Assembly (NCBI RefSeq): GCF_000426525.1
Contig: NZ_KE384533.1
Coordinates: 62,001-126,000 of the forward strand
From: Nocardioides alkalitolerans DSM 16699
GTDB lineage: Bacteria > Actinomycetota > Actinomycetes > Propionibacteriales > Nocardioidaceae
Direction: 5' to 3'
Length of the DNA: 64,000 nucleotides
Of this stretch, positions 1 to 64,000 are shown piece after piece. The translations under genes and the position numbers were made by a program. The notes beneath the pieces are model-generated. The model was given only the letters and a program-made list of their open reading frames with translations, did no database searches and was not told the DNA's origin. The stretch's first letter is position 1. Each line of letters opens with the position of its first letter.

Positions 1-12
1 GTCACTGCGCGG

Positions 13-1530
13 TCAGTGGACCGCGGGCGCCTTCGTGGCGGCGTCGTCGCCGACGGTCGCCGGCGGGCGCCGTACGAACAGCGCCACCGCGACGGCGAGG
101 GCCGAGATCACGCCGCCCCAGAAGAGCGCCGCGTGCACGCCCTCGGCGGTCGCCGTGACGACGCTCGCGCCGGCGGCCGTCTCGCTGGCGATGCGGGTGG
201 TCATCACGGTGATGAACAGCGCCGTGCCGGCCGCACCGGCCACCTGCTGCACCGTGCCGACGATCGCGCTGCCGTGCGAGTAGAGGTGCTGCGGCAGCGA
301 CCCGAGGGCCGAGGTGAGCAGCGGCGTGAACATCAGCGCGAGACCGATGCTGAGCACGACGTGGATCGCGATGACCGCGCCGAGCGCCGTGCCCTCGCCG
401 AGGGTCGACATCGCCCACAGCGCCGCCGACGCGACGACCGCGCCGGGGGCCACGAGCGGACGGGGGCCGTGGCGGTCGAAGAGGCGGCCGACGACCGGGG
501 CCAGCAGACCCATCACGAGGCCGCCGGGCAGGAGCACCAGGCCGGTCTCGAGGGTGGTCGCGCCCAGCACGTTCTGCAGGTAGATCGGCAGCAGGATCAG
601 CGTGCCGAACAGCGCCATCATCGTCACCGCGACGAGGCCGACGGCGATCGCGAAGGTCGTCGAGCCGAACGCGCGGAGGTCCATCAGCGCACGCTCGCGG
701 AGCGAGAGCTGGCGCAGCACGAACGCGACGAGGGCGGCGGCACCGATCACGAGGGGCACCCACGGCGGCACGGGGGCGTGACCGCCGGCGGACTCGCCGA
801 TGCTGGAGAGACCGTAGATGAGCCCGGCGAAGCCGAGCGCGGAGAGCACGACGGAGACCTTGTCGAGGCTCGGGCGGCCCGGCGTCGTCACGTTGCGCAC
901 CCAGATCTGGCCGAGCGCCAGGGAGAGCAGGGCGATCGGCAGCACGAGCCAGAACATCCAGCGCCAGCTCAGCGACTGCAGGATCAGCCCGGAGACCGTC
1001 GGGCCGATCGCGGGGGCGACCGAGATGACGATGGAGATCGTGCCCATCATCTGGCCGCGCCGCTCCGGACGCACCAGGGTCATCACGGTGGTCATCAGCA
1101 GCGGCATCATCACCGCGGTGCCGGTGGCCTGGATGACCCGGGCGAGCAGCAGCACCTCGAAGCCCGGGGCGATCGCCGCCACGAACGTGCCGATCGAGAA
1201 CGTCGTCATCGCGAAGGTGAAGACGGTGCGCACGTGGAAGCGCTGGAGGATCCAGCCCGTCAGCGGGATGACGACGGCCATCGTCAGCAGGAACGCCGAG
1301 GTGAGCCACTGCGCGCTGGTCGCGGTGATGGAGAGGTCCGTCATCAGCTGCGGCAGCGCCACGCCCATGATCGTCTCGTTGAGGATCACGACGAACGCCG
1401 AGACCACGAGCAGCGGCACGAGCCCGCGCGGGGCGCCACCGTCGGCCGCTCCGCCGGCGTCGTTCGGCACGCCGGGTCCCGGGTCGCCCCCGGGAACGGT
1501 CTCAGGGGTCTTCTGGTCGTGCACGGTCAT
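13..1530 (-). CDS. DHA2-family MFS drug efflux transporter
   Basis: Proton-driven efflux pump of the 14-helix EmrB/QacA branch of the major facilitator superfamily, in the cytoplasmic membrane. The 505-residue protein has a polar N-terminus (about 1-35) and then hydrophobic segments throughout. GWILQRF at 92-98 lies in the conserved loop between helices 2 and 3, and APAIGPTVSG at 172-181 is the antiporter motif of helix 5. The ATG start follows AAAGGA at normal spacing. The gene diverges from a TetR gene across about 90 bases that contain a perfect palindrome, the usual layout of a pump repressed by its own TetR. The substrate cannot be read from sequence. Only 12 bases follow the stop codon within the window. 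Confidence 0.93.
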   Translation of the reverse strand: MTVHDQKTPETVPGGDPGPGVPNDAGGAADGGAPRGLVPLLVVSAFVVILNETIMGVALPQLMTDLSITATSAQWLTSAFLLTMAVVIPLTGWILQRFHVRTVFTFAMTTFSIGTFVAAIAPGFEVLLLARVIQATGTAVMMPLLMTTVMTLVRPERRGQMMGTISIVISVAPAIGPTVSGLILQSLSWRWMFWLVLPIALLSLALGQIWVRNVTTPGRPSLDKVSVVLSALGFAGLIYGLSSIGESAGGHAPVPPWVPLVIGAAALVAFVLRQLSLRERALMDLRAFGSTTFAIAVGLVAVTMMALFGTLILLPIYLQNVLGATTLETGLVLLPGGLVMGLLAPVVGRLFDRHGPRPLVAPGAVVASAALWAMSTLGEGTALGAVIAIHVVLSIGLALMFTPLLTSALGSLPQHLYSHGSAIVGTVQQVAGAAGTALFITVMTTRIASETAAGASVVTATAEGVHAALFWGGVISALAVAVALFVRRPPATVGDDAATKAPAVH

Positions 1531-1556
1531 CGCGTCTGTCCTTTCGCCACCCGATG

Positions 1557-1586
1557 ATTGTGGCAGTCACTGCCAACTCGGCACAA
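1557..1586 (-). promoter_or_regulatory. Pump promoter with TetR-type operator
   Basis: On the minus strand TTGTGC (1586-1581) and CACAAT (1562-1557) are spaced by 18 bases and read toward the pump gene. The perfect inverted repeat TGGCAG-TCA-CTGCCA at 1561-1575 lies over the spacer and the -10 box. A repressor bound there would block the pump promoter and sits just upstream of the tetR start. The palindrome is directly visible; its assignment to the adjacent TetR is inference. Confidence 0.6.
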
Positions 1587-1623
1587 AGTGGCGTCGACTA
1601 CAGTGCGACAGCGTGGAGGCCAG

Positions 1624-2259
1624 ATGACGACGGAGCAGGACGCACCGACCGGGTTGCGCGAGCGGCGGCGTCGCCAGACCGAGGAGGAGATCTCCGAGGC
1701 CGCGCTCGACCTCTTCGAGCGCCGGGGCGTGGCCGGCTGCACGGTGGACGACATCGCCGAGGCCGCGCAGGTCTCGCCGCGCACGTTCTTCCGCTACTTC
1801 GCCACCAAGGAGCGCGCGGCCCTGGTCGCGCACCGCGACGTGGAGGACACCTTCCAGCGGGTCGTCACGGGGTTGCGACCCGACGAGCCCCTGCTGCCCC
1901 AGATCGAGACGCTCTGGGTCGAGATGCTGGAGCAGCTGCGCGACGGCCAGAGCCCCGCCGGGCGCCAGATGCTGCGCCTGCGGCTGCTGATGCGCACCGA
2001 GCCGTCGCTCCGCCTCGCCGCCCTCCACCTCGACGAGGAGCGCCGCGACGAGTTCATCGCCCTCGTCGCCGGCGTGGTCGGCACGACGCCGGACGACCTC
2101 GACATCCGCGTGACGGTCGAGACCGCCGGCACCCTCGTGGGCGTGGCGCTCGACCGCTGGGCCGACGCCGTCGAGCGCCGCACGACCGGCCCGACCCCGG
2201 ACCTCGTCGCGACCTACCGCGACACCTGCGCCGCGTTCCGGCGGCTCTGCCGGGGCTGA
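1624..2259 (+). CDS. TetR-family repressor, likely of the efflux pump
   Basis: DNA-binding repressor of 211 residues. The N-terminal helix-turn-helix region covers about residues 10-60 and includes the family pattern TVDDIAEAAQVSPRTFFRYF followed by a KE-containing helix. The remaining 150 residues form the ligand-binding and dimerisation half, which is too divergent to name a ligand. I chose ATG 1624 because GGAGG lies at 1615-1619; an upstream in-frame ATG at 1558 would run through the operator and has no such site. It is transcribed divergently from the DHA2 pump, so it probably represses the pump and itself through the palindrome at 1561-1575. Confidence 0.9.
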   Translation: MTTEQDAPTGLRERRRRQTEEEISEAALDLFERRGVAGCTVDDIAEAAQVSPRTFFRYFATKERAALVAHRDVEDTFQRVVTGLRPDEPLLPQIETLWVEMLEQLRDGQSPAGRQMLRLRLLMRTEPSLRLAALHLDEERRDEFIALVAGVVGTTPDDLDIRVTVETAGTLVGVALDRWADAVERRTTGPTPDLVATYRDTCAAFRRLCRG

Positions 2260-2328
2260 GGCCGCACACCCGGTCCGCCGCGCACGAGGGCCCGCCGACC
2301 GCGCCCCCGAGGCGCGCCCGACCACGCG

Positions 2329-2338
2329 GATCATGATC
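2329..2338. promoter_or_regulatory. 10-bp palindrome upstream of the HtaA-domain gene
   Basis: GATCATGATC is a perfect palindrome ending 17 bases before the HtaA-domain start. It contains the octamer CATGATCA, which recurs in the longer inverted repeat upstream of the P450 gene at 7520-7546. It could be an operator; no cognate regulator can be assigned. Confidence 0.35.
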
Positions 2339-2355
2339 ATGGAAGGATCGTCGCC

Positions 2356-2889
2356 ATGACGGAGACGGTTCCCGAGCCCGCGGCGGGCCTGCCGCCCCAC
2401 GGACTGCGCTGGGGCATCAAGACGTCGTTCATCGACTACGTACGGCGCATGCCCGGCGGCCGTGGGACCGTCGGCGAGGGGGCGACGCCGGTTGGCTCCC
2501 ACGAGATGCTCTTCGCCCTCGACGCCGCACCCCCGCCCGCGGAGGCGACCGCGGGCGCGGTGCGCGCGTGGGCGTTCCGGGGCGACGTCCGGTTCACCGG
2601 GCACGGCGGCATGCTCTTCGTGCGCGTCGCGAACCCGTGGGTCGTGCTGGGGGCGGACGAGGCCGTGCTCTCCATCGAGGACCCGTACCAGACCCCGGAC
2701 GCCCCGAGGCTGCCGCTCGTGACGATGCGGCTGCGCTCCGACCCGGCCGCCGAGGCCGACGGGCTCGAGGCGTGGTTCTCCACCGAGGTGCGCCTCACGC
2801 CGGAGGGCGTCGAGCTGTTCAACGACGTATACCAGGTCGGCGAGGCGTTCGAGCCGGTCGCGATCATCGCGCCGCTGCCGACGACCTGA
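2356..2889 (+). CDS. HtaA-domain protein (putative haem-binding fold), cytoplasmic
   Basis: The 177-residue protein is essentially one HtaA domain: LRWGIKTSFIDYV near residues 20-32 matches the family opening, followed by GRGTVGEGA, a central beta-rich part and a C-terminal EVRLTPEGVELF segment. In Corynebacterium, HtaA domains bind haem at the cell surface for iron uptake. Here there is no signal peptide, membrane anchor or repeated domain, so this copy should be cytoplasmic, and a haem role is only inferred from the fold. It ends before a convergent SRPBCC gene. A palindrome lies just upstream. No iron-box sequence was seen. Confidence 0.75.
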   Translation: MTETVPEPAAGLPPHGLRWGIKTSFIDYVRRMPGGRGTVGEGATPVGSHEMLFALDAAPPPAEATAGAVRAWAFRGDVRFTGHGGMLFVRVANPWVVLGADEAVLSIEDPYQTPDAPRLPLVTMRLRSDPAAEADGLEAWFSTEVRLTPEGVELFNDVYQVGEAFEPVAIIAPLPTT

Positions 2890-2901
2890 CGGCGGCCGGG
2901 T

Positions 2902-2945
2902 GTCGGGCCCGGGCTCCGCGGGCCACCCCGGGCTCCCGGCCCGAC
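2902..2945. terminator. Bidirectional hairpin between convergent genes
   Basis: GTCGGGC at 2902-2908 pairs exactly with GCCCGAC at 2939-2945, and the GC-rich interior can pair further. It fills the gap between the HtaA-domain gene and the convergent SRPBCC gene, so it probably ends both transcripts. No U-run follows, as is common in actinobacteria. Confidence 0.5.
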
Positions 2946-2948
2946 GCG

Positions 2949-3383
2949 TCAGGCGCGCTTGTTCAGCGCCTCGGTCATCTGCTCGACGGTGTCGTTGCCG
3001 ATCTTCTCGAAGACGACCTTGACGGCGGGCGCGGCCAGCTTGGCGGCGCCGCTCATCTCGATGACGGCCTCGTAGGTGATCTCGCTGCCGGTCCCGGCCG
3101 GCACCACGGTGATGGTGTCGGTGGTGGTGGCGGTGTCGTTCTCGCCGCGGAACACGAGCTTGTCGGCGCTCAGCTCGGTGAGCGTGTAGACCAGCTCGGT
3201 GCTGATGCCGGCGATCTTCGAGACGTTCTTGAACTTCGAGCCGACGACGACCTCGCCGACGTCGATGCGCGAGCAGGACTCGGTGCCCGGGTCCCACTCC
3301 TCGGCGTTGCTGAAGTCCTTGAGGTAGTCGATCACGGTCGCGGGGGCGGGCTGCACCTCGAAGGTGCGGGTCACGGTGGTCAT
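2949..3383 (-). CDS. SRPBCC-family lipid/ligand-binding protein
   Basis: A 144-residue START-like (polyketide cyclase/dehydrase) fold. It opens with VTRTFEVQPAPATVIDYLKD and then EEWDPGTESC, the usual strand-helix start with a conserved W-D-P, and ends in a long amphipathic helix (VEQMTEALNKR). Such proteins bind hydrophobic ligands in a cavity; no catalytic residues can be named and the ligand is unknown. GGGGAGG precedes the ATG. It lies downstream of a small acidic-protein gene on the same strand, but the terminator hairpin between them suggests it has its own promoter. Confidence 0.85.
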   Translation of the reverse strand: MTTVTRTFEVQPAPATVIDYLKDFSNAEEWDPGTESCSRIDVGEVVVGSKFKNVSKIAGISTELVYTLTELSADKLVFRGENDTATTTDTITVVPAGTGSEITYEAVIEMSGAAKLAAPAVKVVFEKIGNDTVEQMTEALNKRA

Positions 3384-3407
3384 GCCTCCCCGGTTCCCGA
3401 CGCACGG

Positions 3408-3438
3408 CGGCTCACCCCTCGCACGGAGGGGTGAGCCG
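3408..3438 (-). terminator. Strong terminator hairpin
   Basis: CGGCTCACCCCT at 3408-3419 pairs perfectly with AGGGGTGAGCCG at 3427-3438 around a 7-base loop. It begins 18 bases after the stop of the 73-residue gene, in the direction of its transcription. Confidence 0.8.
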
Positions 3439-3455
3439 TCGGGACGGAGCCGGAG

Positions 3456-3677
3456 TCAGCCGCCGAGGACCTCGGAGGCGCTGACCTCGCCGTGCTCCTC
3501 CTGGATCGCGTCGGCGAGCTTCGCGCGGTCGGCCTCGGAGATCTCGATGCCGGCCTCCTCGAAGCCCTTCTTCAGCTCGGCGTCGACGGTGCTCTCGGTG
3601 GCGCCGTCCTGCCAGGAGCTGACGCGGTCGACGACGGCCTGCACGGTCTCGAGCTCTTCGGGGGAGTAGTCAGTCAT
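3456..3677 (-). CDS. Small acidic protein of unknown function
   Basis: A 73-residue, mostly helical, acidic protein with no signal peptide or membrane segment. The sequence has an N-terminal helix (EELETVQAVVDRV), a conserved-looking SWQDG turn and a C-terminal helix rich in A, D, E and K. The codon pattern matches that of neighbouring genes and it is followed by a good terminator, so it is probably real. I do not recognise the family. It could be a small stress-associated or regulatory protein, given the neighbouring STAS-domain gene upstream on the same strand, but this is a guess from context. Confidence 0.65.
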   Translation of the reverse strand: MTDYSPEELETVQAVVDRVSSWQDGATESTVDAELKKGFEEAGIEISEADRAKLADAIQEEHGEVSASEVLGG

Positions 3678-3715
3678 GCCGGAGAGGTACCCCGCCGTAC
3701 GCGGTTCAGGCCGTC

Positions 3716-3748
3716 GGTCGGGCCGTGGTCGGGCCGTGGTCGGGCCGT
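3716..3748. repeat. Three tandem copies of an 11-bp unit
   Basis: GGTCGGGCCGT is repeated exactly three times at 3716-3726, 3727-3737 and 3738-3748. It ends at the stop codon of the STAS gene and lies upstream of the 73-residue gene. It may be replication slippage or a binding array. Confidence 0.85.
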
Positions 3749-4131
3749 CAGCCGCGAGTGACGACGGGCAGGCCGGAGACGCTCAGCACGCGGTGGGCGA
3801 GCGAGCCAGCGGAGGCCACGATCCGCAGCGTCGCGTCGTTCGCCGAGGCCCGGCGCATCGCCGCGACCATCGCGCCCACGGCGCGGCTGGGGAAGAAGTC
3901 GGTGTCGCTGAGGTCGACCGTGACAGTACGGGTGAGCCCGTCGCTCGAGTCGACGACGGCCGCCTGGAGGTCCTCGAGCTCGATGTCGTCGAAGACCCCA
4001 CCGGTGACGCTGAGGGTCGCGCTCCGCTCGTCGTACTCGGTGACGAGCGGGCGTTCCTGCCGCCGCCCCCGGGCGCGCGCGTCGGGGGTGGAGGCGTCAG
4101 GCACGCCCGGGCGGTTCTCCGAGTCCGTCAT
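3748..4131 (-). CDS. STAS-domain protein (anti-sigma factor antagonist type)
   Basis: A 127-residue protein with a polar N-terminal tail of about 30 residues and a C-terminal STAS domain. The domain includes VTVDLSDTDFFPSRAVGAM, whose Ser sits where SpoIIAA/RsbV proteins are phosphorylated by their partner kinase, followed by a typical amphipathic helix. Such proteins release sigma factors by binding anti-sigma kinases. No kinase gene is adjacent; one lies at 27.4 kb. I chose ATG 4131 because TAGGCT sits 8 bases upstream, which suggests a leaderless start; an in-frame ATG at 4176 has no supporting signal. The partner and regulon are inferred, not seen. Confidence 0.75.
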   Translation of the reverse strand: MTDSENRPGVPDASTPDARARGRRQERPLVTEYDERSATLSVTGGVFDDIELEDLQAAVVDSSDGLTRTVTVDLSDTDFFPSRAVGAMVAAMRRASANDATLRIVASAGSLAHRVLSVSGLPVVTRG

Positions 4132-4215
4132 CGAGCAGAAGCCTAGCCACGTCGAGGCCCGGGCCGACTCCTCCATCGGGGGGAGAATCCGGCCCCCATG
4201 CGCGGCGCGGATGCG

Positions 4216-5106
4216 TCAGCCGTGCGCGTACGACGGGGCGCCCGCGTCGGCGGCGCTCACCGGCGCCCCGGCGGCCGCGAGCACGTGCGCGCGCAGCACC
4301 GGCACGAAGTCGTCCGGCGACTCGAAGAACGGGAAGTGGGCCCCGCCCTCGGCGCGCGTGAAGACCCGCAGCGCGGCGCCGGGGATCTGCGCGGCGCTCC
4401 ACGCCTGCGACGACGCGGCCACGTGGCTCACCTCGCCGCCGACGACCAGCGACGGCACGTCCACGCGGGGCAGCACGTCGCGCCAGTCCTGCACGACGTG
4501 GTCCAGGAGCAGCTGCGCGCCGTACGGCATCGCCAGCTTCCGGTTCTCGGCCAGCAGGAAGGCGAAGTCGTCGTCGGAGAGGTCCGGCGACAGCATCGAG
4601 CGCAGGAAGCCCTCCCGCACGGCGTCGGATTCGGGGCCGAGGAGCGACGCGACGAACGCCTCCGCACCAGCGAAGTCGAGGATGGCGCCGACCTCGGAGG
4701 CGTCCGACGGCGCCAGCCACGGCAGCAGCGCGCAGACGCTGGGCTGGTCGATCCACACCACGGAGGCGAGGCGGTCGGTGCCGTGGCTGTCGATGTGCGA
4801 CCAGAGCACGGAGCAGCCCATCGAGTGGGCGACGACGTGGGCGCGGTCGACCTCGAGGTGGTCGAGCAGCTCGCGGAGGTCGGCGGCCAGCGTGGCGATG
4901 CGGGCGCCGTACGGCGTGCGCCCGGACTCGCCGTGGTTGCGGTGGTCGTAGGCGACGACCCGGAACTCGGGGCCGAGCAGCGCGACGGTGCGGTCGAACA
5001 TCGCGGCGGTCTGCGACCACCCCGGCACGATGACGACGGTGTGCGGGCCGTCGCCGGTGACGCGGTAGCGCAGCGTGCAGCCGTCGCGGGTGGTGAGCTC
5101 GGTCAT
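4216..5106 (-). CDS. Alpha/beta hydrolase
   Basis: A 296-residue cytoplasmic alpha/beta-hydrolase-fold enzyme. PGWSQ forms the oxyanion region, YDHRNHGESG is the family turn after strand 4, and AHSMGCSV carries the nucleophile Ser. The acidic residue and the His (AEGGAHFPFF) lie in the C-terminal third. AGGAGG precedes ATG 5106. It shares the RNHG turn and the QDWRDV...VPSLVVGG segment with the hydrolase at 17.9-18.7 kb, so the two are paralogues. It lies downstream of a PucR-type regulator on the same strand, with a CRP-like site between them. The likely reaction is ester, lactone or C-C hydrolysis of a small substrate, which cannot be narrowed. Confidence 0.85.
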   Translation of the reverse strand: MTELTTRDGCTLRYRVTGDGPHTVVIVPGWSQTAAMFDRTVALLGPEFRVVAYDHRNHGESGRTPYGARIATLAADLRELLDHLEVDRAHVVAHSMGCSVLWSHIDSHGTDRLASVVWIDQPSVCALLPWLAPSDASEVGAILDFAGAEAFVASLLGPESDAVREGFLRSMLSPDLSDDDFAFLLAENRKLAMPYGAQLLLDHVVQDWRDVLPRVDVPSLVVGGEVSHVAASSQAWSAAQIPGAALRVFTRAEGGAHFPFFESPDDFVPVLRAHVLAAAGAPVSAADAGAPSYAHG

Positions 5107-5238
5107 GACGGCGGGCCTCCTGCGGCCGGTGCGGGCCGGGTGTCGGTACGACGGGTCGGTGGGGTCGGTACGGGTGTCGGTGCGGCGGGGCGGGAGCCCC
5201 GGCGGCCGCACGCGCGGCCAGGACGAGGATCCACCGCG

Positions 5239-5254
5239 GGTGACCTGGGTCACC
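5239..5254. promoter_or_regulatory. CRP/GlxR-like site (GTGAC-N4-GTCAC), copy 1
   Basis: GGTGAC-CTGG-GTCACC is a perfect inverted repeat. Read as GTGA-N6-TCAC it matches the half-site spacing of actinobacterial CRP/GlxR operators. It lies about 130 bases upstream of the hydrolase start and just beyond the end of the PucR-type gene. Confidence 0.5.
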
Positions 5255-5257
5255 ACC

Positions 5258-6529
5258 TCACTCTGACGCGACCGTCGCGCCACCTCTCCACTCTTTGTCG
5301 AACGCCGCCAGGTCGAGCAGCGACAGCCCGACGTCCAGGGCCAGCCGCGTGCGTCCGTCGTCGAGGTCGAGCCCGGTCAGCTGCCGCACGCGGTCGAGGC
5401 GGTAGTAGAGGGTCGTGCGGTGGATGTGCAGCGCGGTCGCGGTCGCCGGCATCGAGCCGGCGTGGGCCAGCAGCTGCCGGACGCTCTCGACCAGAGAGCC
5501 GTCCCGGTCGGCCGCCAGCAGGCGCTGCAGCTCGTCGGGCAGCAGGTCGGGGTCGAGCGCGCCGGGCGGCAGCTGCAGGAGGGTGCCGGTCGCCCCGAGG
5601 GCGGTCCACTGCACGACGCGGTCGGCCACGACACCGCGAGCGGCGCCCGACGCGAGGCGGGCCTGGCGCGCCGAGGCCCACGCCCGGTCGAGGCCGCGCA
5701 CCGGGCCACCGACGCCCACCACGCTCACGAACCGGTCGGCCGCGATGCTCTCGAGGCTGCGCACGATCTGGGCCGCGTGGCGCTCGGTCGCGGTGTCGCC
5801 GACCTCGCGGGGCGACCCCAGCACGACGTGCGCCTCCGCCTCCCCGACGCACGTCAGGGTGACGGGCGCCGCCGCGTTGCCGCCGTGCTCGGCGAGCGCG
5901 AACCGGAGGGCGGCGCCGACGTGGGCCGAGCCCGGGACGCGCGGACCCGCCGACCGCGCCCCTCCCCCGGTCCGCACCTCGACGTGCAGCACCCGGACGT
6001 GCTCGACCGCGTCGACGTCGAGCAGGCCGGCGAGCTCCCGGACGGCGTCGCGCCGTACGGCGTGGGTGGCGCCGAGCAGGTCGCGGGTCGCCGCCTCGCG
6101 GGCGTCGGCCGCCCGGGTCGCCTCGCCGTCGCCCTCCGCCACCAGGAGCGGCGCGACCTCGTCGCCGACCCGGGTGATCTCGCCCAGCTCGGAGGTGGTG
6201 ATCGAGCCGTCGGCGTCGACCACGAGGAGCAGCCCGATGAGGGCGCCGCGCCAGCGCACCGGGTGGCAGACGCGGGCACGCATGCCGATCTCGGGCAGCG
6301 GCGGGATGACCCCGGCCCGGGTCCAGCCGGCGACGCCCTGGGCGAGCACGTGGCCGACCGCGGCGCTCGAGGCGCGGCGCTGGAGCACGGCGTGGGTGCG
6401 CACCTCGTCCTCGTCGCCGTAGTGGCGGCTCGTGTAGAGCAGCCGGACCGCCGGGTCGTCGATCACCACCGAGCGACGCAGCCGCTCCGCGAGCCCGTCG
6501 ATCAGGCGCTGCACCTCGGAGTCGGCCAT
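5258..6529 (-). CDS. PucR/CdaR-type transcriptional regulator
   Basis: A 423-residue regulator. The N-terminal about 120 residues resemble a sensory segment, the middle is the GGDEF-like domain typical of PucR/CdaR proteins, and the C-terminal 60 residues form the PucR helix-turn-helix (MPATATALHIHRTTLYYRLD, then DLDDGRTRLALDVGLSLLDL). These proteins usually activate nearby purine, polyol or aromatic catabolic genes in response to a small molecule. TAGCAT lies 6 bases before ATG 6529, suggesting a leaderless transcript. Likely targets are the downstream hydrolase and perhaps the divergent SDR. Confidence 0.87.
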   Translation of the reverse strand: MADSEVQRLIDGLAERLRRSVVIDDPAVRLLYTSRHYGDEDEVRTHAVLQRRASSAAVGHVLAQGVAGWTRAGVIPPLPEIGMRARVCHPVRWRGALIGLLLVVDADGSITTSELGEITRVGDEVAPLLVAEGDGEATRAADAREAATRDLLGATHAVRRDAVRELAGLLDVDAVEHVRVLHVEVRTGGGARSAGPRVPGSAHVGAALRFALAEHGGNAAAPVTLTCVGEAEAHVVLGSPREVGDTATERHAAQIVRSLESIAADRFVSVVGVGGPVRGLDRAWASARQARLASGAARGVVADRVVQWTALGATGTLLQLPPGALDPDLLPDELQRLLAADRDGSLVESVRQLLAHAGSMPATATALHIHRTTLYYRLDRVRQLTGLDLDDGRTRLALDVGLSLLDLAAFDKEWRGGATVASE

Positions 6530-6660
6530 GCGCGGATGCTACAGATCGTGGAGACGCGGCGTGCCGGTCTCGTCAGCGCGCGGTGCCGGAGGGCCGCTGC
6601 CGCGCGGATCATCGACGGCGACCCGCTGCACCGAGCACGCGCCGTACCCCCGGAGGCCCC

Positions 6661-7497
6661 ATGTCGCACGCCGCACCCCCTGCTCCCGTCGGCAGGGCGC
6701 ACGGGTCGGGCGAGCTGGCCGGCACGGTCGTGCTCGTCGTGGGCGCCGGCTCCAGCGGGTCGGGCGTCAGCAACGGCGAGGCGGCGGCCCTCACCTACGG
6801 CCGCGCGGGCGCGCTCGTCGCCTGCCTCGACCGCGACGCCGCGGAGGCCGAGCGGGTCGCGAAGCAGGTCGTCGCCGAGGGGGGCACGGCGAGGCCCGTT
6901 CGGGCGGACGTCACGCGGGAGGAGGACGTCGCGCGCGCCGTCGCCGAGGTGACCGCCGCCTGGGGCGCCCCGGGCGTGCTGCACCACAACGTCGGCGTCG
7001 CCGTCACGGGCGACGTGCTGACCCTCGACCGCCCGACGTGGGACGCCTCGCTCGCGGTCAACCTCACCGCCTGCTACCTCACGCTGCGCCACGTGCTGCC
7101 CGGCATGCTCAGCGCCGGCAAGGGCGCCGTCGTCACCGTCTCGTCGGTCGCCGCCATCCGCGACACCGGCTACGTCTACCCGGCCTACAGCGCGGCGAAG
7201 GCGGCGGTGGACCAGCTCACGGTCTCGGTGGCGCTCACGTACGCCGACCGCGGCATCCGCGCGAACGCCGTGCTGCCGGGCCTCATCGACACCCCCCTGG
7301 CCGCCGACCAGCTCGTCGACGACCCCGCCGCCGCGGAGCGGGCCCTGGCCGCCCGGCACGCCGCGAGCCCGACGGGCTCCATGGGCACGCCGTGGGAGGT
7401 CGCCGAGGTGGCGCTCTTCCTCGCGAGCGACCGCGCGTCGTACGTCAACGGCGTGCTGCTGCCCGTCGACGGCGGACTGTCGGCGCGCTGCCTCTGA
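6661..7497 (+). CDS. SDR-family NAD(P)-dependent oxidoreductase
   Basis: A classical short-chain dehydrogenase of 278 residues. The N-terminal Rossmann motif is extended (GAGSSGSGVSNG, about residues 25-36) compared with the usual TGxxxGxG. The catalytic Ser lies in VSSVAAI and the Tyr-Lys pair in YPAYSAAKA, with the expected spacing. The C-terminus has the typical YVNGVLLPVDGG ending. GGAGG precedes ATG 6661. It is divergent from the PucR-type gene and 90 bases upstream of the P450, so it may oxidise the P450 product or prepare its substrate. The substrate is unknown. Confidence 0.88.
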   Translation: MSHAAPPAPVGRAHGSGELAGTVVLVVGAGSSGSGVSNGEAAALTYGRAGALVACLDRDAAEAERVAKQVVAEGGTARPVRADVTREEDVARAVAEVTAAWGAPGVLHHNVGVAVTGDVLTLDRPTWDASLAVNLTACYLTLRHVLPGMLSAGKGAVVTVSSVAAIRDTGYVYPAYSAAKAAVDQLTVSVALTYADRGIRANAVLPGLIDTPLAADQLVDDPAAAERALAARHAASPTGSMGTPWEVAEVALFLASDRASYVNGVLLPVDGGLSARCL

Positions 7498-7519
7498 CCG
7501 GGGCACCCTTGCCACCGCC

Positions 7520-7546
7520 GATCCATGATCACTATGGTCATGGATC
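7520..7546. promoter_or_regulatory. 9-bp inverted repeat upstream of the P450 gene
   Basis: GATCCATGA at 7520-7528 pairs exactly with TCATGGATC at 7538-7546 across a 9-base spacer. The spacing fits a dimeric repressor binding one turn apart. It contains CATGATCA, also found at 2332-2339 upstream of the HtaA-domain gene. It lies directly beside a CRP-like site. Confidence 0.5.
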
Positions 7547-7547
7547 C

Positions 7548-7561
7548 GTGACGTAGGTCAC
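7548..7561. promoter_or_regulatory. CRP/GlxR-like site, copy 2
   Basis: GTGAC-GTAG-GTCAC, an exact inverted repeat ending 25 bases before the P450 start. Its central TA agrees with the GlxR consensus. Two bases separate it from the preceding inverted repeat. Confidence 0.55.
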
Positions 7562-7586
7562 GAGCCCGGCGACCCCGAGGAGCCCC

Positions 7587-8828
7587 GTGCCCCGCTCGAC
7601 GACGATGCCCCCCGACCTCGCCGACGCCTTCGGGGCCGTGCTCGACGACGACGTGCGCGTCGACCGGCACGAGGTCTACGCCCGGCTGCGCCAGGAGAGC
7701 CCCGCGTTCCGCAGCGAGCGCCTCGGGGCCCGCGTCGTCACCCGGTACGACGACGTGCGCACCGTCCTGCGCGACACCGAGGGGTTCCGCGTGCCCACCG
7801 CCGGGGTCGGCTCCCCCGTCTACGGCCGCACGTTCCTGCACATGAGCGGCCAGGAGCACGCGAAGAAGGTCGGCGTCGTGGCCCGGGAGATCCGCAGCCG
7901 CAACGCCCTGCGCAACGGCCTCGACGACCGGGTCGAGGGCATCGCCCGCCGCACGACCGCCGACCTCGCCCTCGGCACCCCCGTCGACCTGCGCGACGAC
8001 TTCGCCATGTGGATCCCGCTCGTCACGATCACCGAGCTGGCGGACCTCGGCCACGAGGGATCGTTCCGGCGCTGGTACCGCGCGATCGGCTCGGGCGGCA
8101 CCAACAGCATCACCGACCCGGGCGCCCGCGACCTCGCCCTCGCGGCCCGCGACGAGCTGCACGACTTCCTCGTCACCCTCATCGACGAGCGCCGGCGCGC
8201 CCCCGGCGATGATCTGTTCTCTCGGTTGGCGACGACCGAGTACGACGGGGAGCCGCTCCCCGTCGACGAGATCGTGAGCTCGGTGATCTTCCTGCTCGCC
8301 GCCGGCGTCGAGACGACGGAGCGCGTGATCACGTCGACGCTGCGCCACGCCGCCCTGCACCCCGACGAGTGGCGGTGGCTGCGGGAGCACTCGGGCGACG
8401 AGGAGGCCCTGGCGGCGTACTCGGCCGAGGCCCTGCGGATCCTGCCGCCCGTCTGCGGCGTCATGCGCGAGGCGACCGCGCCGACGACCGTGGCCGGGGT
8501 GGAGGTCGCCGAGGGCGAGAGGCTCTGCGTGCTGATGGCGTCGGCGAACCTCGACGAGACCGTCTTCGACGACCCGCACACCTTCGACCGGGACCGGTTC
8601 GCCGGCCGCGGCTCGGCGCAGTTCACGGCCGCCGGACAGATCCTGCCGTTCGGCGCCGGCACCCACTACTGCGTCGGCGCCCGCCTCGCCCAGACCGAGA
8701 TGCGCCACGCCTTCGCGGCGCTCGCCGAGCGGGTCGCGACGATCACGCCGGTGGGCGACCTGCCGACGGCGGTCGGGTTCATGCTGCGCTGCCCGCCCTC
8801 GCTGCCCGTGGTGCTCGGCGGGGCGTGA
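7587..8828 (+). CDS. Cytochrome P450
   Basis: A soluble bacterial P450 monooxygenase of 413 residues, the usual length. Visible landmarks are the I-helix oxygen-activation motif AAGVETTE near residue 238, the K-helix ExxR (EALR) near 281, and the haem-thiolate loop FGAGTHYCVG near 355-364 with the cysteine ligand. No ferredoxin or ferredoxin reductase gene is adjacent, so electrons must come from elsewhere. The SDR just upstream is on the same strand and may be a metabolic partner. Two inverted repeats sit in the promoter, pointing to a local repressor plus global control. The substrate cannot be assigned. Confidence 0.95.
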   Translation: MPRSTTMPPDLADAFGAVLDDDVRVDRHEVYARLRQESPAFRSERLGARVVTRYDDVRTVLRDTEGFRVPTAGVGSPVYGRTFLHMSGQEHAKKVGVVAREIRSRNALRNGLDDRVEGIARRTTADLALGTPVDLRDDFAMWIPLVTITELADLGHEGSFRRWYRAIGSGGTNSITDPGARDLALAARDELHDFLVTLIDERRRAPGDDLFSRLATTEYDGEPLPVDEIVSSVIFLLAAGVETTERVITSTLRHAALHPDEWRWLREHSGDEEALAAYSAEALRILPPVCGVMREATAPTTVAGVEVAEGERLCVLMASANLDETVFDDPHTFDRDRFAGRGSAQFTAAGQILPFGAGTHYCVGARLAQTEMRHAFAALAERVATITPVGDLPTAVGFMLRCPPSLPVVLGGA

Positions 8829-8850
8829 GGGGGCGGTCGGGGCCCGACGT

Positions 8851-9034
8851 GTGCGGACCCACGCCCGCGGAATCCGATGGCCCCGGTCCGCACCCCGATT
8901 CTGACCGGGCGGGTGCGGACCCACGCCCGCAGAATCCGATGGCCCCAGTCCGCACCCCGACTCCCCACCGGGCGGGTGCGGACCCACGCCCGCGGAATCC
9001 GACGGCCCCGGTCCGCACCCCGACTCCCACCGGA
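8851..9034. repeat. Three tandem palindromic repeats between convergent genes
   Basis: Units of 62-63 bases start at 8851, 8913 and 8976. Each begins GTGCGGACCCACGCCCGC and contains an inverted repeat: GTGCGGACC with GGTCCGCAC at 8851-8859/8885-8893 and 8976-8984/9010-9018, and one mismatch in the middle copy (8913-8921/8947-8955). The copies are nearly identical apart from scattered single-base changes. They fill almost the whole gap between the P450 gene and the convergent lpd gene. They could act as tandem terminators, be a REP/BIME-like mobile repeat, or both. Confidence 0.9.
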
Positions 9035-9047
9035 CGGACGACCCGCC

Positions 9048-10502
9048 TCACAGGTTGATCATGTGGCCCTGCAGCCCGTGGAACGCCTCCTGCAGCGCCT
9101 CCGACAGCGTCGGGTGCGTGTGCACGTTGCGGCTGAGCTCGAAGGAGCCGAGGTCCCACTTCTGGGCCAGGGTCAGCTCGGGCAGCAGCTCGGAGACGTC
9201 CGGGCCGACGAGGTGGGCGCCGAGCAGCTCGCCGTGCGGCTGGGCCGCGACCACCTTGACGAACCCGACCGGCTCGCCGAGCCCGTGGGCCTTGCCGTTG
9301 GCCGAGAAGGGGAACTTCGCGACGAGCACGTCGTGGCCCTCCTCGCGGGCCTGGGCCTCGGTGAGCCCGAACGACGCGACCTGGGGGTGGCAGAAGGTGG
9401 CGCGCGGCATCATCCGGTAGTCGCCGAGCTCCATGGTGGTCGCGCCCGCGATGGTCTCGGCGGCCACGACGCCCTGCGCCTCGGCCACGTGGGCGAGCGC
9501 CAGCTTCATCGTCACGTCGCCGATGGCGTGCACGTGCGGGGCACTGGTGCGCATGCGGTCGTCGACGACGATCGCCCCGCGGGCGTCCACCTCGACGCCG
9601 GCGGCCTCGAGCCCCAGGCCCTCGGTGTTCGGCGTGAAGCCGGTCGACATCAGCACGCGGTCGACCACGACCGTCTCGACGGTGTCGCCGCGGCGGTAGA
9701 TCACCTCGACGTCGTCGCCCCGGTCGACGACGGTCTCGACCGCCGCGCCCGTGACGGTGGTGACGCCGAGCTTGGCGTACGCCCGGGCGATCTCCTTGGA
9801 GACGTCGGCGTCCTCGGCGGGGAGCAGGCGGTCGGCGTACTCGACGACGGTGACCGCGACGCCGTACGCCTGCAGCACGTAGGCCATCTCCATCCCGATC
9901 GCGCCGGCGCCGACGACGAGCATCGAGCCGGGCAGGTCGCGGGCGAGGATCTGCTCCTCGTAGGTGACCACGCGTGCGCTGGTGGTGACGCCGGGCAGCA
10001 TCGCGACGCGGGAGCCGGTGGCGATGATCGCGTGCTCGAAACGTACGGCGCGCTCGGCGCCGTCGGCGCCCGTGACCGCGAGCTCGTGGCTCCCGGTGAA
10101 GCGGGCGCGGCCGGCGATCTCGGTGATGCCGTTCTTCTTCATCAGGTAGTGGACGCCCTTGACCCGGCCGTCCGCCACGGTGCGGCTGCGGTCGAACGCC
10201 GCGCCGTAGTCGAACGTGAGCGCGCCACCGTCGACCCCGATGCCGAGCGCGGCCGCGTCGTGGCTCAGCGTGCTGACCAGGCCGGCGTTGTGGAGCAGCG
10301 CCTTGCTGGGGATGCAGCCGACGTTGAGGCAGACGCCACCCCAGTAGCGCTCCTCCACGACGGCGACGCGCCGGCCGAGCTGGGCGGCGCGGATGGCCGC
10401 GACGTACCCGCCCGGCCCCGCGCCCACGACCACGACGTCGAACCGGTCGTCGGACGGGGTCTCGGGCACAGCGGTCTCCTGGTGGGTCTCAGCGGCGCTC
10501 AC
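9048..10502 (-). CDS. lpdA: Dihydrolipoyl dehydrogenase (E3)
   Basis: FAD-dependent E3 that reoxidises dihydrolipoyl groups of the 2-oxoacid dehydrogenase complex with NAD+. The protein has 484 residues. VVVGAGPGGYVAAIRAAQLG near the start binds FAD, GGVCLNVGCIPSK carries the redox-active cysteine pair, GAGAIGMEMA is the NAD-binding site, and HPTLSEALQEAFHG holds the catalytic His at the dimer interface. GTG 10502 overlaps the E2 stop codon (GTGA), so translation is coupled. As the last gene of the bkd operon it is probably dedicated to this complex. Confidence 0.95.
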   Translation of the reverse strand: MSAAETHQETAVPETPSDDRFDVVVVGAGPGGYVAAIRAAQLGRRVAVVEERYWGGVCLNVGCIPSKALLHNAGLVSTLSHDAAALGIGVDGGALTFDYGAAFDRSRTVADGRVKGVHYLMKKNGITEIAGRARFTGSHELAVTGADGAERAVRFEHAIIATGSRVAMLPGVTTSARVVTYEEQILARDLPGSMLVVGAGAIGMEMAYVLQAYGVAVTVVEYADRLLPAEDADVSKEIARAYAKLGVTTVTGAAVETVVDRGDDVEVIYRRGDTVETVVVDRVLMSTGFTPNTEGLGLEAAGVEVDARGAIVVDDRMRTSAPHVHAIGDVTMKLALAHVAEAQGVVAAETIAGATTMELGDYRMMPRATFCHPQVASFGLTEAQAREEGHDVLVAKFPFSANGKAHGLGEPVGFVKVVAAQPHGELLGAHLVGPDVSELLPELTLAQKWDLGSFELSRNVHTHPTLSEALQEAFHGLQGHMINL

Positions 10503-11896
10503 AGGAGCGCCAGACCGGGGTCGGTGAGGATCGCGGCGGTGTCGGCGAGCAGCTCGGAGCCCTGCTGGCCGTCGAGCACCCGGTGGTCGAACGAGAGCGC
10601 GAGCTGGGTGACCCAGCGCGGCTCGATGCGCTCGGTGCCGTCCGCGTCGGTGACGACCCAGGGCGTGCGCCGCACGGCACCGAACGCCAGGATCGCCACC
10701 TCCCCCGGGTTGAGGATCGGGGTGCCGGTGTCGACACCGAAGACGCCCACATTGGTGATGGTGACGGTGCCGCCGGCCTGGTCGGCGGGCGACGTCCTCC
10801 CGGCCCGCGCCGTGGCGGCCAGGTCGTTGATCGCGGTGCTGAGCTCGCGCAGCGGGAGCCGCTGGGCGCTCTTGATGTTCGGCACGATGAGGCCGCGCGG
10901 GGTGGCGGCCGCGATGCCGAGGTTGACCTCGCGCAGCTGCACGATCTCCTGCGCCTCCTCGTCCCACCGCGAGTTGGCCTCGGGGGTGCGGGCCATCGCG
11001 AGCAGGAACGCCCGGGCCACGAACGCCAGCGGGCTGACCTTCACGTCGCGGAACTCGCGGCGCTTCACCACGGCGTCGCGCAGCTCCATCGTGCGCGTCA
11101 TGTCGAGGGTGACGAACTCGGTGACGTGCGGCGCGGTGAACGCCGAGCGCACCATCGCGGCCGCGGTGTGCTTGCGGACGCCCTTGATCGGGATGCGCAG
11201 GTCGCCCTCCGGCGCCTGCTCCTCGGCCGGTGCGGCGGGCGCCGTGGCGGTCGGCTCGTCCCGTACGGCGGGGGCCGCCGTGGGGGCCGGGTGCGCCGGG
11301 GTCGGCGCCGCCGGCGCGCGGCCCTCGGACGCGTCGAGCACGTCGGCGCGGGTCGTCGTCCCGCCCGGACCGCTCGGCGTCAGCGACGCCAGGTCGACGC
11401 CGAGCACCTTCGCCAGCTTGCGCACCGGCGGCTTCGCGAGCACGGGCCGCTCGGCGGCGTCCGTCGTACCGGCGGCTGCTCCCCCGCGGCGACGGCGGCG
11501 GCGTCCGCCGGTGTCCTCGCGGGCGCCGTACCCGACGAGCAGCTTCGGCTCCGGCTCGGTCTCCTCCGCGGCGGGCTCCGGTGCGGCGGGCGCCGCCGGG
11601 GCCTCGGCAGCGGTCGCGGCCGGGGCCGCCTCGGTGGCGATGCTGATGATCGCGACGCCGACGTCGACGGTCTCGCCGACGGCGGCGTGCAGCTCGACGA
11701 CGGTGCCGGCGTACGGGCTCGGCAGCTCGACGACCGACTTCGCGGTCTCGATGTCGACGAGCGGCTGGTTCACCTCGACGACGTCGCCGACGGCCACGTG
11801 CCAGGCGACGATCTCGGCCTCGGTGAGGCCCTCACCAACGTCGGGGAGGTGGAAACGGGAGACACCGGCGGGGGCGGGTGCGGAGACAGGGGACAA
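10499..11896 (-). CDS. bkdC: Branched-chain 2-oxoacid dehydrogenase E2 (acyltransferase)
   Basis: Lipoyl acyltransferase core of the complex, 465 residues. An N-terminal lipoyl domain carries the target lysine in DIETAKSVVELPSP (K53). An Ala/Pro/Glu-rich linker follows, then a peripheral-subunit-binding domain (KLAKVLGVDLASLTPSGPGG), a second linker, and the catalytic domain ending in LSFDHRVLDGQQGSEL with the active-site His. There is a single lipoyl domain. It lies 60 bases downstream of E1 beta and overlaps the E3 start. The branched-chain assignment rests on gene order and the Lrp neighbour rather than on a diagnostic residue. Confidence 0.93.
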   Translation of the reverse strand: MSPVSAPAPAGVSRFHLPDVGEGLTEAEIVAWHVAVGDVVEVNQPLVDIETAKSVVELPSPYAGTVVELHAAVGETVDVGVAIISIATEAAPAATAAEAPAAPAAPEPAAEETEPEPKLLVGYGAREDTGGRRRRRRGGAAAGTTDAAERPVLAKPPVRKLAKVLGVDLASLTPSGPGGTTTRADVLDASEGRAPAAPTPAHPAPTAAPAVRDEPTATAPAAPAEEQAPEGDLRIPIKGVRKHTAAAMVRSAFTAPHVTEFVTLDMTRTMELRDAVVKRREFRDVKVSPLAFVARAFLLAMARTPEANSRWDEEAQEIVQLREVNLGIAAATPRGLIVPNIKSAQRLPLRELSTAINDLAATARAGRTSPADQAGGTVTITNVGVFGVDTGTPILNPGEVAILAFGAVRRTPWVVTDADGTERIEPRWVTQLALSFDHRVLDGQQGSELLADTAAILTDPGLALL

Positions 11897-11956
11897 CGGG
11901 AGACCTTCCGGTGCTCGGGCGTGCGGGCGCTCAGGCGATCGGGGCGAGGGGGCGGG

Positions 11957-12988
11957 TCAGTGCTCGAGGCTGCGGTCGACGGCGTCGACGATGCGGTCGA
12001 CGCCCGGCAGCCAGTCCTCCTCGAGGCGGCTGGCGGGGTACGGCGTGTCGTAGCCCGTCACCCGGAGCACCGGGGCCTCGAGGGAGTAGAACGCCTCGTC
12101 CTGCACGCGCGCGGCGACCTCGGCGCCGAGCCCGGCGGTGCGCGACGCCTCGTGGGCGACGACCAGGCGGCCGGTGCGCCGCACGGACTCGAGGATCGTC
12201 GCGTCGTCGATCGGGGAGAGCGAGCGCAGGTCGATCACCTCGACGCCGACGCCCTCCTCGGCGTACTGCTGCGCCGCCTTGAGCGCGGCCGGCACCAGCG
12301 CGCCGTACGCGACGATCGTGACGTCGTCGCCCGGGTGCACGACCTGCGCGCGGTCGAACGCGGGCGCGGCGACGGTGGTGTCGACGTCGCCCTTGAGCCA
12401 GTAGGAGCGCTTGGGCTCGAGGAAGATGACCGGGTCGTCGCTCGCGATGGACTCGCGCAGCAGGTGGTAGGCCTCGTGGGCGTTCGACGGGCTGACCACG
12501 CGCAGGCCGGCCGTGTGGGCGAAGTAGGCCTCGGGCGACTCGGAGTGGTGCTCGATGGCGCCGATGCCGCCGCCGACCGGGATGCGGATCACGACGGGCA
12601 GCGAGACGGCGCCCTCGGAGCGGTGCCGGTACTTCGCGAGCTGCGTGATGATCTGGTTCATGGCCGGGAAGACGAACCCGTCGAACTGGATCTCGCAGAC
12701 GGGGCGGTAGCCGGCCATCGCCAGGCCGATCGCGCTGCCGACGATGCCGGCCTCGCCGAGGGGCGAGTCGACGACGCGGAGGTCGCCGAAGTCCTTCTGC
12801 AGGCCGTCGGTGACGCGGAAGACGCCGCCGAGGCGGCCGATGTCCTCGCCGATCAGCATCACCCTGTCGTCGCCCGCGAGCGCGTCGCGCAGACCGCGGT
12901 TGAGGGCGTGGGCGATCGGCAGGCGCACGGGGCCGGCGACCGGCTCGTCGGCCTGCGCGGGCGGGGTGGGGACGGCGGGGGTGCTCAT
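11957..12988 (-). CDS. bkdB: 2-oxoacid dehydrogenase E1 beta subunit
   Basis: Beta chain (343 residues) of the heterotetrameric thiamine-diphosphate-dependent E1, which decarboxylates branched-chain 2-oxoacids. Characteristic segments are MLIGEDIGRLGGVFRVTDGL near residue 45, DSPLGEAGIVGSAIGLAMAG, and GGIGAIEHHSESPEAYFAHT, with the His pair that lines the active site. The C-terminal domain carries the EVIDLRSLSPID strand-turn found in transketolase-like enzymes. ATG 12988 overlaps the stop codon of E1 alpha (ATGA), consistent with equal synthesis of both chains. Confidence 0.95.
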   Translation of the reverse strand: MSTPAVPTPPAQADEPVAGPVRLPIAHALNRGLRDALAGDDRVMLIGEDIGRLGGVFRVTDGLQKDFGDLRVVDSPLGEAGIVGSAIGLAMAGYRPVCEIQFDGFVFPAMNQIITQLAKYRHRSEGAVSLPVVIRIPVGGGIGAIEHHSESPEAYFAHTAGLRVVSPSNAHEAYHLLRESIASDDPVIFLEPKRSYWLKGDVDTTVAAPAFDRAQVVHPGDDVTIVAYGALVPAALKAAQQYAEEGVGVEVIDLRSLSPIDDATILESVRRTGRLVVAHEASRTAGLGAEVAARVQDEAFYSLEAPVLRVTGYDTPYPASRLEEDWLPGVDRIVDAVDRSLEH

Positions 12989-14070
12989 CGGTCCTGCTCC
13001 TCTCCGGCGGCCACGAACTCGAGGTGCTCGTGCATCTGCCGGGCCAGCTCGTCGGGCATGTCGGCCAAGGTGTTCTCGAACGGGGACGACGCGGTCGGCA
13101 CGGGCAGCGCGCGGCAGCCCGAGCGCAGCCGCTCGGCCAGGGCCTGCTCGTCGGCGGCCAGCGCGGCCTCGGCGGCCTCGTCGAGCACGCCGGCCCCCGC
13201 GAGGTAGGTGCGCATCCGGGCCAGCGGGTCGCGGGCCTCCCACTCCTCGTTCTCCGTCACGGGCCGGTAGCGCCCGTCGTCGTCGGAGGTGGTGTGGGGG
13301 TTGCGGCGGTAGGTGAACGCCTCGATGAGCGTGGGTCCGTTGCCCTCGCGCGCCGACGCCAGCGCCTGCTCGGTGACCTGGCGGACAGCGACCACGTCGT
13401 TGCCGTCGACCCGCACGCCCTCGAAGCCGAAGCCCTGGGCGCGCTGGGCCACCGGCACGCGGCTCTGCACGCTGTACGGCGCCGAGATCGCCCACTGGTT
13501 GTTCTGCACGAAGAACACGACGGGCAGGTTCTGCGCGGCGGCCCAGACGAACGCCTCGTTGCTCTCGCCCTCGCTCAGCGCCCCGTCGCCGAGGAACACC
13601 AGCACGGCCCGGTCGCGCTCGGGGTCGCCGGTGCCGACGTCGCCGTCCCGCACGATGCCCATCGCGTAGCCGACCGCGTGCAGCGTCTGGGCGCCGATGA
13701 CGAGCGTGTAGAGGTTGAAGTTGTTGTCGCGGGGGTTCCAGCCGCCCATCGTCGTGCCCCGGAAGAGGCCGAGGAGGTTGACCGGGTCGACCCCGCGGCA
13801 CCAGGCCATGCCGTGCTCGCGGTAGGTCGGGAAGACGACGTCGCGGGGACGCAGCGCGTGGCCGGCGCCGACCTGGGCGGCCTCCTGGCCGAGCATCGAG
13901 GGCCACAGGCCGAGCTCGCCCTGGCGCTGCAGCGCGATCGCCTCGGTGTCGATGCGGCGGGCCATCACCATGTCGCGGTAGAGCGCGAGCCCGTCGGCGG
14001 GCGTGGGCGCGGCGGTGGCCGCGTCCAGCTGCCCGTCGGGCCCGAGGAGGGACAGGAGCGGGTGGTTCAT
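12985..14070 (-). CDS. bkdA: 2-oxoacid dehydrogenase E1 alpha subunit
   Basis: Alpha chain (361 residues) of E1, the first gene of the operon. The thiamine-diphosphate motif runs from GDGALSEGESNEAF to VVFFVQNNQWAIS (about 175-205), and YRRNPHTTSDDDGRYR (about 270) corresponds to the loop that is phosphorylated in mitochondrial enzymes. The SEG/NEAF pattern and subunit split fit branched-chain rather than homodimeric pyruvate E1. GGAGG stands before ATG 14070. The promoter lies in the divergent region shared with the Lrp-type regulator, the arrangement of bkd operons elsewhere. Products would be isobutyryl-, isovaleryl- and 2-methylbutyryl-CoA. Confidence 0.94.
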   Translation of the reverse strand: MNHPLLSLLGPDGQLDAATAAPTPADGLALYRDMVMARRIDTEAIALQRQGELGLWPSMLGQEAAQVGAGHALRPRDVVFPTYREHGMAWCRGVDPVNLLGLFRGTTMGGWNPRDNNFNLYTLVIGAQTLHAVGYAMGIVRDGDVGTGDPERDRAVLVFLGDGALSEGESNEAFVWAAAQNLPVVFFVQNNQWAISAPYSVQSRVPVAQRAQGFGFEGVRVDGNDVVAVRQVTEQALASAREGNGPTLIEAFTYRRNPHTTSDDDGRYRPVTENEEWEARDPLARMRTYLAGAGVLDEAAEAALAADEQALAERLRSGCRALPVPTASSPFENTLADMPDELARQMHEHLEFVAAGEEQDR

Positions 14071-14112
14071 GACGCCTCCGACGGGGTGGTTCGTGCACTT
14101 CCGGGTGGCTCA

Positions 14113-14141
14113 ACTGTGGGTGGGGTGATCAGGACGGTCAA
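14113..14141 (-). promoter_or_regulatory. Candidate bkd promoter
   Basis: On the minus strand TTGACC (14141-14136) and CACAGT (14118-14113) are 17 bases apart and read into bkdA. The surrounding sequence is unusually AT-rich for the window (repeated CAAC), as expected for Lrp binding. Confidence 0.5.
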
Positions 14142-14231
14142 CAACAACGCGAGCAACTGAGCAGGTGGGGCAGTACGGTGGTGAGAGGCGTCCGTGGACT
14201 GACCAGGATGCGCAGCCCCGACCCCGTCGAC

Positions 14232-14245
14232 GTGACGGCGGTCAC
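14232..14245. promoter_or_regulatory. CRP/GlxR-like site, copy 3
   Basis: GTGAC-GGCG-GTCAC lies 16 bases before the chosen start of the Lrp gene and about 160 bases upstream of bkdA. If the Lrp gene instead starts at ATG 14208 the site would be inside its coding region. Confidence 0.4.
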
Positions 14246-14261
14246 GACGAGAGGTGAGCCC

Positions 14262-14780
14262 GTGGTCGACCTCGACCGGCTCGACGCCGAGATCCTCGGC
14301 CGGCTGAGCGTGAACGCGCGCACCGGGATGGCCGAGCTGGCCGTCGCCCTGGGCGTCGCCCGCAACACCGTGCAGGCGCGGCTGCGGCGGCTCGAGGAGG
14401 AGGGCGTGCTCCGCGGCTACGGCACCGACGTCGACCTGCGCGCCGCGGGCCTGCACGTGCAGGCGTTCGTCGCCGTCGAGCTCGACCAGAAGCGGATGCC
14501 CGAGGTCACGGCCGCGCTCCGCGACATCCCCGAGGTGCTCGAGGTCGTCACCCAGGCGGGTCGCGAGGACCTCCTGGTGCGCGTCGCGGCCCCCGACCAC
14601 CCGGCCCTCCAGGCCGTGGTGACGGCGATCATCGAGCTGCCCGCGGTACGCCACACGACCACCACCCTCGCCGTCGGCACCCCGGTCCGCTACCGGACGC
14701 AGCCGCTGCTCGACAAGGTCACCCGCACCCGGGGCTGGGGCCGCTCCACGCCCGCGCCGTCCTCGGGCGACGGGGGCTGA
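14262..14780 (+). CDS. bkdR: Lrp/AsnC-family regulator, likely of the bkd operon
   Basis: A 172-residue feast/famine regulator. The N-terminal winged helix covers about residues 1-55 (DAEILGRLSVNARTGMAELA, then GVARNTVQARLRRLEEEGVL). The C-terminal RAM domain (AFVAVELDQKRMPEVTAALRDIPEVLEVVTQAGREDLLVRV) binds amino acids. Divergent orientation from the bkd operon strongly suggests control by branched-chain amino acids or their oxoacids, as for BkdR. I chose GTG 14262, preceded by GAGAGG; ATG 14208 and GTG 14178 are in-frame alternatives without good ribosome-binding sites. Confidence 0.88.
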   Translation: MVDLDRLDAEILGRLSVNARTGMAELAVALGVARNTVQARLRRLEEEGVLRGYGTDVDLRAAGLHVQAFVAVELDQKRMPEVTAALRDIPEVLEVVTQAGREDLLVRVAAPDHPALQAVVTAIIELPAVRHTTTTLAVGTPVRYRTQPLLDKVTRTRGWGRSTPAPSSGDGG

Positions 14781-14815
14781 GGGGGGCTGAGGGGGGTGCC
14801 GGTCCGGGGCGCGAG

Positions 14816-14877
14816 GTAGTCCGTGACGATCTGCCGTCCGACACGCCGCAGGACGGCCGCAGAACGTCACGGACTAC
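14816..14877. terminator. Long two-tier hairpin between convergent genes
   Basis: GTAGTCCGTGACG at 14816-14828 pairs perfectly over 13 bases with CGTCACGGACTAC at 14865-14877. Inside it GCCGTCC (14833-14839) pairs with GGACGGC (14851-14857). It stands between the convergent Lrp and GAF/PucR-type genes, so it is a likely bidirectional terminator. Its sequence symmetry is much greater than termination needs. Confidence 0.7.
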
Positions 14878-14901
14878 CCGCCACCGGGGGGCGGGACGGG
14901 C

Positions 14902-16827
14902 TCAGGCGAGCGGCACGTCCGCCATCAACCGCCGCAGCTTCAGCGCCAGCTGGATCTCGAGCACGCGCTCGGGGTCGCGCCAGTCGGGGCCGAGCACCTC
15001 GGCGAGGCGGTCGAGCCGCTGGTAGAGCGTGTTGGCGTGCACGTGCAGCTCGGCGCAGGTGCGGGCGTGGTGCTGGGCGAGGCGCAGGTAGGTCTCGAGC
15101 GTGACGGTGAGGTCACGCTGGCGCTCGGCGTCGTGGCGCACGACGGGGCCGACGGTGGCGTCGACGAAGGCGCCGATCTCCCCGCGGCCCGCGCGGCTGA
15201 AGAGCGAGCGGTAGACCCCGAGCTCGGCCGGCTGCGCGACCGCCGACTCCCGGCCCAGCGCGAGCAGGAGCGTCGCCGTCCGGCGGGCCTCCTCGTGGGC
15301 GGCGCGGATCGCGGGGCCTCCCCCGGCGCAGGGCGCGACCCCGACGGCGGCGGGCAGGGGGCCGTCGGTGAGCCCGAGCAGCCGCTCCCGCGCGACCTCC
15401 GGGCCGACGCGCGGCACCAGCACGACCGCGTGCCCGGCGTGCTCGGCCGACCACCCGCCGAGGGCGGCGGCGAGGCGGGTGCCGAGGCGTACGGCGGGGC
15501 CGTGGTCCCGGGCGCCCGCGTCGAGGACGACCACCGCGGTCACGGCGTCGAGCGCGATGCCCGCCGCGCGGGCCCGTCGCCGGAGGCTGGCGTCGTCGAC
15601 GTCCGGGGCCAGCAGCGCGTTGACGAGCTCGCCGCGGGTGCGCAGCTCGGCCTCCGCGACCGTGCGCTCCGACGACACGACGAGGGCGACGGAGGTCGCG
15701 CCGATCTCGAGCAGCCGCACCTGCTGCTCGTCCACCGGTGCCGGACCCGCGGCCACGACGCAGCCGGCGTACCCGTCGCGCAGCGTGACCGGGGTGAGCG
15801 CCAGGTGGCGGCCGTCGCGCTCGACGCGGCGGGTGCGGCCCTCAGCCGCCCCGGGCGGGGCGTCGGCGGCGAACCAGTCCGCGTCGGGTGTCGTGCCGAC
15901 GACGGCCTCGACCTCGGCGTCCGGGCCGGCCCGTTCGCCGTCGCCGTCCGCGACGCGCCCGTCGGCGACCAGCACCCGGACGGTCGCGTCGACGGCCCGG
16001 CCGATGGAGGCGGCCACCTCGGCGAGCCCGCCGCCGCGGATGACGACGTCGGTGAGCTCGGCCCGCAGGTCGGTGGCGCGCTGGCGCTCGTCGCTCGTGC
16101 GGCGGAGCGCGGCGTTGACGACCCGCTGCTCCTCGACGGCGGCCTGCACCTGCTCGAAGAGGGCCGCGTTGCGCAGCGCGATGGCGGCGTGGGAGGCGAG
16201 GCCGGCGAGCAGCTCGACCTCGTGCTCGGAGAAGCGGCGGGGCCGGCGGTCGGCGGCCAGCAGGACGCCGATCGTGTCCTCACCCACCCGCAGCGGGACA
16301 CCGAGGATGCCGCCGAGCTGCTCGGTCACCGCCACCGCGTCGACGGAGCTGACACGGCGCAGGCGGTCGTCGTCGAGGTAGGCCTCGGTCCACATCGGGC
16401 TGCCGCCGCGCAGCACCATGCCGCCGATGCCCTCGCCGTCGCGCAGCACGACGCCGCGCAGGGCGCTGCCCATCGAGCCGTCGGCGACCTCGATGCGCAG
16501 GTCGGTCTCCTCGAAGCGCAGCATGATGTAGGCGACGTCGACGCCGAGCAGCCGCCGGGCCTGGGCGGCCACCTCCTGCAGCACCTCCGCGGTGTCGCGC
16601 AGGTGGGCGAGCCGACGGGCGAGGTCGTTGAGCACGACGAGCTCGCGGGCGGCCTGCGTGCGCTCGTCGAGCAGGCGCCGGATGACCTCGGCCTCCTCGG
16701 CCTCGGCCTCGATGCGCGCGCGGTCCGGCTCTCCCGCGGCGGCCAGCAGCGCGGTGCGGTGGGCGCGCAGCGCCTCGGCCGAACCGTCGTCCGCGAGTAG
16801 CCCGAGCCAGGAGGTCATGGGCCCCAT
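14902..16827 (-). CDS. GAF-domain PucR-type transcriptional regulator
   Basis: A 641-residue regulator. A coiled-coil-like helical segment (about 35-70, many E and R) leads to a GAF domain (about 75-225: LLGVDVAYIMLRF to LLAGLASHAAIALRNAALFEQ). A central GGDEF-like CdaR region follows, and a C-terminal helix-turn-helix (ARTCAELHVHANTLYQRLDRLAEVLG, about 590-615). Such proteins activate degradative operons when the GAF domain binds its ligand. It lies downstream of the esterase, hydrolase and ABC importer genes on the same strand and probably regulates them. ATG 16827 is preceded by GGAGGG; ATG 16818 is an alternative. Confidence 0.87.
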   Translation of the reverse strand: MGPMTSWLGLLADDGSAEALRAHRTALLAAAGEPDRARIEAEAEEAEVIRRLLDERTQAARELVVLNDLARRLAHLRDTAEVLQEVAAQARRLLGVDVAYIMLRFEETDLRIEVADGSMGSALRGVVLRDGEGIGGMVLRGGSPMWTEAYLDDDRLRRVSSVDAVAVTEQLGGILGVPLRVGEDTIGVLLAADRRPRRFSEHEVELLAGLASHAAIALRNAALFEQVQAAVEEQRVVNAALRRTSDERQRATDLRAELTDVVIRGGGLAEVAASIGRAVDATVRVLVADGRVADGDGERAGPDAEVEAVVGTTPDADWFAADAPPGAAEGRTRRVERDGRHLALTPVTLRDGYAGCVVAAGPAPVDEQQVRLLEIGATSVALVVSSERTVAEAELRTRGELVNALLAPDVDDASLRRRARAAGIALDAVTAVVVLDAGARDHGPAVRLGTRLAAALGGWSAEHAGHAVVLVPRVGPEVARERLLGLTDGPLPAAVGVAPCAGGGPAIRAAHEEARRTATLLLALGRESAVAQPAELGVYRSLFSRAGRGEIGAFVDATVGPVVRHDAERQRDLTVTLETYLRLAQHHARTCAELHVHANTLYQRLDRLAEVLGPDWRDPERVLEIQLALKLRRLMADVPLA

Positions 16828-16870
16828 CGTGCCCTCCCCCGCGCGCGCTGTCTCGACGTCCGGGCCCGGG

Positions 16871-17875
16871 TCAGCCGCGGGCGAGGCGGCGCAGGGCGGC
16901 GTACCGCGTCGCGAGCACCTGCCGCGAGACGGCCGCCTCGGGCGCCACGACCTCGAACGCGTGGACGGCGCCGGGCACGACGTGCAGCTCGAGGGGCACG
17001 CCGGCCGCCGCGAGGCGCCCGGCGAAGACGAGCACCTCGGCGCGGAAGAGGTCGAGGTCGCCGACGTCGAGGTACGTCGGGGGCAGGCCACCCAGGTCGG
17101 CCGCCCGGGCCGGGACGACGTACCCGTCCTCACCGGCCTCCCGGCCGCCCAGCACCGCGTCCCACGCGACCCCGTTGGCGACGTGGGTCCAGGTGGCGAC
17201 GGGCGCGAGCACCGGGTCGGCCCCGCGGGTGCGGTCGTCGAGCATCGGGTAGACGAGCACCTGGCCGACGAGCGGACGGCGGCCCTGGTCGCGCCAGGTG
17301 AGCACGGTCGCCGCGGCGATCGCGCCGCCACCCGAGTCGCCCATGACGCCGACCGCGTCCGGGTCGACACCGAGCTCGTCGGCGCGCTCGTGCAGGAAGG
17401 CGAGCGCGGCGAGGCAGTCCTCGCGCGCGGCCGGGGCGGGGTGCTCCGGGGCGAGCCGGTACTCCACCGCCAGCAGCGGCACGCCGCTCTCGCCGGCGTA
17501 GCGCCGTACGAGCGGGTCGTAGTCGTCGAGGTCGGCCGCGACCTGCCCGCCGCCGTGCACGTAGAGCGCGGCGGCCGTGCGGCCCGGCGTCCGTGTCGGC
17601 GCGGCGTCGTGCGGGGCGTACCAGCGCAGCGAGAGCACGCTGCCGTCGTCGCGGAGCACGTCGTACTCGGTCACGGTGACGTCGTCGCGGGCCGGGACCA
17701 GGCTGCCGTAGTAGCCGAACGAGGCCGGGGTGCCCGCCCGCAGCGACGCCACGTCGACCGGGCCCGAGGGCGGCGGCAGCGCGGCGGCGAGAGCGGTGAA
17801 CGCCGTGGTCAGGCCGGCGAGCACCTCCGGGTCGAGCGTCGGTACGGCGACCGCCCGCTGCTGCCGGGCGGTCAC
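16871..17875 (-). CDS. Acetyl-esterase/lipase (hormone-sensitive lipase family)
   Basis: A 334-residue alpha/beta hydrolase of the HSL (Aes-like) family. The oxyanion-hole motif is HGGG (in LYVHGGGQVA, about 120), the nucleophile elbow is GDSGGG (about 180), and the catalytic Asp and His lie in DLDLFRAE and GAVHAF near the C-terminus. No signal peptide, so it is cytoplasmic. GTG 17875 overlaps the stop codon of the upstream hydrolase (GTGA). With that hydrolase and the ABC importer it forms a cluster suited to import and hydrolysis of a small ester. The natural substrate is unknown. Confidence 0.9.
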   Translation of the reverse strand: MTARQQRAVAVPTLDPEVLAGLTTAFTALAAALPPPSGPVDVASLRAGTPASFGYYGSLVPARDDVTVTEYDVLRDDGSVLSLRWYAPHDAAPTRTPGRTAAALYVHGGGQVAADLDDYDPLVRRYAGESGVPLLAVEYRLAPEHPAPAAREDCLAALAFLHERADELGVDPDAVGVMGDSGGGAIAAATVLTWRDQGRRPLVGQVLVYPMLDDRTRGADPVLAPVATWTHVANGVAWDAVLGGREAGEDGYVVPARAADLGGLPPTYLDVGDLDLFRAEVLVFAGRLAAAGVPLELHVVPGAVHAFEVVAPEAAVSRQVLATRYAALRRLARG

Positions 17876-18714
17876 GCGAGGCCCGCGACGAACTCGAGCA
17901 GCGCGGCGTCGAACGCGTCGGGCTGGTCGAAGTTGGCGGCGTGCCCGCAGTCCTCGAGCACCACCGAGCGGCCCTGCGGCGCGAGCGCCGCCGTGGCGGC
18001 CGCGTGCTCGGCCGGCCAGTACTGGCTGTCGGCCCCGGCCACCACCAGCACCGGAACCGTCGTCCGCGCCACGACGTCGCGCCAGTCCTGCAGCGCGTGG
18101 TCCTGGAGCAGCGGCAGCGTGGTCGGGTGGAGGCCCGGCATCAGGGTGGCGATCGCCGCGGCGGGGTCGCCGCCGATGCGCTCGGCGAGCACCTGGAGCG
18201 TCGCGAGGGTGCGCTCCGGGCCCGCCCCGCGGCCGGTCTGCGGGATGGCCTCGGCGAAGTACGTCGCGGCGTTGCTCCGGTCGTACCCGTAGAACCCCAG
18301 CTCCCAGCCGTCGCCGTTGAGCATGCGCGGGGTCTGGTCGACGCTGACGACGGCCCGCACGCGGTCCGTGCCGTGGAGGTCGAGGCACGCCCAGATCGTG
18401 CTGGCGCCCTGCGAGCCGCCGACGAGCACGGCGTCCGTGAGGTCGAGCTGCACGAGCGCCTCGTGGAGGTCCTGCCCGTGGCGCCCCATCCGCTGCCCGT
18501 GGTCGGGGAAGTCGGAGCGCCCGTGGTTGCGCCGGTCGAGGGCCACGACGCGGTGGCCGGCCGCGACGAGGGCGTCGACCTGCAGCGCCCAGGTGGCGGC
18601 GGACGCCATGTAGCCCGCCACGAGGACGACCGTGGCACCACCGGGCGCGGACGCCGGTCCGGAGTCGGTGTGGTGCAGACGCACTCCGTCGGACGTGCGG
18701 ATGGTGGTGCTCAC
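17872..18714 (-). CDS. Alpha/beta hydrolase, paralogue of the gene at 4.2-5.1 kb
   Basis: A 280-residue alpha/beta hydrolase. DRRNHGRSDF follows strand 4, the nucleophile elbow is GGSQGAS, where the residue before Ser is Gly rather than His, and the C-terminal His is in DCGHAANF. It shares the RNHG and QDWRDV...VPVLVVAG segments with the hydrolase at 4.2-5.1 kb. GTG 18714 is preceded by AGGAGG. Translation is coupled to the esterase downstream. A tandem 9-bp repeat separates it from the upstream binding-protein gene. The substrate is not evident. Confidence 0.87.
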   Translation of the reverse strand: MSTTIRTSDGVRLHHTDSGPASAPGGATVVLVAGYMASAATWALQVDALVAAGHRVVALDRRNHGRSDFPDHGQRMGRHGQDLHEALVQLDLTDAVLVGGSQGASTIWACLDLHGTDRVRAVVSVDQTPRMLNGDGWELGFYGYDRSNAATYFAEAIPQTGRGAGPERTLATLQVLAERIGGDPAAAIATLMPGLHPTTLPLLQDHALQDWRDVVARTTVPVLVVAGADSQYWPAEHAAATAALAPQGRSVVLEDCGHAANFDQPDAFDAALLEFVAGLA

Positions 18715-18737
18715 GGTCTTCCTCCTGCGGGGGCGGC

Positions 18738-18773
18738 GGGTGGGACGGGTCAAACGGGTGGAACGGGTGGAAC
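18738..18773. repeat. Tandem 9-bp repeats in an intercistronic gap
   Basis: Four 9-base units: GGGTGGGAC, GGGTCAAAC, GGGTGGAAC and GGGTGGAAC, directly after the binding-protein stop codon and before the hydrolase ribosome-binding site. They probably arose by slippage; an effect on the mRNA between the two genes is possible. Confidence 0.8.
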
Positions 18774-18779
18774 GGTGAT

Positions 18780-20357
18780 TCAGGACGCGGGCGTCCAGGA
18801 CAGCACGTCGAGCGCGCCGGCGTTCCCGACCGTGCCCACGTTGTCGATGCCCCGGGTGAACGCGTACGACGAGCTCTGGATGAGCGGCACGAACCAGGCC
18901 TGCTCGACCACGGCGCGGTTGAGGTCGACGGCGGCGGCCTCGGCCTCGGCCTCCGGGGCGAGCGCCAGCGCGTCGAAGGCGCCGATGACCTCGTCGCCCT
19001 GGCTGGCGAACGGGTTGAGCGGGGAGGCCGGCGAGGCGAAGTTCTGCAGCGCGTTCGTGAACATGCCCGTGCCGGCGTTGAAGAACACCGCGGAGTACTC
19101 GCGGCTGGCCATGTCGGAGATCAGCTGGTTGAGGTCCGCGCCGTCGCTCTTGACGTTGAGGGTCACGCCCACCTCGGCGAGCTGGGAGGCGACCGCCTGG
19201 GCCAGCGTGTCGGTCTGGAAGAGGCTGATGGAGAGCGCGTCGATCTCGAAGCCGTCGGCGTAGCCGGCCTCCGCGAGCATCTCGCGGGCGAGCTCCGGGT
19301 CGTAGGCGTAGGTGTCGTCGAGGCTGTCGTCGTGGCCGTCCGTGCCGACCGGCGCGATCTGCGCGGTCGGGGTGTAGTCGCCACCGAGGGCGGTCGCGAT
19401 GGACTCGCGGTCGACGGCGTGGTTGAGCGCCTGGCGCACCCGGACGTCACCGAGGGGCTCGGCGACCTCGCCGGCGCGGTCCATGAGGAACATGGCCTGC
19501 ACGGCGCCCGACCCCTCCACGACCTCGGCGTCGGAGATCTGGCGGGCCTGGTCGACGACCTCGGCGGTGGTGTTCATGTCGACCTGGATCTGGCCGCTCT
19601 GCAGCGCCTGGAGGGCGGCGTTGGTGTCGGGCAGCACCCGCACGACGACCCGCTCCCAGTGGATCGCCTCGGGGTTCCAGTAGTTCTCGTTCGGCACGAA
19701 CGTGTAGTGGTCGCCGTCGACGGTCTCGGCGGTGTCCATCACGTAGGCGCCGGCACCGAAGGTCTCCGACGTCAGCTTCTCGGGGTTCGCGAGACCCGCC
19801 GGGCTGATCACGTTGCCCCAGTTCGACGACTGGCTGAAGACGATGGGCAGGATCGGGTTGGGCGCGGACAGGTTGACCGCGACGGTCTGCTCGTCCTTGA
19901 CCTCGGCGCCGTCGACGCCGGTGAGGAAGTGGCTGAGCGGGCCCGGGTTGGCCACGTAGTGGTTGATCGTGTCGGCGACCGACTGCGCGGTGACGGGCGT
20001 GCCGTCGGCGAACTTCGCCTCGGTGCGGATGGTCATCTCGAAGGCCTGGTTGCCCTCGCCGACGTAGCCCCACTCGGTCGCGAGGCCCGGGCTGAACGTG
20101 CCGTCGCTGTTGTGGCGGATGAGCGGCTCGTAGGAGAGCCAGTGCACGATGTTCTGCCCGCCGTTGCCGTTCTTGCCCGGGTCGAGGCTCTGGGGCTTCA
20201 GCGCCAGGGCGACCGTCAGCGTGTCGGACTCGGTCGCGGCGCCGCCGGCACCGCCGCCGCTGCCGCAGGCGGCGAGCAGCGACGCGCCCAGCGCGAGGGC
20301 GACGGTCGAGCAGGCGACGCGCCAGGTACGGCGGGTGCGTCGGGGGGTGGTGGACAT
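18780..20357 (-). CDS. ABC transporter substrate-binding lipoprotein (family 5)
   Basis: Extracellular peptide/nickel/opine-type solute-binding protein of 525 residues. A basic N-terminus and hydrophobic helix end in the lipobox LAAC with Cys31, so it is a membrane-anchored lipoprotein. Family-5 features are LKPQSLDPGKNG near the mature start, YEPLIRHNSDGTFSPGLATEW, and repeated strand-helix segments of the two-lobed fold. It follows the importer ATPase gene by 36 bases. In this family ligands range from oligopeptides to glycosides; the neighbouring hydrolases suggest an ester or amide conjugate, which is inference. Confidence 0.92.
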   Translation of the reverse strand: MSTTPRRTRRTWRVACSTVALALGASLLAACGSGGGAGGAATESDTLTVALALKPQSLDPGKNGNGGQNIVHWLSYEPLIRHNSDGTFSPGLATEWGYVGEGNQAFEMTIRTEAKFADGTPVTAQSVADTINHYVANPGPLSHFLTGVDGAEVKDEQTVAVNLSAPNPILPIVFSQSSNWGNVISPAGLANPEKLTSETFGAGAYVMDTAETVDGDHYTFVPNENYWNPEAIHWERVVVRVLPDTNAALQALQSGQIQVDMNTTAEVVDQARQISDAEVVEGSGAVQAMFLMDRAGEVAEPLGDVRVRQALNHAVDRESIATALGGDYTPTAQIAPVGTDGHDDSLDDTYAYDPELAREMLAEAGYADGFEIDALSISLFQTDTLAQAVASQLAEVGVTLNVKSDGADLNQLISDMASREYSAVFFNAGTGMFTNALQNFASPASPLNPFASQGDEVIGAFDALALAPEAEAEAAAVDLNRAVVEQAWFVPLIQSSSYAFTRGIDNVGTVGNAGALDVLSWTPAS

Positions 20358-20393
20358 GGGGGCTCCTCGGGGGTGTGCGGTGGTGAGGGGAGG

Positions 20394-21191
20394 TCAGGCG
20401 CGGGCGAGCCGCGGGTCGGCGACGGGCGCCGAGGCGAGCAGGGTGCGGGTGTAGGGGTGCGCCGGGGCGGCGCAGACGGCGGCGGTGTCGCCGGTCTCGA
20501 CGAGCTCGCCGCGCCGCAGGACGGCGACGCGGTGGCAGAGGTGGCGGACGACCGCCAGGTCGTGGGTGATGAAGAGGTAGGTGAGCCCGAGCTCGTCCTG
20601 CAGGTCGACGAGCAGGTTGAGCACCTGCGCCTGGATCGAGAGGTCGAGCGCGCTGACGGCCTCGTCGCAGACGACGACGTCGGGGCGGGGCACGAGGGCG
20701 CGGGCGATCGCGATGCGCTGGCGCTGCCCGCCGGAGAAGGCGCCCGGGTAGCGGTCGGCGGAGGCCGGCGGGATGCCGACGCGCTCGAGCATCTCGAGGC
20801 TGCGGGCGCGGGCCTCGGCGCGGTCGACCTCGGGGCTGCTCGCCAGGGTCTCCATCACCGACTGCAGCACCGTGCGCTGCGGGTTGAGGGAGAGGTAGGG
20901 GTTCTGGAACACCACCTGGATCCGCTGGCTGAGGCGGCGACGCGTCCGGCGGTCGGCCCGCGTGATGTCCTCGCCGTCGAATCGGATGGCGCCCGCGCTG
21001 ACGGGCACGAGGCCGAGCACGGCGCGACCGAGCGTGGTCTTGCCCGAGCCGGACTCCCCCACGAGACCGAGGGTCTCCCCGCGGTGGAGGTCGAGGGACA
21101 CGTCGGCCAGCGCCGCCTTGCCGGTGGAGCGGCGGCCCGCGCGGCGGGCGCCGTACGTGACCGAGAGGTCGTCGATCTCAACGAGCGGCAT
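20394..21191 (-). CDS. Peptide-type ABC transporter ATPase (DppF/OppF-like)
   Basis: Cytoplasmic nucleotide-binding subunit of 265 residues. Walker [10 protein letters not shown] near 43, Q-loop [12 protein letters not shown], signature [15 protein letters not shown], Walker [14 protein letters not shown] and the H-loop [10 protein letters not shown] are all intact. The C-terminal extension typical of this family is short ([13 protein letters not shown]). It pairs with the ATPase half of the fused upstream protein. ATG 21191 starts MPLVEID; the stop of the upstream fusion gene at 21178 means the two genes overlap by 14 bases. Confidence 0.93.
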
Positions 21192-23241
21192 CGGCGTACT
21201 CGCCCTTCTGGTCGGTGGACGGCCCGGTGGCGGGCTTCGTGGGCGAGGCACCGGTGACGGGGTGGAGGCAGCGCACGCGGCGGTCGCCCACCGCCCCCGT
21301 CGAGCCCGTGGTCGGGCCCGCGGTCAGCACGAGCGCGACCGGGGTCGACGTGCAGTCGCTCTCGCGGCGCTCGCAGCGGTCGGCGAACGCGCAGGCCGAG
21401 GAGCGCTCGCGCGGCGACGGCACCTGGCCGGGGATCGAGCGCAGGCGCTCCCGGAAGGCGGCGCCGGTCGGGTTCGCGGCCATGAGAGCCCGCGTGTAGG
21501 GGTGGGCCGGGTGGTCGAAGAGGTCGAGCACCGTGCCCTCCTCGACCACGCGCCCGGCGTACATGACGACGGCCCGGTCGCACAGCTCGGCGACCACGCC
21601 CCAGTCGTGGGTGACGATCACGATCGCCAGGCCGGTGCGCTCGCGCAGGTCGCGCAGCAGGGCGAGGATCTCGGCCTGCACCGTGACGTCGAGCGCGGTG
21701 GTGGGCTCGTCGGCGAGCAGCACGCGCGGCCGGCCGGCGAGCGCCCGGGCGATGGCGACGCGCTGGGCCATGCCCCCGGAGAGCTCGTGGGGGTACGACG
21801 CGAGCACGCGGTCGGCGTCGGGCAGCTGGACCTGCTCGAGCAGCTCCCGCACCCGGACGTCGGTCGCGGCCCGGTTGCCGCCGTCGCGCAGCCGCACGAC
21901 CTCGCGCAGCTGGGCCCGGACGGTGAACGAGGGGTCGAGACCGGCCACCGGCTCCTGCGGCACGAAGGCGACGGCGGAGCCGCGCAGCGCGGCCATCCGG
22001 CGCTCGGTGAGGTCGAGGGCGTCGGCGCCGTCGATCTCGAGCCGCTCCGCCTCGAGCACGAGGCCGGGCGGCAGGAGCCGCAGCAGCGCGGAGAGGGTGA
22101 GGGTCTTGCCGCAGCCGGACTCGCCGACCAGGCCGACGACCTCGCCCGGCGCGACCCGCAGGTCGACGTCGTCGACGAGCGCGGTGCCCTCGTGCAGCAC
22201 CCGGAGGCCCCGGAGCTCGAGGACGGCGTCGATCTTCGCGTCGGCGGCGTCGGTCTCCTTGCCGGCGACGTCGGCCGTGGCGTGGGCCTTCGCGTCGGCC
22301 GGCGTCGTACGACGCACGCGGGTGCGCAGCTGGCGCCACGAGGTGGGGGCGGTGTCGCTCCGGTCGGCGCTGACGTCGCGGACCACGTCGCCGAGCACGC
22401 CGAAGGCCAGCGCGGTGAGCACGATGACGCCGCCGCTGGGCACGAGCAGCCACGGGTGGCTGGCGATCGCGGCCGAGGCGTCGGTGACGAGACCGCCCCA
22501 GCTCGGGGTCGGGGGCTGCACGCCGAGGCCGAGGTAGTTGATGCCGGACTCGACGAGCAGCGCGGAGCAGGCCAGGAGCGACGCCTGCACCAGCACGGGC
22601 GGCAGCACCCGGGGCAGCACGTGGCGCGCCACGACCTGGTGGGCACGCAGGCCGGCCACCTCGGCGGCGAGCACGTAGTCGTCGGAGCGCACCGTCATCG
22701 CCGCCGCCCGCACCACGCGGCCGAGGCCGGCGGAGGCGAGGAACCCGAAGGTGAGCATCGCGGCCGTCTCGTTGCGGCTGAACACCGCGAGCACCACCAG
22801 CAGCGTGACCACGAGCGGGATCGCCAGCGCGACGTCGCACAGCCACATCAGCACCCGGTCGGTGCGGCCGCCGCGGTAGCCCGCGACCAGGCCGGTGAGG
22901 GTGCCGACGACGACGAACACGGTGACCGCCTGCGCCACGGCGAGGAGGCTGACCTGCCCGCCGTGGAGGATGCGGCTGAGCACGTCGCGGCCGAGCTGGT
23001 CGGCGCCGAGCAGGTGGGCGCCGCCGGGGCCGGCGAAGCTGGAGGAGAGGTCCTGGTCGAGCGGTCCGTACGGCGCGACGACGTCGGCGAGCACCGCACC
23101 GCCGACCACGAGGGCGATCCAGAGCAGGGCGAGGGCGCCGGCGGGGCGGCGCAGGACGCGGGCCCAGAGGCGACGGCGACGGGGCGCGGCGGCTGCGGCG
23201 GACGGCGCCAGGGGGGCGATCGAGGCGAGCTGCTCGGTCAT
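21178..23241 (-). CDS. Fused ABC permease-ATPase (DppC-DppD fusion)
   Basis: A 687-residue protein carrying two importer subunits in one chain. Residues about 1-290 are a DppC-type permease with an N-terminal polar stretch, six membrane segments and the EAA loop ([24 protein letters not shown]). A charged Ala/Asp/Lys linker (about 300-345) leads to a DppD-type ATPase with Walker A GESGCGKT, signature [15 protein letters not shown], Walker [13 protein letters not shown] and H-loop [11 protein letters not shown]-terminal oligopeptide-type cysteine cluster ([14 protein letters not shown]) ends it. Permease and ATPase are usually separate genes. ATG 23241 overlaps the stop of the upstream permease (ATGA). 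Confidence 0.92.
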
Positions 23242-24182
23242 CGGGAGACCTCCACGCGGGGGCTCAGCCAGGCGTAGCCCAGGTCGGTGAGCAGGTTGGA
23301 GCCGAGCACGACGAGCGTGTAGACGGTCACGACGCCGACGAGCACGGGCAGGTCGTGGCTGAGCGTCGCGGAGACCGCGAGCTGGCCGAGGCCGGGCAGG
23401 GCGAAGACCTGCTCGACGAGGATCGTGCCGCCGAGGAGGCCGATCATGACGAGGCCGACGACCGTGGTCACGGGCACGGCGGCGTTCTTGAGGCAGTGGG
23501 TGAGCACGATCCGCCGGTCGGGCACGCCGTTGGCGCGCAGGGCCCGGACGTGCTCGGTGGCCATGGCGTCGAGCACCGCGCCGCGGGTCTGCTTGGCGAT
23601 GGTGGCGATGCCGCCGACCGAGAGCGCCAGCACCGGCAGCGTGAAGGAGCGCACCCAGCCGGCCGGGTCGACCGCGAACGGCACGAACCCGGTCGCCGGG
23701 AACCAGCCGAGGCGGGTCGCGAAGAGCAGGATGAGGAGCAGCCCGAGCCAGAAGGTCGGCACCGCCATGCCCAGCATCGCGAGGCCGTCGGTGACGCGGC
23801 CGGCGATCCCGCCGCGCACCGCGCCGACGAGCCCGAGCGTGACGCCGACGAGGGCGGCGAGCACGGTGGCGCTGAGGATGAGCGTGAGCGTCACCCCGAG
23901 CCGGGCGCCGATGATGTCGAGCACCGGCTCCCCGGTGAACAGCGACTGGCCGAGGTCGCCCTGGAAGGCACCGACGAGCCAGTCGCCGTACTGCGACCAC
24001 AGCGGCTGGTCGAGACCGAGCTGGTCCCGCACCCGGTCGTAGGCGGCGGGGTCGGTGTTGGTGCCCAGCACGACCCGGGCGGCGTCGCCCGGGGTGAGGG
24101 ACGCGAGCACGAACGTCAACGCGGAGACGATGCCGAGCGACGGCAGCGACCAGGCGATGCGACGGAGCACGAGCAGGTGCAC
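23238..24182 (-). CDS. Peptide-type ABC transporter permease (DppB-like)
   Basis: First gene of the importer operon, a 314-residue membrane subunit with an N-terminal helix, a periplasmic loop containing [23 protein letters not shown] and five further membrane helices. The EAA-type loop that docks the ATPase is [26 protein letters not shown] 24182 is preceded by GAGGAG. The operon reads permease, fused permease-ATPase, ATPase, binding protein, hydrolase, esterase. A CRP-like site sits 54 bases upstream of the start. Confidence 0.93.
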
Positions 24183-24235
24183 GGTCTCCTCCTCTGGTGG
24201 GATCGGGCGGGGCGGGGGCGGATCAGGCGGTGCGG

Positions 24236-24249
24236 GTGACGGTCGTCAC
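24236..24249. promoter_or_regulatory. CRP/GlxR-like site, copy 4
   Basis: GTGAC-GGTC-GTCAC, followed by A, so one half matches the full TGTGA on the minus strand. It lies 54 bases upstream of the importer operon start, in the gap that also follows the polyol dehydrogenase gene. Confidence 0.5.
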
Positions 24250-24316
24250 AACGGGCTCATCGGACCATGGGCGCGAGGGCGTCGGAACGGACCTTCTCTC
24301 CATCGCCCGGAGCGGC

Positions 24317-25705
24317 TCAGGGAGAACTCGTCCACTCCGCATCGGCGACGAGGGAACGGACGAGGCCCCGCGGCCCGACGGAGCGGACGAGCGCCTCCGC
24401 GGCCCGCACCTCGTCGCCGAAGCGGGGGTCGCCGGCGAGGTCGCCGAGCACCCGCGGGTCGCCCAGGAACGCGTCGAGGGCCTCGCCCTCGCCGCCCGGG
24501 AGGTCGACGTCCGGGGGCGCCTGGAGCGCCGGCGCACCGGTCGCGCCCGCCCGCCGCAGCGTCGTCCACCACAGCGCCACGAGCGCGGCGGTGACGGGCA
24601 CGGGCCTCCCGACGGAGACCGACTCCGCGGCCGCGGCCAGCACGAAGCCCGGCACGCGGTCGGCCGAGTGCGCGGCGAGACGCACGAGCGTGTCGGGCAG
24701 CTCGGGCTGCGCGAAGCGCGCGAGCACCGTCTCGGCGTACGCCGCGGGGTCGGTGCCCGGGACCGGGTCGAGCGTCGGCAGCACCTCGGCGTGGAGGAAG
24801 CCACGCAGGAACGCGCGGACGTCGGGGTCGGTCGCCGCCTCGTGCACGGCGTGGTGGCCGAGCAGCAGCCCCGGCCAGGCGAGCGCCTGGTGGCCGCCGT
24901 TGAGCACGCGGAGCTTCAGCAGCTCGTACGGCGCGACGTCGGCCACGACCTGCACGCCGACCTCCTCGAGCGGGGGCCGCGCCGGGCCGGGGACGTCCTC
25001 GAGCACCCACTGCCGGAAGGGCTCCGCGACCACCGGGCAGGCGTCGTCGCGGCCCGTGGCCGCCCGGATGCGGGCGACGTCGGCGGGCGAGGTCGCCGGG
25101 GTGATCCGGTCGACCATGGACGACGGGAACCCGACCTCGTCCGCGATCCACCGCCCGAGGTCGGCGTCGACGTGGCCGGCCGCGGCGAGCACGGCGGCCC
25201 GCGCGACGCGGCCGTTGTGCTGGAGGTTGTCGCAGGACACGACGGCGAAGGGCGCCGTACCGGCCGCGCGGCGACGCCGCAGGGCCTCCACGAGCACCGC
25301 GAGCGTCGGCGTCGGCGGCCCGTCGACCGGGTAGCCGCCCTCGGTCACGGTGAGCGTCACCCAGCGCGTGCTCGGCCGCTCGAGGCGGTCGAGCACGGCG
25401 GTCGCCCCCGCCGGGTCGGTGAGCAGGAGGTGCTCGAGGTGGGACCCCACGACGAGGTGCTCGGCGCCGGCCGCCGTCCGCGTCTCGACGGTCCAGAGGT
25501 GGTCCTGCGCCCCCAGCGCGGCGTGGAGCCGCGCGTCGTACGACGTGGTGCCGACCCCGACGACACCCCAGTCGAGGGCGCGCCCGCGGGCGAACAGCTC
25601 GTGGAGGTAGACCGCCTGGTGGCTGCGGTGGAAGCCTCCGACGCCGAGGTGGACGACCCCCGGCGTCAGGTGGGCACGGTAGGCCGGCGCGACGAGCGCG
25701 CTCAC
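24317..25705 (-). CDS. Mannitol dehydrogenase family (polyol/hexuronate) oxidoreductase
   Basis: A 462-residue NAD(P)-dependent long-chain polyol dehydrogenase. The N-terminal Rossmann part opens with VVHLGVGGFHRSHQAVYL, the family GxGxFHRxH signature. The middle has CDNLQHNG and FPSSMVDRITP, and the catalytic Lys region reads ELLKLRVLNGGHQALA (about 265-285). Members oxidise mannitol, arabinitol or fructuronate; which one cannot be told here. GTG 25705 overlaps the stop of the FAD oxidase gene, so the two are translationally coupled. Confidence 0.9.
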   Translation of the reverse strand: MSALVAPAYRAHLTPGVVHLGVGGFHRSHQAVYLHELFARGRALDWGVVGVGTTSYDARLHAALGAQDHLWTVETRTAAGAEHLVVGSHLEHLLLTDPAGATAVLDRLERPSTRWVTLTVTEGGYPVDGPPTPTLAVLVEALRRRRAAGTAPFAVVSCDNLQHNGRVARAAVLAAAGHVDADLGRWIADEVGFPSSMVDRITPATSPADVARIRAATGRDDACPVVAEPFRQWVLEDVPGPARPPLEEVGVQVVADVAPYELLKLRVLNGGHQALAWPGLLLGHHAVHEAATDPDVRAFLRGFLHAEVLPTLDPVPGTDPAAYAETVLARFAQPELPDTLVRLAAHSADRVPGFVLAAAAESVSVGRPVPVTAALVALWWTTLRRAGATGAPALQAPPDVDLPGGEGEALDAFLGDPRVLGDLAGDPRFGDEVRAAEALVRSVGPRGLVRSLVADAEWTSSP

Positions 25706-27135
25706 CCCTGGTGCGCCGGGGCGGTGCGGGGGTCGACGTCGAGCGCCGCCACGACCTTGCCGGGGTTGAGGATGAGGGCCGGGTCGAGGGCGCGCTTGAC
25801 CGCGCGGTGCATCGCCAGCACGGCCGGGTCGAGCTCGCGCTCGAGGCCGCCGCGCTTCAGGATGCCGACCCCGTGCTCGCCGGTCACGGTGCCGCCGAGC
25901 TCGAGGGCCGCGTCGAGGATCTCCTCGAACGCCGCCTGGGCGCGCTCGCGGGCCGCGTCGTCGCCCGGCGGCGTGATGATCAGCGGGTGCAGGTTGCCGT
26001 CGCCGGCGTGCGCGATGTTGGCGATGCGCACGTCGTGGCGCTCGGCGACCTTCTCGATGCGGGCGAGCATCGCGGGCACGTGCTCCTTGGGCACGCAGAC
26101 GTCCTCGGTGAGCACCGGGCCGAGACGCTCGAGCGCCGGGTAGGCCAGCCGACGGGCCTCGAAGAGCGCCTCCGCTTCCTGCTCGTCGGTCGAGCGGTCG
26201 GCCCACGTGGCGCCGGACTCGGTGAAGCAGGCCACCACCCGGTCGGCGATCTGCTCGCCGACGGCGCCGGGCTCGTCGACGCGCGCCAGCAGCACGGCGT
26301 CGGCCTCGACCGAGAGACCCATCTGCTTCCAGGCGTCGACCGCCTCGAGGCAGTGCCGGTCCACGAGCTCGAGCGCCGCGGGGGTCAGCCCGGCAGCCGC
26401 CACCGCGCGTACGGCGGACCCGGCGTCGACCACGGAGGAGAAGTAGCCGGCGACGGTGATCGCCGGGGGCGGCAGTGGACGGAGCCGCAGGGTGACCTCG
26501 GTGACGATGCCGAGCGTGCCCTCGGAGCCCACGAGCAGGCCGGCGAGGTCGTAGCCGGCGACGCCCTTCGCCGTACGGCGACCCAGCCGCACCACCTCGC
26601 CGGTGCCCGTGACGACCTCGAGCGCGAGCACGTAGTCGCGCGTCACGCCGTACTTCACGCAGCACAGGCCACCGGCGTTGGTGGCCACGTTGCCGCCGAT
26701 CGTCGACCACGGCGAGCTCGCCGGGTCGGGCGGGTACCAGAGGCCCTGCGGCGCGACGGCGGCGCGGAGGTGGTCGTTGACGACACCGGGCTGCACGACG
26801 GCGAGCCGCTCGAGCGGGTTGATCTCGAGCACGGCGTCCATCGCGGCCAGCGAGAGCACGATGCCGCCGTCGACCGCGTTGGCGCCGCCCGACAGGCCGG
26901 TGCCGGCACCGCGCGCGACGACCGGCACCCCGTGCCGGTGGCAGGCCGCGACGACCGCCTGCACGTCGGCCGTCGACCGGGCGCGCACGACCGCCAGCGG
27001 CGCACCGACCGGCGCCCACTCGGCGTGGTCGTGGCTCAGCGGACCCGTCGAGACGGGGTCGACGAGCACCTGGTCGGGCGTGAGCGCTGCGCGGATCTCC
27101 GCGAGCACGGGCGGGCCGGTGACGCTGTCGGGCAT
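25702..27135 (-). CDS. FAD-linked oxidase (glycolate/D-lactate dehydrogenase type)
   Basis: A 477-residue GlcD-like flavoprotein oxidising a 2-hydroxyacid. The N-terminal PCMH-type FAD domain (about 35-215) contains VVARGAGTGLSGGANAVDGG and PGVVNDHLRAAV. The C-terminal cap/substrate domain has NIAHAGDGNLHPLI with metal-binding His residues and ends GEHGVGILKRGGL. GGAGGACCC precedes ATG 27135. There is no GlcE or GlcF partner. A CRP-like site lies just upstream of the ribosome-binding site, an unusual position that would fit repression better than activation. Confidence 0.92.
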   Translation of the reverse strand: MPDSVTGPPVLAEIRAALTPDQVLVDPVSTGPLSHDHAEWAPVGAPLAVVRARSTADVQAVVAACHRHGVPVVARGAGTGLSGGANAVDGGIVLSLAAMDAVLEINPLERLAVVQPGVVNDHLRAAVAPQGLWYPPDPASSPWSTIGGNVATNAGGLCCVKYGVTRDYVLALEVVTGTGEVVRLGRRTAKGVAGYDLAGLLVGSEGTLGIVTEVTLRLRPLPPPAITVAGYFSSVVDAGSAVRAVAAAGLTPAALELVDRHCLEAVDAWKQMGLSVEADAVLLARVDEPGAVGEQIADRVVACFTESGATWADRSTDEQEAEALFEARRLAYPALERLGPVLTEDVCVPKEHVPAMLARIEKVAERHDVRIANIAHAGDGNLHPLIITPPGDDAARERAQAAFEEILDAALELGGTVTGEHGVGILKRGGLERELDPAVLAMHRAVKRALDPALILNPGKVVAALDVDPRTAPAHQG

Positions 27136-27149
27136 GGGTCCTCCGAGGG

Positions 27150-27163
27150 GTGACGGGCGTCAC
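27150..27163. promoter_or_regulatory. CRP/GlxR-like site, copy 5
   Basis: GTGAC-GGGC-GTCAC ends 14 bases before the FAD oxidase start codon, adjacent to its ribosome-binding site, in the 257-base divergent gap before the anti-sigma-type kinase. Confidence 0.5.
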
Positions 27164-27312
27164 GGTGAACGCCCGGGCCCCAGAGGACCATCCCGGGCCG
27201 GGGGACGACTGCGGACGATTCCTCCACCATCGGCGGCGGAGGCCGGAGAGATGCTCCCCGCCCTCCGGGGTCGACGAGGCCGCCCGGGGCGGGCGCGACC
27301 GGAACCTTCTCC

Positions 27313-27336
27313 GTTCGGCCGCGTTCAAGTGGGTAC
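27313..27336 (+). promoter_or_regulatory. Sigma-B/F-type promoter of the anti-sigma-type kinase
   Basis: GTTC (27313-27316), 14 bases, GGGTAC (27331-27336) resembles the actinobacterial general-stress sigma consensus GTTT-N14-16-GGGTAT. It points at the gene starting at 27393. The rest of the gap 27136-27312 shows nothing clear except the CRP-like site. Confidence 0.45.
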
Positions 27337-27392
27337 CAACCGCACGACGGCCCGCCGCCTCCCGGGCCGTCGCCGAGAGGAGCACTTCTTCG

Positions 27393-27941
27393 ATGGACCA
27401 GGTGACGGGTCACCGGCCACACCCCCCGCAGAGCCGCGAGCCACCGCACGACCCCTCCCAGCCCGGGCCAGGTCACCGCGAGGGCGCCTTCGTCGCCCGG
27501 GTGCCCGCCTCGACCACCTCGACGCGGCCCCTGCGCACGCTCATCTCCGAGGCGCTGCACCTCGCGGGGGCCGACAGCGAGCTCGTCGACGACGCCACGC
27601 TCGTGCTCCACGAGCTGGTGGTGAACGGGATCGAGCACGGCGTCCACGACGAGGACGGCACGATCGAGGTCACCTGGCACGTCGCCGACGACAGCGTGGA
27701 GCTCGCCGTGCGCGACCTCGGCACCACGCTCTCGGAGGCGGTCGCGAACCGGGCCGCGGCCACCGACCCGATGGAGTCCGTGCGCGGGCGGGGGCTGACG
27801 ATCGTCGAGGCGCTCAGCGAGGCCTGGGGCGTCGAGGAGGCCGACGGCACGCGGGTGTGGGCCCGGCTGCGCGTACCACCGCGACCGGGCCTGCCTGACC
27901 GGGCGCCGCCCACCCCGGCCGACCGCACCGACGTCGCCTAG
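27393..27941 (+). CDS. HATPase-domain protein, anti-sigma factor/serine kinase type
   Basis: A 182-residue protein: a 40-residue polar tail and then a GHKL ATPase domain of the RsbW/SpoIIAB class. The N box is DDATLVLHELVVNGIEHGV (about 70-88), the G1 box VRDLGTTL and the G2 box SVRGRGLTIVEAL. Such proteins bind and inhibit sigma factors or phosphorylate STAS antagonists. GAGAGGAG precedes ATG 27393. It is convergent with the RsbP-like phosphatase gene, and a sigma-B-type promoter precedes it, so it may belong to the stress regulon it modulates. Confidence 0.83.
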   Translation: MDQVTGHRPHPPQSREPPHDPSQPGPGHREGAFVARVPASTTSTRPLRTLISEALHLAGADSELVDDATLVLHELVVNGIEHGVHDEDGTIEVTWHVADDSVELAVRDLGTTLSEAVANRAAATDPMESVRGRGLTIVEALSEAWGVEEADGTRVWARLRVPPRPGLPDRAPPTPADRTDVA

Positions 27942-27973
27942 GACCATCGGCCTCGGACAGCCGGGCAGCCGGC

Positions 27974-29122
27974 TCAGCCGGGCAGCCTGCCCAGCCGCGG
28001 CGACAACGTCAGCACGGCGATGTCGTCGCTGGCCAGCCCGACCTGGTGCGCCAGCGCACCCTCGACCACCGCCGCCGTGATGGCCCGGGCGTCGTGGGGC
28101 GCCCCGGCGACCAGCCGGGCCAGTCCGTCCTCCCCCAGCATCCCGCTCGGCCCCTGCGCCTCGGTGACCCCGTCGGTGTAGAAGGTGACGGTCTCGTCGA
28201 CCAGGTCGAGCGACACCGTGCCGAACTCCGGGCGGGGCAGGAGCCCGACCGGGGTGCCGTACTCGCCGACCTCGACGACGCTGCCGTCGGTCCTGCGCAG
28301 CAGCGGCGGCGGGTGCCCCGCCAGGGACACGTCGAGGCGCCACCGGTCACCCAGGAGGTCGAGCCGCCCGAGCGCGAGGGTGCAGAAGTGGTCGGTGGGG
28401 TCGTCCGCCAGCGTGCGGTCGAGGTGGCGCAGCACCTCGCTCGGATCGGCGTGCTGCATCGCGAGGGCGCGCACGTGGTGACGCACGGAGGCCGTGACCG
28501 CCGCGGCCAGCGCCCCCTTCCCGCTGACGTCGCCGAGCACGACCACCCACGAGCGCCCGCCGGTCTGGAAGACGTCGTAGAAGTCGCCACCGACCTCGTT
28601 GCCGTCGCCCGCGGGGCGGTAGCCCGCGGCGATGTCGAGGTGCTCCACCACCGGCGGCGCCGGCGGGATGAGGGTGGCCTGGAGGGCGACCGCCAGCGCG
28701 TCCGCCGCGGCCCTCGCGGACTCCGCCTCGCGGGTCGCCCGCAGGAGGTCGCTCTCGTAGCGGCGGCGCTCGCTGACCCCCACGACCAGCGCGCGCACGA
28801 CCGCGGGCGTCACGTCGCCGTCGCGGGTGGCGCTCACCATGACGGGCACCCGCGTGCCGTCGGGCGTGACGACGTCGAGCGCGACCTCGTCGATCCGGCC
28901 CGTCCGCCGGAGCATCGGCAGGAGGTGGGTCTGCGTCATGATCCGGCCCCCCGCCGAGAGCAGGTCGCCGATCGGCCGGCCCACCACGTCCGGCTCGGGG
29001 CGGGCCGCCAGGTCGAGCATCGCGTGGTTCGCGGCCACCACGACCAGGGCGTCGTCGAGCAGCAGGGCACCCCCGGGCAGGAGCGACCACTCGACGCCCT
29101 CGGGTCGGTGCGGGGCGCTCAC
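27974..29122 (-). CDS. rsbP: PAS-PP2C phosphatase (RsbP-like)
   Basis: A 382-residue protein phosphatase. An N-terminal PAS domain (about 15-125, with LDLAARPEPDVVGRPIGDLL) is followed by a coiled-coil-like linker rich in Ala and Glu (ESDLLRATREAESARAAADA) and a SpoIIE/PP2C domain. Metal-binding acidic motifs are GNEVGGDFYDVF, VVLGDVSGKG and FYTDGVTEA. In Bacillus RsbP dephosphorylates the STAS antagonist RsbV under energy stress and needs RsbQ. Here the RsbQ-like gene lies directly upstream with a GTGA overlap, so the same two-component sensor is likely. Confidence 0.88.
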   Translation of the reverse strand: MSAPHRPEGVEWSLLPGGALLLDDALVVVAANHAMLDLAARPEPDVVGRPIGDLLSAGGRIMTQTHLLPMLRRTGRIDEVALDVVTPDGTRVPVMVSATRDGDVTPAVVRALVVGVSERRRYESDLLRATREAESARAAADALAVALQATLIPPAPPVVEHLDIAAGYRPAGDGNEVGGDFYDVFQTGGRSWVVVLGDVSGKGALAAAVTASVRHHVRALAMQHADPSEVLRHLDRTLADDPTDHFCTLALGRLDLLGDRWRLDVSLAGHPPPLLRRTDGSVVEVGEYGTPVGLLPRPEFGTVSLDLVDETVTFYTDGVTEAQGPSGMLGEDGLARLVAGAPHDARAITAAVVEGALAHQVGLASDDIAVLTLSPRLGRLPG

Positions 29123-29928
29123 GCCCTCCCGCCGTCGACGAACGAGCGGATCGCGTCGGCGGTCGCGCCCGGCGCCGTCAGGTGCGGCGAGTGCCCGACC
29201 GTGTCGATGGTGACGAGCTGCGAGCCCCGCACGTTCTCGTGCACGAACCGGCCGGCCTCCGGGGGCGCGACGACGTCGACGGCGGACTGCAGCACGAGGG
29301 TCGGGGCCGCCACCCGGGCGAGGTCGGCGCGGTTGTCGCCGCGGAAGGTGAGGCTCGCGAACTGACGGGCGATGTCGGGCCGGGTGCGGCAGAAGCTCTC
29401 CTCGAGCTCGGCGGCCACACCCGTGTCGCCGCCGGCGGCGGTCGCCCCGACCATCCCGGCCAGGGGCGCCTGCCAGCCCAGGTGGTTCCGATCCATCGTC
29501 GCGAGCAGGTCGTCGATGTCGGCCTCGGAGAAGCCGCCCACGTAGTCGCCCTCGTCGATGTACCGCGCGGAGGGGGCCACCATCACGAGCGTCGAGACCC
29601 GCTCGGGGGCCAGGGCGTGGGCGAGCACGCCGATCATCGCCGACACGGAGTGGCCCACGAGCACCGCGTCGTCGAGGTCCAGCTCGACGAGGAGGTCGAC
29701 GACGTCCTGGGCGTAGGCCTCCAGCCGGTCGTACCGCGCGGCGTCGTACGCACGGACGTCCGAACCGCCCGAGCCCGCCAGGTCGAGCAGCACCACCCGG
29801 TGGTCGTCGAACGCCGGGGCCACGAACCGCCACATCTGCTGCCCGCACCCGAACCCGTGGACGAACACCATCGGCCGTCCGTCCACCGCACCGTCGACGT
29901 GCGCGTTCAGGCGGGCGGCGACACTCAC
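29119..29928 (-). CDS. rsbQ: RsbQ-like alpha/beta hydrolase, energy-stress cofactor
   Basis: A 269-residue alpha/beta hydrolase with the distinctive RsbQ signatures VFVHGFGCGQQMWRFVAPAF near residue 20 and GHSVSAMIG at the nucleophile Ser (about 94). LLDLAGSGGSD follows strand 4, and the catalytic His is in VGHSPHL. RsbQ provides an as yet undefined small hydrophobic signal to RsbP. The gene overlaps rsbP by four bases. TAGGAT stands 6 bases before GTG 29928, indicating a leaderless start. The pairing with a PAS-PP2C gene is what makes the RsbQ call strong. Confidence 0.87.
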   Translation of the reverse strand: MSVAARLNAHVDGAVDGRPMVFVHGFGCGQQMWRFVAPAFDDHRVVLLDLAGSGGSDVRAYDAARYDRLEAYAQDVVDLLVELDLDDAVLVGHSVSAMIGVLAHALAPERVSTLVMVAPSARYIDEGDYVGGFSEADIDDLLATMDRNHLGWQAPLAGMVGATAAGGDTGVAAELEESFCRTRPDIARQFASLTFRGDNRADLARVAAPTLVLQSAVDVVAPPEAGRFVHENVRGSQLVTIDTVGHSPHLTAPGATADAIRSFVDGGRA

Positions 29929-30044
29929 GCGCCCATCCTAGGGGCCTGCGCCGGTCCGGCGCCGAGGAACGACGGGGCGGCCGGACTGACTCACCGGCAG
30001 TCGGGTACCGCCTCCGACCAGACGCCACAGAAGGAGGCACGACC

Positions 30045-30380
30045 ATGCGGAAGCTGACGTTGCTCGTCGGGATCGGGATCGGCTACGTGCTCGGCGCACG
30101 CGCCGGTCGCGCACGCTACGACCAGATCAAGACCCAGGCCCAGAACGCCTGGAACAACCCCACCGTCCAGGAGAAGGCCGCCGAGGCCCAGGCCAAGGTC
30201 CGTGAGACCGCGCCGAAGGTGGGCGAGGCGGTCACCGAGAAGGCCGGCGAGGTCGCCCACAAGGCGAGCGAGGTCGCGTCCGACGTCGCCGCCAAGGTCC
30301 GCCGCCACGACGACGACACCGACCCGGGCACGCCGATCGCCGACGGGCTCGCCCAGCCGGGCTCCTCGTTCGGTCGCTGA
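30045..30380 (+). CDS. YtxH-like membrane-anchored protein
   Basis: A 111-residue protein with a glycine-rich N-terminal hydrophobic segment (LLVGIGIGYVLGARAG, about 5-20) and a long Lys/Glu/Ala helix with repeated KxxE spacing (about 45-90), then a disordered tail. This is the YtxH/late-embryogenesis-like layout often seen among sigma-B-controlled stress proteins. AGGAGG precedes the ATG. GGGTAC at 30003-30008 resembles a stress-sigma -10 box, though no good -35 is visible. It stands beside rsbQ, divergently transcribed, which supports a stress role. Confidence 0.78.
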   Translation: MRKLTLLVGIGIGYVLGARAGRARYDQIKTQAQNAWNNPTVQEKAAEAQAKVRETAPKVGEAVTEKAGEVAHKASEVASDVAAKVRRHDDDTDPGTPIADGLAQPGSSFGR

Positions 30381-30432
30381 ACCGGCGAGGTCCCACACGC
30401 ACCACCTGCTCGACGGCACCACCCGTACGACG

Positions 30433-30469
30433 ACGGGGCGGCCGGCGCACCCAGCGCCGACCGCCCCGT
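30433..30469. terminator. Bidirectional terminator hairpin
   Basis: ACGGGGCGG (30433-30441) pairs with CCGCCCCGT (30461-30469), and inside it GGCGC (30444-30448) pairs with GCGCC (30454-30458). It lies between the convergent YtxH-like and PEP-mutase-family genes. Confidence 0.8.
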
Positions 30470-30509
30470 TCGCACGTCCCGACCCGTCGGGCCGTCGGGC
30501 CGCGGGCCG

Positions 30510-31286
30510 TCAGTTCAGAATGCGCACCGTCGAGGGCACGCCGCCGCCGGCGTGCACGTCCTCGACCAGCTCGGCCAGCGCGGTCAGGGCCACGTTCTGC
30601 GAGAGCGGGCCGTAGGAGACGCGGCCGACACCGAGCTCGGTGAGCCGGGCGAGCGACGGGATCCCCGGGATGCCGATGAGCGTGAGGCGACGCGGGCCGA
30701 ACGCGTCGGCGAGCGTGCGCACCTGGTCCTCGTCGAGCTTGCCGGGCACGAACACGACGGGCGCGCCGGCCTCGAGGTAGGCCAGCCCGCGCCGTACGGC
30801 GTCGTCGAGCACCTCGGCGGGGTCGCGGTCGCCGGCCTTCACGAAGGCGTCGGTGCGGGCGTTGAGCACGAAGTCCGGTACGCCGGCCGCGGCGGCGGCC
30901 TGCATGATCGCCGCCACCTGGGCCGTGGCCTCCTCGACCGGCTTCATCTGGTCCTCGATGTTGGCCCCGACGACGCCGATCTCGATCGCGCGGCGCACCG
31001 TGTCGGCCGCGTCGCCGTACCCGCCCTCGAGGTCGGCGCTGACCGGCAGGTCGGTGGCGCGCACGATGCGCTCGACGGCGGCGAGCATCTCGTCGCGGGG
31101 GATGTTCTCCCCGTCCTCGTAGCCGAGCGAGGCGGCGATGGAGTGGCTCGCGGTGGCGAGCGCGGTCGTGCCGGGGATGTCGGCGACGACCTTGGCGGTG
31201 ATGACGTCCCAGACGTTGACGACGGTGAGCAGCTCGTCGGCACGGTGGAGGTCGAGGAGCGCGGTGGCGCGCGATGCGGTGGTCAT
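30510..31286 (-). CDS. Isocitrate lyase/PEP mutase superfamily enzyme
   Basis: A 258-residue TIM-barrel enzyme of the PEP-mutase/isocitrate-lyase superfamily, acting on 2-oxo or 2-hydroxy acids by C-C or P-C chemistry. NVWDVITAKVV near residue 25, PVSADLEGGYGD with the Mg-binding Asp, GVVGANIEDQ, and FVLNARTDAF are the family landmarks. It lacks the KKCGH catalytic loop of isocitrate lyase, so it is not that enzyme; oxaloacetate hydrolase or 2-methylisocitrate-lyase-like activities are possible. TACGTT lies 7 bases before ATG 31286, suggesting a leaderless start. Confidence 0.85.
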   Translation of the reverse strand: MTTASRATALLDLHRADELLTVVNVWDVITAKVVADIPGTTALATASHSIAASLGYEDGENIPRDEMLAAVERIVRATDLPVSADLEGGYGDAADTVRRAIEIGVVGANIEDQMKPVEEATAQVAAIMQAAAAAGVPDFVLNARTDAFVKAGDRDPAEVLDDAVRRGLAYLEAGAPVVFVPGKLDEDQVRTLADAFGPRRLTLIGIPGIPSLARLTELGVGRVSYGPLSQNVALTALAELVEDVHAGGGVPSTVRILN

Positions 31287-31347
31287 GCTCGTCAACGTAG
31301 CCGGGGGGCCGCAGTCGGGGTGGTCAGCCGCGTGGTCAGCCGGGTGG

Positions 31348-31680
31348 TCAGCCGGGGCAGGTGGCGAACACGTCGCCGTACGCCGGGTCCGCGGCCGTCG
31401 TCGCGGCGCCCGCGTCGACGACGGGGCCGCCGGTGACGGCGTAGCGGCCGTTCCAGCTGACGAAGCGCGCACCGTCGGCGCACTCGCGGTAGGGGGCGCC
31501 GGTCAGGGTGCCGTCGACGTCCAGGCAGCCGGCGTAGTCGCCGGGGAGGGTCTGGCCGACGGCCCAGGCGTCGACGCAGGCCGGAGGCTCCGCGGGGCTG
31601 TCGGCCTGCGCGACCCCCACGCCGTACACGGCTGCGGCGACCGCGCCGAGCACTCCGAGTCGCGTCAGCACCGAGATCAC
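31348..31680 (-). CDS. Small secreted protein of unknown function
   Basis: A 110-residue protein with an N-terminal signal peptide (VLTRLGVLGAVAAAVYGVGVAQA, cleavage after AQA) and a small mature domain containing four Cys (CVDAW, GCLDVDG, RECADG, ATCPG) that could form two disulfides. No family recognised. I chose GTG 31680 because TAGGTT lies 7 bases upstream, suggesting a leaderless start; a longer reading frame from 31755 would add an arginine-rich leader before the signal peptide. It is divergent from a TetR gene. Confidence 0.65.
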   Translation of the reverse strand: MISVLTRLGVLGAVAAAVYGVGVAQADSPAEPPACVDAWAVGQTLPGDYAGCLDVDGTLTGAPYRECADGARFVSWNGRYAVTGGPVVDAGAATTAADPAYGDVFATCPG

Positions 31681-31763
31681 GTCGCGGAACCTAGCCACGC
31701 CCCGCGGCCGGCGGGTGAACGACGGGCGTCGGACCGGGGACGACTGGCCGCCCACCCGTCGGC

Positions 31764-31792
31764 TTGCCTAAATCCTTTAGGAAAACGACTAT
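31764..31792 (+). promoter_or_regulatory. TetR promoter with embedded operator CCTAAA-N3-TTTAGG
   Basis: TTGCCT (31764-31769), 17 bases, GACTAT (31787-31792), and then ATG at 31799 only 6 bases later, so the transcript is probably leaderless. The perfect inverted repeat CCTAAA-TCC-TTTAGG at 31767-31781 overlaps the -35 box and spacer, the place for autorepression. The segment is locally AT-rich against a very GC-rich background. Confidence 0.65.
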
Positions 31793-31798
31793 GTCTCT

Positions 31799-32395
31799 AT
31801 GGTTCGCAAGGGACTCACCCCGACGTCGGTCACCGAGGCCGGAGCCCAGCTGGCCGACGAGGTCGGCTTCGCCCACGTGACGCCGTCCGCGCTCGCGCGC
31901 CGGCTCGACGTCCAGGTCGCGAGCCTCTACTCCCACGTGGCGGGCGCCGACGACCTGCGCACGCGCATCGCCCTGCTCGCCCTCACCGAGCTCGCCGACC
32001 GCGCCGCCGACGCCCTCGCGGGGCGCTCCGGCAAGGACGCCCTGCGCGCCCTGGGCGACGTCTTCCGCGACTACGCCCGCGACCACCCGGGCCGCTACGC
32101 CGCCGCCCGCCACCCGCTCGACCACGCCACGGCGATGGCCAGCGACGGTCCGCGGCACGCCCGGATGAGCCGGGCGGTGCTGCACGCCTACGGGCTCGAC
32201 GAGCCCGACGAGACCCACGCCGTTCGCCTGCTCGGCAGCGTCTTCCACGGCTTCGTCAGCCTCGAGCTCACGGGCGCGTTCAGCCACAGCGCGCCCGACT
32301 CCGGCGCCACCTGGACGCGCATCGTCGACTCGCTCGACGTGCTGCTGCGCACCTGGACCGCCACCACCCCCACCGACGACACCGAGAGCATCTGA
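31799..32395 (+). CDS. TetR-family repressor with WHG-type C-terminal domain
   Basis: A 198-residue repressor. The N-terminal HTH reads FAHVTPSALARRLDVQVASLYSHV (about 22-45). The C-terminal half contains LRALGDVFRDYARDHPGRYAAAR, characteristic of the TetR group with a WHG domain, and a C-terminal core helix. One base separates its stop codon from the SGNH hydrolase start, so they form an operon that this regulator probably controls through the palindrome at 31767-31781. The effector is unknown. Confidence 0.9.
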   Translation: MVRKGLTPTSVTEAGAQLADEVGFAHVTPSALARRLDVQVASLYSHVAGADDLRTRIALLALTELADRAADALAGRSGKDALRALGDVFRDYARDHPGRYAAARHPLDHATAMASDGPRHARMSRAVLHAYGLDEPDETHAVRLLGSVFHGFVSLELTGAFSHSAPDSGATWTRIVDSLDVLLRTWTATTPTDDTESI

Positions 32396-32396
32396 G

Positions 32397-33584
32397 ATGA
32401 CCACCCTCACCACGACCCCGATCACCGCCGACCTCGTCGCCGGCGCCCTCGAGCTGGAGGCGACCCCGCGCGGCCTCCTGCCCCACCGGCTACCCGCACG
32501 GGCCCGCGCCCAGAACACCGACCCGCAGCTCGCGATGGCCGAGTCGCAGCCGTCGGGCGTCCGTGTCGCCCTCCGCACCCGCGCGACGGTCGTCGAGCTC
32601 GACACGATCCCCACCAAGCGGGCGTACGTCGGGGTGCCGCCCCGCCCGGACGGCCTCTACGACCTCGTCGTCGACGGCGTGCCCGCCGGCCGGGGCAGCG
32701 TCACCGGGGGCGACCTGCTCACGATCGACATGCGCACGGGCGGCTTCGAGCACACGGCCGGCGATCCCGGCACCCTGCGCTTCGACGGACTGGCCGACGA
32801 CCTCAAGACCGTCGAGATCTGGCTGCCCCACACCGAGACGACGGTGCTGGCGGCACTGCGCACCGACGCGCCCGTCGAGCCGGTACGGCGCGGGGACCGC
32901 CCCGTCTGGCTGCACCACGGCAGCTCGATCAGCCACGGGTCCGACGCCGCGAGCCCGAGCACGACCTGGCCGGCGCTCGCCGCCGCGCGGGGCGGGGTCG
33001 ACCTCGTCAACCTCGGGTTCGGCGGCGGCGCGATGCTCGACCCGTTCACGGCGCGCGCGATGCGGGACACCCCGGCCGACCTGCTGAGCGTGAAGATCGG
33101 CATCAACGTCGTGAACGCCGACCTGATGCGGCTGCGCGCCTTCTCCCCCGCCGTCCACGGCTTCCTCGACACGGTCCGCGACGGCCACCCGACCGCCCCG
33201 CTGCTCGTCGTCTCCCCGATCTGGTGCCCGACCCACGAGGACACCCCCGGCCCGCTCGCGCCCGACGCCGAGGCCATGCGGGAGGGGCGCGTGCGGTTCG
33301 TCGCCACCGGCGACCCGGCCGAGGTCGCCGCCGGACGCCTCACCCTGGGCGTGGTCCGCACCGAGCTCGCGCGCATCGTGGCCGAGCGCGCCGCGAGCGA
33401 CCCGCACCTCCACCTGCTCGACGGCCTCGAGCTGTACGGCGAGGCCGACCACGCCGAGCTCCCCCTGCCCGACGGGATCCACCCCGACGCCGCCACCCAC
33501 CGCCGCATCGGCGAGCGGTTCGCGGAGCGGGCGTTCGGCGCGGGCGGGGCGTTCGGCGGCCGGGCCGGGGACCTTTCGCGGTAG
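32397..33584 (+). CDS. SGNH/GDSL-type esterase with N-terminal beta domain
   Basis: A 395-residue hydrolase. The first about 170 residues form a beta-rich, probably carbohydrate- or substrate-binding domain. The SGNH part begins with WLHHGSSISHGSD (block I, catalytic Ser near 184). It continues with NLGFGGGAML (block II Gly), KIGINVVNAD (block III Asn) and DGIHPDAATH (block V Asp and His). No signal peptide, so it acts inside the cell. It is co-transcribed with the TetR gene. Related proteins deacylate small esters; the substrate is not known. Confidence 0.85.
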   Translation: MTTLTTTPITADLVAGALELEATPRGLLPHRLPARARAQNTDPQLAMAESQPSGVRVALRTRATVVELDTIPTKRAYVGVPPRPDGLYDLVVDGVPAGRGSVTGGDLLTIDMRTGGFEHTAGDPGTLRFDGLADDLKTVEIWLPHTETTVLAALRTDAPVEPVRRGDRPVWLHHGSSISHGSDAASPSTTWPALAAARGGVDLVNLGFGGGAMLDPFTARAMRDTPADLLSVKIGINVVNADLMRLRAFSPAVHGFLDTVRDGHPTAPLLVVSPIWCPTHEDTPGPLAPDAEAMREGRVRFVATGDPAEVAAGRLTLGVVRTELARIVAERAASDPHLHLLDGLELYGEADHAELPLPDGIHPDAATHRRIGERFAERAFGAGGAFGGRAGDLSR

Positions 33585-33617
33585 GTCGTACCCGGGTCAC
33601 GGGTGCCACCTACCGCG
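33577..33617 (+). terminator. Terminator hairpin at the end of the SGNH operon
   Basis: CGCGGTAGGT (33577-33586) pairs over 10 bases with ACCTACCGCG (33608-33617), with an inner ACCCG (33590-33594)/CGGGT (33600-33604) stem. The 5' arm includes the stop codon of the SGNH gene. The rest of the gap to 33814 holds only a possible -10 box, TACAGT at 33781-33786. Confidence 0.75.
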
Positions 33618-33814
33618 GACGACCGACCCGAGCCCCGCCCTCCGCCCCGAGGGACTTCTGCGGTGCTGTGGCGTCCGGGTGCGCGTTCTGCCGCGTGTGC
33701 AGTCACCCGGACACCGCGTTACCCGGGCTCGAGCGGCGACCACCCCATGAGACCCCGGATGTGTAACTCGCGTGACTCACTACAGTTTGACGCTCCGTCT
33801 CTCGAGGAGCACCC

Positions 33815-33991
33815 ATGGCTGACGACGACACCCGGCCCGCACCCGCGGCCACCACCCCTCCCCCGACCGGTGAGACCGACGGCGTACGACGCTTCGCCCT
33901 CAACGAGGACTGGGCGGCCACCGGGGTCGGCCTCGCGATCGTGCTGCTCGCGGCAGCCGGCGTCATCACCGAGGGCTGGCTGCCGCTGTGA
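33815..33991 (+). CDS. 58-residue single-pass membrane protein, partner of YeiH-type exporter
   Basis: A short gene: 34 polar residues rich in Asp, Pro and Thr, one hydrophobic helix (GVGLAIVLLAAAGVI, about 38-52) and a five-residue tail ending TEGWLPL. GAGGAG precedes ATG 33815. Its stop overlaps the GTG start of the YeiH-type gene (GTGA), so translation is coupled, and a functional pairing with that exporter is likely. The family is unknown to me. Codon use matches the neighbours. It could be a small accessory subunit that stabilises or regulates the transporter. Confidence 0.75.
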   Translation: MADDDTRPAPAATTPPPTGETDGVRRFALNEDWAATGVGLAIVLLAAAGVITEGWLPL

Positions 33992-35151
33992 GCGCGTCGA
34001 CGCACGACGGCGCCTCCCCCGGGTCGACGACCACCGGCGGGGCCACACCCCCGGACCGCTCCGTCGTCGAGGACGGCACCCGCGTCACCGGGGCCGGGTT
34101 CGTGCTCGGGCTCCTCGCGGTCCTCGCCGGCGGCGTCGCCACCCGGCTGCTCACCGAGAACGTGCCGGTCTGGGCCGAGGACACGGCGTTCGCCGACGTC
34201 GCCGGGGCGATCGAGTACCCCGTCTACGCCATCCTCCTCGGCCTCGGCGGCAACGCCCTGCTGAGCGCGCTGGGGGTGCGCGACCGGCTCGCCGGTGGCT
34301 TCCGGACCGAGTTCTTCATCAAGACCGGCCTCGTCGTGCTGGGCGCGACCGTGGTGCTGTCGGTCCTGGTGCGGGCGGCTGGGCCGGCGATCCTGCAGGG
34401 ACTCCTGCTCATCACCGGCGTCTTCGCGTTCGCGTGGTGGCTGGGCGGGCGGCTCGGGCTCGACGACCGGTTGCGCGCCCTGCTCGCCTCGGCGGTCTCG
34501 ATCTGCGGGGTGAGCGCCGCCATCGCGGCGGCGGGCGCCGTACGCGCGCGGCGGGAGCAGCTCGCCTACACCGCGAGCCTCGTCATCGCGTTCGCCCTGC
34601 CGTCGATCTTCCTGCTGCCCTGGCTGGCCGGGCTCCTCGGCCTCTCGGACGCCGTCACCGGCGCCTGGCTCGGCGGCAACATCGACACCACCGCGGCCGT
34701 GACCGCGGCCGGCGCCATCGCGGGCGAGGACACGCTCCAGGTCGCCTCGGTCGTGAAGCTCACCCAGAACGCGCTCATCGGTTTCGTGGCCGTCGGCCTC
34801 ACCGCGTGGTTCGCGTTCAAGGTCGACCGCGGCGCGGAGAAGCCGCGGGCGATCGAGCTGTGGCACCGCTTCCCGAAGTTCGTGCTCGGCTTCGTCGCGG
34901 CCTCCGTGATCGCGACGATCTTCGTCGAGCAGGCCGACGCTGCGACCGTGGAGCAGTTCGACACGGTGGTGAAGGGCTTCCGCGACTACTTCCTCATCCT
35001 CGCGTTCGTCAGCATCGGCCTGGAGTTCAAGGTCTCCGACGTGAAGGAGGCCGGGTGGAAGCCCGTCGGCCTCTTCGCCGCGGCCACCGTGGTCAACGTG
35101 CTCCTCGCCCTCGCGCTGGCGTCGGTGCTCTTCCGGAACTTCACCCTCTGA
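33988..35151 (+). CDS. YeiH-family putative sulfate exporter
   Basis: A 387-residue polytopic membrane protein with about ten hydrophobic segments after a 25-residue polar N-terminus. The conserved blocks YPVYAILLGLGGNALL, TEFFIKTGLVVLGATVVLS, SICGVSAAIAAAGAVRA, GGNIDTTAAVTAAGAIAGE and VVKLTQNALIGFVAV are those of the YeiH/Cons_hypoth698 family. A role in sulfate or sulfonate export is proposed for the family but weakly proven. It is translationally coupled to the 58-residue gene upstream, and its stop overlaps the next start. Confidence 0.87.
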   Translation: MSASTHDGASPGSTTTGGATPPDRSVVEDGTRVTGAGFVLGLLAVLAGGVATRLLTENVPVWAEDTAFADVAGAIEYPVYAILLGLGGNALLSALGVRDRLAGGFRTEFFIKTGLVVLGATVVLSVLVRAAGPAILQGLLLITGVFAFAWWLGGRLGLDDRLRALLASAVSICGVSAAIAAAGAVRARREQLAYTASLVIAFALPSIFLLPWLAGLLGLSDAVTGAWLGGNIDTTAAVTAAGAIAGEDTLQVASVVKLTQNALIGFVAVGLTAWFAFKVDRGAEKPRAIELWHRFPKFVLGFVAASVIATIFVEQADAATVEQFDTVVKGFRDYFLILAFVSIGLEFKVSDVKEAGWKPVGLFAAATVVNVLLALALASVLFRNFTL

Positions 35152-35606
35152 TGACCACCGACGAGCCCACCGGCGAGCCGACCGGGGACGAGCCTGCCGC
35201 GTTCTGGCGCGAGCGGCCGAGCAGCGAGGGGAAGCCGCCGCGGGTGCTGATCCGGGTGTTCCTGGCCCCCGGCACGCTCCGCGAGGGGATCACCTTCTAC
35301 GAGCAGCTGCAGGGCACGCGGGCCGACGCCGTCTTCCCCTACCCGGAGGTGGGCCTGGCGCTCGCGACCGTCGGGGCGTTCCTGCTCCTCGAGGGCACCG
35401 ACGAGGCCCTCGCCCCCTTCCGGGCGACGACGGGCACGCTGCTGGTCGACGAGGTGCAGCCCTACCACGACGCGCTCGTCGCCGCCGGCGCGGAGATCGT
35501 CGTACCGCTACGGGAGGTCCCGACCGGTGCCGGGTTCAACGCCCGGCACCCCGACGGCACCGTGGTCGAGTACGTGCAGCACCGCCCCCGGCCCGACGGC
35601 CGCTGA
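35151..35606 (+). CDS. VOC-superfamily (glyoxalase-like) protein
   Basis: A 151-residue protein with a disordered 35-residue N-terminus and one vicinal-oxygen-chelate domain: RVLIRVFLAPGTLREGITFYEQLQG opens it, LALATVGAFLLLEG is the central sheet, and FNARHPDGTVVEYVQHR closes it. The usual metal-binding His of the first strand is absent (Arg-Val-Phe), so it may bind ligand without metal. ATG 35151 shares its A with the TGA of the exporter gene, so it is the third gene of that operon. Function unknown; resistance-type binding is possible. Confidence 0.75.
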   Translation: MTTDEPTGEPTGDEPAAFWRERPSSEGKPPRVLIRVFLAPGTLREGITFYEQLQGTRADAVFPYPEVGLALATVGAFLLLEGTDEALAPFRATTGTLLVDEVQPYHDALVAAGAEIVVPLREVPTGAGFNARHPDGTVVEYVQHRPRPDGR

Positions 35607-35611
35607 GCGCG

Positions 35612-36202
35612 TCAGCCCATCGACTTCCGACCGTCGATCGTCTCGCGCAGGATGTCGGCGTGGCCGGCGTGCTGCGCCGTCTCGGCGACGAGGTGCACGA
35701 AGACGCGTCGTGCGCTCCACGACGCCCCGGGCTCGAACCACGGGGCCTCGGGGAGCGGCTGACGGGCGGCGAGGTCCGTCGTCTCCACGAGGCGGTCGGT
35801 CGCGGCGGCGACCTCGTCGTACGCCGCGAGCAGCCCCGCGAGCGTCTCGCCCTCCAGCATGCGGAACCCGTCGGCGTACGCCTGGACCGCCGCCGGCGGG
35901 TTCGCCCAGTCGACGTTCGCCCAGTCGACGTCGGGCGCCGGCGCCGGTCCGTCGGTCACGAACGACGCCCACTCGGCCTCGGTCGACGACACGTGCTTGA
36001 CGAGGCCGCCGAGGCTCAACGAGCTGACCGTCGGCGTGAGCCGGGCCTGCTCGTCGCTCAGCCCGGCGACCGTGACCCGGAAGAGGCCACGGTGCTTGCG
36101 CAGCGCCTCGAGGAGGTCGGCGCGCTCGGCGTCGAGGTCGCCGACAGCGGTGGTGGAAGTGGTGGTGGAAGTGGTGGAGGTGGACTGCTCGTTCGTCGTC
36201 AT
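35612..36202 (-). CDS. DinB-family (DUF664-like) putative metal-dependent transferase
   Basis: A 196-residue four-helix-bundle protein. After a Ser/Thr-rich tail (TSTTSTTTSTT, residues 8-18) come LVKHVSSTEAEW and VFVHLVAETAQHAGHADILRE, whose three His residues match the metal triad of DinB-type thiol-dependent transferases. In actinobacteria this fold includes mycothiol-dependent enzymes. An internal 15-base duplication gives VDWANVDWAN. GGAGG and also TAGCGT lie just before ATG 36202. It is convergent with the VOC gene, with only five bases between stop codons. Confidence 0.82.
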   Translation of the reverse strand: MTTNEQSTSTTSTTTSTTAVGDLDAERADLLEALRKHRGLFRVTVAGLSDEQARLTPTVSSLSLGGLVKHVSSTEAEWASFVTDGPAPAPDVDWANVDWANPPAAVQAYADGFRMLEGETLAGLLAAYDEVAAATDRLVETTDLAARQPLPEAPWFEPGASWSARRVFVHLVAETAQHAGHADILRETIDGRKSMG

Positions 36203-36277
36203 GCCTCCACGCTAGGAGCCCTTCCGGTCAGGTCCTGTCCTGAAAGCAGACGTGTTCCCGTCCCCTAGGCTCGCGGA

Positions 36278-36958
36278 GTGCGCCTCCTCCTCATCCGTCA
36301 CGGCCAGACCCCGAACAACGTCGTCGGAGCGCTCGACACGGCCTTCCCGGGCGCCGGCCTCACCGAGCTCGGCCACACCCAGGCCCGCGCCGTGCCCGCC
36401 GCCCTGGCCGACGAGCCGATCGCCGGCCTCTACGCGTCGCGGCTGGTGCGCACGCAGCTGACCGCCGCACCGCTCGCCGAGGCGCGCGGCCTCGAGGTGG
36501 TCGTGCGCGACGGGCTGGAGGAGATCTCGGCGGGCGACCTCGAGATGCGCAGCGACCTCGACTCCGTCAAGGCGTACGCCGGCAGCGTCGGCGCGTGGCT
36601 GGAGGGCGACCTCGACCACCGCGTGCCGGGCGGCCCGAGCGGGCGGGAGTTCCGGGAGCGGTACGACGCGGCGGTCCGCGAGATCGCCGCCGCCCACGGG
36701 CCCGACGACACCGTCGCGGTCGTCAGCCACGGCGCGGCGATCCGGGCCTGGTCGACCCTGGCCGCGGGCATCGACCCCGACACGGCCACCGAGCTCTTCC
36801 TGCGCAACACCGGCCTCAGCGTGGTGGCGGGCAGCCCCGACGGCGGCTGGCGCCTCGAGCGCTGGTCGAGCGACCCCCTCGGCGGCCCCGGGCTCGCGGG
36901 CGAGCACGCCCACGACGTCACCGGCGAGAGCGCCGACGAGGTCGCGGAGGAGGAGTAG
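36278..36958 (+). CDS. Histidine phosphatase (phosphoglycerate mutase-like)
   Basis: A 226-residue enzyme of the histidine phosphatase superfamily. RHGQT at residues 7-11 carries the phospho-accepting His, SRLVRTQLTAAPLAE holds the conserved Arg, EEISAGDLE the acid, and VVSHGAAIR the second His. It acts on phosphomonoesters in the cytoplasm; the substrate is not evident. The GTG start has TAGGCT 6 bases upstream and no ribosome-binding site, so it is probably leaderless. The C-terminal tail is acidic. Confidence 0.88.
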   Translation: MRLLLIRHGQTPNNVVGALDTAFPGAGLTELGHTQARAVPAALADEPIAGLYASRLVRTQLTAAPLAEARGLEVVVRDGLEEISAGDLEMRSDLDSVKAYAGSVGAWLEGDLDHRVPGGPSGREFRERYDAAVREIAAAHGPDDTVAVVSHGAAIRAWSTLAAGIDPDTATELFLRNTGLSVVAGSPDGGWRLERWSSDPLGGPGLAGEHAHDVTGESADEVAEEE

Positions 36959-36962
36959 CCCT

Positions 36963-36985
36963 CCCGACGCCTACCGGGCGTCGGG
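36963..36985. terminator. Bidirectional terminator within a coding end
   Basis: CCCGACGCC (36963-36971) pairs with GGCGTCGGG (36977-36985) around a 5-base loop. It sits between two convergent genes and includes the last codons of the MmyB-type gene. Confidence 0.75.
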
Positions 36986-37864
36986 GGCCGCGACGTCGTC
37001 CTGCGTCACGGCGGCCGGCGCCGACCACGAGGCGAGGAGGCGCAGGCGCTCGGCCGAGGGCGAGCCGGGCTCGGCGGTGTAGACGAGCAGCACGAGGCCC
37101 GGCTCCGCGGTGACGGCCAGCTCCTCGTACGCCAGGCTCAGCTCGCCGACCACGGGGTGGCAGAACCGCTTGGTCCCGGAGCCGTGCGTGCGCACGTCGT
37201 GGGCCGCCCACAGCCGGCGGAAGACGTCGCTGCGGGTGGAGAGCTCGCCGACGAGGTCCTGCAGCCCGCGGTCGTGGGGGTCGCGACCGGCCTCGGCGCG
37301 CATGACCCCGACGCACATCTCGGCGAAGAGGTCCCAGTCCGGGTAGAAGTCGCGGGCGGCGGGGTCGAGGAACTGGAACCGGGCCAGGTTGGGCACGCGC
37401 CCCCCGTCGCCGATGACGGGCGAGTAGAACGCCCGCCCCAGGGCGTTCAGCGCCACGAGGTCCTGGCGCGGGTCGCGCACGAAGGCGACGCCGTCGGTGA
37501 CGGCCTCGAGCGCCCACTGCAGGCTGAGGCGGGGTGCCGACCTGCCCGTCGTACGACGCCGCGCGCGCCCCGAGGTGGGGATGCCGTCCGCGGCGCGGGC
37601 GAGGTCGTGGAGGTGGGCCCGCTCGGTCTCGTCGAGCTGCAGCGCCCGGGCGAGGGCCTCGAGCACGCCGCTGGACGCGCCGCCGATCTGGCCACGCTCG
37701 AGACGCGCGTAGTACTCCATGCTGAGGCCGGCGATCGACGCCACCTCGCTGCGCCGCAGTCCCGGCACGCGACGCGCGCCCACGGTCGGCAGCCCGACCT
37801 GGTCGGGGGTGATGCGGGCGCGGCGGGTGGTGAGGAACTCGCGCACCTCGGAACGGTTGTCCAC
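36971..37864 (-). CDS. XRE-type regulator with MmyB ligand-binding domain
   Basis: A 297-residue regulator. The N-terminal HTH contains VPGLRRSEVASIAGLSMEYYARLERGQ (about 32-58), and the C-terminal MmyB-like domain (about 110-280) includes NALGRAFYSPVIGDGG, PNLARFQFLDPAARDFYPDW and KRFCHPVVGELSLAYEEL. MmyB-type domains bind fatty acids or similar lipids. TACGCT lies 6 bases before GTG 37864, suggesting a leaderless start. In many actinobacteria such regulators control a neighbouring dehydrogenase; here the upstream flavin dehydrogenase gene is on the same strand. Confidence 0.88.
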   Translation of the reverse strand: MDNRSEVREFLTTRRARITPDQVGLPTVGARRVPGLRRSEVASIAGLSMEYYARLERGQIGGASSGVLEALARALQLDETERAHLHDLARAADGIPTSGRARRRTTGRSAPRLSLQWALEAVTDGVAFVRDPRQDLVALNALGRAFYSPVIGDGGRVPNLARFQFLDPAARDFYPDWDLFAEMCVGVMRAEAGRDPHDRGLQDLVGELSTRSDVFRRLWAAHDVRTHGSGTKRFCHPVVGELSLAYEELAVTAEPGLVLLVYTAEPGSPSAERLRLLASWSAPAAVTQDDVAAPDAR

Positions 37865-38021
37865 ACGTCGAGCGTAGGCCGCCCGGGGCGCGCACGGGCC
37901 CGAGAAGGGTGCCCTGCCGGTACACCCGTCGAGATGCGGACGTCAGACGGAGGTCCGGGGGCCGCGAACGCGATGACGTCCGCCCTGGGAGCCGCGCCCG
38001 GCCGGGCGCCCGTCCCGCTCC

Positions 38022-39671
38022 TCAGCCGATCGCCGCGGCCGCGCTGCGCCCGGCGGTGCGGCCGGAGAACAGGCAGCCGCCGAGGAACGTGCCCTCGAGC
38101 GCGTTGTAGCCGTGCATGCCGCCGCCGCCGAAGCCGCTGACCTCGCCCGCGGCGTACAGGCCCGGGACCGGTGCGCCGGCCGCGTCGAGCACCCGGCCGT
38201 CGAGGTCGGTGTGGAGCCCGCCGAGGGTCTTGCGGGTGAGGATGTTGAGCCGCACCGCGATGAGCGGCCCGGCCGCGGGGTCGAGCAGCCGGTGGGGCGT
38301 GGCGACCCGGATGAGCTTGTCGCCGCGGTAGGCACGCGCCCCGTTGATGGCGGTGACCTGGGCGTCCTTGGCGAACGGGTTGGTGATCTCGCGGTCGCGG
38401 GCCTCGACGAGCCGCTGCAGCCGGTCGGCGTCGACGAGCGGCTCGTCGGTGAGGCGGTTCATGCCGGCGACGAGCTCGGGCAGCGTGTCGGCCACGACGA
38501 AGTCCTCGCCGTGCTGCTTGAACGCCTCCACCGGGCCCGGCGCGCCCGGGCGCACGCGCGAGAGCAGGAGCTTGACGTCCTTGCCGGTGAGGTCGGGGTT
38601 CTGCTCGGAGCCGGAGAGCGCGAACTCCTTCTCGATGATCTTCTGCGTCAGCACGAACCACGAGTGGTCGTGGCCCGTGGCCATCAGGTGCTTCAGCGTG
38701 CCGAGGGTGTCGAACCCGGGGAAGTACGGCGCGGGCAGGCGGTTGCCCTCCGCGTCGAGCCACAGCGACGACGGGCCCGGGAGGATCCGGATGCCGTGGT
38801 TGGCCCAGATCGGGTCCCAGTTGCGCAGACCCTCGGTGTAGTGCCACATGCGGTCCGGGTTGATGATGCTGCCGCCCGCCGCCTCGGTGATCGCGAGCAT
38901 CCGGCCGTCGACGTGGGCGGGGACGCCCGCCACCATCCGCCTCGGCGGCGTGCCGAGGCGCTCCGGCCACGCCTTCCGCACGAGGTCGTGGTCGCCCCCG
39001 ATGCCGCCCGAGGTCACGAGCACCGCCTGGGCGCTCAGCTCGAACTCGCCGATCTCGTCGCGCGAGGAGGCCGCGCCGCGCTCGACGGCGGACGGGGCCA
39101 GGACGGCGCCCCGGACCCCGGTGACCACACCGTCGTGGGTGACGAGCCCGTCGACGCGGTGGCGGAAGCGGAGCTCGATGCGCCCGGTGGCGACGTGCTC
39201 GCGCACGCGTCGCTCGAAGGGCTCCACGACGCCCGGCCCGGTGCCCCACGTGAGGTGGAAGCGCGGCACCGAGTTGCCGTGGCCGTCGGCGCGACCGTCG
39301 CCGCGCTCGGCCCAGCCGACCACCGGGAAGAGCCGGTGGCCCATCTGGCGCAGCCACGACCGCTTCTCACCGGCGGCGAAGTGCACGTAGGCCTCGGCCC
39401 ACTGCCGCGGCCAGTGGTCCTCGGGCCGGTCGAACTGCGCGGAGCCGAACCAGTCCTGGAGCGCGAGGTCGAGCGAGTCCTTGACGCCCATGCGGCGCTG
39501 CTCGGGGCTGTCGACGAGGAAGAGACCGCCGAGCGACCAGTGCGCCTGCCCCCCGAGGGACTGCTCCGGCTCCTGGTCGAGCAGCAGCACGCTCCGGCCG
39601 GCGTCGGCCAGCTCCGCCGCCGCCACGAGGCCGGCCAGTCCCCCACCGATGACGATGCTGTCCGCGTCCAT
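38022..39671 (-). CDS. FAD-binding dehydrogenase (ketosteroid dehydrogenase/fumarate reductase-like)
   Basis: A 549-residue flavoprotein of the fumarate reductase/3-ketosteroid dehydrogenase family. DSIVIGGGLAGLVAAAELADAG at the N-terminus binds FAD and the substrate-side motif is GGIGGDHDL (about 250). The C-terminal FAD segment is GLHTDLDGRVLDAAGAPVPG, ending PGLYAAGEVSGFGGGGMHG. A member of this group would desaturate or oxidise a ring substrate; steroid specificity cannot be claimed. It is divergent from a PucR-type regulator with two palindromes in between, so it is probably controlled by it. Confidence 0.87.
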   Translation of the reverse strand: MDADSIVIGGGLAGLVAAAELADAGRSVLLLDQEPEQSLGGQAHWSLGGLFLVDSPEQRRMGVKDSLDLALQDWFGSAQFDRPEDHWPRQWAEAYVHFAAGEKRSWLRQMGHRLFPVVGWAERGDGRADGHGNSVPRFHLTWGTGPGVVEPFERRVREHVATGRIELRFRHRVDGLVTHDGVVTGVRGAVLAPSAVERGAASSRDEIGEFELSAQAVLVTSGGIGGDHDLVRKAWPERLGTPPRRMVAGVPAHVDGRMLAITEAAGGSIINPDRMWHYTEGLRNWDPIWANHGIRILPGPSSLWLDAEGNRLPAPYFPGFDTLGTLKHLMATGHDHSWFVLTQKIIEKEFALSGSEQNPDLTGKDVKLLLSRVRPGAPGPVEAFKQHGEDFVVADTLPELVAGMNRLTDEPLVDADRLQRLVEARDREITNPFAKDAQVTAINGARAYRGDKLIRVATPHRLLDPAAGPLIAVRLNILTRKTLGGLHTDLDGRVLDAAGAPVPGLYAAGEVSGFGGGGMHGYNALEGTFLGGCLFSGRTAGRSAAAAIG

Positions 39672-39751
39672 CTCGCCCTGCTCTCCGTCGGTCCGACCCG
39701 GTGGTCGGTACGACGCCAGCCTCGGGCCCCCGCTCCGACGCGACAAGACCG

Positions 39752-39768
39752 ACGCAGCATTGCTGCGT
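39752..39768. promoter_or_regulatory. Operator-like palindrome A in divergent region
   Basis: ACGCAGC-ATT-GCTGCGT, a perfect 7-bp inverted repeat with a 3-base spacer, midway between the flavin dehydrogenase and the PucR-type regulator. Confidence 0.6.
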
Positions 39769-39774
39769 AGAGTC

Positions 39775-39793
39775 GTTGTCATCCGATGACAAC
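39775..39793. promoter_or_regulatory. Operator-like palindrome B in divergent region
   Basis: GTTGTCATC-C-GATGACAAC, a perfect 9-bp inverted repeat around one base, ending 18 bases before the PucR-type start. Its size and symmetry fit a helix-turn-helix dimer site; the adjacent PucR-type protein is the obvious candidate. Confidence 0.65.
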
Positions 39794-39811
39794 CCACGAC
39801 CGAGGTGAGCC

Positions 39812-41023
39812 ATGCCGCAACCCGAGCCGGGCACGACGGACGGGACGGCGACCGGACGGCAGCAGGTGGCGGCCGACGTGCTCGCCCGGCTCGACGACCT
39901 GGCCCGCGACGTCACGGCCGAGATCGTCCACGAGATCCCGGCGTACGCGGTCCTCTCCCCCGACCAGCTCGGCGAGGTGGGCGCCATCGCCACCTGGGGC
40001 ACCACCCGGGTGCTCGGGCTCTGGGCCGCCGGCGGCACCGACCTGACCGAGGCCGACGTCCGTCGGTTCCGGGGCATCGGGACCGCCCGCGCGCTCGACG
40101 GGCGTCCGTTGCCGGGGGTCCTGCGCGCCTACCGCCTCGCTGCCGGGCGGATCGTCGACCACGTCGAGGCCGTCGCCGGCCGGCGCCTCTCGGTCGGCGA
40201 CGCCATGGCGCTCGCCCGGTTGTGGATGGTCGCGATGGACACGCTGACCGAGGCCCTCTACGAGGGGTACGGCGCGGGCACCGCCCGGGTCAGCGGCGAC
40301 CGCGCACGGGCCGTGGGGGACCTCGTCGACGACCTGCTCGTCGGGCGCCAGGTCACCCGCACGAACGTCGACGACCGGTGCCGCGAGCTCGGGATCACGC
40401 TGCCCGCCCGCCCTGCGGTGCTGGTCGTGCAGTCCGCCGACCCCACCGACGCCGTCTCGGCCGACGCGCTCGGGGAGGCGCTCGGGGACGACCGGCGCAC
40501 GGCGCTGCGCCGGACCCGGGGTCGCGCCGCGGTGGCCCTCGTCGACGCCGGGCCCGAGGCCGAGGCGGCCCCGGACGCCGTACGGCGCGGGGTGCAGCAG
40601 CGGGGGTGGCGCGCGGTCGCCGTACGCAGCGAGCGGCTCACCGACCTGCCGCGGTGCCTGCGGCTCGCCGAGCACGCCCTCGCGCACGCCCCGGCCCACG
40701 CCTTCGCCGCCCGGACCGTGCTCGAGGAGGCCGACGTCCAGCTCGTGGCGCTGCTGTCCGGGCACCGCGACGGCGACGCCGACCGCTTCCGCGCGCTGGC
40801 CCTCGGCCCCCTCGGGGCGCAGGGCCTCCTGCTCGAGGGACTCCGGGCGTTCTTCGCCGAGGGCTCCGCCACCGACGCGGCGACCCGCCTCGGCCTGCAT
40901 CCGCAGACCCTGCGCTACCGGCTGCGCCGTGCCCGCGAGCTCTCCGGGCGCGACCCGCGTCGACCCTGGGACCACCTCGTGCTGCAGGCGGCGCTCACCG
41001 TGCGGTCGGGCCCTCCTACCTGA
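39812..41023 (+). CDS. PucR/CdaR-type transcriptional regulator
   Basis: A 403-residue regulator. The N-terminal helical domain (about 15-175, with RLDDLARDVTAEIVHEIPAY) is the RsbT-antagonist-like sensory part seen in many PucR proteins. A degenerate GGDEF-like middle follows, and a C-terminal HTH (SATDAATRLGLHPQTLRYRLRRARELSG, about 350-377). GAGGTGAGCC precedes ATG 39812. It is divergent from the flavin dehydrogenase gene and followed by an MFS carrier gene, both likely targets. Confidence 0.87.
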   Translation: MPQPEPGTTDGTATGRQQVAADVLARLDDLARDVTAEIVHEIPAYAVLSPDQLGEVGAIATWGTTRVLGLWAAGGTDLTEADVRRFRGIGTARALDGRPLPGVLRAYRLAAGRIVDHVEAVAGRRLSVGDAMALARLWMVAMDTLTEALYEGYGAGTARVSGDRARAVGDLVDDLLVGRQVTRTNVDDRCRELGITLPARPAVLVVQSADPTDAVSADALGEALGDDRRTALRRTRGRAAVALVDAGPEAEAAPDAVRRGVQQRGWRAVAVRSERLTDLPRCLRLAEHALAHAPAHAFAARTVLEEADVQLVALLSGHRDGDADRFRALALGPLGAQGLLLEGLRAFFAEGSATDAATRLGLHPQTLRYRLRRARELSGRDPRRPWDHLVLQAALTVRSGPPT

Positions 41024-41048
41024 CCCCCCGGACCGCTACCTTGCCTCC

Positions 41049-42269
41049 GTGACCGAGCCTCTCGCCGTCGGCCGGCGGGACCCCCGCATGTGGCCCCTCT
41101 ACGCCGCCGGGTTCACGACCGCGTTCGGCGCTCACGCCGTGGCCGCGAGCCTCGGGAGCGCGTCGGAGGACGCGGTCACCTCGCTCCTCACCCTCGGCCT
41201 CCTGCTCGCGCTGTACGACGGGGCCGAGGTGCTGCTCAAGCCGGTCTTCGGCACGATCGCGGACCGCGTCGGCGCGCGACCCGTGCTGCTGGCAGGGCTG
41301 GTCGGCTTCGCGTGCGCCTCGGCGACGTACGTCGTCGCGGACGAGCCCGCGTGGCTCTGGGTCGCGCGGCTGGGCCAGGGGGCGGCGGCCTCCGCGTTCT
41401 CACCGGCGGCCTCGAGCATGGTCGCCCGGCTCAACCCGGCGGCGAAGCACGGCCGGGCGTTCGGGTCCTACGGCTTCTGGAAGAGCATCGGCTACACGCT
41501 CGGCCCGCTGCTGGGCGGCGCGCTGATCTGGCTCGGCGGGCTGCAGCTGCTGTTCGCCGTGACCGCGGCCCTCGCCCTCGTCGTCGCCGTCTGGGCCCTG
41601 CTGGTCGTGCCGGTGGTGCCACCGCTGCCCCGGACCCGGCAGACCGTCCTCGACCTGGCCCGGCGTCTGGCCGACCGGTCCTTCCTCGTGCCCACCTCGG
41701 CGCTGGCCGGCGCCACCGCGGCCCTCTCCGTCGGTGTCGGGTTCCTCCCCGTCACGGGCGCCGCGTCCGGTCTCGGGCCGGTCGTCACGGGTGCCGCCGT
41801 CTCCGTGCTCGCGGGCACCGCCGCCGTCGTGCAACCGCGGGCGGGTCGCGCGCTCGACGCGGGCCGGCTGCGGACCCGCACCGGGCTCGTCGCCGGGCTG
41901 CTGCTCGCCGCCGCCGGCCTGGTGGCGGCCCTGCTGCCCGGGGTCGTGGGCGTGGTGCTCGCCGCCGTCCTCATCGGCGCGGGCACCGGGCTCATCACGC
42001 CGCTCGGCTTCGCGGCGCTCGCCGCCTCCACCCCGCCGGCCCGCCTGGGCCAGACGATGGGCACCGCCGAGCTCGGCCGCGAGCTGGGCGACGCGGGCGG
42101 CCCGGTGCTGGTCGCCGCGGTCGCCACCGCGGCGTCGTTGGACGCCGGGTACGTCGCCCTCGCCCTCGTGCTGGCCGCCGGCCCCGCCGTCGTACTGATC
42201 ACGACCGCGCTCGGCCGAGGCGGCTCAGCCGAGACCCTGGACCACGGTGAGCGTGGTGGAGAGCGGTGA
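41049..42269 (+). CDS. MFS transporter, 12-helix type
   Basis: A 406-residue major facilitator carrier. Helices are spread evenly, with loop motif A as GTIADRVGARPVLLAG (about 60-75) and a second-half repeat with weak conservation. ARLNPAAKHGRAFGSYGFWKSIGYTLGPLLGG resembles the motif B/C region. The C-terminal tail is hydrophilic (GERGGER). TACCTT lies 6 bases upstream of GTG 41049, suggesting a leaderless start. The last 45 bases overlap the convergent hypothetical gene. Export or uptake cannot be decided; it may move the substrate of the neighbouring flavin dehydrogenase. Confidence 0.88.
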   Translation: MTEPLAVGRRDPRMWPLYAAGFTTAFGAHAVAASLGSASEDAVTSLLTLGLLLALYDGAEVLLKPVFGTIADRVGARPVLLAGLVGFACASATYVVADEPAWLWVARLGQGAAASAFSPAASSMVARLNPAAKHGRAFGSYGFWKSIGYTLGPLLGGALIWLGGLQLLFAVTAALALVVAVWALLVVPVVPPLPRTRQTVLDLARRLADRSFLVPTSALAGATAALSVGVGFLPVTGAASGLGPVVTGAAVSVLAGTAAVVQPRAGRALDAGRLRTRTGLVAGLLLAAAGLVAALLPGVVGVVLAAVLIGAGTGLITPLGFAALAASTPPARLGQTMGTAELGRELGDAGGPVLVAAVATAASLDAGYVALALVLAAGPAVVLITTALGRGGSAETLDHGERGGER

Positions 42270-42611
42270 CAGCGCCGCCCCCACGGCGAGGTCGGTCGGC
42301 GTCGCCGTCGCAGCGATCCGGTGCCGGGTGAAGCCGAGGTCGGACGTGACCACGACCTGACCGTCCCGCGAGAGCTCGGCGCTCCCGCGCCCCCGAGCCC
42401 GCAGCCGCCACTCCGCCGCACCCACCCTCGCCCGCACCGTGCGCGAGCGCCGGGTGAGGAGCAGCCAGCCGAGACCGCGCCGGTACGGCAGGTCGACGGG
42501 GCCGGAGAGCGCGGTCCCGGGCCCGGCCTCCTCGATCGAGAGCGTCATGGGGAACGAGAACATGCCGTCCAGCACGACCGATCCGGGGTGCGGGAACCGG
42601 CCGGCCCCCAC
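42225..42611 (-). CDS. Hypothetical protein, 5' end probably lost
   Basis: A beta-rich reading frame of about 128 residues (GTG 42611) or 112 residues (ATG 42563), with SGPVDLPYRRGLGWLLL and basic pairs. No family recognised. Strong third-position G/C coding bias continues upstream of both possible starts to about 42655, and there is no ribosome-binding site at either. This suggests the true N-terminus is missing. It overlaps the end of the convergent MFS gene by 45 bases and abuts the fragment on the opposite strand. Start coordinate is uncertain. Confidence 0.45.
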   Translation of the reverse strand: MGAGRFPHPGSVVLDGMFSFPMTLSIEEAGPGTALSGPVDLPYRRGLGWLLLTRRSRTVRARVGAAEWRLRARGRGSAELSRDGQVVVTSDLGFTRHRIAATATPTDLAVGAALSPLSTTLTVVQGLG

Positions 42612-42662
42612 CAGCAGCTCGACGGCCGGGAAGCCGGTGCCGACGGCCGCACGCTGCTGGCC

Positions 42663-43292
42663 GTGACGACCGGCTCGTACGCCGACACCGCCCCCGAGCC
42701 CCTCACCGGCGTCGGGGACGCGGCGTACACGACGACCAACAGCTACGACGGGGTCCGCGTCACCGCGCAGGTCGGGGACGACCTCGTGATGGTCGACAGC
42801 CAGTTCGCCGACCGTGACGACCCGACCCTGCCCGCCGACCTGCTCGTCGACGTCGCCCGCGAGCTGAGCGAGGGCGTGGCCGCGGCCGACGTGCCGCTCG
42901 CCGAGGTGCCCGACACCTGCCCCGCACCGGACGACTCCCTCGTCACCGACCAGGTCGGCGAGGTGCGGCTGGCCCGCGGCAGCGCCGGCGACGCCGGCGT
43001 CGTCTGCTCCTACGTCGGCGACGGGGCCTTCACGACGATCGCGGCGCGGACGACGAACCTCGGCCTGCTCGCCATGGGCCTGGCCGAAACCGGTCCGCCG
43101 GTCGACGTCGACGGCGACGAGGTGTACGTCGTCGACGAGCAGGCGGTGCTCGTCGCCTCCGACACGTGCGCCGTCACCGCCACGCGCGAGCCCCTCGGCT
43201 GGGCGCTGGCCGGCACCGACGACGAGGAGGACGAGCGGGAGAACCTGCTCGACCTCGTCGCCGCGGCGCACGAGCGCCTCGGCTGCTCCTGA
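42663..43292 (+). pseudogene. Truncated lipoprotein-like gene lacking its signal peptide
   Basis: The frame from GTG 42663 encodes about 209 residues with spaced Cys (DTCPAP, VVCSYVG, SDTCAV, LGCS) and two similar beta-rich halves (TGSYADTAPEPL to VDSQFAD, and GDAGVVCSYV to EVYVVDE). This looks like the body of a secreted or lipid-anchored protein. There is no signal peptide, ribosome-binding site or promoter room, because coding-like sequence on the opposite strand begins right at its 5' edge. It is best read as a 5'-truncated gene. An intact cytoplasmic protein is less likely given the cysteines. Confidence 0.5.
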
Positions 43293-43312
43293 TCGGCTGC
43301 TCCCGGGACGGC

Positions 43313-44590
43313 TCAGCCGGCCGGTGCGACCGGGAGGTCGAGCGACACCGACGTGCCCTCGCCGAGACGGCTGACGATCGCCACCGACCCCTGCTGGCGC
43401 GTGATCAGCTGACGGACGCTGTTGAGGCCGAGCCCGTGACCACCGTCGTCGCGGGCCAGCCGCCCGCGCTCGCCGGGCTCGAAGATCGTGCCGAGGTCGT
43501 CGGGGTGGATGCCCCGCCCGGTGTCGCTGACCTGGATGCGGACCATGTGCCGCGGCTCCGAGTCCGTCGTCAGGAGGGCGGTGGTGACCAGCACGTCGTC
43601 GTGGGAGTACTTCACCGCGTTACCGATGACGTTGGCCAGGGCCCGCTCCAGCGCCTGCCGGTCCACGTAGGCGACCTGGGCGTCCGGGGCCGTGCGCACC
43701 TGCACCCGTTCGGTGGCGGCCGGCTCGAGCGTGGCCTGCACGGTGGCCTCCACGACGCCGTCGATCCGCAACAGCTCGGGCGCCTCGACACCCGCCGTGC
43801 CCGCCGTGCCCGCGGCGTGGGACGCGTCCAGGTGACGCTCCATCATCACGTTGAGGCGACGCAGGCTGCGGCTGGCGTGGCCGAGCAGACCGGATAGGTG
43901 GCGACCCGGGCCGTCGAGCTCCTGGTCGGGGCCGTCGCCCCCGGCGGTCCCGTCCGCGCCCTCCGCGCCGCCCGCGCCCTCCGCCTCGGCGAGGTACTCC
44001 AGCGCGAGGTCGAGGTAGCCGACGGCCGTGGTCAGCGGCGCGCGCAGGTCGTGGGTGAAGGCCGCGTGCTGCTGCTCCTGGGCCAACTCGTGCAGGCGCT
44101 GGTCGGTGATGTCGCGCGTCACCTTGACGTAGCCGGCGAGCGCACCGCCGGGCTCGCGCAGCGCACTGACGGTGACGTCGGCCCAGAACAGCGACCCGTC
44201 CCGGCGCACCCGCCAGCCGACCGAGTGGGCCACCCCGTTCTTCTGCGCGCGGGCGAGGATCCGGGTCGGGAGGTCGGCACGACGGTCGGGCTCGGTGTAG
44301 AAGCGCCGGAAGCTCGTGCCGACGATCTCGGCGGCGGCGTAGCCCTTGACGTGCTCCGCGCCCGCGTTCCAGCTCAGCACGGTGCCCTCGGTGTCGAGGG
44401 TGATGACGGCGTAGTCGCGGATCTGGGCGAGGAGGGCGTGCACGTCGCGCAGCACCCACGAGGGGCTGGAGGCGCCGAGCCCGCCCGCACCGACGTCGAG
44501 CGCCTCGGCAGGCACGACCACGGGCGCCTCGACCGACGAGGCCGGGCCGGAACGTGCGGCGTCGGCCGCTCCGTGGTCCACCGTGCTCAT
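43313..44590 (-). CDS. PAS-domain sensor histidine kinase
   Basis: A cytoplasmic 425-residue kinase. An N-terminal Ala/Pro-rich tail leads to one PAS domain (about 55-170: IRDYAVITLDTEGTVLSWNAGAE, RRFYTEPDRRADLP, LFWADVTVSALREP, PAC end VTRDITDQR). The H-box is HAAFTHDLRAPLTTAVGY with the phospho-accepting His, followed by the N box NVIGNAVKYSH, G1 DTGRGI and G2 GGHGLGLNSVRQL. Low-complexity Gly/Ala inserts occur in the dimerisation region. No response-regulator gene is adjacent, so it is an orphan kinase. A sigma-B-type promoter lies upstream. Confidence 0.9.
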   Translation of the reverse strand: MSTVDHGAADAARSGPASSVEAPVVVPAEALDVGAGGLGASSPSWVLRDVHALLAQIRDYAVITLDTEGTVLSWNAGAEHVKGYAAAEIVGTSFRRFYTEPDRRADLPTRILARAQKNGVAHSVGWRVRRDGSLFWADVTVSALREPGGALAGYVKVTRDITDQRLHELAQEQQHAAFTHDLRAPLTTAVGYLDLALEYLAEAEGAGGAEGADGTAGGDGPDQELDGPGRHLSGLLGHASRSLRRLNVMMERHLDASHAAGTAGTAGVEAPELLRIDGVVEATVQATLEPAATERVQVRTAPDAQVAYVDRQALERALANVIGNAVKYSHDDVLVTTALLTTDSEPRHMVRIQVSDTGRGIHPDDLGTIFEPGERGRLARDDGGHGLGLNSVRQLITRQQGSVAIVSRLGEGTSVSLDLPVAPAG

Positions 44591-44685
44591 CAGGCCGTCT
44601 CCCTCGGTCGATGCTCTGCCTGGCCGAGCTGCGCCGACGCGGCCCGAGATGCCGCTCTCCCCGGGCACGCGCGCTGCCGTCAGGG

Positions 44686-44709
44686 ATACCCGACGGTAGG
44701 CTACGACAC
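44686..44709 (-). promoter_or_regulatory. Sigma-B/F-type promoter of the PAS kinase
   Basis: On the minus strand GTGT (44709-44706), 14 bases, GGGTAT (44691-44686), close to the general-stress sigma consensus. It would start a transcript about 90 bases upstream of the kinase start. Confidence 0.5.
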
Positions 44710-44820
44710 AGTGTTCTCTCAGCGCACGAGATCGGCAACGGTCGCTCCACAGGCCCTGCGGACCCGCGACAGTGGGCACTCTCTCTGGTGAAAGTCCTTG
44801 CATGGCGCCCTGACCGACGT

Positions 44821-44840
44821 ACGGTGTCATGACACACCGT
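44821..44840. promoter_or_regulatory. Operator-like palindrome
   Basis: The perfect 12-bp palindrome GTGTCATGACAC (44824-44835) lies within a wider inverted repeat ACGGTGT (44821-44827)/ACACCGT (44834-44840). It is about 90 bases upstream of the unknown gene at 44928. No cognate regulator is evident. Confidence 0.5.
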
Positions 44841-44927
44841 CTCCCCCGAGTCTCTGCGACCGCCGGCCCCGGCTTCGGCCCGTCCCGTCCTTGGCACCCA
44901 CTCGCTCCCCACGAGTCAGGACGCCCC

Positions 44928-45629
44928 ATGCCCGATCGCCCCGCACCGCGGACCCACCCCCTCACCGCCGAGGCCGCGTGGCTCGACGAGTACGCCGCCA
45001 CTCCCCGCGACCTCAGCGAGGGCCGAGCCGGCCCCGCTCTCCGGCCCGCCGCCCCCGCACGGCCAGGCAGCGAGCACCACCTCGCGGCCGAGCACGACTG
45101 GCTCGGCGAGGCGTGGGACTCCCTGCCCGAGACGGCCCGCGACATCGCCGCCCGCACGTGCGCCGGCGAGAACGCGACCGCGCTGGGTTACCGGCTCCAG
45201 GTGCCCGTGCTCGAGGTGCGGCGACTGCGTCGTACGGCGACGGAGACCCTCGGCCGCGCCCAACGGGTCCACGACCCCGACCTCGGCGACCGAGTCGACC
45301 GGCTCCTGCGCGGCAGGGTCGCCGTACCGGACCGCGACGTCGGCCGCCTGATGCCGATCGGTCCCGCCTCGTCCCGGGCGGTGCTGCTCACCCACCTCGG
45401 CGCCCAGCACCCGACCACCTGGAGCGGCCCGGTCGTCGGCTACTGGACGCTCGAGCCCGGCGCGCTCGACCTCGAGCTGCGCAGGCTCGCCGGCCACGCG
45501 CCGTTCACCCGCGAGCAGGCCGAGGCCCTCGCCCGCGAGAGCGACCTCCCGGCCGACCTCCCCTGGTGGGACCTGCTCTCCGAGCCCACCAGCCCCCTGC
45601 GGTGCAGGCCCGGCGGATGGATCCCGTAG
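44928..45629 (+). CDS. Unknown protein with sigma region 4-like helical segment
   Basis: A 233-residue cytoplasmic protein I do not recognise. Residues about 45-105 (EHDWLGEAWDSLPETARDIA, then NATALGYRLQVPVLEVRRLRR) look like a helix-turn-helix of the kind that ends sigma factors or LuxR proteins, although no full sigma domain is present. The C-terminal part contains a Trp-rich WSGPVVGYWTLEPGALDLEL and PWWDLLSEPTSP. I chose ATG 44928; an in-frame ATG at 44829 lies inside the palindrome. The small gene after it overlaps its last 13 bases, so the two are translated together. Confidence 0.6.
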   Translation: MPDRPAPRTHPLTAEAAWLDEYAATPRDLSEGRAGPALRPAAPARPGSEHHLAAEHDWLGEAWDSLPETARDIAARTCAGENATALGYRLQVPVLEVRRLRRTATETLGRAQRVHDPDLGDRVDRLLRGRVAVPDRDVGRLMPIGPASSRAVLLTHLGAQHPTTWSGPVVGYWTLEPGALDLELRRLAGHAPFTREQAEALARESDLPADLPWWDLLSEPTSPLRCRPGGWIP

Positions 45630-45871
45630 CCGCCGCGGCGCCCGACGGCGGGCCCGGGGACGAGCCGCCCGTCTGGTACGTCGTGCGCTTCATCAACTGG
45701 TCCTCGACCGACCTCGCCGGCCTGCGGGTCATCGAGCGCCTCGTGGTCCCCGGCGGCGACCTGGACCGCGCACTCCGGCGCGCCCGGGCCGTGGCGGACC
45801 AGGTGGCCGGGCCCGTCCAGGTCGTCGAGCGGGTCTCCGGACGCATCGTCGAGACCGTCCGCCCCGGGTAG
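45617..45871 (+). CDS. Small protein of unknown function, coupled to the upstream gene
   Basis: An 84-residue protein: a Pro/Gly/Ala-rich N-terminus of 18 residues, a strand (WYVVRFINWSS), a helix (DLDRALRRARAVADQV) and a final strand (VQVVERVSGRIVETV), which suggests a small alpha/beta domain. Family unknown. ATG 45617 lies 13 bases inside the end of the upstream gene, in another frame, so translation is probably coupled. A hairpin follows the stop codon. No signal peptide or membrane segment. Confidence 0.6.
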   Translation: MDPVAAAAPDGGPGDEPPVWYVVRFINWSSTDLAGLRVIERLVVPGGDLDRALRRARAVADQVAGPVQVVERVSGRIVETVRPG

Positions 45872-45890
45872 TCGTCGCCCGGCGGCGGCA

Positions 45891-45908
45891 GCGCCGTACG
45901 AGCGGCGC
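45891..45908. terminator. Short hairpin between convergent genes
   Basis: GCGCCG (45891-45896) pairs with CGGCGC (45903-45908) around TACGAG, directly before the end of the convergent LuxR-type gene. Confidence 0.45.
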
Positions 45909-45909
45909 C

Positions 45910-46239
45910 TCAGCCGTCGAGCAGACCGTTGCGGGCGCCCCACCCCACGGCCTGCGCGCGCGAGGTCGCGCCGATCTTGCGGTACGCCCGCCGCACGTAG
46001 GTCTTCACCGAGTTGATCGAGAGATCGAGCTCGGCGCAGATCTCGGGGTTGGTGAGGCCGTTGGCGACGAGCCGGAGCACGTCGAGCTCCCGGCGGTGGA
46101 GACCGCAGGGCGGACGGTCCGTGGCGGGCACGGCCACCAGGGGCGGGACGACGGGCGTCGACGTGGCACCGGGCGACTCGTCGGACGGGTCGACGGTGGA
46201 ACCGAACGTGGGGTCGAGATCGGGAACGGGTTCGAGCAC
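45910..46239 (-). CDS. LuxR-type single-domain regulator
   Basis: A 109-residue protein with a Pro-rich, acidic 45-residue N-terminus and a C-terminal LuxR/FixJ HTH (LHRRELDVLRLVANGLTNPE, then LDLSINSVKTYVRRAYRKIGA). There is no receiver domain, so it is not a conventional response regulator, and its activity may depend on its level or a partner. I chose GTG 46239 with GCGAGG about ten bases upstream; GTG 46248 is an alternative. The gap to 46457 upstream shows a repeated CGTTCG but no clear promoter. It could cooperate with the orphan PAS kinase nearby, which is a guess. Confidence 0.72.
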   Translation of the reverse strand: MLEPVPDLDPTFGSTVDPSDESPGATSTPVVPPLVAVPATDRPPCGLHRRELDVLRLVANGLTNPEICAELDLSINSVKTYVRRAYRKIGATSRAQAVGWGARNGLLDG

Positions 46240-46457
46240 GGAGAACACACCTCGCTGGTACTGGGCACGAGGCGACGACGCATCGGGGTCCGGCCTCACC
46301 AGCGGTTCGGAGCGGCCTGACCCGTCGGATGGGCCGCAGCGACTGTCACGATCGACGCGACCCGGGTGCTTCGTCGTCGTCTGGGGCCGATCAGAAGCGG
46401 GGCTGGTCGAACGTACTACCGAACGCGGCGGGTGACCACACCCCCGCGACCCCCACC

Positions 46458-47090
46458 TCAGTCGACCTCGTCGGCCCACCGACGGTGCTCGGTCCGCGCC
46501 CACCGTCGCGAGACCCGGCCCGTGCGCATGCCCCGGCGCGCCTCCGGGTCCTTCGAGGCCTGGAGGATGTGACCGACCACCAGCAGGCCGAGCCCGAGGG
46601 CGACCCAGTCGTGCACGAACGTGGCACCGGAGCGCCACGACAGCTGCACGAGCCCGGTCCAGTGCATGAGCACGCCGGTGCCGAGGAGCACCCCCGTCGA
46701 GGCCGCCACCAGCCAGGCGTTCACCTTCTGGCCGGCGTTGAACTTGCCGACCGGGATCGTGCCGTCACGCCGGGAGCGGCTGCGCAGCCAGCGCCAGTCG
46801 GCGCGACCGAAGCGGTCGAGCCGCGACACGTCGCGCCGGTACGCCGCCGAGGCCGCGCCGAGCAGCATCGGGACCGGCAGCGCGATCCCGCTCCAGACGT
46901 GCACGTCGCTCACGAGCTGGCGGTGGCCGACGACCATCATCAGCGCCCCGTTGTAGAGGATCGCGGCCGTCACGAGGCAGACGCCTGTGAGCAGCGCGAC
47001 GGAGCGGTGCACCCACCGCTCGGCCGCCGTGAACCGCTGGACGTCCTCGGAGGGCGCCGCGGGGCCGGGCCGGGAGCCGACCTCACTCAT
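46458..47090 (-). CDS. Cytochrome b561-type membrane subunit
   Basis: A 210-residue integral membrane protein with four hydrophobic helices. Possible haem ligands are the His residues in RWVHRSVALL (helix 1), DVHVWSGIAL (helix 2), and FVHDWVALGLGLLVVGHIL (helix 4). The family delivers electrons between the quinone pool and a molybdenum enzyme. Its ATG lies inside the end of the molybdopterin enzyme gene (8-base overlap), so the two form a complex, similar in layout to YedY/YedZ. The C-terminus is basic and cytoplasmic. Confidence 0.85.
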   Translation of the reverse strand: MSEVGSRPGPAAPSEDVQRFTAAERWVHRSVALLTGVCLVTAAILYNGALMMVVGHRQLVSDVHVWSGIALPVPMLLGAASAAYRRDVSRLDRFGRADWRWLRSRSRRDGTIPVGKFNAGQKVNAWLVAASTGVLLGTGVLMHWTGLVQLSWRSGATFVHDWVALGLGLLVVGHILQASKDPEARRGMRTGRVSRRWARTEHRRWADEVD

Positions 47091-47778
47091 CGAGGTACCC
47101 GTCGAGCGGGTAGCCGCGGTCCTCCCAGTAGCCCGGTGCGTTGTCGGGCGTCACCTCGATCTCGGAGAGCCACTTGGTGCCCTTGTAGCCGTACATCGAT
47201 CCGGCGTGCACGCGCGCCGGGCCCCCGTGGTCGTGGGTGACGGGCTCGCCGTACATCTGCAGCGTCACCACCACGTCGCGCGCGCGGGCCTGGGCGAGGG
47301 TCATGTTCACGGAGTAGGTGCCGTCGAAGGAGCGGAACCGCACCCCGACCGCGTCCGAGGTCGGCCCGGCGGCGTCGAGCAGGTCGGCCACCCGGACGCC
47401 CGTCCAGGGCACGTCCGGCACGCGCCACCCCGTGATGCAGTAGAAGGTGCGCACGAAGGACGTCTGCGGCAGCGCCTCGAGGTCGGCGAGCGAGTACGTC
47501 GCGGGCTCGTCCACCAGACCGGTGACCGCGAGCGTGTACGACGCGGCGTCGCGCGGCTCGACCGCGCCGGTCACCGAGTAGTAGCGCCAGGTGTCGCCGA
47601 GCGGGATCAGCGAGGTGAGCCCGGTCGGGTCACGGAGCTGGATGGGCGCCAGCAGACGGCTCAACCCGTCCTGGACGGCACCGCCCGTCACCACGCCGAC
47701 CGCCCCCAGACCGAGGAGGCCCAGCACCACGCGCCGGCCCACGGGGGCGCCGGCGTCGGCTGCGGACGGGTCCGTCAC
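47083..47778 (-). CDS. Molybdopterin-dependent oxidoreductase (sulfite oxidase fold)
   Basis: A 231-residue molybdenum enzyme. The N-terminus has an Arg pair before a hydrophobic stretch (GRRVVLGLLGLGAVGVVTGG), which suggests Tat export or a membrane anchor. The fold contains the molybdenum-ligating Cys in TFYCITGWRVPDVPWTGV, followed by HGGPARVHAGSMYGYKGTKWL. It belongs to the oxidoreductase group that includes MsrP/YedY. Substrates could be methionine sulfoxides or related sulfur or nitrogen oxides; none can be assigned. GTG 47778. Its haem partner is the next gene. Confidence 0.87.
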   Translation of the reverse strand: MTDPSAADAGAPVGRRVVLGLLGLGAVGVVTGGAVQDGLSRLLAPIQLRDPTGLTSLIPLGDTWRYYSVTGAVEPRDAASYTLAVTGLVDEPATYSLADLEALPQTSFVRTFYCITGWRVPDVPWTGVRVADLLDAAGPTSDAVGVRFRSFDGTYSVNMTLAQARARDVVVTLQMYGEPVTHDHGGPARVHAGSMYGYKGTKWLSEIEVTPDNAPGYWEDRGYPLDGYLDE

Positions 47779-47866
47779 CCGGCTCTCCTCCCGACTGAGA
47801 TCGCCCAGGTCGCCCTGGCGTCCCCCAGTCTGCGCCCCGGGACCGAATCGGGGGTCACGAGCGGGA

Positions 47867-48682
47867 TCACGTCCCGACAGGCACCGCCCGCGGCCGGAGC
47901 CGGGAGGTCAGGAGGTGGGCGCGCCTCTCGGCGAAGACGGCATGCATCTCCGGGTGGGGCGAGATCCAGAACGCGCCGTCCTCCAGACCCGCGAACAGCG
48001 ACTCGGCCGCGGTCTGCGGCGTGACGCCGTGGAGGTTGACGTAGTCGCGCAGCGACGCGCGGTACTCGGACGCCGCCCCCTCGCCGGCCGTGGCGTCGTC
48101 GAAGATCGTCGTCGCCACCGGCCCGGGCAGCAGGACGTGGACCGTGACGTCCGCTCCCACGTCGTCGAGGTCGAGCTGCAGGCTCTCGCTCAGGGCCAGC
48201 ACGGCGTGCTTGCTGGCGTTGTACGCCGACTGCCGCGCCGGACCCGAGGCGAGGGCCGCCAGCGAGGCGACGTTCACGATCGCAGCGGGGGCCCCGGCCT
48301 GGCGCAGCATCAGCGGCACCGCCGCCCTGACCCCGTGCACGACGCCGAGGACGTTGACGTCCAGCATCCGCTCCCACCGCTCCGGCGACGTCTCCCAGAG
48401 GTAGTCCGTCGCCTCGATCGCGGCGTTGTTGACGAGGAGGTCAAGCCGTCCGTGCCGCTCCCGGGCGACATCGACCACCCCGGCCACGGCCGCTCCGTCG
48501 GAGACGTCCGCCACCACCGTCGCCACGTCGTGCCCCTCGGCGGCGAGCTCGCCGCCGATCTCCCGGAGACCGGCCGCGTCCACGTCGGACAGCACGACGG
48601 CGTACCCGCGACGCGTGGCCTCCCGGGCCACCGCCCGACCGATGCCGTTCGCGGCCCCCGTGACCACCGCACTGCGGGTCAA
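47867..48682 (-). CDS. SDR-family oxidoreductase in the sugar-type ABC operon
   Basis: A 271-residue short-chain dehydrogenase. VVTGAANGIGRAVAREATRRG binds NAD(P), NNAAIEATDY follows strand 4, and NVASLAALAS with SAYNASKHA supplies the catalytic Ser, Tyr and Lys. The C-terminal part (LLPGPVATTIFDDA, EYRASLRDYV) forms the substrate lid. I propose TTG 48682, which overlaps the ATPase stop codon (TTGA); later in-frame GTG codons would cut the Rossmann strand. As the last gene after an importer it probably oxidises or reduces the imported compound or an early product. Confidence 0.87.
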   Translation of the reverse strand: MTRSAVVTGAANGIGRAVAREATRRGYAVVLSDVDAAGLREIGGELAAEGHDVATVVADVSDGAAVAGVVDVARERHGRLDLLVNNAAIEATDYLWETSPERWERMLDVNVLGVVHGVRAAVPLMLRQAGAPAAIVNVASLAALASGPARQSAYNASKHAVLALSESLQLDLDDVGADVTVHVLLPGPVATTIFDDATAGEGAASEYRASLRDYVNLHGVTPQTAAESLFAGLEDGAFWISPHPEMHAVFAERRAHLLTSRLRPRAVPVGT

Positions 48683-50277
48683 CGGCCCGCTCCGACCGAC
48701 CCGGCGCCGACCGAGTCCGTAGGCGCCTCCGACGTGCCGTCGGCGACCGTGCCCGCCGTACCCATCGTCAGCTCGGTCAGGTCGTCCGCCGTGAGGCCCG
48801 CCGTGGCGAACACACCGATGCACCGTCCCGCCACCATCACGGCGACCCGGTCGCAGAGGGCGAGGAGCTCCTCCGACTCCGTCGCGAGCACCAGGACGCC
48901 CGCGCCGTCCACGGCCGCGCGCCGCACGATGTCGTGGATCGTCCGCTTCGCCCCGACGTCGACCCCCTGGGTCGGCTCGTCGAGCACCAGCGCCGCCGGA
49001 CCGAGACGGAGGGCGCGCGCCAGCATGACCTTCTGCTGGTTGCCACCGCTCAGGGTCGCGAGCCGTGCCTCGGGATCGCACGGCTTCACCTCGAGATCCG
49101 TCAGCCACCGCAGCGTCTCCTGCCGCTCGCGCTCCCGCAGCAGGCCCCGGCGGCCGTAGACGTCCCGCAGCCGGGAGATGGTGAGGTTCTCCCGCAGCGT
49201 CATGTCGACGAAGGCGGCGTTGCTGAGCCGGTCGGCCGGCACGTAGGCCATCCCCGCTGCGATCGAGGCCACCGGGCTCCCGGCCGTGACCGCGGTCGAC
49301 CCGACCTCCACGAGGCCCGCCCGGGGAAGCGACCCGAACGCCAGCCTGCCGAGGGACTCGCGTCCGGAGCCGGTCACCCCGGCCACACCGACGATCTCGC
49401 CGCGCGCCACCTCGAGGTCGAACGGTTCGATCCCCTCTCCGACGAGACCGCGCAGACGCAGTGCGACGTCGTGCTCCTCCGACCGGGCGGCGGTCGCGTG
49501 GCGCGCACTCGGGCCCTCCAGGTCGCGACCGATGGTCAGGCGCACCAGGCCGGGCTCGGTGAGGTCCGGTACGTCGCGCGTCGCGACGTGGGCGCCGTCC
49601 TTGAGCACGGTGACGCGGTCGCACAGCTCGAAGATCTCCTGGAAGCGGTGCGAGACGTACACGATCGCGACCCCCGCCGCGTTCACCCGGCGGACGACCT
49701 CGAACAGGCGGTCCGCCTCGGCCGCCGGCAGCGACGCCGTCGGCTCGTCGAGCACGAGCACCCGCGCGCCCTGCGTGAAGCCCTCGACCGCTCGCGCGAT
49801 AGCGATGCCCGTGCGCTCGGACGCCCGCAGCTCGCCGACGGGGCGGGTGAGGTCGAACCGGTAGCCCAGCTGCCCGAGGAGCTCCACGGCTGCCTCGCGC
49901 TCCGCCCGCCAGCTGATGGTGCCGAGCCGGGAGCGGCGGTAGCCCCGACCGAGAGCCAGGTTGTCGAGAGCACCGAGCGACGGCACCAGGCCGAGGTCCT
50001 GGTGGACGAACCGCAGGCCCGCGTCGGCCGCGCCGGCGGCGTCGCCGAGGGCGAACTCCTCGCCGGCGAGGACGGCGGTGGCGCCGGGATCGGGGCGGTG
50101 GTAGCCGGCGAGGACCTTGATCAGGGTGGACTTCCCCGAGCCGTTCTGGCCGACCAGTCCGAGGATCTCGCCGGCTCGCAGGTTGAGGTCGACGTCGGTG
50201 AGGGCCCGCGTGCCGGCGAAGGACTTGGAGAGGCCCGCGATCCGGAGGAGGGGAGCCTCCTCGGTGTGCGCCGCCAT
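48679..50277 (-). CDS. Sugar-type ABC transporter ATPase (RbsA/MglA-like)
   Basis: A 532-residue ATPase with two nucleotide-binding domains, the family norm. The first has Walker A GQNGSGKST (about 38) and Walker B VLVLDEPTASL, but its signature region reads LRASERTGIAIARAV rather than LSGG, a common degeneracy in RbsA proteins. The second has a weak Walker A (GVTGSGRES) and an intact LSGGNQQKVMLARAL with LVLDEPTQGVD. ATG 50277 overlaps the permease stop (ATGA). The C-terminal tail is Gly/Ala/Ser-rich. Confidence 0.93.
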   Translation of the reverse strand: MAAHTEEAPLLRIAGLSKSFAGTRALTDVDLNLRAGEILGLVGQNGSGKSTLIKVLAGYHRPDPGATAVLAGEEFALGDAAGAADAGLRFVHQDLGLVPSLGALDNLALGRGYRRSRLGTISWRAEREAAVELLGQLGYRFDLTRPVGELRASERTGIAIARAVEGFTQGARVLVLDEPTASLPAAEADRLFEVVRRVNAAGVAIVYVSHRFQEIFELCDRVTVLKDGAHVATRDVPDLTEPGLVRLTIGRDLEGPSARHATAARSEEHDVALRLRGLVGEGIEPFDLEVARGEIVGVAGVTGSGRESLGRLAFGSLPRAGLVEVGSTAVTAGSPVASIAAGMAYVPADRLSNAAFVDMTLRENLTISRLRDVYGRRGLLRERERQETLRWLTDLEVKPCDPEARLATLSGGNQQKVMLARALRLGPAALVLDEPTQGVDVGAKRTIHDIVRRAAVDGAGVLVLATESEELLALCDRVAVMVAGRCIGVFATAGLTADDLTELTMGTAGTVADGTSEAPTDSVGAGSVGAGR

Positions 50278-51290
50278 CAGACGAGCGCCTTCTGGCGACC
50301 CGACCGCACGGCGAGGGCGACCGCGATGATGAGGGCCGCCCCGTTGAAGAGGTCGTCGACCCAGAAGGGCGCCCCGATGAGCTGGACGCCCTTGACGCCC
50401 GTCGCGAGCACGTACACGGCGACGAGTGTTCCGAGCACGTTGACGTTGCCCTGCCGGAACTGCGTCGCGCCCAGGAAGGCGGCGGCGAAGGCGGGCAGCA
50501 GGTACGGCGTGCCCGCGTCGAGGGAGGCCGAGCCGATCCGCATGACGAAGACGATGCCGGCGGCGGACGCGATGAGGCCCGACACCACGAGAGCGATGGT
50601 CGTCAGCCGGTTGACCCTCACCCCGGCGAGCCGCGCGGCCTCCGTGTTCGAGCCGATCGCGTAGAGGTAGCGCCCGGTCTGGCGGAGCTCGAGCACGTAC
50701 CACATCACCACCGCGATCAGCACCATGAACACCACCGACATCGGGATCCCGAGGACCTCGTGGCGACCGAGGTCGGTGAAGCTCTGCGGGATCCCCGCCA
50801 CGATCTGCTGGCCCCCGGAGATCCACTGGATGGCGGCGACCAGGATCGAGCCGGTGCCGAGGGTCGCGATGAACGAGTTGACCCGCAGGCCCACCACGAT
50901 GAACGCGTTGACGAGCCCGATCACGACGCCCGACAGGAGCGTCAGCCCGATGGCCAGGGGCACGCCCAGCTCCAGCTTCGCCATGAAGGTGGCGACGAGC
51001 ACGATCCCGAGACCCATCGACCCGGCGATGGAGAGGTCGAACTGCGCCGCCGCGATGGGCATGAGGAGGGCGAGGGCCATGATCGCCGTGATGGCCTGTC
51101 CGGCGAGCACCGTTCGGAACGTGTCCGTGGTCAGGAACGTCTCGGGGGTCAGCAGGCCGAACACGGCGATGAGGACCGCCCAGATGAAGAGCAGGCTGAC
51201 GTTGCTCAGGGTGAAGAACCGGGCGGTGCGCGGGATGTCCTGCTCAGAAGGTGGTGCGGTCTGCTCGACCGGGGTGTCGACTGCGGTCAT
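50277..51290 (-). CDS. Sugar-type ABC transporter permease (RbsC-like)
   Basis: A 337-residue membrane subunit with about ten hydrophobic segments. Family landmarks are AQFDLSIAGSMGLGIVL, VNAFIVVGLRVNSFIATLGT, YAIGSNTEAARLAGVRV (the cytoplasmic coupling loop) and FLGATQFRQGNVNVLGT. This class imports ribose, galactose, myo-inositol, autoinducer-2 and also non-sugar compounds. The gene begins 73 bases after the binding-protein gene, with a strong hairpin between them. Confidence 0.93.
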   Translation of the reverse strand: MTAVDTPVEQTAPPSEQDIPRTARFFTLSNVSLLFIWAVLIAVFGLLTPETFLTTDTFRTVLAGQAITAIMALALLMPIAAAQFDLSIAGSMGLGIVLVATFMAKLELGVPLAIGLTLLSGVVIGLVNAFIVVGLRVNSFIATLGTGSILVAAIQWISGGQQIVAGIPQSFTDLGRHEVLGIPMSVVFMVLIAVVMWYVLELRQTGRYLYAIGSNTEAARLAGVRVNRLTTIALVVSGLIASAAGIVFVMRIGSASLDAGTPYLLPAFAAAFLGATQFRQGNVNVLGTLVAVYVLATGVKGVQLIGAPFWVDDLFNGAALIIAVALAVRSGRQKALV

Positions 51291-51319
51291 GTTCGGCTCC
51301 TGGGGCGCGTTGTCGGGTG

Positions 51320-51350
51320 CCGGTCCCGCTCCAGGTGGGAGCGGGACCGG
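51320..51350 (-). terminator. Intercistronic hairpin after the binding-protein gene
   Basis: CCGGTCCCGCTCC (51320-51332) pairs perfectly with GGAGCGGGACCGG (51338-51350) around a 5-base loop. It lies between the binding-protein stop and the permease start. Partial termination or protection of the upstream mRNA would give excess binding protein. Confidence 0.75.
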
Positions 51351-51363
51351 TGAGGGGCGTTCG

Positions 51364-52497
51364 TCAGCTCGTGGCCTGCCAGAGCTCGAGGAACTGCTCC
51401 TGCATGTCGGTCGGCAGGTTGAAGAGCAGGTCCTCCTCGGACTCGCCCTCCACGGTGTCGGCGGTGACGAGCCGCAGGGGCATCTGCCACCGCTCGATCT
51501 GGGGGTCGCCGTTGAAGTGCCGCACGAAGGCGTCGACGGCCTGCCAGTTGAAGTACGTGACCGAGAACTGCACGTAGCCGTGCTCGGTGCCGTTGCGGAC
51601 GTTCTCGAGCGAGCCCGCGCTGGCGTTGGCCCCGACGATGCGCACCTGGTCGGCGGCACCGGCCTCGCGCAGAGCGGCCGGCACGCCGCTCGTCATCACG
51701 GAGTCCGCGAACGCGACGTAGTTGACGTCGGGCGCGCGCTGCACCTCGCTCACGACGATGCCGGGGGTGTTCGTCCCGATGTCGGAGACCTGGGTCGTCA
51801 CGACCTCGGCGCTGCACGACGAGCAGTTCTCCTCGATCGTCTCGGCCGCGGTGGCGATGATCTGCTGCCCGATGGGGAAGTTGGCCATCTCGAAGAGGAG
51901 GACGTTCGCGGTGCCCTCGCTGTCGGCGATGATGTAGTTGCCGAGCACCTCGCCGACCGTCTCGAACTCGGGGATGCCGTCCTGCACGACGACGATCGGA
52001 CCTTCGGCCACGTCGGGGCTGGCACCGAGGACGATCGGGATCCCTGCGGCCTCGGCCTCCTCGTACGCCGCCGAGAAGGTGGCGCTGGGGACTCCGTTGA
52101 CGGCGATGCCGTCGACCCCCTGGTCGATGGCGAACCGCACCTTCTCGAGCACGTCCTCGGGCGTCCCGTCGAACGGGATCGCGATGCCCTCCCACCCGAT
52201 GGCCTCGGCCGCCTCGATCCCCGCCTCCTGGGACTTGATGCACACCTCGACGTTGCAGCTGAGGAAGGCGATGGTCTTGCTCCCGGACGGCGCCTGGCTC
52301 ACGGGCGTGTCGGCACCGATCGAGGTGGGCGCCTCGCGGTAGGGCTCGACGAACGCCTCGGCAGCGTCGAGCTGCTCGTCGGAGGCCGGCGGGCCGGCGG
52401 ATTCGGCGCTCGAGCCGCAGGCGGAGAGCGCGGCGGCCGCCACGGTGAGCACCGAGCCGATCGCGGCGGCTCGTCGGAGGTGGGGCTGGGTCTTCAC
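51364..52497 (-). CDS. Sugar-type ABC substrate-binding lipoprotein
   Basis: A 377-residue periplasmic-binding-protein-like (class I) lipoprotein. The basic start and hydrophobic helix end in the lipobox LSAC with Cys27. KTIAFLSCNVEVCIKSQEAG opens the first lobe; FAIDQGVDGIAVNGV and SAAYEEAEAAGIPIVLGAS are typical of the RbsB/AraF fold, and PDVNYVAFADSVMTSGVP leads into the second lobe. Two Cys pairs (CNVEVC and CSSC) are unusual for the family and may form disulfides. AAGGAG precedes GTG 52497. Ligand unknown; the flanking monooxygenase operon argues for a non-sugar. Confidence 0.9.
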   Translation of the reverse strand: MKTQPHLRRAAAIGSVLTVAAAALSACGSSAESAGPPASDEQLDAAEAFVEPYREAPTSIGADTPVSQAPSGSKTIAFLSCNVEVCIKSQEAGIEAAEAIGWEGIAIPFDGTPEDVLEKVRFAIDQGVDGIAVNGVPSATFSAAYEEAEAAGIPIVLGASPDVAEGPIVVVQDGIPEFETVGEVLGNYIIADSEGTANVLLFEMANFPIGQQIIATAAETIEENCSSCSAEVVTTQVSDIGTNTPGIVVSEVQRAPDVNYVAFADSVMTSGVPAALREAGAADQVRIVGANASAGSLENVRNGTEHGYVQFSVTYFNWQAVDAFVRHFNGDPQIERWQMPLRLVTADTVEGESEEDLLFNLPTDMQEQFLELWQATS

Positions 52498-52575
52498 GGC
52501 GGTTGCTCCTTCATCGGGTTCCGGCCGGTCACCCAGGGGATCCGAGCCCGGGCCGTGCCGTGTGATCTGCGTCTC

Positions 52576-52594
52576 AGCGGATTGAAGCGATTGA
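52576..52594. repeat. Tandem direct repeat near the ABC operon promoter
   Basis: AGCGGATTGA (52576-52585) is followed at once by AGCGATTGA (52586-52594). Direct repeats at one-turn spacing are typical of AraC-family binding sites, and an AraC gene lies next door. Confidence 0.45.
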
Positions 52595-52731
52595 TGATCA
52601 CCGACGTCCACGCGCTCGGGGAGGTCTGCGCTTTTCGGCGCCTGCAGGGGCGGCCGGGGGCCGACGGGCGAGCGGCAGCGCGCAATTCGGATAGTCGCTC
52701 CCGGCCACCGACCGACCCGTCCTCGACGTGA

Positions 52732-52765
52732 GCAGCCCCCGTCCTGGGCGGAGGACGGGGGCTGC
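52732..52765 (-). terminator. Strong terminator after the AraC gene
   Basis: GCAGCCCCCGTCC (52732-52744) pairs over 13 bases with GGACGGGGGCTGC (52753-52765) around an 8-base loop, 31 bases after the AraC stop codon. Confidence 0.85.
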
Positions 52766-52796
52766 GGACGGGAGCGCCGAGCGGCGCGGGAGGGAC

Positions 52797-53780
52797 TCAG
52801 AGACCGGCGACGTGCCCCCGGCGACGGGTGACCGAGGGCAGCTCACCGAACTCGCGACGGTAGCTCTCCGCGAACCGACCCATGTGGAGGAAGCCCCAGC
52901 GCTGGGCCACCTGGTTGACCGTCACGAGCGCCGCGGCGTCGAGGAGGTCGTCGCGCACCCGACGCAGACGCACCGACCGCACGTAGCTCATCGGCGTGGT
53001 GTCGTGCTCCCGGCGGAAGCCGTCCTGGAGCGAGCGGACGCTCACGTGCACCCTGCTGGCCAGCGAGAGCGCCGACCAGGGCGCCGCCGGATCCTCCTCG
53101 ACGAGCTCGATGGCGCGGGCCACCGCGTTCGTCGTCGTGCTGCGGAAGCGTTGCTCGAGCACGTCGCTGAGCGAGTTGCGGTGGGCCAGCAGCAGGCCCT
53201 CGACCACGAGCCGTTCGAAGTGGTGGCGGGTCATGGCCTGCTGGATCAGTCCGGAGTCCGCCTCCAGCTCGCCCGCGAGCAGGTTCACCAGCCTCCACCA
53301 GCTGCGCCCGCTGGGAGTCGTGAGGTCCATCCTGGGCTCGAAGACGACGGGAGCGGGCGGGGTGCGGCCGAGGAGGGCCTCGGCCTCCGATCGCACCAGG
53401 TCGGGTGGGATCATGAAGCACATGAGCGTGGTCCCGGCGGCCCAGTAGGTGTCGGGGGTCTGACCCGGGCCCCACACGGAGGCCCGGCCCGGGGTGATGA
53501 GCTGGGGCTCGTCCGCCGCTCCCCCGCAGAGGACCTTGCCCGTGAGCGGCAGGCACACGTGGTACTGCCCCGACTCGTCGGTCCCGTGCAGGCGGCTCGG
53601 CTTCCGCACGTGCAGGCGGCCGGCGACCACGTGGCTCAGGGTGGCCGCGTCGAGCGTGAACTCGAACGACTGGCGTGGGCCGACCTCGATGGAGCTCGGC
53701 TCGTACGTGCTCGACACCGTCGACTCCGCGATCTCGCGGTCGTCGGTCCTCAGGACCCGCTTCACCACGGCACTACCCAC
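52797..53780 (-). CDS. AraC-family activator of the monooxygenase operon
   Basis: A 327-residue regulator. The N-terminal two-thirds is an AraC-binding-like domain (SFEFTLDAATLSHVVAGRLHV, then GGAADEPQLITPGRASVWGPG). The C-terminal domain holds two HTH units: ALSLASRVHVSVRSLQDGFRREHDTTPMSY and VNQVAQRWGFLHMGRFAESYRREFGELP. This architecture is common in activators of aromatic and cyclic-ketone degradation. GTG 53780. It is the last gene of the catabolic operon, so it is probably autoregulated, and it may also act on the adjacent ABC operon. Confidence 0.9.
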   Translation of the reverse strand: MGSAVVKRVLRTDDREIAESTVSSTYEPSSIEVGPRQSFEFTLDAATLSHVVAGRLHVRKPSRLHGTDESGQYHVCLPLTGKVLCGGAADEPQLITPGRASVWGPGQTPDTYWAAGTTLMCFMIPPDLVRSEAEALLGRTPPAPVVFEPRMDLTTPSGRSWWRLVNLLAGELEADSGLIQQAMTRHHFERLVVEGLLLAHRNSLSDVLEQRFRSTTTNAVARAIELVEEDPAAPWSALSLASRVHVSVRSLQDGFRREHDTTPMSYVRSVRLRRVRDDLLDAAALVTVNQVAQRWGFLHMGRFAESYRREFGELPSVTRRRGHVAGL

Positions 53781-53805
53781 TCCGCACCGACCACCTCTGC
53801 TCCGG

Positions 53806-54099
53806 TCAGTCCGTCCTCGAGCCGGGCTGCGCTGCCATCTCGTCGGGCGCGATCGTCACGTGCGCCCGGAGGCGTCCGTGGGCATCGACCCATCCCTTGC
53901 TCCTGGCATAGTCGACCATCGACCCGAGTTCGTCGAGCCATTCCGCGTCCACGCTGTCGCCGGCGAGCTCCATGAGCACGTCGCGGTGGATCCAGGCGTG
54001 CGGGGGCACCCTCAGCTCGATGCTCAACGAGTCGAAGACGGACGACTCCTCCAGGACGGTGCGTGGTGGGACCACGGTGTGGTCCGTGACGATGCGCAT
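53806..54099 (-). CDS. Small conserved-looking protein in the monooxygenase operon
   Basis: A 97-residue cytoplasmic protein of unknown family. It has an N-terminal strand (MRIVTDHTVV), an amphipathic segment (SIELRVPPHAWIHRDVLMEL), an acidic helix (DAEWLDELGSMVDYARSKGW) and a final strand (GRLRAHVTIAP). AAGGAGAGC precedes the ATG. It lies between the flavin reductase and AraC genes with short gaps, so it is part of the operon. It might be an accessory or chaperone-like component of one of the monooxygenases; nothing in the sequence proves it. Confidence 0.7.
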   Translation of the reverse strand: MRIVTDHTVVPPRTVLEESSVFDSLSIELRVPPHAWIHRDVLMELAGDSVDAEWLDELGSMVDYARSKGWVDAHGRLRAHVTIAPDEMAAQPGSRTD

Positions 54100-54135
54100 G
54101 GGGTGCTCTCCTTCGGGGTGGGGAGGGGTCGACGG

Positions 54136-54705
54136 TCACCACAGGTCGTGGTGGTCGGTCCCGAAGTCCGACAGCTCGACGCGGGCGGCCGAGTCGAGCG
54201 ACGGCAGGAACCGGCCGAACGCCCCGGAGTGGTAGGTCAGCGGCGCGGTCGTCTGGCCCGACCGGATGGCGACGACCCGGGCGATGAACACGAGGTGGGT
54301 GCCGGCGAGCACCTCCTGGCTCACCTCGCACTCGAGCGACACGTGGGTCCCCCGCAGCACGGGGTGCTGGGCGGACGAGCGGTCGAAGGGCAGGCCCTCG
54401 AACTTGCCGGCCCCCTTGCCCGCGAAGCGCATCGCGAGCGCACCCTGCCGTCGGGAGAGGACGTTCACGACGAACCCGCGGTTCTCCTGCACCGCCCGGC
54501 CGGTGTCCGAGGTGACGTTGAGGCACACGAGGACGCTCGGCGGGTTGTTCGACACCGAGGAGAACGCGCTCACGGTCGCTCCGAGGTCCTGCCCCTCGTG
54601 CCGGGTCGTGATGACGGTGACGCCGGACGAGAACCGACCCATCGCCGACCGGAACTCCGCGTCGGTGACGGGGTGGACGACGGCCTCCTGCTCCACGACG
54701 CTCAT
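54136..54705 (-). CDS. Flavin reductase (HpaC-like)
   Basis: A 189-residue NAD(P)H:flavin reductase with the flavin-reductase-like fold: FRSAMGRFSSGVTVITT at residues 18-34, GATVSAFSSVSNNPPSVLVCLN with the flavin-contacting SAFSSVS, FVVNVLSRRQGALAMRFAG, and HLVFIARVVAI near the end. It would supply reduced FMN to the luciferase-like monooxygenase of the operon, which needs free reduced flavin; the Baeyer-Villiger-type enzyme reduces its own. ATG 54705 overlaps the stop of that gene (ATGA). Confidence 0.9.
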   Translation of the reverse strand: MSVVEQEAVVHPVTDAEFRSAMGRFSSGVTVITTRHEGQDLGATVSAFSSVSNNPPSVLVCLNVTSDTGRAVQENRGFVVNVLSRRQGALAMRFAGKGAGKFEGLPFDRSSAQHPVLRGTHVSLECEVSQEVLAGTHLVFIARVVAIRSGQTTAPLTYHSGAFGRFLPSLDSAARVELSDFGTDHHDLW

Positions 54706-56387
54706 CGCCCCGCCACCGGTACGTCGACCGCTCCGGCCGGTTCCGTCGCCCGGGCCGGTGCAGGTTCGAGCGAGAAGCCCTCGTAGCCGCGGCGTGCGAC
54801 CTCCGCGCAGATGTCCCGGTAGGACTTCTGGCCGGCAGCCCACAGCGGGATCCGGCGCCACTTCCCGGCCACGTTCGCGCCGCTGTAGTAGGAGTTCGTC
54901 GCCAGCGGGAAGACCGTCCCCTGCACGATCTCCTCGACGCGGTCGGTCCACTCCTTCTGGGCGACGTCCGTCGCCTCGATCACGCCGAGCCCGTGCTCGG
55001 CCAGGTAGCCCAGGCACTCGTCGATCCACTCCACGTGCTGCTCGATCGCGACCGTCATGACTGCCAGCACCGCCGGGCTGCCCGGCCCGGTGACGGTGAA
55101 CATGTTGGGAAAGCCGTGGACCCCGAGACCGAGGTACGTCGTGGGGCCGTCGCTGTCGCGCCACACCTGGTCGAGCCGTCGACCGCCACGGCCCCGGATG
55201 TCGATCCGGCCGAGGGCGCCGGAGAGCGCGTCGTAGCCGACGGCGTACACGATCGTGTCGACCTCGTACGTCGTACCGTCCGCCAGCTCGACGCCCTGAG
55301 GCACGATCCGACGGATCGGGTTCTCGCGCACGCTGACGAGCCGGACGTGCTCCTGGTTGTAGGTCGCGAAGTAGTTCGTGTCGCAGCAGAGGCGCTTCGC
55401 GGCGATCGGGTGGTCCGTCGGCACCAGCAGCTCGGCCGTCGCGGGGTCGTCGACGGTCTCGCGGATCCGGTCGCGCACGAAGTCGGCCAGGAGCGTGTTC
55501 GCGGCGACGTCCGTCATCGTGTCGACGAAGGCGACGTTGAAGATCGGTGCACCCCCGAACTCCCAGCGCCGGCGCATCTCCGCCTGGGCCTCGTCGGCGT
55601 CGTACGAGTGGGCGCTGCGGGGGTTCACGTCGACGGTGACGCCGCTGGGCGAGTCCCGCTGCGCCTGGCGGTGCTGCGGGTACACCGACTTGCGGGCGGC
55701 CACCTCGTCCGCGGTGAGCGGACGGTTGCGCGCCGGGATGCTGAAGTTGGGCGTGCGCTGGAAGACCGTGACCTCGGACGCCGCCTGCGCGATCACGGGG
55801 ATCGACTGGACGCCGCTGGACCCCGTGCCCACGACCGCCACCCGCTTGCCGTCGAACGACACGTCGTGCCGGGGCCACCGGGAGGTCTGGTACCACTCGC
55901 CGCCGAAGGTCTCGAAGCCCTCGAACGGAGGGTCGAGCGGCGCGGACAGGCTGCCGGTGGCGAAGACGACGAACTGGGCGTCCAGCGTGCCCCCGTGGCT
56001 CAACCCGACCGACCAGCGGCCTCGCTCCTCGTCGTACGCGGCGCTCTCCACCCGCGTGTCGAGGGTGATGTCCCGGCGCAGGTCGAAGCGGTCCGCGACG
56101 TGGTGGATGTAGCGCAGGATCTCGGGCTGGGCCGGGTAGAGCTCGCTCCACGTCCAGTCCTGGTCGAGCTCGGGCGAGAAGGAGTAGGAGTAGTCCATGC
56201 TCTCGACGTCGCAGCGGGCCCCGGGGTAGGCGTTCCAGTACCAGGTGCCGCCGATGTCGGGCCCGGCCTCGATGACGCGCACGGTCAGGCCGCGTGCGCG
56301 GAAGCGGTGCAGCGCGTAGAGACCGGCGAGGCCCGCCCCGACGACGACGACGTCGGGGCGTCCGGTGGTGGGGGTGTCGTGGTTCAT
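54702..56387 (-). CDS. Baeyer-Villiger-type flavin monooxygenase
   Basis: A 561-residue type I Baeyer-Villiger monooxygenase homologue, inserting oxygen into a ketone to give an ester or lactone with NADPH and FAD. VVVGAGLAGLYALHRFRARG at the N-terminus binds FAD, GGTWYWNAYPGARCDVES is the conserved second block, and VAVVGTGSSGVQSIPVIA binds NADPH. The fingerprint region reads FGGEWYQTSRWP, where the usual consensus FxGxxxHxxxW has Gln instead of His. C-terminal landmarks (YAVGYDALSG, NMFTVTGPGSP) are present. Neighbouring esterase and dehydrogenase genes fit a ketone to ester to alcohol plus acid route. Confidence 0.9.
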   Translation of the reverse strand: MNHDTPTTGRPDVVVVGAGLAGLYALHRFRARGLTVRVIEAGPDIGGTWYWNAYPGARCDVESMDYSYSFSPELDQDWTWSELYPAQPEILRYIHHVADRFDLRRDITLDTRVESAAYDEERGRWSVGLSHGGTLDAQFVVFATGSLSAPLDPPFEGFETFGGEWYQTSRWPRHDVSFDGKRVAVVGTGSSGVQSIPVIAQAASEVTVFQRTPNFSIPARNRPLTADEVAARKSVYPQHRQAQRDSPSGVTVDVNPRSAHSYDADEAQAEMRRRWEFGGAPIFNVAFVDTMTDVAANTLLADFVRDRIRETVDDPATAELLVPTDHPIAAKRLCCDTNYFATYNQEHVRLVSVRENPIRRIVPQGVELADGTTYEVDTIVYAVGYDALSGALGRIDIRGRGGRRLDQVWRDSDGPTTYLGLGVHGFPNMFTVTGPGSPAVLAVMTVAIEQHVEWIDECLGYLAEHGLGVIEATDVAQKEWTDRVEEIVQGTVFPLATNSYYSGANVAGKWRRIPLWAAGQKSYRDICAEVARRGYEGFSLEPAPARATEPAGAVDVPVAGR

Positions 56388-57409
56388 CTCTGGTGATCTC
56401 CTCGAGCCGGGTCGTGCCGCAGCAGGACCTTGATGTGGTGGGTCGCGGGGTCGCGCAGGTCCGCGAACGCGTCGGCGGCGTCGGCGACGTCCGCCACGCG
56501 GGTGATGAGGTCGTCGGTGGGAAGCGCGCCCGACGCGAGCAGCTCGACGGCCCGGGCGAAGTCGGCGCGGGAGTAGCCGGCCGAGCCGACGATCTCGACC
56601 TCCCGCAGGATGGCGTCCGAGGCGTCGAACGACACGGGACCACCGAGACCCACGAGCACGACCCGGCCGCCGCGACGCACGGAGGCGACCTGGGCGGCCA
56701 CCGCGACCGGGGCGCCGGTGCAGTCGACGAAGGTGGCCGCGTCCAGCTCGGCGAGCTGCGCGTCGGTGGTGATCTCGGCGGTCCCGACCCCCAGGGACGA
56801 CGCCAGGTCGCGGCGAGCGGGGTTGCGCTCCACCGTCGTCACGTCGGTGAAGCCCTCGGCCCGCAGGATGAGGGAGACCAGGACCCCGATCGGGCCGGCG
56901 CCGACGACGACGACGGGGTCGCCGGTCGCGCTCGTGACCTTGGTCGCCGCACGCCGCGCGACGGCGACGGGCTCGGCCAGGGCCCCCTGCTCGAGGGTGG
57001 TGCCGGGCGGGAGGCGCACCAGCGCCGCCTCGTCCGCCACCACCGTGGAGGCCAGCCCGCCGACGCGCTGCACGCCCAGCACGCTGCCGAAGTGGCCACC
57101 GTCGACGCAGAGGTTCTCGCTACCGACGGCGCAGTAGCGGCAGCGCCCGCAGCTCTCGTACGGCACCACGGCGACGTGGTCACCGACCGCGACGCTCCTC
57201 ACGCCGTCGGCGACGGCGGCGACCACCCCGGCGAGCTCGTGCCCGAGCACCGACCGCACCGGGAACTCCTCGTCGCCCAGCATGTGGAGGTCGCTGCCGC
57301 AGATCCCGCAGAAGGCGACGTCGACCGCCACCTGCGTCCCCGCGACGGCGGGCGCCGGGCGGCGAGCGAGTGCCAGTCCGCGTCCCTCGGTGATCTCCAT
57401 GACCCTCAT
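56384..57409 (-). CDS. Zinc-dependent alcohol dehydrogenase (MDR)
   Basis: A 341-residue medium-chain dehydrogenase. CGICGSDLHML holds the catalytic zinc Cys, GHELAGVV the His-Glu pair, and CGRCRYCAVGSENLC the four structural-zinc cysteines. The coenzyme site is VVVGAGPIGVLVSLIL. It would oxidise an alcohol to the ketone used by the Baeyer-Villiger-type enzyme, or the released alcohol. I chose ATG 57409; ATG 57400 is an alternative, and neither has a strong ribosome-binding site. Its stop overlaps the monooxygenase start (ATGA), and the LLM gene ends 14 bases upstream. Confidence 0.9.
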   Translation of the reverse strand: MRVMEITEGRGLALARRPAPAVAGTQVAVDVAFCGICGSDLHMLGDEEFPVRSVLGHELAGVVAAVADGVRSVAVGDHVAVVPYESCGRCRYCAVGSENLCVDGGHFGSVLGVQRVGGLASTVVADEAALVRLPPGTTLEQGALAEPVAVARRAATKVTSATGDPVVVVGAGPIGVLVSLILRAEGFTDVTTVERNPARRDLASSLGVGTAEITTDAQLAELDAATFVDCTGAPVAVAAQVASVRRGGRVVLVGLGGPVSFDASDAILREVEIVGSAGYSRADFARAVELLASGALPTDDLITRVADVADAADAFADLRDPATHHIKVLLRHDPARGDHQR

Positions 57410-57423
57410 CCGCGACGGCCCGC

Positions 57424-58581
57424 TCAGTCGGCGTCGGCGACGACGGGGCGCTCGGTCCACCACGCCGGCGGCCAGATCTCGCTGCCCTGCATGACCCCGT
57501 CGACGAGACGGCGGCGGCGCACCTGCTCCTCGGAGCGTCGGAACGCCGGCGCGACGTACCGCATGAAGAGCTCGTTCGACCGACGCCACTTGTCGGACGT
57601 CACCCAGTTGCGGTCGTTGAGGACCAGGGTGCCGAAGGGCCCGACGGTCTCCCGCAGCTGCTGGATCTGCTCGATGCAGTCCTCGGGCGAGCCCATGATC
57701 ATCGGCAGGTTCTCGACCAGGTACTCCAGCGTGAGGACGTCGTCGGACTCGCTGGGGTCCGACTTCAGGAGCGCCCCGGCGCCGAGCCCGATGATGTAGT
57801 CGTAGGACTGCCGGGCGGCCTCGCGCAGCTCCTCGATCGCCGACGCCTTGCTGTCGGAGACGTAGACCTCGCGCAGGATCCGCCAGCCCTGACGGGCCAC
57901 GAGCGGGTCGCGGCCCGCCTCGCGAGCGCCGCGGTCGATGGCCTCGCCCTGCGTCCGCAACGTCAGCGGGCCGTCCGCGGGACCGTCGGGACGCACGTAG
58001 TACATGCTCATCGCGCCGTACCCGTTGCGGCCGCACAGCTCGTACTTGCCCGGGGAGCGCAGCCCGGCCACCGCGATCGGCAGCGGCTCCTGCAGGGGGC
58101 GGACCTGGAGCTCCCGGTCCTTGAACTGCCAGAACTCCCCGTCGTGCGAGAACGGCTCGGTGGCGTTGAACAGCTGGTCGACGACCGGCAGCGCCTCCTC
58201 GAAGCGCTCCGCCGCCGTGTCGGAGGTGCCGAACAGGGCCTGGTCGAACGGCAGGCCGCCTCCACCGAAGCCCGCGATCAGGCGGCCGTGAGTGAGGTGG
58301 TCGAGGAAGGCCAGCCGCTCCGCGACCAGGAACGGGTCGTGGTAGGGCAGGTTGATCGTCCCGGTGCCGAGCTTGATGCGGCTCGTCAGGGCCGAGGCCT
58401 TCGCGATGTAGTAGTCGGGGACGGGCACGTTCTCGTAGCCGCCCGCGTGGTGCTCGCCGATCCAGAACTCGTCGAACCCGAGCTTCTCGGCGACCTGGAT
58501 CTTCTCGAGGTCGAGGTCGTAGGAGAGGGTCCAGTTCTCCCACGGCACGTGCTCGGGCATGGAGAAGATTCCGAACTTCAT
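57424..58581 (-). CDS. Luciferase-like (LLM) flavin-dependent monooxygenase
   Basis: A 385-residue TIM-barrel enzyme of the bacterial-luciferase family, using reduced FMN from a separate reductase. MKFGIFSMPEH at the start, AEKLGFDEFWIGEHH near 30-45, LTSRIKLGTGTINLPYHDPF and RLIAGFGGGGLPFDQALFG are the family blocks. The C-terminal part (GSPEDCIEQIQQLRETVGPFG) is standard for group-A LLM proteins. The flavin reductase three genes downstream is its natural partner. Substrate unknown; related enzymes oxidise alkanes, ketones, terpenes or amines. Confidence 0.92.
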   Translation of the reverse strand: MKFGIFSMPEHVPWENWTLSYDLDLEKIQVAEKLGFDEFWIGEHHAGGYENVPVPDYYIAKASALTSRIKLGTGTINLPYHDPFLVAERLAFLDHLTHGRLIAGFGGGGLPFDQALFGTSDTAAERFEEALPVVDQLFNATEPFSHDGEFWQFKDRELQVRPLQEPLPIAVAGLRSPGKYELCGRNGYGAMSMYYVRPDGPADGPLTLRTQGEAIDRGAREAGRDPLVARQGWRILREVYVSDSKASAIEELREAARQSYDYIIGLGAGALLKSDPSESDDVLTLEYLVENLPMIMGSPEDCIEQIQQLRETVGPFGTLVLNDRNWVTSDKWRRSNELFMRYVAPAFRRSEEQVRRRRLVDGVMQGSEIWPPAWWTERPVVADAD

Positions 58582-58634
58582 GGTGGCTCCTTGTCGATGG
58601 GGCTGTCGATGGGTGCAGCGGTGGGGCGCGCCGG

Positions 58635-59180
58635 TCAGACCGACGGGCGCGCGGTGGTGTCGAGGTAGAGGTCCGACTGGAGGAACTCGATGCGAATGCC
58701 GTCCGGGTCGGTCATGTAGATGACCTTCCCGCCGTCCAGCGGCCCCCCGTTGATGGGGACGACCCGCCGGCTGACCGGGTCGAGCCCCAGGCCGACGAGG
58801 CGGTGGTAGAGCTCGTCGATGTCGTCGACGTACCAGGCGATGTGGCAGGTGCCCGGGTTCGGGTGGTACGGGTCCACCGGCGTGCGCTCGACGTTCCGGT
58901 ACTCGATGACCTCCATGTAGGCGTTGGTGCCGGGCAGGCGGAGCAGCGCCATGTTGAGGCTCGCCTCCGGCAGGTCCACCGCCTCCCGCGTGTGGGCGTC
59001 CTCGACGAGCCACTCGGAGACGACCTCGAGGCCGATCTGGTCCCGGTAGAAGGGCAGGGACACGGAGAGGTCGCGCACCTGGATGCCGACGTGGCTGAAC
59101 TCCGTCACGCGGTTGGGCGTGACCTGACCAGCGCGCGCCGGTCGGCTCTCGGGCTGCGTCGTGCTGTCGATGGTCGTCAT
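58635..59180 (-). CDS. VOC-superfamily protein (extradiol dioxygenase/glyoxalase-like)
   Basis: A 181-residue single-pair vicinal-oxygen-chelate protein. FSHVGIQVRDLSVSLPFYRDQIGLEV near 29-54 supplies the first His, GTCHIAWYVDDIDELYHRL the second, and GKVIYMTDPDGIRIEFLQ the metal-binding Glu. All three positions are kept, so it probably binds a divalent metal, as in glyoxalase, epimerase or extradiol dioxygenases. Its length suits a small single-module enzyme rather than a full two-domain dioxygenase. It overlaps the esterase stop by four bases and precedes the LLM gene by 53 bases. Confidence 0.87.
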   Translation of the reverse strand: MTTIDSTTQPESRPARAGQVTPNRVTEFSHVGIQVRDLSVSLPFYRDQIGLEVVSEWLVEDAHTREAVDLPEASLNMALLRLPGTNAYMEVIEYRNVERTPVDPYHPNPGTCHIAWYVDDIDELYHRLVGLGLDPVSRRVVPINGGPLDGGKVIYMTDPDGIRIEFLQSDLYLDTTARPSV

Positions 59181-60136
59181 CGGGTCCTCGTCTCGTCGGT
59201 GGTGGTCTGCTGTCGTCTGCTGGATCGGGCGGCGCGGTCGCGGATGGCCGCCGCGACGGCGCCGACGGCCTCGTCGGCCAGGGGTGTGATCGCGTGGAGG
59301 GTGGCGAAGCCGTGGATGGCCCCCGGGTACTCGAGGACCTCGCACGCCACTCCGGCCTCCTCGAGCCGACGGCCGTAGGCGATCCCCTCGTCATGCAGCG
59401 GGTCGAACCCCGCCACGACGACCAGGGCGGGGGCGACGCCGCCGAGGTCGGTGGTGCGGAGCACGGAGGCCCGGGGGTCGAACCGGTCGGCCTCGCCGAC
59501 GTACTGGGTCCAGAACCAGTCCATGTCGGCGGTCGTCAGCAGGTAGCCGGCTCCGTTGCGGCGGTACGAGTCGCGCTCGAGGTCCGCGTCCAGGACCGGG
59601 TAGAGGAGCGCCTGGAGCGCGACCTCGACGCCCGCGTCGCGGGCCGCGACGGCCGCTGAAGCGGCGAGGTTCCCTCCCGAGCTGTCGCCCGCGACGACGA
59701 GCGGGAGGTCGTAGCGCTCCGCCGCCCAGGCGACCGCGTCGGCCGCGTCCTCGACGGGCCCGGGGAACGGGACCTCCGGCGCGTGCCGGTAGTTCACGTT
59801 GACGACGATCGCCCCGGCCTCCACCGCGAGCTGGCGGCAGAGCTGGTCGTGGCCCTCGAGGTCGCCGAGCACCCACCCGCCGCCGTGGAGGTAGACGACC
59901 ACGGCCGTCGCTGCGCCGTGCGGCGCGTACTCCCGCGCCGGCACGGACCCGGCTCGGGTCGGGACGGCCAGGTCGACCACCGTCGCGACCTCGATCGTCC
60001 GGGTGCGCATCGTCGCGAGGAAGGCAGCGTTGCCGGCGCGCGCCTCCTCGGGCGTCCCGGCGGTGATCGGCGGGGCGTCGGCCTCCGCCGCAGCGGCGAG
60101 GAACGCCGCCAGCGCCGCGTCGACCTGCTCACCCAT
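59177..60136 (-). CDS. HSL-family esterase/lipase, first gene of the monooxygenase operon
   Basis: A 319-residue cytoplasmic alpha/beta hydrolase. HGGGW (in VVVYLHGGGWVLGDLEGHD, about 85-103) forms the oxyanion hole, GDSSGGN (about 153) the nucleophile elbow, and FDPLHDEG with GAIHGF the Asp and His. It would split the ester or lactone made by the Baeyer-Villiger-type enzyme, the textbook pairing for ketone breakdown. It is related to the esterase at 16.9-17.9 kb. A 14-bp palindrome and a CRP-like site lie about 30-50 bases upstream of ATG 60136. Confidence 0.92.
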   Translation of the reverse strand: MGEQVDAALAAFLAAAAEADAPPITAGTPEEARAGNAAFLATMRTRTIEVATVVDLAVPTRAGSVPAREYAPHGAATAVVVYLHGGGWVLGDLEGHDQLCRQLAVEAGAIVVNVNYRHAPEVPFPGPVEDAADAVAWAAERYDLPLVVAGDSSGGNLAASAAVAARDAGVEVALQALLYPVLDADLERDSYRRNGAGYLLTTADMDWFWTQYVGEADRFDPRASVLRTTDLGGVAPALVVVAGFDPLHDEGIAYGRRLEEAGVACEVLEYPGAIHGFATLHAITPLADEAVGAVAAAIRDRAARSSRRQQTTTDETRTR

Positions 60137-60165
60137 GGCACACCTCGATCCCGTTCGGACTGCGA

Positions 60166-60186
60166 CGGTCACGTGACCGCCGTCAC
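60166..60186. promoter_or_regulatory. 14-bp palindrome overlapping CRP/GlxR-like site, copy 6
   Basis: CGGTCACGTGACCG (60166-60179) is a perfect palindrome. Its right half also forms GTGAC-CGCC-GTCAC (60173-60186). Two alternative symmetric sites therefore share one GTGAC, 30-50 bases before the operon start. The rest of the divergent gap (60187-60385) has a short TCGTACGA palindrome but no clear promoter. Confidence 0.55.
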
Positions 60187-60385
60187 ACGAGGATGAGGAC
60201 CGGGGGTCGCCCGACTCAACGAAACGGGGCGGACCGGCTCGCACTCTGCGCAAAGCGGATAGAGCGGGGAGGCCGGCCGGCGACGCCCGGTCACGCCGCG
60301 GGAATATCTCGCCCCTCCCGATTGTCGTACGATCATCATGCAATCACGGCGGTCCCTCCGGACCGCCCCACCCGAGGAGAAACCC

Positions 60386-61114
60386 ATGACCGACCTCTCA
60401 GGCCAGACCGTGCTCGTCACCGGCGCCAACCGCGGACTTGGGCGCGAGTTCGTCACCCAGCTGCTCGAGCGCGGTGTCGCCACGGTGTACGCCGGGGCGC
60501 GCGACCCGCAGTCGGTCGAGCAGACCGACGACCGCGTCGTCGCCGTCCAGCTCGACGTGACCGACCCGGAGTCGGTGCGCCGCGCGGCCGCGACCGCCGA
60601 GGGCGTGGGCATCGTCGTCAACAACGCGGGCATCTCGCTGGCCGGCTCGCTCCTCGCGACCGACACCACCGACCTGCGCCGCGAGCTCGACGTGAACCTC
60701 CACGGCCCGCTGGCCGTGACGGCGGCGTTCGCCGACAGCGTCCGCGAGCGGTCGGGCGCCGTGGTCAACGTCGCCTCGGCGCTCTCCTGGTTCGCGCTCG
60801 GCGGCACCTACAGCGTCGCCAAGGCCGCGCTCTGGGCCGCCACCGACTCGCTGCGCCTCGAGCTCGAGCCGCACGGCGTGCAGGTGCTCGGCGTCCACAT
60901 GGGCTACGTCGACACGGACATGACGCGCGGCGTCGACGCCCCCAAGGTCGCCGCCTCCGACGTGGTCCGCCAGGTGCTGGACGGGCTCGAGGCCGGTGCG
61001 CGCGAGGTGCTCGCCGACGACACCGCCCGCGGCGTCAAGGCCACGCTGCACCTGCCGGTGGAGCAGCGCTACGCCGACTTCCTCCCCGCCACCGCCCCCG
61101 CGACAGCGGGCTGA
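60386..61114 (+). CDS. SDR-family oxidoreductase
   Basis: A 242-residue short-chain dehydrogenase. LVTGANRGLGREFVTQLLERG near the N-terminus binds NAD(P), NNAGISLAGS follows strand 4, and NVASALSWFALGGTYSVAKAAL carries catalytic Ser, Tyr and Lys. It is shorter at the C-terminus than many SDRs, ending soon after the lid. GAGGAGA precedes ATG 60386. The quinone-oxidoreductase-like gene follows after 7 bases, so they form an operon. It is divergent from the monooxygenase operon and may share its control region. Confidence 0.9.
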   Translation: MTDLSGQTVLVTGANRGLGREFVTQLLERGVATVYAGARDPQSVEQTDDRVVAVQLDVTDPESVRRAAATAEGVGIVVNNAGISLAGSLLATDTTDLRRELDVNLHGPLAVTAAFADSVRERSGAVVNVASALSWFALGGTYSVAKAALWAATDSLRLELEPHGVQVLGVHMGYVDTDMTRGVDAPKVAASDVVRQVLDGLEAGAREVLADDTARGVKATLHLPVEQRYADFLPATAPATAG

Positions 61115-61121
61115 GGCCGTC

Positions 61122-62114
61122 ATGAGGGCGTACGTCGTCGAGTCCTACGGCACGGACGGCCTGGCGCAGGCCGAGGTGCCGCGTCCGACCGTCGGCCGCA
61201 GCGACGTGCTCGTCGAGGTGCACGCCGCCGGCATCAACCCGCTGGACACGATGGTGCGCAACGGGGAGTTCAAGCAGCTGCTGCCCTACCGGCGCCCCTT
61301 CGTCCTCGGCCACGACGTGGCCGGCGTGGTGGTCGAGGTCGGCGCCGACGTCGACCGCTTCTCGGTCGGCGACCGGGTCTTCTCCCGACCCCGCGACCTC
61401 CGGACCGGGACCTTCGCCGAGCTGGTCGCGATCGACCAGGCCGACGTGGCGCCCGCCCCGGCGAGCCTCTCGACCGCCGAGGCGGGCGCCGTACCCCTCG
61501 TCGCCCTGGCGGCCTGGCAGGCCCTGGTCGAGGTCGCCGACGTCCAGCCGGGTCAGAAGGTGCTGGTGCACGCCGGGGCCGGGGGCCTCGGGTCGACCGT
61601 CGTGCAGCTCGCGCGGCACCTCGGGGCCCACGTCGCGACGACGGCCCGCGGCGGCGACGCCGAGCGCCTGCGCGCCCTGGGGGTCGACGAGGTCGTCGAC
61701 TACACGACCCAGGACTTCACCCAGGTGCTCAGCGGGTACGACGTCGTGCTCGACTCCCTCGGCGGGGCCAACCTCACCTCGTCGCTCGAGGTGCTCAGGC
61801 CCGGCGGCATCGCCGTCAGCGTCGTCGGTCCACCGACCCCCTCGTTCGCCCGGCAGCTCGGGCGCCCGGTGCTGGCTCCGGTGATGTGGCTGCTGAGCGC
61901 CAGGGTGCGCGCCCGCGCCCGGAGGCTCGGGGTGCGCTACTCGTTCCTCTTCATGCGGGCCGACGGCGACCGGCTCGCGCAGCTCGCGGCCCTGTACGAC
62001 GCGGGCGTCCTGCGGCCCGTGCTGGACCGGACCTTCCCGTTCGACGAGACCCTCGAGGCCGTCTCGTACGTCGAGCAGGGCAGGGCCAAGGGCAAGGTCG
62101 TCGTCGTCCGCTGA
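61122..62114 (+). CDS. NADP-dependent quinone oxidoreductase-like (zinc-free MDR)
   Basis: A 330-residue medium-chain reductase of the zeta-crystallin/QOR type: no zinc-binding cysteines, an N-terminal barrel (VLVEVHAAGINPLDTMVRNGEF), FVLGHDVAGVVVEVG and a nucleotide-binding stretch (VLVHAGAGGLGSTVVQLARHLGA). It would reduce an enone, quinone or similar acceptor. A stable hairpin follows it, so it ends the operon with the upstream SDR gene. Confidence 0.9.
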   Translation: MRAYVVESYGTDGLAQAEVPRPTVGRSDVLVEVHAAGINPLDTMVRNGEFKQLLPYRRPFVLGHDVAGVVVEVGADVDRFSVGDRVFSRPRDLRTGTFAELVAIDQADVAPAPASLSTAEAGAVPLVALAAWQALVEVADVQPGQKVLVHAGAGGLGSTVVQLARHLGAHVATTARGGDAERLRALGVDEVVDYTTQDFTQVLSGYDVVLDSLGGANLTSSLEVLRPGGIAVSVVGPPTPSFARQLGRPVLAPVMWLLSARVRARARRLGVRYSFLFMRADGDRLAQLAALYDAGVLRPVLDRTFPFDETLEAVSYVEQGRAKGKVVVVR

Positions 62115-62118
62115 CCCC

Positions 62119-62139
62119 GGCGCGGGTCGGGCCCGCGCC
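62119..62139 (+). terminator. Terminator hairpin after the QOR-like gene
   Basis: GGCGCGGG (62119-62126) pairs with CCCGCGCC (62132-62139) around a 5-base loop, four bases after the stop codon. Confidence 0.75.
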
Positions 62140-62204
62140 TCGTAGGATCAGACCCTCCCTCGCCCGTCGGGCGGGGCCCCACCAGTGAGCAGGACAGGAG
62201 TCCC

Positions 62205-62804
62205 GTGGCCAGGTACGACGAGGCCCACAAGGCGGCCACCAGGGCGCGCATCCTGGAGTCCGCCGGCCACCGGTTCAAGAGCGACGGCATCGACGGCTCG
62301 GGCGTCGCGGTGCTGATGAAGGACGCCGGGCTCACCAACGGCGCCTTCTACGCCCACTTCGACTCGAAGGACGACCTGGTGGAGGCCGTGGTCGCCAACG
62401 AGCTGGCCCGCCAGGTCGAGAGCTTCTCCGACCTCCCCGAGGGAGCCGCCGGCGTCGAGGAGCTCGTGCGCCGCTACCTCTCGACGGCGCACCGGGACGA
62501 CCCCGCCCACGGGTGCCCGTCGGCAGCCCTGCTCGACGAGATCGCCCGCTCGCCGGAGCACGTCCGGGTGGCCTTCACCGCGGGCCTCCTCGGTGTCGTC
62601 GACGCGATCGAGGCCCGCCTCGTGCCCGGCTCGACACCGACCACGCGGTCCCGCGCCCAGGGGATGAGCGTGTTCGCCCTGATGATCGGCACGGTCCAGG
62701 TCGCCCGCGCGACGACCGACCCCGTGCTCGCGGACGAGGTCATCGAGCGCGGGCTCACGAACGCGCTGACGCTGCTCGGGCTGGGTCCGGGCGAGGAGGG
62801 CTGA
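62205..62804 (+). CDS. TetR-family regulator
   Basis: A 199-residue repressor. The N-terminal HTH includes GSGVAVLMKDAGLTNGAFYAHF (about 30-51) followed by SKDDLVEAV. The C-terminal half has CPSAALLDEIARSPEHVR, a pattern of the TetR subgroup near SDR and reductase genes. GGAGTCCC precedes the GTG start. It lies downstream of the SDR-QOR operon after a terminator, so it has its own promoter, and it most likely controls those two genes. The effector is unknown. Confidence 0.9.
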   Translation: MARYDEAHKAATRARILESAGHRFKSDGIDGSGVAVLMKDAGLTNGAFYAHFDSKDDLVEAVVANELARQVESFSDLPEGAAGVEELVRRYLSTAHRDDPAHGCPSAALLDEIARSPEHVRVAFTAGLLGVVDAIEARLVPGSTPTTRSRAQGMSVFALMIGTVQVARATTDPVLADEVIERGLTNALTLLGLGPGEEG

Positions 62805-62828
62805 GAGCGCTCGGTCGGCGACCCCGCG

Positions 62829-64000
62829 TCAGTCCTCCCGCTTGCGCAGCAGGAACCGCTGCACCTTGCCGCTCGGCGTCTTGGGCAGCGCGTCGACGAA
62901 GTGCACGACGCGGGGGTAGGCGTGCGCCGAGTACCGGTTGCGCACGAGCTGCTGCAGCTCGACCGCGAGGGCCTCGTCGCCGGCCACCCCGTCGGCGAGC
63001 ACGACGTACGCCGTGACCGCCTCGCCGCGGATCTCGTCCGGCTTGCCCACCACCGCGACGTCGACGACGGAGGCGTGGGTGATGAGCACGCTCTCCACGT
63101 CGAAGGGTCCGATGCGGTAGCCGGAGGCCAGGATCACGTCGTCGTCGCGGGCCGAGAAGAAGAAGTGGCCGTCCTCGTCGACGCGTCCCGTGTCGCCGGT
63201 GAGGTACCAGCGGCCGTCCGGCGTGAACCGCTCGGCCGTCTTCGCGGGGGCGTCGACGTACCCCGTGAAGAACATCGCCTGCGACGCGGGCACGTCGAGC
63301 GCGATCTGGCCGTCGACGAGGCCGGCGGCGAAGCCGGGCAGGGCCACGCCCATCGACCCGGGCCGCACGGGCTCACGCACGTCGTCGTGCCAGCAGTTGA
63401 CGATGCACATGCCGTGCTCGGTCTGGCCGTAGTGGTCGCGCACCTCCACCCCCAGCGCCTGCTCGCCCCAGGCCAGCACGTCGGGGGTGAGCGGCTCGCC
63501 GGCGGACGACGCGCGACGCAGCGAGAACCCGGTGAACGCGGGGTCCTTCGACATGGCGCGGTACATCGTGGGCGCGCCCGCGAAGCTGGTCACGCCGCAC
63601 CGGGTGAGCACCTCGCGCGTCGAGTCCGGCGTGAATCCGGCGTCGAGCAGGATGTTGGCGCGGCCCAGGGCCAGCGGCCCGAGGATCCCGTAGTAGAGCC
63701 CGTAGGCCCACCCCGGGTCGGCCGCGTTCCAGAAGACGTCGTCGGCCTGCACGTCGAGCCCGAAGTGCGTGTACGACGCGAAGGCCGCCAGCGCGCGGAC
63801 GGGGATGGGCACCCCCTTCGGCTTGCCCGTCGTACCGCTCGTGAACAGCATCGCCAGCAGGCCGTCACCCCCGGCGGCGACCGGCGCGGCGAGCGGCTCG
63901 GAGGCAAGGAGGGCGTCCCACTCCGGCCCCGTCTCGAGCACGTCGAGCCCCTCGATCGGGTCGACCTTGGCGCGCTGGGACGGCTCGGTGACCACGAGCC
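62829..64000 (-). CDS. Acyl-CoA synthetase (AMP-forming), N-terminus beyond the window
   Basis: The C-terminal 390 residues of an adenylate-forming acid:CoA ligase; the first 130-170 residues lie beyond position 64000. LFTSGTTGKPKGVPI is the nucleotide loop, DHYGQTEHGM the acyl-adenylate motif, YLTGDTGRVDEDGHFFFSARDDDVILASGYRIGP the hinge, and PKTPSGKVQRFLLRKRED carries the catalytic Lys. NAADPGWAYGLYYGILGPLALG resembles medium-chain or acetate-type ligases. It would activate an organic acid, possibly one freed by the neighbouring monooxygenase pathway. The gene is convergent with the TetR gene. Confidence 0.93.
   Translation of the reverse strand, partial: LVVTEPSQRAKVDPIEGLDVLETGPEWDALLASEPLAAPVAAGGDGLLAMLFTSGTTGKPKGVPIPVRALAAFASYTHFGLDVQADDVFWNAADPGWAYGLYYGILGPLALGRANILLDAGFTPDSTREVLTRCGVTSFAGAPTMYRAMSKDPAFTGFSLRRASSAGEPLTPDVLAWGEQALGVEVRDHYGQTEHGMCIVNCWHDDVREPVRPGSMGVALPGFAAGLVDGQIALDVPASQAMFFTGYVDAPAKTAERFTPDGRWYLTGDTGRVDEDGHFFFSARDDDVILASGYRIGPFDVESVLITHASVVDVAVVGKPDEIRGEAVTAYVVLADGVAGDEALAVELQQLVRNRYSAHAYPRVVHFVDALPKTPSGKVQRFLLRKRED

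What the first reader, a model, noticed from the sequence alone, without database searches (positions are those of the whole stretch)
47867..60136. Monooxygenase catabolic island with its own ABC importer and AraC activator
An esterase, VOC protein, LLM monooxygenase, zinc ADH, Baeyer-Villiger-type monooxygenase, flavin reductase, unknown 97-residue protein and AraC activator run in one direction, mostly with 4-base overlaps. An RbsABC-type importer plus SDR follows on the same strand. Two different flavin monooxygenases with one free-flavin reductase suggest two oxygen insertions in one pathway. A sugar-type importer beside such enzymes suggests a polar or glycosylated ketone or cyclic compound as substrate. 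I do not recognise this gene set as a described pathway.
Basis: partly seen in the sequence, partly recalled or inferred. Interest (0 to 1): 0.65.

Follow-up and report, generated by a model that had tools for sequence, protein, structure and literature searches.

The report
Likely ketone-degrading cluster with importer
A bacterium carries a rare, self-contained set of genes that most likely imports a small ring or ketone compound and breaks it open with two different oxygen-adding enzymes, and the importer looks more like one for such compounds than for sugars.

Summary
In detail: twelve minus-strand genes (47867-60136) encode esterase, VOC protein, LLM, zinc-ADH, type I BVMO, flavin reductase, a 97-residue protein, AraC regulator, RbsABC-type importer and SDR. 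The linkage is real: a same-genus genome (G305) has all twelve in the same order at another chromosomal place, and a Solirubrobacterales contig has esterase-BVMO-VOC-LLM-ADH. Both operons, in both genomes, share a 14-bp box, found nowhere else as an exact match, and a CRP/GlxR-like site (both patterns written post hoc). The step 'sugar-type importer, so polar or glycosylated substrate' is not supported: relatives of this importer mostly sit beside LLM, acyl-CoA or oxygenase genes, and only the host's two most distant copies look sugar-like. I read an inducible module: oxygenation, dehydrogenation, Baeyer-Villiger oxidation, ester or lactone hydrolysis, re-oxidation. It resembles cyclohexanol (chn) logic plus an LLM, with partial precedent in the progesterone pdc cluster. 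Two oddities: the BVMO fingerprint His is Gln in all three cluster BVMOs, and the 97-residue protein belongs to a domain family without a Pfam match that is fused to flavin reductases elsewhere. The substrate is unknown.

The parts
59177..60136 (-). EST: HSL-type alpha/beta hydrolase (esterase/lactonase), 319 aa
   Evidence: Abhydrolase_3 1.7e-70; HGGG and GDSSGG visible in the sequence; 70% in G305, 55% in L018
58635..59180 (-). VOC: single-domain glyoxalase-fold protein with conserved H30/E90/H113/E165, 181 aa
   Evidence: Glyoxalase PF00903 3.4e-11; the four residues conserved in G305, both domains of L018 and the own-genome relative
57424..58581 (-). LLM: luciferase-like flavin monooxygenase, 385 aa
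   Evidence: Bac_luciferase 6.7e-46; PDB relatives include 3,6-diketocamphane monooxygenase 4uwm, 7.3e-18; 93% in G305, 64% in L018
56384..57400 (-). ADH: zinc-type medium-chain dehydrogenase, 338 aa
   Evidence: ADH_N, ADH_zinc_N; 68% in G305, 49% in L018
54702..56387 (-). BVMO: type I Baeyer-Villiger-type monooxygenase, nearest steroid/phenylacetone monooxygenase; fingerprint His replaced by Gln167
   Evidence: PDB 4ap1 7.8e-169, 1w4x 1.4e-162; Gln in 3 of 3 cluster BVMOs
54136..54705 (-). Flavin reductase, 189 aa
   Evidence: Flavin_Reduct 4.2e-38; 56% in G305
53806..54099 (-). p97: small protein of a domain family that elsewhere is fused N-terminally to flavin reductases
   Evidence: 59% in G305; fusions in L095, L096, L097; alignment A4
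52797..53768 (-). AraC/XylS-type regulator, 323 aa
   Evidence: AraC_binding_2 2.3e-29 and HTH_18 6.3e-21; 81% in G305
51364..52497 (-). SBP: substrate-binding lipoprotein (Peripla_BP_4), 377 aa
   Evidence: PF13407 1.9e-20; lipobox-like LSAC in sequence; 85% in G305
50277..51290 (-). ABC permease (BPD_transp_2), 337 aa
   Evidence: 8.5e-32; 84% in G305
48679..50277 (-). ABC ATPase with two nucleotide-binding domains (RbsA type), 532 aa
   Evidence: ABC_tran, two stretches; 79% in G305
47867..48682 (-). SDR: short-chain dehydrogenase, last gene; likely TTG start at 48682 overlapping the ATPase stop
   Evidence: adh_short 4.2e-46 (scanned from 48667); start inferred from the sequence and from G305
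60248..60261 (-). box TATCCGCTTTGCGC upstream of EST (putative AraC site)
   Evidence: only 2 exact matches of TATCCGNWTTNCGC in each of G000 and G305; pattern defined post hoc
52680..52693 (-). box TATCCGAATTGCGC upstream of SBP (putative AraC site)
   Evidence: pattern defined post hoc
60173..60187 (-). CRP/GlxR-like TGTGACGGCGGTCAC upstream of EST
   Evidence: present in G305; consensus recalled
52562..52576 (-). CRP/GlxR-like TGAGACGCAGATCAC upstream of SBP
   Evidence: present in G305; consensus recalled

Best explanation
A laterally distributed, inducible catabolic module of two operons. Shown: the gene content, the conserved linkage of all twelve genes in a second genome, and similar cis elements in front of both operons. 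Inferred: the lipoprotein SBP and RbsABC-type importer take up a small, probably non-sugar compound (cyclic or branched alcohol or ketone, such as a terpenoid or alicyclic). LLM plus flavin reductase (with p97 as accessory) adds the first oxygen. SDR or zinc-ADH makes the ketone. The VOC protein epimerises or isomerises it next to the carbonyl. The type I BVMO inserts oxygen to give an ester or lactone, the HSL-type esterase hydrolyses it, and the other dehydrogenase oxidises the released alcohol towards an acid that leaves for acyl-CoA degradation encoded elsewhere. The AraC protein switches both operons on with the substrate, under CRP/GlxR-type catabolite control.
For: All 12 genes in the same order in G305 with different flanks. 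EST-BVMO-VOC-LLM-ADH on a contig of another class. Shared 14-bp box only in the two promoters in each genome, reversed control 0, and CRP-like boxes in all four promoters. BVMO closest to steroid and phenylacetone monooxygenase. VOC H-E-H-E set conserved. Relatives of the importer beside LLM, acyl-CoA dehydrogenase and Rieske oxygenase genes, in RHA1 beside LLM and flavin reductase relatives, in Paraburkholderia beside an AraC regulator, an FMO-like protein and SDRs; only the host's two most distant copies look sugar-like.
Against: No substrate evidence. The BVMO lacks the fingerprint His. Importer and enzymes are seen together in only two complete clusters of one genus; the third cluster sits on a contig too short to tell. 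Both cis patterns were written after seeing the sites; the four-way score of the box (11/14) is only slightly above its controls (9, 10 and 9), and 5 of 100 shuffles reach the observed number of CRP-like sites. No acid-activating or beta-oxidation gene lies inside the unit. The importer neighbourhood argument has no formal background rate and its grouping by permease identity was made after seeing the loci. Order and reaction of each step are inferred.
Confidence: 0.6

Rival explanations
1. pdc-like redundancy: LLM and BVMO both perform the same Baeyer-Villiger step on an acetyl side chain of a steroid-like ketone, and the esterase removes acetate.
For: Steroid monooxygenase is the closest solved BVMO; LLM and BVMO of the Caenibius pdc cluster are redundant on progesterone (PMC12239570).
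Against: No HsaB equivalog over the 230-bit cut-off in G000 or G305 (0 of 2), so no sign at this marker of the 9,10-seco pathway that would follow. This is weak: the best matches reach 186.7 and 180.1 bits, and none of the 14 control genomes is over the cut-off, so the test has no positive control. pdc as described is four genes without importer, VOC or esterase. The LLM was not compared with the pdc LLM itself.
Confidence: 0.2
2. The importer takes a sugar or glycoside, and the enzymes work on a glycosylated or polar ketone.
For: RbsABC architecture; among the best NCBIfam and PDB relatives are galactofuranose and ribose transporters.
Against: SBP is only weakly similar to sugar SBPs (1.5e-5) and scores 73.9 bits on Peripla_BP_4 against 229.7 and 171.3 for the host's two sugar-like importers. 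Relatives of the SBP lie mostly among acyl-CoA, LLM and oxygenase genes. No glycoside hydrolase or sugar kinase among the twelve genes.
Confidence: 0.12
3. The BVMO with Gln in place of the fingerprint His is not a Baeyer-Villiger enzyme but an N- or S-oxygenase or an uncoupled oxidase, and the pathway differs.
For: Gln167 in window, G305 and L018 against His in steroid and phenylacetone monooxygenase and in 4 of 6 other relatives examined.
Against: Both Rossmann motifs and the KR of the active-site Arg region (role recalled) align with the two proven Baeyer-Villiger enzymes over nearly full length; 2 of the 6 other relatives also lack the His; an esterase gene accompanies the enzyme in all three clusters.
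Confidence: 0.12

Closest known systems
chn/cpn clusters (cyclohexanol/cyclopentanol degradation; recalled, the paper search returned none)
   Same: SDR alcohol dehydrogenase, type I BVMO, alpha/beta-hydrolase, zinc-ADH and an AraC-type regulator
   Different: Here additionally LLM, flavin reductase, VOC, p97 and an ABC importer; no aldehyde dehydrogenase in the unit; BVMO is nearest the steroid/phenylacetone enzymes, cyclohexanone monooxygenases score lower
pdc cluster of Caenibius tardaugens (PMC12239570; abstract, passages, Discussion read)
   Same: One LLM and one type I BVMO in one cluster
   Different: pdc is four genes: the two enzymes and two regulators (TetR-like and LuxR-type); no flavin reductase in it, no esterase, VOC or importer
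R. opacus DSM 44186 plasmid locus L112
   Same: alpha/beta-hydrolase, ADH, BVMO-type oxidoreductase (51%) and SDR in a row
   Different: MFS transporter nearby instead of ABC importer; no LLM, flavin reductase or VOC annotated in the stretch
tetramethylpyrazine tpd-type locus (L102; PMC6099782, passages read)
   Same: LLM with flavin reductase, small accessory protein, and a p97 homologue in the locus
   Different: TpdB is a different small protein; LuxR-type regulator; amidase; no BVMO annotated in the stretch

Membership tests
Type I Baeyer-Villiger monooxygenase | two GxGxxG Rossmann motifs | tested here: met
   GAGLAG and GTGSSG in the sequence
Type I Baeyer-Villiger monooxygenase | fingerprint FxGxxxHxxxW(P/D) (motif recalled; it is also a search term found in papers) | tested here: not met
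   His is Gln167: FGGEWYQTSRWP; same substitution in G305 and L018. Hence 'BVMO-like clade member', activity unproven
Type I Baeyer-Villiger monooxygenase | ketone to ester/lactone activity | not testable with these tools
   needs an enzyme assay
Two-component LLM / type II BVMO | luciferase-like oxygenase with a partner flavin reductase | tested here: met
   PF00296 and PF01613 in one operon; partnership itself inferred
Two-component LLM / type II BVMO | Baeyer-Villiger rather than hydroxylating or F420-dependent activity | not testable with these tools
   best NCBIfam match is an F420-type subfamily at 97.4 bits, below its cut-off of 166.9, so the cofactor is not settled
RbsABC sugar importer | SBP + permease + double-NBD ATPase | tested here: met
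RbsABC sugar importer | meets a curated sugar-transporter equivalog | tested here: not met
   best matches: ATPase 375.7 bits vs cut-off 850, permease 141.4 vs 398, SBP 18.2 vs 510
chn-type pathway | SDR + BVMO + hydrolase + ADH + AraC regulator | tested here: met
   by family only
chn-type pathway | cyclohexanone-monooxygenase-type BVMO and semialdehyde dehydrogenase | tested here: not met
   BVMO nearest steroid/phenylacetone monooxygenase; no Aldedh gene among the twelve
pdc progesterone cluster | LLM and BVMO together in a steroid degrader | tested here: inconclusive
   both genes present; HsaB marker below cut-off in G000 and G305, no positive control
VOC isomerase/glyoxalase I type | four metal ligands H-E-H-E (pattern recalled) | tested here: met
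   H30, E90, H113, E165 aligned in five sequences; metal binding itself not shown

The most novel reading that the evidence does not exclude
There is a widespread, undescribed subfamily of RbsABC-type importers specialised for hydrophobic or alicyclic compounds, which travels with flavin monooxygenases and acyl-CoA genes in Actinomycetota and on a betaproteobacterial plasmid. This cluster is a new pathway using it, in which an LLM and a His-to-Gln BVMO act in series and a new small protein domain (p97) couples flavin reductase to LLM.
Probability: 0.35. Interest if true: 0.65.

Novelty: new variant of a known kind. Interest (0 to 1): 0.45.

Why it matters
To my knowledge (recalled, not searched exhaustively) importers for terpenoid, alicyclic or steroid-like compounds in Gram-positive bacteria are poorly known, and records here name this importer type 'sugar ABC transporter'. 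Gene neighbourhood suggests a non-sugar group inside that label and makes it testable with one binding protein. The cluster also offers a BVMO group with an altered fingerprint residue, and a small-protein family linked to two-component flavin monooxygenases.

Tried and rejected
Sugar importer: judged unlikely from neighbourhoods.

Extradiol dioxygenase role for the VOC: considered because L018 has a fused double VOC; set aside because each domain keeps H-E-H-E. Steroid pathway: HsaB marker below cut-off, weak test. Mobile-element proof by an empty site: of 59 genomes (host included) 10 hold one flanking gene and 8 the other at the limits used, none but the host both, so no empty site could be shown; lateral spread is inferred from different flanks and patchy presence (VOC in 2 of 341 family genomes). 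Structure of p97: single-sequence model, mean pLDDT 53.7, not used for any claim. p97 as TpdB: rejected, L102 holds both as separate genes. Phylum search for the LLM: 28 of 396 genomes match at 1e-60 (host included); I opened only the best other one, G931, which lacks the cluster. Plasmid search with the VOC found two 34% relatives, not opened. Plasmid LLM hits H1 and H2 were opened and show other gene sets. Paper searches gave the pdc paper as the one close precedent; PMC6099782 was read in passages; all other listed papers were seen as search listings only.

p97 linkage is not absolute: of 19 loci outside the window, 13 have an LLM gene within about 5 kb, 1 has only a flavin reductase, 5 have neither (two near-identical Pseudonocardia plasmids with partial matches, two sister genomes beside a purL-like ORF, one with a BVMO-like gene about 2 kb away). 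H52 and H55 are near-identical too, so independent cases are fewer. The plasmid search was run at E up to 0.1 and several hits are weak (4e-3 to 8e-2). No background rate was measured, and LLM genes are common in these genera.
Full report
Observation. In transcription order: esterase, VOC, LLM, zinc-ADH, BVMO, flavin reductase, p97, AraC, SBP, permease, ATPase, SDR. Only 4 of 11 junctions are 4-base overlaps, and one gap of 299 bases splits the set into two units. None of the twelve reaches a curated NCBIfam cut-off among the matches shown (up to 25 per protein), so functions are given at family level.

Conserved linkage. In the taxonomic order, LLM relatives at 1e-60 occur in 5 of 391 genomes (host included), and only G305 besides the host is close (93%). 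G305 carries all twelve genes in the same order (56-93% identity by tblastn). Six genes that flank the window's cluster, used as queries, gave no match in about 50 kb around the G305 cluster, whose flanks hold other genes. The VOC gene is found in 2 of 341 family genomes at 1e-20, host and G305. A scan of 84,980 species genomes with two N-terminal LLM patterns gave 12 loci; relatives without those peptides would be missed. One of them, L018 (Solirubrobacterales contig JAAYBF010000216.1, 8.8 kb), has EST (55%), BVMO (61%), a fused double VOC (45% and 49%), LLM (64%) and ADH (49%), preceded by a GTP cyclohydrolase II/DHBP synthase-like ORF and a CoA-transferase-like ORF (the last two named by my reading of the translations). 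The contig ends before an importer could be seen. The other 11 loci have LLMs of 53-55% and no EST, BVMO or VOC match at 1e-5. The phylum search (28 of 396 genomes at 1e-60, host included) showed no further cluster in the one other locus opened.

Regulation. The promoters of EST and SBP share TATCCGNWTTNCGC in both genomes. A whole-genome scan finds the exact pattern twice in G000 (4.85 Mb) and twice in G305, each time in these two promoters; the reversed pattern gives 0. The pattern was written after seeing the sites, so absence elsewhere is expected by chance too. A four-way comparison gives 11 of 14 shared columns against 9, 10 and 9 for reversed, complemented and reverse-complemented controls, which is modest. 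All four promoters also hold TGWGA-N6-TCAC, a CRP/GlxR-like pattern (recalled consensus, written post hoc); the window has 3 such sites where 0.75 are expected, and 5 of 100 shuffles reach 3. I take this as suggestive evidence that importer and enzymes are co-regulated by the encoded AraC protein.

Enzymes. The BVMO's nearest solved structures are steroid monooxygenase (4ap1, 7.8e-169) and phenylacetone monooxygenase (1w4x, 1.4e-162). The fingerprint His aligned in both is Gln167 here, also in G305 and L018. Six other relatives show His in four (L110-L113), Phe in L108 and another residue in L096. The VOC protein keeps H30, E90, H113 and E165, the ligand pattern I recall for glyoxalase I and methylmalonyl-CoA epimerase, so an isomerase or epimerase at the alpha carbon of a ketone is my preferred role. 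The esterase has HSL motifs. With SDR, zinc-ADH and an AraC regulator this is the functional set of cyclic-alcohol ring opening (chn/cpn, recalled), to which an LLM/flavin reductase pair is added.

Importer. NCBIfam scores are far below sugar-transporter cut-offs, and SBP matches sugar-binding proteins in the PDB only at 1.5e-5. In 296 class genomes, 8 including the host have an SBP relative at 1e-40, with 11 places outside the host at 28-33%. Ten of these 11 loci also hold the ATPase and permease; L083 does not. Scanning 56 of 90 neighbour gene calls from 8 of the 11 loci: SDR 11, acyl-CoA dehydrogenase 5, Rieske/ring-hydroxylating 4, aldehyde dehydrogenase 4, LLM 3, AMP-binding 3 (25 of 60 families shown).

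In the host's own genome six further permease relatives exist at 1e-15. Ranked by permease identity: L123 (41%) and L124 (44%) also have a tblastn-detectable SBP relative (27% and 29%); their 21 neighbour genes include 4 LLM, 2 acyl-CoA dehydrogenase, 2 CoA-transferase III, 2 thiolase, 2 enoyl-CoA hydratase and 1 AMP-binding. L125 (40%) has a VOC, aldehyde dehydrogenase, FAA hydrolase, FAD_binding_3 monooxygenase-type, SDR and ADH. L126 (38%) has an acyl-CoA dehydrogenase and an alpha/beta hydrolase but also cobalamin genes. L127 (31%) and L128 (32%) have strong Peripla_BP_4 binding proteins (229.7 and 171.3 bits), with a LacI-type regulator-like protein in L127 and a xylose-isomerase-like protein in L128; the window SBP scores 73.9, those of L125 and L126 48.8 and 90.4. 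The pooled scan of L125-L128 also holds one ROK and one FGGY gene, locus not resolved. So the nearer relatives are mostly not sugar-like and the two farthest are. The grouping was made after seeing the loci.

Of six plasmid records with an SBP relative, five were opened; H44 was not, its record being of nearly the same length and with the same match values as H43. R. jostii RHA1 pRHL1 has LLM and flavin reductase relatives beside the importer. Paraburkholderia has an AraC_binding_2 regulator, an FMO-like protein and SDRs. Herbiconiux has a hydroxyphenylpropionate-type hydroxylase, thiolase and acyl-CoA dehydrogenase as annotated. The other two have ADH and SDR relatives (L132) and SDR, acyl-CoA synthetase and VOC relatives (L134) by tblastn. 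This importer group is therefore more likely for hydrophobic or acyl-CoA-type catabolic substrates than for sugars.

p97. Homologues are found in G305 (59%), three further genomes of the family, 11 plasmid records (E up to 0.1) and 4 of 196 other class genomes at 1e-3. In three Roseobacteraceae plasmids the family forms the N-terminal part of a flavin reductase that follows an LLM gene directly. Seven columns are invariant in 11 sequences and no Pfam model matches below 0.1 apart from the fused flavin reductase domain. Of 19 loci outside the window, 13 have an LLM within about 5 kb; 6 do not. I propose an accessory domain of the LLM/flavin-reductase pair; its action is unknown.

Known precedents. 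The pdc cluster (PMC12239570; abstract, passages and Discussion read) pairs an LLM with a type I BVMO, shown redundant for progesterone to testosterone acetate. The tpd operon (PMC6099782; passages read) starts with a putative flavin monooxygenase gene and serves tetramethylpyrazine degradation. Neither has the gene set found here, and the paper searches named in Tried and rejected returned no description of it; subscription papers are largely not held.

Verdict. A real, rare, probably laterally distributed catabolic module, a new variant of known Baeyer-Villiger pathways. What is new is the combination, the importer group and the small protein; the substrate remains to be found.

Noticed in passing
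window:54702-56387 (-), residue 167; L014, L018: The BVMO fingerprint histidine is glutamine in all three cluster BVMOs; 4 of 6 other relatives examined keep His.
   Followed up: partly
window:53806-54099 (-); L095, L096, L097: The unknown 97-residue protein belongs to a small domain family without a Pfam match, fused to flavin reductases in Sulfitobacter and Pseudosulfitobacter plasmids and near LLM genes in 13 of 19 loci.
   Followed up: partly
L060 (G000:C4:308000-327900): A second cluster in the host genome carries a VOC relative (39%), pyruvate-dehydrogenase E1-like alpha and beta ORFs, a LacI-like ORF, SDR and an RbsC-type permease (most ORF names by eye).
   Followed up: no
L123, L124, L125 (G000:C8, C2, C7): Three further host importers of this type sit among LLM, acyl-CoA, CoA-transferase, thiolase, FAA-hydrolase or FAD-monooxygenase genes; they look like further catabolic clusters worth a look.
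   Followed up: partly
L018:1178-6151: A GTP cyclohydrolase II/DHBP synthase-like ORF (riboflavin synthesis) precedes the esterase, and the VOC is a fused double domain in this Solirubrobacterales cluster.
   Followed up: partly
L135 (Paraburkholderia pSYMBR3459): An AraC regulator, SBP-ATPase-permease importer, FMO-like protein, two SDRs, 3-hydroxyacyl-CoA and aldehyde dehydrogenases and an acetoin-dehydrogenase-like set stand together on a symbiosis plasmid.
   Followed up: partly
window:46458-47778 (-): A molybdopterin-domain oxidoreductase and a cytochrome b561-type membrane protein pair lies just downstream; neither is found near the cluster in G305.
   Followed up: no
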